From: Thermoleophilia bacterium
GTDB lineage: Bacteria; Actinomycetota; Thermoleophilia; Gaiellales; Gaiellaceae
Length of the DNA: 9,469 nucleotides
Assembly (NCBI GenBank): GCA_016844515.1
Contig: JAERMP010000066.1
Coordinates: forward strand, 1-9,469
Reading direction: 5' to 3'
The notes beneath the pieces were generated by a model, which worked only from the letters and a program-made list of their open reading frames with translations, ran no database searches and had not been told where the DNA came from. Shown here piece by piece: positions 1-9,469 of the stretch (within the stretch, counting starts at the first letter, position 1; each line of letters opens with the position of its first letter). The translations under genes and the position numbers were made by a program.

Positions 1-588
1 GATGAGTGCCGGCTCGAAATCCACGAGCGTTTCCACGTCGCCGAAGAGTCGCTTCGCCTGTGGCCGCCGGTCTGTGTCGAGGAGGGGAAGCACGAGCCGC
101 TCGAACTCCGCGCACTGGTCGTGGTAGGCCTCGACCCAGTCGGGACGCTCCATAGGAAGCCCGGACGGGTCGAGCGCATGGAGTACCTCGAGGAACGCAC
201 GAACCCCGTCGGCGTCCTCGTCGACCAGCGGCTGACCGGGGATCAAGTGATAGCCGACGAAGAGCGGATTGCGCGAGATGTGCTCGAACGAAGGGACATC
301 CACCGGGAGTGCAGGAGCGAGCGCCGGCAGCACCACGATCTCGACCTCGAGCGCCTCTTCGACGGCGGCGCGCCGCGGAAAGCGGAACACCCAGTCGTCG
401 TCGACGATCGCTACCTCGAAGTCGTACCCGCCATCGATCTCAAGAATCGTTTTCGGGCTGCGTCCAAGCGCGTCTGCGATCAGCCCCTGGCGCTCGGTAG
501 TCACTCCCTGATGGTGTCTGACAGCGCTTGGCGGCGTCGGAGCGACGGTCTTGGCCAAGTCCGTCAGGTGACGGTCCTCGGGGGACAT
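1..588 (-). CDS. Phosphotransferase (APH/choline kinase family), 3' end beyond the window
   Basis: This is a 196-codon open frame without a stop, running leftward off the window edge. The translation has the N-lobe of an aminoglycoside-phosphotransferase-like kinase: GGYDFEVAIVDDDWVFRFPRR (residues 53-73, the nucleotide-binding beta sheet with the FRFPR motif), then LPALAPALPVDVPSFE (88-102) and the GYHLIPGQPL hinge segment (112-121). It ends at FEPALI, exactly where family members continue into the catalytic HGDL...N motif, so the active site lies outside the window. The family phosphorylates hydroxyl groups of small molecules with ATP or GTP; the substrate cannot be told. The start is uncertain. 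ATG at 588 (MSPEDRH) sits inside repeat copy A with no good Shine-Dalgarno sequence; ATGs at 639/642 and GTG at 504 are in frame. It is divergent from the next gene, which belongs to the same broad family but is not a close copy. Confidence 0.85.
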   Translation of the reverse strand, partial: MSPEDRHLTDLAKTVAPTPPSAVRHHQGVTTERQGLIADALGRSPKTILEIDGGYDFEVAIVDDDWVFRFPRRAAVEEALEVEIVVLPALAPALPVDVPSFEHISRNPLFVGYHLIPGQPLVDEDADGVRAFLEVLHALDPSGLPMERPDWVEAYHDQCAEFERLVLPLLDTDRRPQAKRLFGDVETLVDFEPALI

Positions 589-605
589 TCCCGCACACTC
601 GCGCA
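581..605 (+). repeat. Dispersed boundary repeat, copy A
   Basis: Reads GGGGACATTCCCGCACACTC followed by GCGCA. It lies between two divergent phosphotransferase genes and overlaps the first codons of the left one (MSP is encoded by its complement). It matches copy D at 21 of 25 positions, copy B at 20 of 25, and copy E at 17 of the first 19. All copies point the same way. Confidence 0.75.
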
Positions 606-660
606 ACGCACGATGCTCCTGCTGGGAGCGCACTGGCATCATCGTGGGCGGCTCATGGCC

Positions 661-1575
661 ATGGGCAAGATGCACGCAGACGAGATACACACCGACGTAT
701 CTCTCGTGGGCCGATTGCTCGCGACGCAGTTTCCGCAGTGGGCGGGACTTCCGATCGAACCGGTGCCATCCGCCGGGACGGACAATGCGCTCTATCGGCT
801 CGGCGATGACATGGTCGTGCGGCTACCGCGCAGGGAGCGGCCCAGCGGGACACTGGAGAAAGAACGCCAATGGCTGCCGATACTCGCTCCGCTCCTGCCG
901 CTGGCAGTCCCGGTCCCGCTGGCAGACGGGATGCCCGCCGATGGCTATCCCTTCGACTGGTCTGTGTACCGATGGCTAGAAGGCGAGGACGCGACCACGG
1001 TGCGTGTCACCGATCCGAGCCAATTCGCGATCGATCTGGCGCAGTTCGTTGCCGCGTTGCAGCAGATCGATCCCGCAGGCGGCCCGTCCCCCGGGGAGCA
1101 CAACGTCTTCCGCGGTGTACCGCTGGCAACGCGAGACGCTGGGACTCGCGGCGCGATCGGTTCCTTGCGCGGCGCGATCGACGTGGGAGCGGTGACCGCG
1201 GCGTGGGAGTCAGCCCTTCGGTCGCCGGAGTGGGAGCACCCGCCTGTCTGGATCCACGGGGACCTCGACTCACGAAACCTGCTGGTCGAAGACGGACGGC
1301 TGGGCGCCGTCATCGACTGGGGGTGTCTCGGCGTGGGCGACCCCGCGTGCGACGTGATGGTTGCGTGGAAGGTCCTCTCCGCGGACACGCGCGACCTCTT
1401 CCGGACCGCGCTCTCGGTCGACGAGTCGACCTGGGCGCGCGCTCGCGGCTGGGCGCTTTCCCAGGCGCTGGTGGCCCTGTCCTACTACACCCTGGAGACG
1501 AACCCCGTGCTCGTCCTGGAGGCTCGACGATGGATGGCCGAGGTACTCGCCGACCACGCGTCAATGTCTCCCTGA
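661..1575 (+). CDS. Aminoglycoside phosphotransferase family kinase
   Basis: Complete 304-residue protein, the normal size for this family. Residues 40-58 carry the N-lobe strand pair (TDNALYRLGDDMVVRLPRR), and LPILAPLLPLAVPVPLADG (72-90) follows. The catalytic loop is IHGDLDSRNLL (198-208) with base D201 and metal ligand N206. The DFG-equivalent is IDWG with D219, then GDPACDVMVAW (226-236). Every residue needed for ATP-dependent phosphotransfer is present. The substrate is unknown: such proteins in soil actinomycetes are often called resistance enzymes, but many act on other metabolites. ATG 661 (MGKMHADEI) was chosen because GGGCGG at 646-651 lies 9 nt upstream and relatives begin similarly; ATG 655 or 670 are alternatives. 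The frame stays open back to 121, but that part is antisense to the neighbouring kinase gene. It occupies the interval between repeat copies A and B alone. Confidence 0.9.
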   Translation: MGKMHADEIHTDVSLVGRLLATQFPQWAGLPIEPVPSAGTDNALYRLGDDMVVRLPRRERPSGTLEKERQWLPILAPLLPLAVPVPLADGMPADGYPFDWSVYRWLEGEDATTVRVTDPSQFAIDLAQFVAALQQIDPAGGPSPGEHNVFRGVPLATRDAGTRGAIGSLRGAIDVGAVTAAWESALRSPEWEHPPVWIHGDLDSRNLLVEDGRLGAVIDWGCLGVGDPACDVMVAWKVLSADTRDLFRTALSVDESTWARARGWALSQALVALSYYTLETNPVLVLEARRWMAEVLADHASMSP

Positions 1576-1625
1576 CTCGCCCTTCTCGTGTTCGGTCCCA
1601 GTCTTCAGACGAGCTGAGGCGCTCA

Positions 1626-1650
1626 AGAGACATTCGTGAACACTCGCGCA
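1626..1650 (+). repeat. Dispersed boundary repeat, copy B
   Basis: Reads AGAGACATTCGTGAACACTC followed by GCGCA. It lies in the 91-bp gap between the stops of two convergent genes (kinase and acetyltransferase). With copy C it forms a subgroup sharing GAACACT and a trailing CAGGC; B and C agree at 20 of 25 positions. Confidence 0.75.
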
Positions 1651-1666
1651 GGCCGAGTTCCTGATC

Positions 1667-2116
1667 TCAGTCGGCGAGTGACGGAAGGTGGATCAGCCCG
1701 GCGTCCGTCGGGCGAAAACCGCACGCATCGAAGTAGAAGGGTGCCAGGTCGGCCTCAAAGTCGACGTGTAGCCACTCGCATCCTGCGGCCTTGGCGTGCT
1801 GCGCTGCGACGTGGACGACCCGCGTTCCTATGCCCTTGCGTTGGTGAGCGCCGTGCGTCTTTGTGTCGATGACAAAGGCATGGTCTCCACCGTCAGAGAC
1901 GACGTTGACGAAGCCGACGAGACGCCCGCCGACATCGCGGGCAGTGACCCAACCCAGACTGTGTGGACGGATTCGATTCCACCAGCCGACCTCGGCGTTT
2001 CCGCCATGGGCATTGACTAGTTCAACCATCTCCGCGTCGGTCAACGGGCCGCGCCAGCGATACGTGACGCCGTCGGAGACGAACTGTGGTCGAACAGCGG
2101 GCGAAGCCAAGAACAA
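1667..2116 (-). CDS. GNAT-family N-acetyltransferase
   Basis: A 149-residue single-domain GNAT protein. It has the acetyl-CoA pyrophosphate-binding loop QRKGIGT (residues 92-98, the Q/RxxGxG/A motif A) at the start of the helix VVHVAAQHAKAAG, then strand WLHVDF (115-120), and a motif-B segment APFYFDACGFRPT (125-137) with Tyr128 near the usual general-acid position. The family moves acetyl from acetyl-CoA to an amine; the acceptor is unknown. The start is TTG at 2116, since a TGA codon lies directly upstream in frame. TTG at 2110 is possible, and the first ~16 residues are poorly conserved-looking, so the true N-terminus is unsure. It faces the upstream kinase tail to tail and lies alone between repeat copies B and C. 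Confidence 0.85.
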   Translation of the reverse strand: MFLASPAVRPQFVSDGVTYRWRGPLTDAEMVELVNAHGGNAEVGWWNRIRPHSLGWVTARDVGGRLVGFVNVVSDGGDHAFVIDTKTHGAHQRKGIGTRVVHVAAQHAKAAGCEWLHVDFEADLAPFYFDACGFRPTDAGLIHLPSLAD

Positions 2117-2120
2117 TCAG

Positions 2121-2126
2121 ATTATC
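2121..2126 (-). promoter_or_regulatory. Candidate -10 box of the acetyltransferase gene
   Basis: On the minus strand this reads GATAAT, four bases before the TTG start. No clear -35 is visible. It would imply a nearly or fully leaderless mRNA; there is no Shine-Dalgarno sequence to favour another reading. Confidence 0.3.
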
Positions 2127-2147
2127 CAGGTCCGTCTCTGCCCCTCG

Positions 2148-2172
2148 GGTGACATTCGCGAACACTGGCCCA
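2148..2172 (+). repeat. Dispersed boundary repeat, copy C
   Basis: Reads GGTGACATTCGCGAACACTG followed by GCCCA. It lies between the divergent acetyltransferase and hydrolase genes. It contains the perfect 8-bp palindrome TTCGCGAA (2155-2162), which other copies lack, so the palindrome is probably not the conserved function. Confidence 0.7.
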
Positions 2173-2274
2173 GGCGGCGCAGCTCACCCCTGGACGTCTG
2201 TACGTATCGGGCCGCCGGCATGACGGTGGGTGCCACCATCGTTGCGGCCTGGTCTGCGAGATTCGAGGCGTGAT

Positions 2275-2280
2275 TAGAGT
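2275..2280 (+). promoter_or_regulatory. Candidate -10 box of the hydrolase gene (leaderless)
   Basis: TAGAGT (fits TANNNT) ends 7 nt before ATG 2288. The intervening GGCGTCC has no ribosome-binding site, so the transcript would begin at or next to the start codon. No convincing -35 was found. Confidence 0.4.
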
Positions 2281-2287
2281 GGCGTCC

Positions 2288-2860
2288 ATGGCCGAGGTAC
2301 TGCTGTTTCACCACGCACAGGGGCAGACCGAAGGGTTCCTCGCCTTCGCCGACGAGCTGCGGGCTGCCGGCCACGTGGTACACGCCCCCGACCTGTACGA
2401 CGGAAAGACGTTTGCGGAGCTCGCCGATGGGGTCAGCTACGCGGAGCAGGTCGGTTTCGACGTGATCATCCAACGAGGTGCGGCCGCTGCGGAGGGTCTG
2501 CCGGCCGACATCGTCTACGCCGGCTTCTCTCTGGGCGTTCTACCGGCACAGATGCTCACCCAGACGCGTCCCGGTGCTCGGGGGGCGCTGCTGCTGCACG
2601 CGTGCGTTCCGACCTCGGCGTTCGAGGCTCCCTGGCCCGACGGCGTTCCCGTGCAGATCCACGCGATGGACGCCGACGAGTGGTTCGAGGAGGACCTCGC
2701 TGCTGCCCAGGGGCTCGTCGCCGAGATCCAGAACGCCGAGCTGTTTCTCTATCCAGGGAACGGGCACCTGTTCGCCGATAGCAGCCTGAGCGACTTCGAC
2801 CAAGAAGCAGCAGCGCTGCTCAAGGAGCGCACTCTCGCTTTCCTGGAAGCCGTCGGATAG
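2288..2860 (+). CDS. Dienelactone hydrolase family alpha/beta hydrolase
   Basis: A 190-residue protein with the compact dienelactone-hydrolase layout. It has first strand EVLLFHHAQG (residues 3-12), then HAPDLYDGKTF (32-42), nucleophile elbow GFSLG (79-83) with Ser81 where classical DLH has Cys, strand VQIHAMDADEWF (122-133) carrying the candidate acid Asp128 or Asp130, and YPGNGHLF (155-162) with the candidate catalytic His160. It should be a soluble cytoplasmic hydrolase acting on a small ester or lactone; the substrate is unknown. ATG 2288 was chosen over GTG 2270 because MAEVLLFHHA is the usual family start and a -10-like box sits 7 nt before it. It lies alone between repeat copies C and D. 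Confidence 0.88.
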   Translation: MAEVLLFHHAQGQTEGFLAFADELRAAGHVVHAPDLYDGKTFAELADGVSYAEQVGFDVIIQRGAAAAEGLPADIVYAGFSLGVLPAQMLTQTRPGARGALLLHACVPTSAFEAPWPDGVPVQIHAMDADEWFEEDLAAAQGLVAEIQNAELFLYPGNGHLFADSSLSDFDQEAAALLKERTLAFLEAVG

Positions 2861-2893
2861 CGGACGGTGGCGTAGGTGAGGGCGGCGCGGTCG

Positions 2894-2918
2894 AGAGACA
2901 TTTCCGCACGCTCGCGCA
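2894..2918 (+). repeat. Dispersed boundary repeat, copy D
   Basis: Reads AGAGACATTTCCGCACGCTC followed by GCGCA, 33 bp after the hydrolase stop. The similarity to copies A and E may run past the core into an AAGCATGGTC-like stretch. The rest of the gap to 3069 shows only a short hairpin (CTCCT-TGC-AGGAG, 3031-3043) ahead of the next gene's ribosome-binding site. Confidence 0.75.
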
Positions 2919-3056
2919 AGCATGGTCTTTGATCCTCGACCATGAAACCCGGCTGTGTTGCGAACCTATGCTTCTCAGGCCTTCGGAAATCCATGCGGCG
3001 CGCTAGCTTGTCTCCACGCCCGTGTTTCAACTCCTTGCAGGAGCCCGGCATCGGTG

Positions 3057-3063
3057 AAAGGAG
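3057..3063 (+). promoter_or_regulatory. Ribosome-binding site fixing start 3070
   Basis: AAAGGAG, six bases before ATG 3070. This is the clearest Shine-Dalgarno sequence in the left half, so this gene has a leader while several neighbours appear leaderless. Confidence 0.7.
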
Positions 3064-3069
3064 CAGTCC

Positions 3070-3384
3070 ATGAAGAAGAGGCTCGTGACGCGCTACGCGA
3101 TGCGGTCGGCTGAGGCAGCGAATGAGAACCAGCGACGAGTCGAAGGGGTCTTCGATGAACTGGCCGCTGCCAAGCCTGACAGCGTGAGCTACATAGTCCT
3201 CCGGCTCGCGGATGATTCCTTTGTGCACGTGTCTTTCCACAACCACGGCGATGACGAGGTGAACCCAATCGCTTCGACGGCTGCGTTTGCGCGTTTTCAG
3301 CAGGACCACGCCGACCGCCGCGAGGGCGGCGTCGACCAGCAGACCGCAGAGCTGGTCGGTGCCTATATCACCACTATCGACTGA
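3070..3384 (+). CDS. Small protein, probable dimeric alpha/beta-barrel fold
   Basis: A 104-residue soluble protein without signal peptide or membrane segment. The pattern is strand (KRLVTRYAM), helix (EAANENQRRVEGVFDELAAA), strand (SVSYIVLRLADDS), strand (FVHVSFHN), then helix (TAAFARFQQDHADRR) and a last strand (ELVGAYITTI). This beta-alpha-beta-beta-alpha-beta order, with the FVHV and F..FQ positions, is typical of small dimeric ferredoxin-like barrel proteins common in actinomycetes and related in fold to the ABM monooxygenases. No catalytic residue can be assigned, so the function is unknown. The start is supported by AAAGGAG six bases upstream. It sits alone between repeat copies D and E. 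Confidence 0.75.
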   Translation: MKKRLVTRYAMRSAEAANENQRRVEGVFDELAAAKPDSVSYIVLRLADDSFVHVSFHNHGDDEVNPIASTAAFARFQQDHADRREGGVDQQTAELVGAYITTID

Positions 3385-3426
3385 GCCCCATCCCGCCCCG
3401 GAGCTGCAGCACGCCGGGCTGAAACG

Positions 3427-4572
3427 TCAGGGGACACTCCCGCACGCTGGGGGCACGCAACGGATGATCGTCCTAGGGAGGGGTAGCTCCCCTCCACCTT
3501 CGGTGCAGTCGGCGAGGTAGAGGGCTGTGCCGAGGTCGCCAGTCCAGAGCGTGTAGCGGCCGCGCCCGTAGTCCGACCGACTGTGCTCCACCTGACCTGC
3601 AGCGTGCATCGCGAACGTGCGCGCTCGCGTGAGCCACCGTTCGTCTCCCGTGCGCTCGAGCAGCGCCAAGAATGCGTATCCGTTCCCCGCTGTGCCGTGG
3701 CAGAGGTTTGCGCCCTTTCGCAGCGGCCCAGCACGCCACGTCAACTCGCCGCCCGCAACCGCAAGCTCCTCGTCAAGCATGTGGGCGAGCGTCGCGACGA
3801 TCCCCGGCGCGCCATGGCACCACTGCGTGCGGATCTGGCCGTCGCGGTTTGCGTCGAGTCGCATCCCCGCGCGTCCCGGCCAGTTGACGAGCCCATCCGC
3901 CTCGACGGCAAATCGCTGGAGCGTCTCCGAGACGGCGGCGACATCGCCGAGCGCGAGCACACACCCTGCGAAACCGTGTGCCGGACCGAGATAGCGGGTG
4001 GTATGTCCATACAGTTGCTGCGTCCACAGGCCGTCGGGGTCACGTCGGCCGTGCAACCACTCGATGCTCGCCGTCACGTCGAGCCCGAGCTCGCGACCCG
4101 CGAGAATCGTGCCGGGACTGCCCCACATCAATTCGCAACGTTCATCTCGCTCGTTCGCCGCGATCAGCTCCGACAGCCGCTCGAGATTGGCCTGCGAAGG
4201 TGCGAGCCTCTGTAGCACCAGCCGGATGCCCATCTCGCCCCCCCAGAGGCTGCGCTCGGCGTCCTCGTCTGGAAAGTCTGGCTGGGCTTCGAGCGAACGC
4301 TCCAAGTACGGGACATAGTCCCGTCGTAACTCGACGAAGCCCCGCCGCGCGAGTCGGTGGAGCGCATCCACGACACCTGCGCCTCCGAGATACACCGTCC
4401 GAAATCGCGTCGACGCGTCGTCTTCCTCGATGACGTCCTGCGGATGCGTCGGCCACCCGTCGTCGAAAGCGCTCTCCGCGTCGGCAACGATCGAGGCGAT
4501 CGCGGTTCGCGCCCTTTCAGCGCTCCACGGCGCGTCCGCGAGCGCCTCGTGCGCTTCCGGCGAAAACAGCAT
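3427..4572 (-). CDS. Stand-alone LanC-like (lanthionine synthetase C-like) zinc protein
   Basis: A 381-residue protein with the repeated GxxG turns of the LanC alpha/alpha toroid: YLGGAGVV (61-68), WGSPGTI (150-156), GPAHGFAG (196-203), WCHGAPGI (251-258) and LCHGTAGNGY (290-299). By comparison with NisC, the zinc ligands are Cys252, Cys291 and His292, and His199 matches the catalytic His; all are intact. LanC proteins add Cys thiols to dehydrated residues to close thioether rings; LanC-like proteins elsewhere add glutathione to dehydrated residues. No precursor peptide, dehydratase or exporter lies in the window, so the partner is unknown. The last ~14 residues (RTIIRCVPPACGSVP) do not look like family sequence and are encoded largely by repeat copy E. 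ATG 4572 was preferred because a -10-like box precedes it and the upstream frame overlaps the Nudix regulator gene. Confidence 0.88.
   Translation of the reverse strand: MLFSPEAHEALADAPWSAERARTAIASIVADAESAFDDGWPTHPQDVIEEDDASTRFRTVYLGGAGVVDALHRLARRGFVELRRDYVPYLERSLEAQPDFPDEDAERSLWGGEMGIRLVLQRLAPSQANLERLSELIAANERDERCELMWGSPGTILAGRELGLDVTASIEWLHGRRDPDGLWTQQLYGHTTRYLGPAHGFAGCVLALGDVAAVSETLQRFAVEADGLVNWPGRAGMRLDANRDGQIRTQWCHGAPGIVATLAHMLDEELAVAGGELTWRAGPLRKGANLCHGTAGNGYAFLALLERTGDERWLTRARTFAMHAAGQVEHSRSDYGRGRYTLWTGDLGTALYLADCTEGGGELPLPRTIIRCVPPACGSVP
3430..3455 (+). repeat. Dispersed boundary repeat, copy E
   Basis: Reads GGGGACACTCCCGCACGCTG then GGGGCA, with one extra base relative to the others in the right half. 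It overlaps the 3' end of the LanC-like gene: that gene's stop codon (3427-3429) directly abuts the repeat. It matches copy A at 17 of the first 19 positions. Confidence 0.65.
3477..3495. terminator. GC-rich perfect hairpin inside the LanC-like 3' end
   Basis: GGAGGGG-TAGCT-CCCCTCC is a perfect 7-bp stem with a 5-base loop, within the last codons of the LanC-like gene (GGGELPL). It lies 93 bp after the stop of the convergent small gene, so it could end plus-strand transcription. It has no T-run on either strand, so calling it a terminator is tentative; it may be only a codon-level coincidence. Confidence 0.3.
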
Positions 4573-4578
4573 CGGGCG

Positions 4579-4584
4579 AGTCTG
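4579..4584 (-). promoter_or_regulatory. Candidate -10 box of the LanC-like gene (leaderless)
   Basis: On the minus strand CAGACT lies six bases before ATG 4572, with CGCCCG between and no ribosome-binding site. A TTCAAC-like -35 (complement of 4601-4606) has a 16-base spacer but is weak. Confidence 0.35.
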
Positions 4585-4594
4585 ACGCCGGTTC

Positions 4595-4612
4595 GGGGAC
4601 GTTGAACACGAG
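4595..4612 (+). repeat. Possible degenerate sixth repeat copy
   Basis: GGGGACGTTGAACACGAG recalls the left half of the boundary repeat (GGGGACATTC.CGAACAC) with a gap of a few bases. It falls between the LanC-like gene and the regulator, at the boundary position expected for a sixth copy. The similarity is too weak to be sure. Confidence 0.2.
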
Positions 4613-4617
4613 AGTAT

Positions 4618-4672
4618 TGGTCGACAAGACCAGAACCAGCTGCTACGGTAAGAGTCGTGACGACCAGAACCA
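4618..4672 (+). promoter_or_regulatory. Candidate operator: inverted and direct repeats before the Nudix regulator
   Basis: TGGTC-GACAA-GACCA (4618-4632) is a perfect 5-bp inverted repeat. In addition GTCG-N4-GACCAGAACCA occurs twice, at 4620-4638 and 4654-4672, exactly 34 bp apart, the second copy covering the start codon. These flank the candidate -10 box, as expected for an autoregulated repressor. The second copy is partly coding, and no known NrtR site was recognised. Confidence 0.4.
4644..4649 (+). promoter_or_regulatory. Candidate -10 box of the regulator-oxidoreductase operon
   Basis: TACGGT lies seven bases before GTG 4657, the same spacing as in the hydrolase gene, suggesting a leaderless operon mRNA. 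TTGGTC (4617-4622) is a poor -35 candidate and overlaps the inverted repeat. Confidence 0.35.
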
Positions 4673-5421
4673 ACGATCCCGGAGTGCCGGCGGACTACGA
4701 CCCATCGCAGTTCCCGGCGTTCGCAGTGACGGTGGATGTGGTGATCCTGACCATGTCCGAAGGCACGCTGCACGTGTTGCTCGTGCGCCGTGGGGAGGCG
4801 CCGTTCGAGGGGATGTGGGCGATCCCGGGTGGCTTCAAGCGTCCCACCGAGACGTTGGACGAGGCTGCGAGGCGGGAGCTGGCCGAGGAGACGGGTGTCG
4901 ATGTGCCGAGCTTGCTCACCCAGTTCGGTGCCTATGGCGATCCTGAGCGCGACCCGCGTCTGAACGTCGTCACGATCGCGTATCTCGCAGTGCTTCGCGA
5001 CGTGGGGGAAGTCGAGGCGGGCACGGATGCGGCAGACGCCGCCCTCGTCCCGGCGTCCGACGTGCTCAACGAGAGGATCAACCTAGCTTTCGATCACCTG
5101 CGGATCGTGCGCGATGCCGTCGAGCGCGTTCGCGTCGAGCTCGAGGTCTCGGGGATCGCGACGGCGTTCGTGGGAACGACGTTCACAATGGCCGAGCTGC
5201 GGGCGGTGTACGAGGCCATCTGGGGCGTGCAGCTCGACGCTGCGAACTTCCGTCGGAGCGTCGTCGCGGAGGACGGTTGGGTCATCCCGACCGGGCGCCG
5301 GGCTCGGCCCGGCGCAGCCGGCGGCAAGCCGGCGGAGCTCTATCGAGCGGGGCGGATGTGGAAGCAGGGCGGACCGATCCGGTTCCCGCAACCAGCCGAG
5401 AAGCGAAAGGGAACGAGATGA
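4657..5421 (+). CDS. NrtR-type regulator: Nudix domain plus winged helix
   Basis: 254 residues in two domains. The N-terminal Nudix domain (about 20-135) has strands FAVTVDVVILT and LHVLLVRRGEAPFEGMWAIPGG, then a complete Nudix box G59-x5-E65-x7-R73-E74-L75-x-E77-E78-x-G80-V81. The C-terminal part (about 140-245) is the winged helix of the NrtR group: FTMAELRAVYEAIWG, AANFRRSV and the wing ending KPAELYRAG (224-232). Known NrtR proteins bind ADP-ribose or related nucleotides and repress NAD-cofactor genes. Here the box is intact, so hydrolysis of ADP-ribose or another nucleotide diphosphate is also possible. The start is GTG 4657 (MTTRTNDPG), probably leaderless. Its stop overlaps the first oxidoreductase (ATGA), making it the first gene of that operon and its likely autoregulator. 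It diverges from the LanC-like gene. Confidence 0.9.
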   Translation: MTTRTNDPGVPADYDPSQFPAFAVTVDVVILTMSEGTLHVLLVRRGEAPFEGMWAIPGGFKRPTETLDEAARRELAEETGVDVPSLLTQFGAYGDPERDPRLNVVTIAYLAVLRDVGEVEAGTDAADAALVPASDVLNERINLAFDHLRIVRDAVERVRVELEVSGIATAFVGTTFTMAELRAVYEAIWGVQLDAANFRRSVVAEDGWVIPTGRRARPGAAGGKPAELYRAGRMWKQGGPIRFPQPAEKRKGTR

Positions 5422-6386
5422 GAGCAGTTGTGTACGACAGATACGGGCCACCGGAGGTGCTACGACTCGAAGAGGTCGAACGGCCGGTACCACGGGACGA
5501 CGAGGTCCTCGTCAAGATCCACGCCACGACGGTCACCCGGACGGACTGCGGAATGCGCGGCCCCGAGCCCTTCTTCGCCCGCATCTTCACCGGCCTCCTC
5601 CGACCGAAGCGAAGGATTCTCGGCATGGAGCTGGCCGGCGAGGTCGAAGCCGTTGGCGCAGCCGTCAGCGAATTCGAGGTCGGCGACGAGGTCTTCGGCG
5701 TCAAGGGCTTCGGCGCACACGCCGAGTACGTCTGTATTCGAGAGAGCGCCGCGCTGGCGCACAAGCCACCCGGCATGACCTTCGATGAGGCCGCCGCGAT
5801 CAGCGACGGACCGAGCATCGCACTGGCGTGCCTGAGAAAGGCCGACCTCCGTGAGGGGCGCAGCATCCTCATCTACGGCGCCTCGGGATCCATCGGAACC
5901 GCAGCAGTGCAGCTGGCCAAGTCCTTCGGCGCCCACGTCACCGCGGTGTGCGACACGAAGACCCTCGAGCTCGTGAGGTCGCTCGGCGCCGACGAGGTGG
6001 TCGACTACACGCAAGAAGACTTCACGAAGAACGGCGAGACGTACGACGTCATCTTCGACGCCGTCGGCAAGCACTCGTTCAGGCGGTGTAGACGCTCACT
6101 GAAGCCGGGCGGGATCTACATCGAGACCGACCTCGGATTCATGTGGCACGTCCCGCCGCTGGCCTTGCTTACGAGATGGTTCGGGGACAAGCGGGTCACG
6201 CTCCCGATACCCAAGTACACGAAGGACGACGTCCTCCTCGTGAAGGAGCTCATCGAGGCGGGCAAGTACCGGCCGATCATCGATCGGACGTACCCGCTGG
6301 AGAACGTGGTCGAGGCGACGAGATACGTCGAGACTGGCCAGAAGACCGGGAACGTCGTGCTGACCCTCAACGGTGTCGTCCGATGA
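5418..6386 (+). CDS. NAD(P)H-dependent MDR oxidoreductase, paralog 1
   Basis: A 322-residue medium-chain reductase of the zinc-independent quinone-oxidoreductase type. The GroES-like half (1-125) has the typical MRAVVYDRYGPPEVL start, ELAGEVEAVG (71-80, where zinc enzymes have GHE) and GDEVFG (89-94). The Rossmann half has IYGASGSIG (152-160) and VTAVCDTKTLELVRSLGADEVVDY (174-197). It lacks the zinc ligands. Asp179 ends the second beta strand, where paralog 4 has Ser, which may favour NADH over NADPH. Thr40 replaces the usual Asn of VNxxD. The start is ATG 5418, since the regulator's TGA overlaps it and AAAGGG lies upstream; the frame is open further back but only antisense to family logic. 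Likely reduces a quinone, enone or aldehyde; the substrate is unknown. Confidence 0.9.
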   Translation: MRAVVYDRYGPPEVLRLEEVERPVPRDDEVLVKIHATTVTRTDCGMRGPEPFFARIFTGLLRPKRRILGMELAGEVEAVGAAVSEFEVGDEVFGVKGFGAHAEYVCIRESAALAHKPPGMTFDEAAAISDGPSIALACLRKADLREGRSILIYGASGSIGTAAVQLAKSFGAHVTAVCDTKTLELVRSLGADEVVDYTQEDFTKNGETYDVIFDAVGKHSFRRCRRSLKPGGIYIETDLGFMWHVPPLALLTRWFGDKRVTLPIPKYTKDDVLLVKELIEAGKYRPIIDRTYPLENVVEATRYVETGQKTGNVVLTLNGVVR

Positions 6387-6562
6387 ACGACGAGGCACTT
6401 CGACAGTTCACCCACGACCGTCGGCACGCGCGTGAGCGCGAAGCCAAGGTGGAACGCCTAGCCGCGCATGCCCGCAGCCGGCGCCCCAGCCGTGCGAGTG
6501 AGCGGGCGTCGGCAGCCGTGCTCGGGCACCTGCTGGCTGCGCGACGCCATGCGACCACGTGA
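6383..6562 (+). CDS. Small Arg-rich protein within the oxidoreductase operon
   Basis: A 59-residue ORF starting MNDEALRQFTHDRRHARERE, with its ATG overlapping the stop of paralog 1 (ATGA). It has 13 Arg, several His, and a predicted continuous helix broken at Pro35; no Cys, membrane segment or signal peptide. It is followed by 31 bp and then paralog 2. The overlap, matching the other junctions in the operon, is the main evidence that it is real. Function unknown; small MND/E..R.F..DR proteins next to regulators or enzymes are familiar in actinomycetes, from memory only. It could also be a relic of the duplication. Confidence 0.55.
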   Translation: MNDEALRQFTHDRRHAREREAKVERLAAHARSRRPSRASERASAAVLGHLLAARRHATT

Positions 6563-6593
6563 CGGCAACGACGAAAAGACCGAAGGGGAAGAG

Positions 6594-7562
6594 ATGAGAG
6601 CAGTTGTGTACGACAGATATGGGCCACCCGAGGTGCTGCGACTCGAAGACGTCGAGCGGCCCGTCCCCAAAGAGGATGAAGTCCTCGTCAAGATCCACGC
6701 CTCGACGGTCAACCGGAGCGACTGCGGACTTCGCAGCGCCGAGTATTTCATCACCCGCTTCTTCACCGGCCTCCTCCGACCGAAGCGGAGGATCCTCGGC
6801 AGCGAGCTGGCCGGCGAGGTCGAGGCAGTCGGCGCGGCCGTCACCGAGTTCAAGGTCGCCGACAGCGTCTTCGGTATGCGTGCGGGCGCGAACGCCGACT
6901 TCGTCTGCGTCCGAGAGAGCGGTGCGCTGGCACACATGCCGGCCGGCATGACCTTCGACGAAGCGGCGGCGGTCTGCGACGGCGCGGTCGTCGCATTGGG
7001 GTTCCTGAGACGCGCGGATCTCCGGAAGGGGACGAAGATCCTCGTCTACGGCGCATCGGGATCCATCGGCACGGCAAGCGTGCAGCTGGCCAGGTACTTC
7101 GACGCCCACGTCACCGCGGTTTGCAACACGAAGAACCTCGAGCTCGTGAGATCGCTTGGAGCAGACGAGGTCATCGACTACCTAGAGGAAGACTTCACCA
7201 AGAACGGCGAGACGTACGACGTCGTCTTCGACGCGGTCGGCAAGCTCTCGTTCAGGCGCTGCAGAGGGTCGCTGAAGCGAAATGGGATCTACGCCTCGAC
7301 CGACGGGCTCGTGAACCTCTTCTTGGCGTTGTGGATGTCGCGGATCGGCGACAAGAAGGTGGTGTTCCCGATACCGCGGTACAAGAAGCAAGACGTCCTC
7401 TTCCTCAAGGAGCTCATCGAAGCGGGGAAGTACCAGGCGGTCATCGATCGGACCTACCCGTTGGAGGACGTGGTCGAAGCGACGAAGTACGTCGAAACGC
7501 ACCAGAAGACCGGGAACGTCGTTCTGACGGTCAGTCGCAACGGCGCAGGAGCAATGGCGTGA
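6594..7562 (+). CDS. NAD(P)H-dependent MDR oxidoreductase, paralog 2
   Basis: 322 residues, colinear with paralog 1 and very similar to it. The start ATG 6594 follows GAAGGGGAAGAG. The codons for MRAVVYDRYG are almost identical in DNA to paralog 1, which marks this start over earlier in-frame ones. Asn40 is kept (VNRSDC). The Rossmann loop is VYGASGSIG (151-159), and the cofactor loop is VCNTKN with Asn178 where paralog 1 has Asp. AVCDG (126-130) replaces the usual VPxA before the fold. The C-terminus SRNGAGAMA differs from the others, and the end of this gene carries the AGGAG that serves paralog 3. No zinc site. Substrate unknown; a duplicated enzyme with altered cofactor loop is the simplest reading. 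Confidence 0.9.
   Translation: MRAVVYDRYGPPEVLRLEDVERPVPKEDEVLVKIHASTVNRSDCGLRSAEYFITRFFTGLLRPKRRILGSELAGEVEAVGAAVTEFKVADSVFGMRAGANADFVCVRESGALAHMPAGMTFDEAAAVCDGAVVALGFLRRADLRKGTKILVYGASGSIGTASVQLARYFDAHVTAVCNTKNLELVRSLGADEVIDYLEEDFTKNGETYDVVFDAVGKLSFRRCRGSLKRNGIYASTDGLVNLFLALWMSRIGDKKVVFPIPRYKKQDVLFLKELIEAGKYQAVIDRTYPLEDVVEATKYVETHQKTGNVVLTVSRNGAGAMA
7547..7551 (+). promoter_or_regulatory. Ribosome-binding site deciding the start of paralog 3
   Basis: AGGAG, seven bases before GTG 7559. ATG 7574 lies 22 nt away and has no site of its own, so GTG 7559, which also gives a GTGA stop-start overlap, is the better start. Confidence 0.6.
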
Positions 7563-8530
7563 AAGCGAACACGATGAGGGCGGTCGTCCACGACAGATAC
7601 GGACCGCCGGAGGTGCTACGACTCGAGGACGTCGAGCGGCCCGAACCGAACGACGACGAGGTTCTCGTCAAGGTGCACGCGACGACGGTCACGCAGACGG
7701 ACTGCCACATGCGCCGAGCGAAGCCGTTCATCTGGCGCTTCATGCTCGGACTCCTTCGACCGAAGCGGAGGATCCTGGGCCTCGAGTTCGCCGGCGTCGT
7801 CGAGGCGGTCGGTGCGGCGGTCACCGAGTTCGGGGTGGGAGACAGCGTCTTCGGCCTCCGGAACGGCTCGCACGCCGAGTACGTGTGCGTGCGCGAGGCG
7901 GGCCTGCTCGCACGCATGCCCGCCGGCATGACGTTCGAACAGGCGGCGGCGGTCTGCGACGGCATGAGTCAGGGTCTGGCCGGTCTCAGGAGCGGACACG
8001 TTGGCCCGGGGACGAGGCTCCTCGTCTACGGCGCATCGGGCTCGTGCGGAACCGCGGCCGTGCAGCTGGCCGCCTACCTCGGCGCTCATGTCACGGCGGT
8101 GTGCAACGCGAAGAACGTCGAGCTCGTGCGCTCACTCGGTGCCGACGAGGTGATCGACTACGAGCGAGAGGACTTCACGAAGAACGGCGAGACGTACGAC
8201 GTCGTCTTCGACGCAGTCGGGAAGCACTCGTTCGTCCGCTCGCGCGGTTCGCTCGCGCCAGGTGGTCTCTACGTTGCGACCGACCGCCCCTACAACTTCC
8301 CGCTGGCTTTCCTGACGAAGTGGATCGGCACGAAGAAGGTCGTGTTCGACGTCTCGGGCTACAAGCGGGAGAACGTTCTCCTCCTCAAGGAGCTCGTCGA
8401 CGCTGGGCGGTATCGAGCAGTCATCGATCGGACGTATCCGCTCGAGGACGTGGTCGAGGCGACCAGGTACGTCGATACGTGGCAGAAGACCGGGAACGTC
8501 GTTCTGACGCTGAATGGGAGGCGAGCATGA
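7559..8530 (+). CDS. NAD(P)H-dependent MDR oxidoreductase, paralog 3
   Basis: 323 residues beginning MKANTMRAVVHDRYG, five residues longer at the N-terminus than its neighbours. GTG 7559 is chosen for the AGGAG seven bases upstream and the GTGA overlap with paralog 2; ATG 7574 would restore the family start. It has VTQTDC with Thr45 in place of Asn (as in paralog 1), the Rossmann motif VYGASGSCG (156-164) with an unusual Cys163, cofactor loop VCNAKN (Asn183), and AVCDG (131-135). The block TFTKNGETYDVVFDAVGK-like is shared with 1 and 2. No zinc site. Substrate unknown. Confidence 0.9.
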   Translation: MKANTMRAVVHDRYGPPEVLRLEDVERPEPNDDEVLVKVHATTVTQTDCHMRRAKPFIWRFMLGLLRPKRRILGLEFAGVVEAVGAAVTEFGVGDSVFGLRNGSHAEYVCVREAGLLARMPAGMTFEQAAAVCDGMSQGLAGLRSGHVGPGTRLLVYGASGSCGTAAVQLAAYLGAHVTAVCNAKNVELVRSLGADEVIDYEREDFTKNGETYDVVFDAVGKHSFVRSRGSLAPGGLYVATDRPYNFPLAFLTKWIGTKKVVFDVSGYKRENVLLLKELVDAGRYRAVIDRTYPLEDVVEATRYVDTWQKTGNVVLTLNGRRA

Positions 8531-9469
8531 AAGCGGCGGTACGAGACAGATACGGCTCGCCCGATGTCGTCGAGCTTCGGGAGATCGAGAAGCCGGTGCC
8601 CGCGGACGACGAGGTGCTGGTCCGGGTTCGCGCGGCTTCGGTGAACCCGGCGGACTGGTATGGCGTGACCGGCAGGCCGTACGTCGGCCGCGCGGCGATG
8701 GGGCTACGCAAGCCGAAAAGCAACCGCTTGGGAGTCGACTTCGCCGGGACCGTGGAGGCGGTCGGCAAGGACGTCACGCAGTTTCGACCGGGTGACGAGG
8801 TGTTCGGCGGGAGAGACGGAGCCTTCGCCGAGTACGTGTGTGTTCGCGAGGAGCGAGCGGTGGTGCCGAAGCCGGCGAACGTGACGTTCGAGGAAGCGGC
8901 GGCCGTGCCGGTGGCGGCGCTCACCGCGCTGCAGGGTCTTCGCGACAAGGGGCAGATCCAGCCGGGGCACAGGGTCCTGATCAACGGCGCGTCGGGAGGC
9001 GTGGGCACGTTCGCCGTGCAGATCGCCAAGGCGCTCGGAGCGGAGGTGACCGGCGTGTGCAGCACGAGGAACGTCGACCTCGTGCGCTCGCTCGGCGCCG
9101 ATCACGTCGTGGACTACACCCAGGAGGACTTCACGCGGAGCGACCAGCGCTACGAGTTGCTGCTCGACGTCGCCGGGAGCAGGTCGTGGCGGGCGTGCAG
9201 GCGCGTCCTCACTCCGCAGGCGACCCTCGTGATCATCGGAGCACCGAAGGGCGGCCGCCTACTGGGACCGCTGAGTCACATCATCAAGGTTCGCCTGGCG
9301 GCAGTGCGGAGCCGCCGGAAGGCCGTCTTCTTCATCGCGAAGCTGAACAAGCCGGACCTGGAGGCCCTGGGAGAGCTGCTCGCGGCCGGAAAGGTGACAC
9401 CCGTCATAGACAGGCGTTACGAGCTGAGTGAGGTCGCCGACGCCTTCCGGTACCTGGGAGAAGGGCACG
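8527..9469 (+). CDS. NAD(P)H:quinone-oxidoreductase-type MDR enzyme, paralog 4 (cut at right edge)
   Basis: 314 codons with no stop before the window ends; the family would end about ten residues later (after YLGEGH). ATG 8527 overlaps the previous stop (ATGA) with GGGAGG five bases upstream. This is the canonical family form. VNPADW (39-44) keeps Asn40, DFAGTVEAVG (71-80) replaces a zinc motif, AAAVPVAALTAL (124-135) keeps the Pro-containing segment, and the Rossmann motif is INGASGGVG (152-160). VCSTRNVDLV (177-186) has the Ser-Thr-Arg triplet typical of NADPH binding. It is clearly more divergent from paralogs 1-3 than they are from each other, so it is probably the older member, or one acquired separately. 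Likely an NADPH-dependent quinone or enone reductase. Confidence 0.9.
   Translation, partial: MKAAVRDRYGSPDVVELREIEKPVPADDEVLVRVRAASVNPADWYGVTGRPYVGRAAMGLRKPKSNRLGVDFAGTVEAVGKDVTQFRPGDEVFGGRDGAFAEYVCVREERAVVPKPANVTFEEAAAVPVAALTALQGLRDKGQIQPGHRVLINGASGGVGTFAVQIAKALGAEVTGVCSTRNVDLVRSLGADHVVDYTQEDFTRSDQRYELLLDVAGSRSWRACRRVLTPQATLVIIGAPKGGRLLGPLSHIIKVRLAAVRSRRKAVFFIAKLNKPDLEALGELLAAGKVTPVIDRRYELSEVADAFRYLGEGH

Follow-up and report, generated by a model that had tools for sequence, protein, structure and literature searches.

A putative array of single-gene cassettes joined by serine-integrase-like attachment sites in Thermoleophilia bacterium

Integrons, the classic platform on which single-gene cassettes are stockpiled, use a tyrosine integrase and sites that fold as single strands. 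The arrays described here resemble them in being chains of mostly single, unrelated genes, each followed by a site in the same orientation, and in that some have a recombinase at one end and many have none. They differ in having a serine instead of a tyrosine recombinase, double-stranded joints (written P-CA-B' below) instead of folded attC sites, genes on both strands nearly equally (67/57), and several short arrays per genome.

Three further groups of elements are worth comparing. SCC and the Enterococcus cassette chromosome (ECC) likewise have serine recombinases, attL/attR flanks, several attR per locus and extra units without a recombinase, as described in PMC6222049. According to the same paper, ECC form islands of 21-78 kb located downstream of rlmH; the units here measure about 0.6 kb and lie at many loci, as compared to the single rlmH locus. 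The integrase found in related genomes scored 69.5 (CcrB), 58.8 (CcrA) and 41.4 bits (CcrC) with the NCBIfam Ccr models, far below their cut-offs of 900, 700 and 900. The ssrA genomic islands of Dehalococcoides, as described in PMC3146451, also consist of tandem units sharing a direct repeat, with a serine recombinase adjacent to attL and with units that have no integration module, and accretion has been proposed for them; in contrast to the present arrays, they occupy one locus (ssrA) and are large islands with a 20-bp repeat and a six-gene integration module containing two serine recombinases. The serine integrases of actinobacterial phages and plasmids belong to the same protein family (plasmid relatives reach 43% identity, and one of them lies beside an annotated replication initiator), but they integrate a whole element. 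Two annotated plasmid stretches with integrase relatives showed no cassette array, judging from their annotation.

Putative joints and cassettes in the window

The window (the whole stretch of DNA analysed, 9,469 bases) contains a repeat that the first-pass annotation described as about 25 bp long and present in five copies of one orientation. Allowing up to three mismatches, its 20-base core matched the window five times, all on the + strand (at 584, 1629, 2151, 2897 and 3433), as compared to a mean of 0.04 and a maximum of 1 match in 200 dinucleotide shuffles, which confirms the five copies and their spacings of 1045, 522, 746 and 536. The repeat is real, and its extent can be refined to a strongly conserved 28-bp unit (starting at 578, 1623, 2145, 2891 and 3427), beyond which about 20 bases show weak conservation. 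The features are listed below; bit scores come from a 48-bp attR model whose training set consists partly of the window's own copies, and cassettes are delimited by the crossover dinucleotides.

1..603: probable right part of a further cassette, APH-like kinase; gene 1-504 on the - strand, cut by the window's left end; Pfam APH 5.2e-07
578..625, + strand: joint 1, attR-like; P arm 578-603, CA 604-605, B' arm 606-625; 47.6 bits
606..1648: cassette 1, APH-family kinase; gene about 670-1575 on the + strand; Pfam APH 4.3e-42 on 682-1575
1623..1670, + strand: joint 2, attR-like; P arm 1623-1648, CA 1649-1650, B' arm 1651-1670; 45.9 bits
1651..2170: cassette 2, GNAT acetyltransferase; gene 1667-2116 on the - strand; Pfam Acetyltransf_1 3.1e-11 on 1667-2113
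2145..2192, + strand: joint 3, attR-like; P arm 2145-2170, CA 2171-2172, B' arm 2173-2192; 48.7 bits
2173..2916: cassette 3, dienelactone-hydrolase-like protein; gene 2288-2860 on the + strand; Pfam DLH 1e-11
2891..2938, + strand: joint 4, attR-like; P arm 2891-2916, CA 2917-2918, B' arm 2919-2938; 39.3 bits
2919..3452: cassette 4, 104-aa protein; gene 3070-3384 on the + strand; no Pfam match
3427..3474, + strand: joint 5, eroded; GC (3453-3454) replaces the CA of the other four; 16.1 bits

Every one of the four intervals contains a single gene, and the earlier description of these genes as lying on either strand and having unrelated functions holds, with the Pfam matches to APH, Acetyltransf_1 and DLH supporting a kinase, an acetyltransferase and a hydrolase. 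The flanking kinase gene (1-504, - strand) is probably the right part of a further cassette, whose left joint would lie outside the window. At the other end, joint 5 overlaps the 3' end of a LanC-like ORF. Homologues of two cassette genes are themselves cassettes flanked by two joints in other genomes: that of cassette 3 in G081 (L171, joints at 898 and 230, both on the - strand) and that of cassette 4 in G032 (L170, joints at 6765 and 6032, both on the - strand). None of the 121 listed matches between the window and other genomes spans a joint, where random placement would give 54; we note that no match spans the site-free LanC-NrtR boundary either, so the joint-free matches show only that matches end with genes and are not evidence for the joints.

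The site and its candidate serine recombinase

The repeat is present in 56 of 129 genomes (MAGs of one actinobacterial order). According to a logo of 145 sites, each site consists of a 26-bp arm, a CA dinucleotide (logo positions 27-28, in 140 of the 145 sites) and a weak 20-bp arm, and the distance from CA to the motif T..C.CYYG is 5 bp shorter in the weak arm than in the strong one. The same 5-bp shift has been published for attB versus attP of a serine integrase (PMC3783163). In their geometry, this shift included, the arms correspond to attP and attB of serine integrases, and the repeat resembles an attachment site of such an integrase, not a REP element. The array sites resemble attR (P-CA-B'), and the site found at the integrase resembles attL (B-CA-P'). 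We infer that CA is the exact crossover. In large serine recombinases (LSRs) the two crossover bases must match between partners and are otherwise free; in four genomes outside the order, all eight listed sites have GA where the others have CA, as is expected if the crossover bases need to match each other only.

The candidate enzyme is a 462-aa LSR, found in 12 copies in 11 of the 129 genomes. Integrase proteins P0001 and P0002 matched Pfam PF00239 (Resolvase), PF07508 (Recombinase) and PF13408 (Zn_ribbon_recom) above cut-off, as well as PHROG 95 (integrase). All 11 integrase-bearing genomes carry sites, versus 45 of the 118 others (p 5.6e-5); conversely, the integrase was detected in only 11 of the 56 site-bearing genomes, all of them MAGs of unknown completeness, and at most clusters none was detected. 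A B-CA-P' partner site (21-46 bits) was found at the 5' end of the integrase gene in all 11 copies having upstream sequence, directly before ATG or GTG in nine, one base off in one, and 12 bases before the first ATG in one. Among unrelated LSRs of the same genomes, it was found at none of nine (scores of -17.6 or lower; three further LSRs were not scored). The earlier remark that no integrase is in view holds for the window, but in relatives a serine recombinase sits at the left end of some arrays.

Two integrase copies (L144 and L148) have no joint in the 2 kb downstream. In some elements the integrase is adjoined by a rolling-circle replication initiator, and a small conserved protein beside the replication gene (L100:260-595) had no Pfam, NCBIfam or PHROG match. 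The integrase has at least 1,740 relatives with an E value of 1e-60 or better, counted after clustering at 90% identity, and most of them carry no label beyond site-specific recombinase; no relative was confirmed among the viral contigs searched.

Arrays, left edges and recurring units

Among the sites listed, which cover part of the site-bearing genomes, 14 of them through a separate listing, neighbouring sites less than 4 kb apart have the same orientation in 92 of 93 pairs. The exception is at G074:C205; discordant neighbours were also noted in L066, L076 and L053, the reversed site in L053 being the integrase's own. One predicted gene was found in 90 of 112 intervals, and none or several in the remaining 22 (intervals <150 or >3,600 bp are omitted, and sites below each analysis's bit threshold are dropped). 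The expectation of clustered copies that share an orientation and bracket single genes is therefore mostly borne out. The genes themselves do not follow the sites (67 on the same strand, 57 on the opposite one); 158 of 162 sites lie outside predicted genes, and within a genome the sites are spread across many contigs (e.g. 34 in G104, and likewise in G005). PADLOC defence matches were scattered, with at most two of 124 members per model among the 25 models listed and no theme.

The attL/attR-like geometry predicts an attB-like left edge, and this prediction was then tested. Out of 42 clusters (lone sites are counted as clusters, and so are two integrase sites in mirror image), 15 have an attB-like site of at least 18 bits within 2.5 kb upstream, one being an integrase attL, versus 0/42 in the downstream control and 0/42 on the other strand; the other 27 clusters have no such edge at 18 bits, and at 16 bits the controls score too (1/42 and 3/42). 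Matches to the attB-like site are also found inside arrays (L009:1105; L075:5505 and 12377).

Some units occur again at another locus and are alike only up to the joint, namely those in L045/L047, L082/L085, L075/L083 and L069/L074. The L069/L074 unit has a P-type left arm at one of its loci and a B-type left arm at the other. Similarity ends less cleanly in L001/L008 and L040/L043; its end can be resolved only to the shared site, because the P arm and CA are common to all sites. A search of the 129 genomes with the joined flanks of each of two arrays gave, among the matches listed, no other genome that was contiguous across either junction. At what we take to be an H+-PPase-like locus, G047 has an array with an attB-like edge, G050 carries an integrase and its attL, and in three other genomes the spacer has diverged.

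Proposed mechanism and competing explanations

The repeats are, in our judgement, probably LSR attachment sites, and the window part of an LSR-joined array of single-gene cassettes whose integron-like layout would have arisen by serine-integrase accretion. The first-pass annotation had offered the trace of an undescribed gene-unit exchange system as one of two possibilities; this is the one we favour, and clustering, orientation, single-gene intervals and recurring units support it.

At each joint, an attP-type arm (26 bp) would close one cassette, CA would be the crossover, and an attB-type arm (about 20 bp) would open the next. A small integrative element with the integrase gene, and at times a rolling-circle replication initiator, would occupy the left end of some arrays behind B-CA-P'. 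Recombination of this attL with any downstream attR-like joint would release a circle, sealed by attP (P-CA-P'), that contains the integrase together with the intervening cassettes, and would leave a shortened array with attB (B-CA-B'). The circle could enter another array at its attB edge, through attP x attB recombination, and add its cassettes there, so that arrays would grow at their left end in one orientation and many would remain without an integrase. We infer the catalytic steps, the circle and a directionality factor from sequence comparison; LSR recombination of attL with attR is blocked without such a factor (PMC3783163), which counts against the model.

An unlikely alternative is that serine-recombinase cassettes move in integron style, i.e. 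as single circles formed from two P-CA-B' joints that insert at any joint without riding on an integrase element. The recurring units so far are single cassettes with different neighbours, and an integrase undetected in most site-bearing genomes would fit action in trans; however, studied LSRs recombine no pairing but attP x attB (PMC3783163), and such movement by itself predicts neither the attB-like left edges (15/42 clusters) nor the attL-like site at the integrase.

A strict integron, with a tyrosine integrase and folded attC, is very improbable. The array layout, single genes and intergenic joints would suit it, and tyrosine recombinases are found in 14 of 15 genomes, a few within a few kb of a site (L065, L066 and L067), but proteins matching PF00589 (a general tyrosine model) are not regularly near sites, G002 has five sites and no PF00589 match, and the site-linked recombinase is of the serine type in 11 of 11 cases. 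The conserved positions of the logo have no GTTRRRY/RYYYAAC pair, the attC consensus, in agreement with the earlier observation that attC features are absent.

We give no more credit to the second early possibility, a REP-like or regulatory intergenic repeat with no recombination role, even though nearly all sites are intergenic and copies lie on many contigs per genome. Neighbouring sites agree in orientation while genes do not follow it, the similarity of recurring units ends at the site, and a matching arm is present at the integrase; the orientation rule and the integrase partner site speak against a REP or MITE, which was rejected on these grounds. REP elements are short palindromes, associated with a RAYT transposase, whose neighbouring copies keep no fixed orientation. 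Least probable of all are Xer sites of the dif type, as in pdif modules. In the reverse complement, TGCGC and ATGTC are spaced as in E. coli dif, but a search of eight genomes for a guessed actinobacterial dif pattern found no match, and the idea was dropped once the serine integrase was found along with unequal arms that match its partner site.

Returning to accretion by a serine integrase, a broader claim would be that these arrays are a second, independently evolved kind of integron: an LSR-driven platform on which single-gene cassettes are carried from one attB-edged chromosomal array to another by a small integrase element that replicates, with an uncultured actinobacterial order as the gene pool and lineages kept apart by crossover dinucleotides (CA, GA). 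We consider this claim evenly poised between right and wrong. A literature search confined to open-licence PMC texts found no paper on a serine integron, and the paper found there that mentions both integron-like and serine recombinase is, by its title, about tyrosine recombinases. If the claim is true, cassette arrays can arise by a second chemistry, that of ordinary double-stranded serine-integrase sites. Cassette and site-free copies of the same genes within one order would offer a system for studying how a plain gene becomes a cassette and, given the many relatives of the integrase, the system may amount to a sizeable route of gene exchange that is not annotated as such.

Repeats of the window and their wider distribution

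The first-pass annotation had reported five same-way copies of a ~25-bp repeat with unrelated genes between them. All five copies are found on the + strand, versus 0.04 expected, and the genes they separate are indeed diverse, encoding a kinase of the APH family, a GNAT acetyltransferase, a dienelactone-hydrolase-like protein and a 104-aa product for which a Pfam scan gave no match. A second APH-like kinase lies left of the repeats, and a LanC-like gene and an NrtR-type gene lie to the right. The 104-aa gene is also a cassette between joints (the repeats bounding single genes) in genome G032, as is the hydrolase gene in G081; at the thresholds used, further copies of window genes are found in site-free stretches (loci L173, L175, L176, L178, L180, L181, L182, L184 and L185). 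Among the matches listed between the window and other genomes, none spans a joint; the same holds for a gene boundary that lacks a site, so we did not use this as evidence. Outside the array, window positions 5417-9469 contain four tandem paralogous genes, which we take to be zinc-independent-looking alcohol dehydrogenase/quinone oxidoreductase-like genes; long repeats of 76-82% identity are shared among three of them.

The exact 22-mer form of the site was found in nine contig stretches (MAGs labelled Actinobacteria, Actinomycetota, Thermoleophilia, Gaiellaceae or Acidimicrobiales), and the reversed pattern has 0 matches in these nine genomes. Allowing up to three mismatches, 56 out of 129 genomes of the actinobacterial MAG order around G005 contain at least one copy; in an even phylum sample the site is found in 12 of 396 genomes, three of them from this order. 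Using a weight matrix (at least 12 bits), we were able to identify 160 sites in 46 sources and none in reversed sequences. Among the matches listed, on contigs with at least two sites, neighbours less than 4 kb apart share orientation in 92 of 93 cases and those at 4 kb or more in 6 of 10; a separate count over fetched loci, picked for holding several sites, gives 110 of 113. An exception to this orientation rule is seen in L066, where sites at 6864 (-) and 9258 (+) are opposed and a tyrosine recombinase gene lies immediately right of the second.

Site anatomy and cassette content

The logo of 145 sites shows a strong 26-bp arm, then CA (the presumed crossover dinucleotide, kept in 140 sites), then a weaker arm of ~20 bp (NGCSAGNNTNNTNNCNCYYG). 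Read outward from CA, the motif T..C.CYYG is five bases more distant in the strong arm than in the weak one. Rutherford and colleagues describe a matching 5-bp offset of attP relative to attB half-sites for a serine integrase, the attP half-sites being 25 bp long (PMC3783163). By this correspondence in sequence, the array site reads as P-CA-B', i.e., attR-like, with an attP-type strong arm and an attB-type weak arm. All eight sites listed from G442, G709, G701 and G677, outside the order, have GA in place of CA; these genomes may represent lineages with a different crossover dinucleotide.

In the fetched loci, only 4 of 162 sites fall within a predicted gene, and 90 of 112 intervals (median 612 bp) hold a single gene; the others hold two (9), three (4), four (1) or none (8). 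Of the genes, 67 share the orientation of the site and 57 oppose it (gene counts and strands are from a simple home-made gene caller). The 124 cassette proteins scanned match 118 Pfam families, the commonest being GNAT (5), nucleotide cyclase domain (4), SnoaL-like (4) and APH (3); two are IS110-type transposases.

Some units recur at different loci with similarity stopping at the joint. Within one genome this is seen for L045/L047 (94%), for L082/L085 (76%, the match covering the whole unit, including a 458-aa gene) and for L069/L074 (85%; the left arm is P-type in one and B-type in the other); L075/L083 (82%) is a recurrence across two genomes. Less clean recurrences are L040/L043, L070/L043, L042/L043, L045/L085 and L001/L008. 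Recurring units do not pin the crossover base, since the P arm and CA are common to all sites.

IS110-family transposons inserted at fixed points inside cassette joints
L043: 11796, + strand
L179: 6130, - strand
L050: 7575, + strand
L057: 7073, - strand

At these junctions the left part of the site is followed by TGTGAGTGT, and AGGAGCAT leads into CATTCC; transposase genes were confirmed next to three of the four (L043, L057 and L179). IS110-family elements that target integron attC exist, and the joint insertions resemble these.

A serine recombinase and its partner site

Resolvase-domain proteins were found in 7 of 12 genomes searched, and proteins of 462 and 467 aa adjoin odd sites in L044 and L053. 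This large serine recombinase (LSR) family, the integrase, has 12 copies in 11 of the 129 genomes of the order (the others are 54-71% identical to the query), and is found in 15 of 399 genomes sampled from the class, a set partly shared with the order. Array sites are present in all 11 integrase genomes versus 45 of 118 others (p 5.6e-5). An attL-like partner site, B-CA-P', is found at all 11 integrase copies having upstream sequence (21-46 bits). It ends directly before ATG or GTG in nine; the G004 site ends one base away, and in G094 there are 12 bases between the site and the first ATG. At other LSRs of the same genomes (nine scored, three further ones left out), all nine scores are -17.6 or less. 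Integrase relatives in L112 (G230; 55% identity, 12.7 bits) and L113 (G400; 50%, 8.4 bits) have a weak, diverged partner site and may run arrays with another joint sequence; two relatives at 43% and 36% identity score below -19.

At positions 13-15 the P arm of array sites and the P' arm of integrase sites are mostly unlike: 119 of the 145 array sites have CCC, CCT or CCG, and 8 of 9 typed integrase arms have AAC, TAA or CAC (the ninth, from G094, has CGC, also present in arrays). AAC or CAC is seen in 2 of the 145, one being an integrase site. Therefore arrays hold P rather than P', as the model needs. Joints lie downstream of the integrase on the same strand in six copies (L044, L053, L085, L147, L149 and L151), and none is found within ~2 kb in L144 and L148; for the remaining copies the contig stops before downstream joints could show. 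A conserved gene adjoins three integrase copies: the proteins from G005 and G112 match a rolling-circle replication initiator family, and the G060 gene was assigned via DNA similarity. A conserved small protein next to the integrase, whose L100 copy matches nothing in Pfam, NCBIfam or PHROG, is a candidate directionality factor.

Conserved genes beside the integrase
L100: 642-1379, rolling-circle replication initiator
L149: 12157-12888, rolling-circle replication initiator
L100: 260-595, conserved small protein
L149: 12925-13299, conserved small protein

Array edges and relation to known systems

The array layout would follow from standard serine-integrase reactions. An attP x attB reaction would integrate and attL x attR would excise, with each of several attR joints able to serve as partner; the cassettes would ride on the integrase circle and pile up at left edges. 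With array sites as attR and the integrase site as attL, an attL x attR reaction that removes the integrase would leave attB (B-CA-B') at the left edge of the array, a prediction recorded ahead of the scan. We scanned 42 clusters or single sites, each with at least 1.5 kb of upstream sequence, searching within 2.5 kb. B-CA-B' of at least 18 bits was found upstream in 15 of 42 (one being an integrase attL), and in 0 of 42 both downstream and on the other strand; at 16 bits the counts are 19, 1 and 3, respectively. The maximum in a reversed control over 735 kb is 16.2 bits. In G081 (L171), two joints have a further attB-like edge, of 23.3 bits, on their left. Counter to a simple edge rule, however, 27 of 42 lack an edge at 18 bits, and attB-like matches also occur within arrays (L009:1105; L075:5505 and 12377).

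Accretion has been proposed for island-sized elements, the ssrA islands (PMC3146451); in the present arrays it would be scaled down to single genes. Searches of open-licence PMC texts turned up no serine integrase with arrays of single-gene cassettes. The arrays have their serine chemistry in common with SCC, ECC and ssrA islands and their layout in common with integrons.
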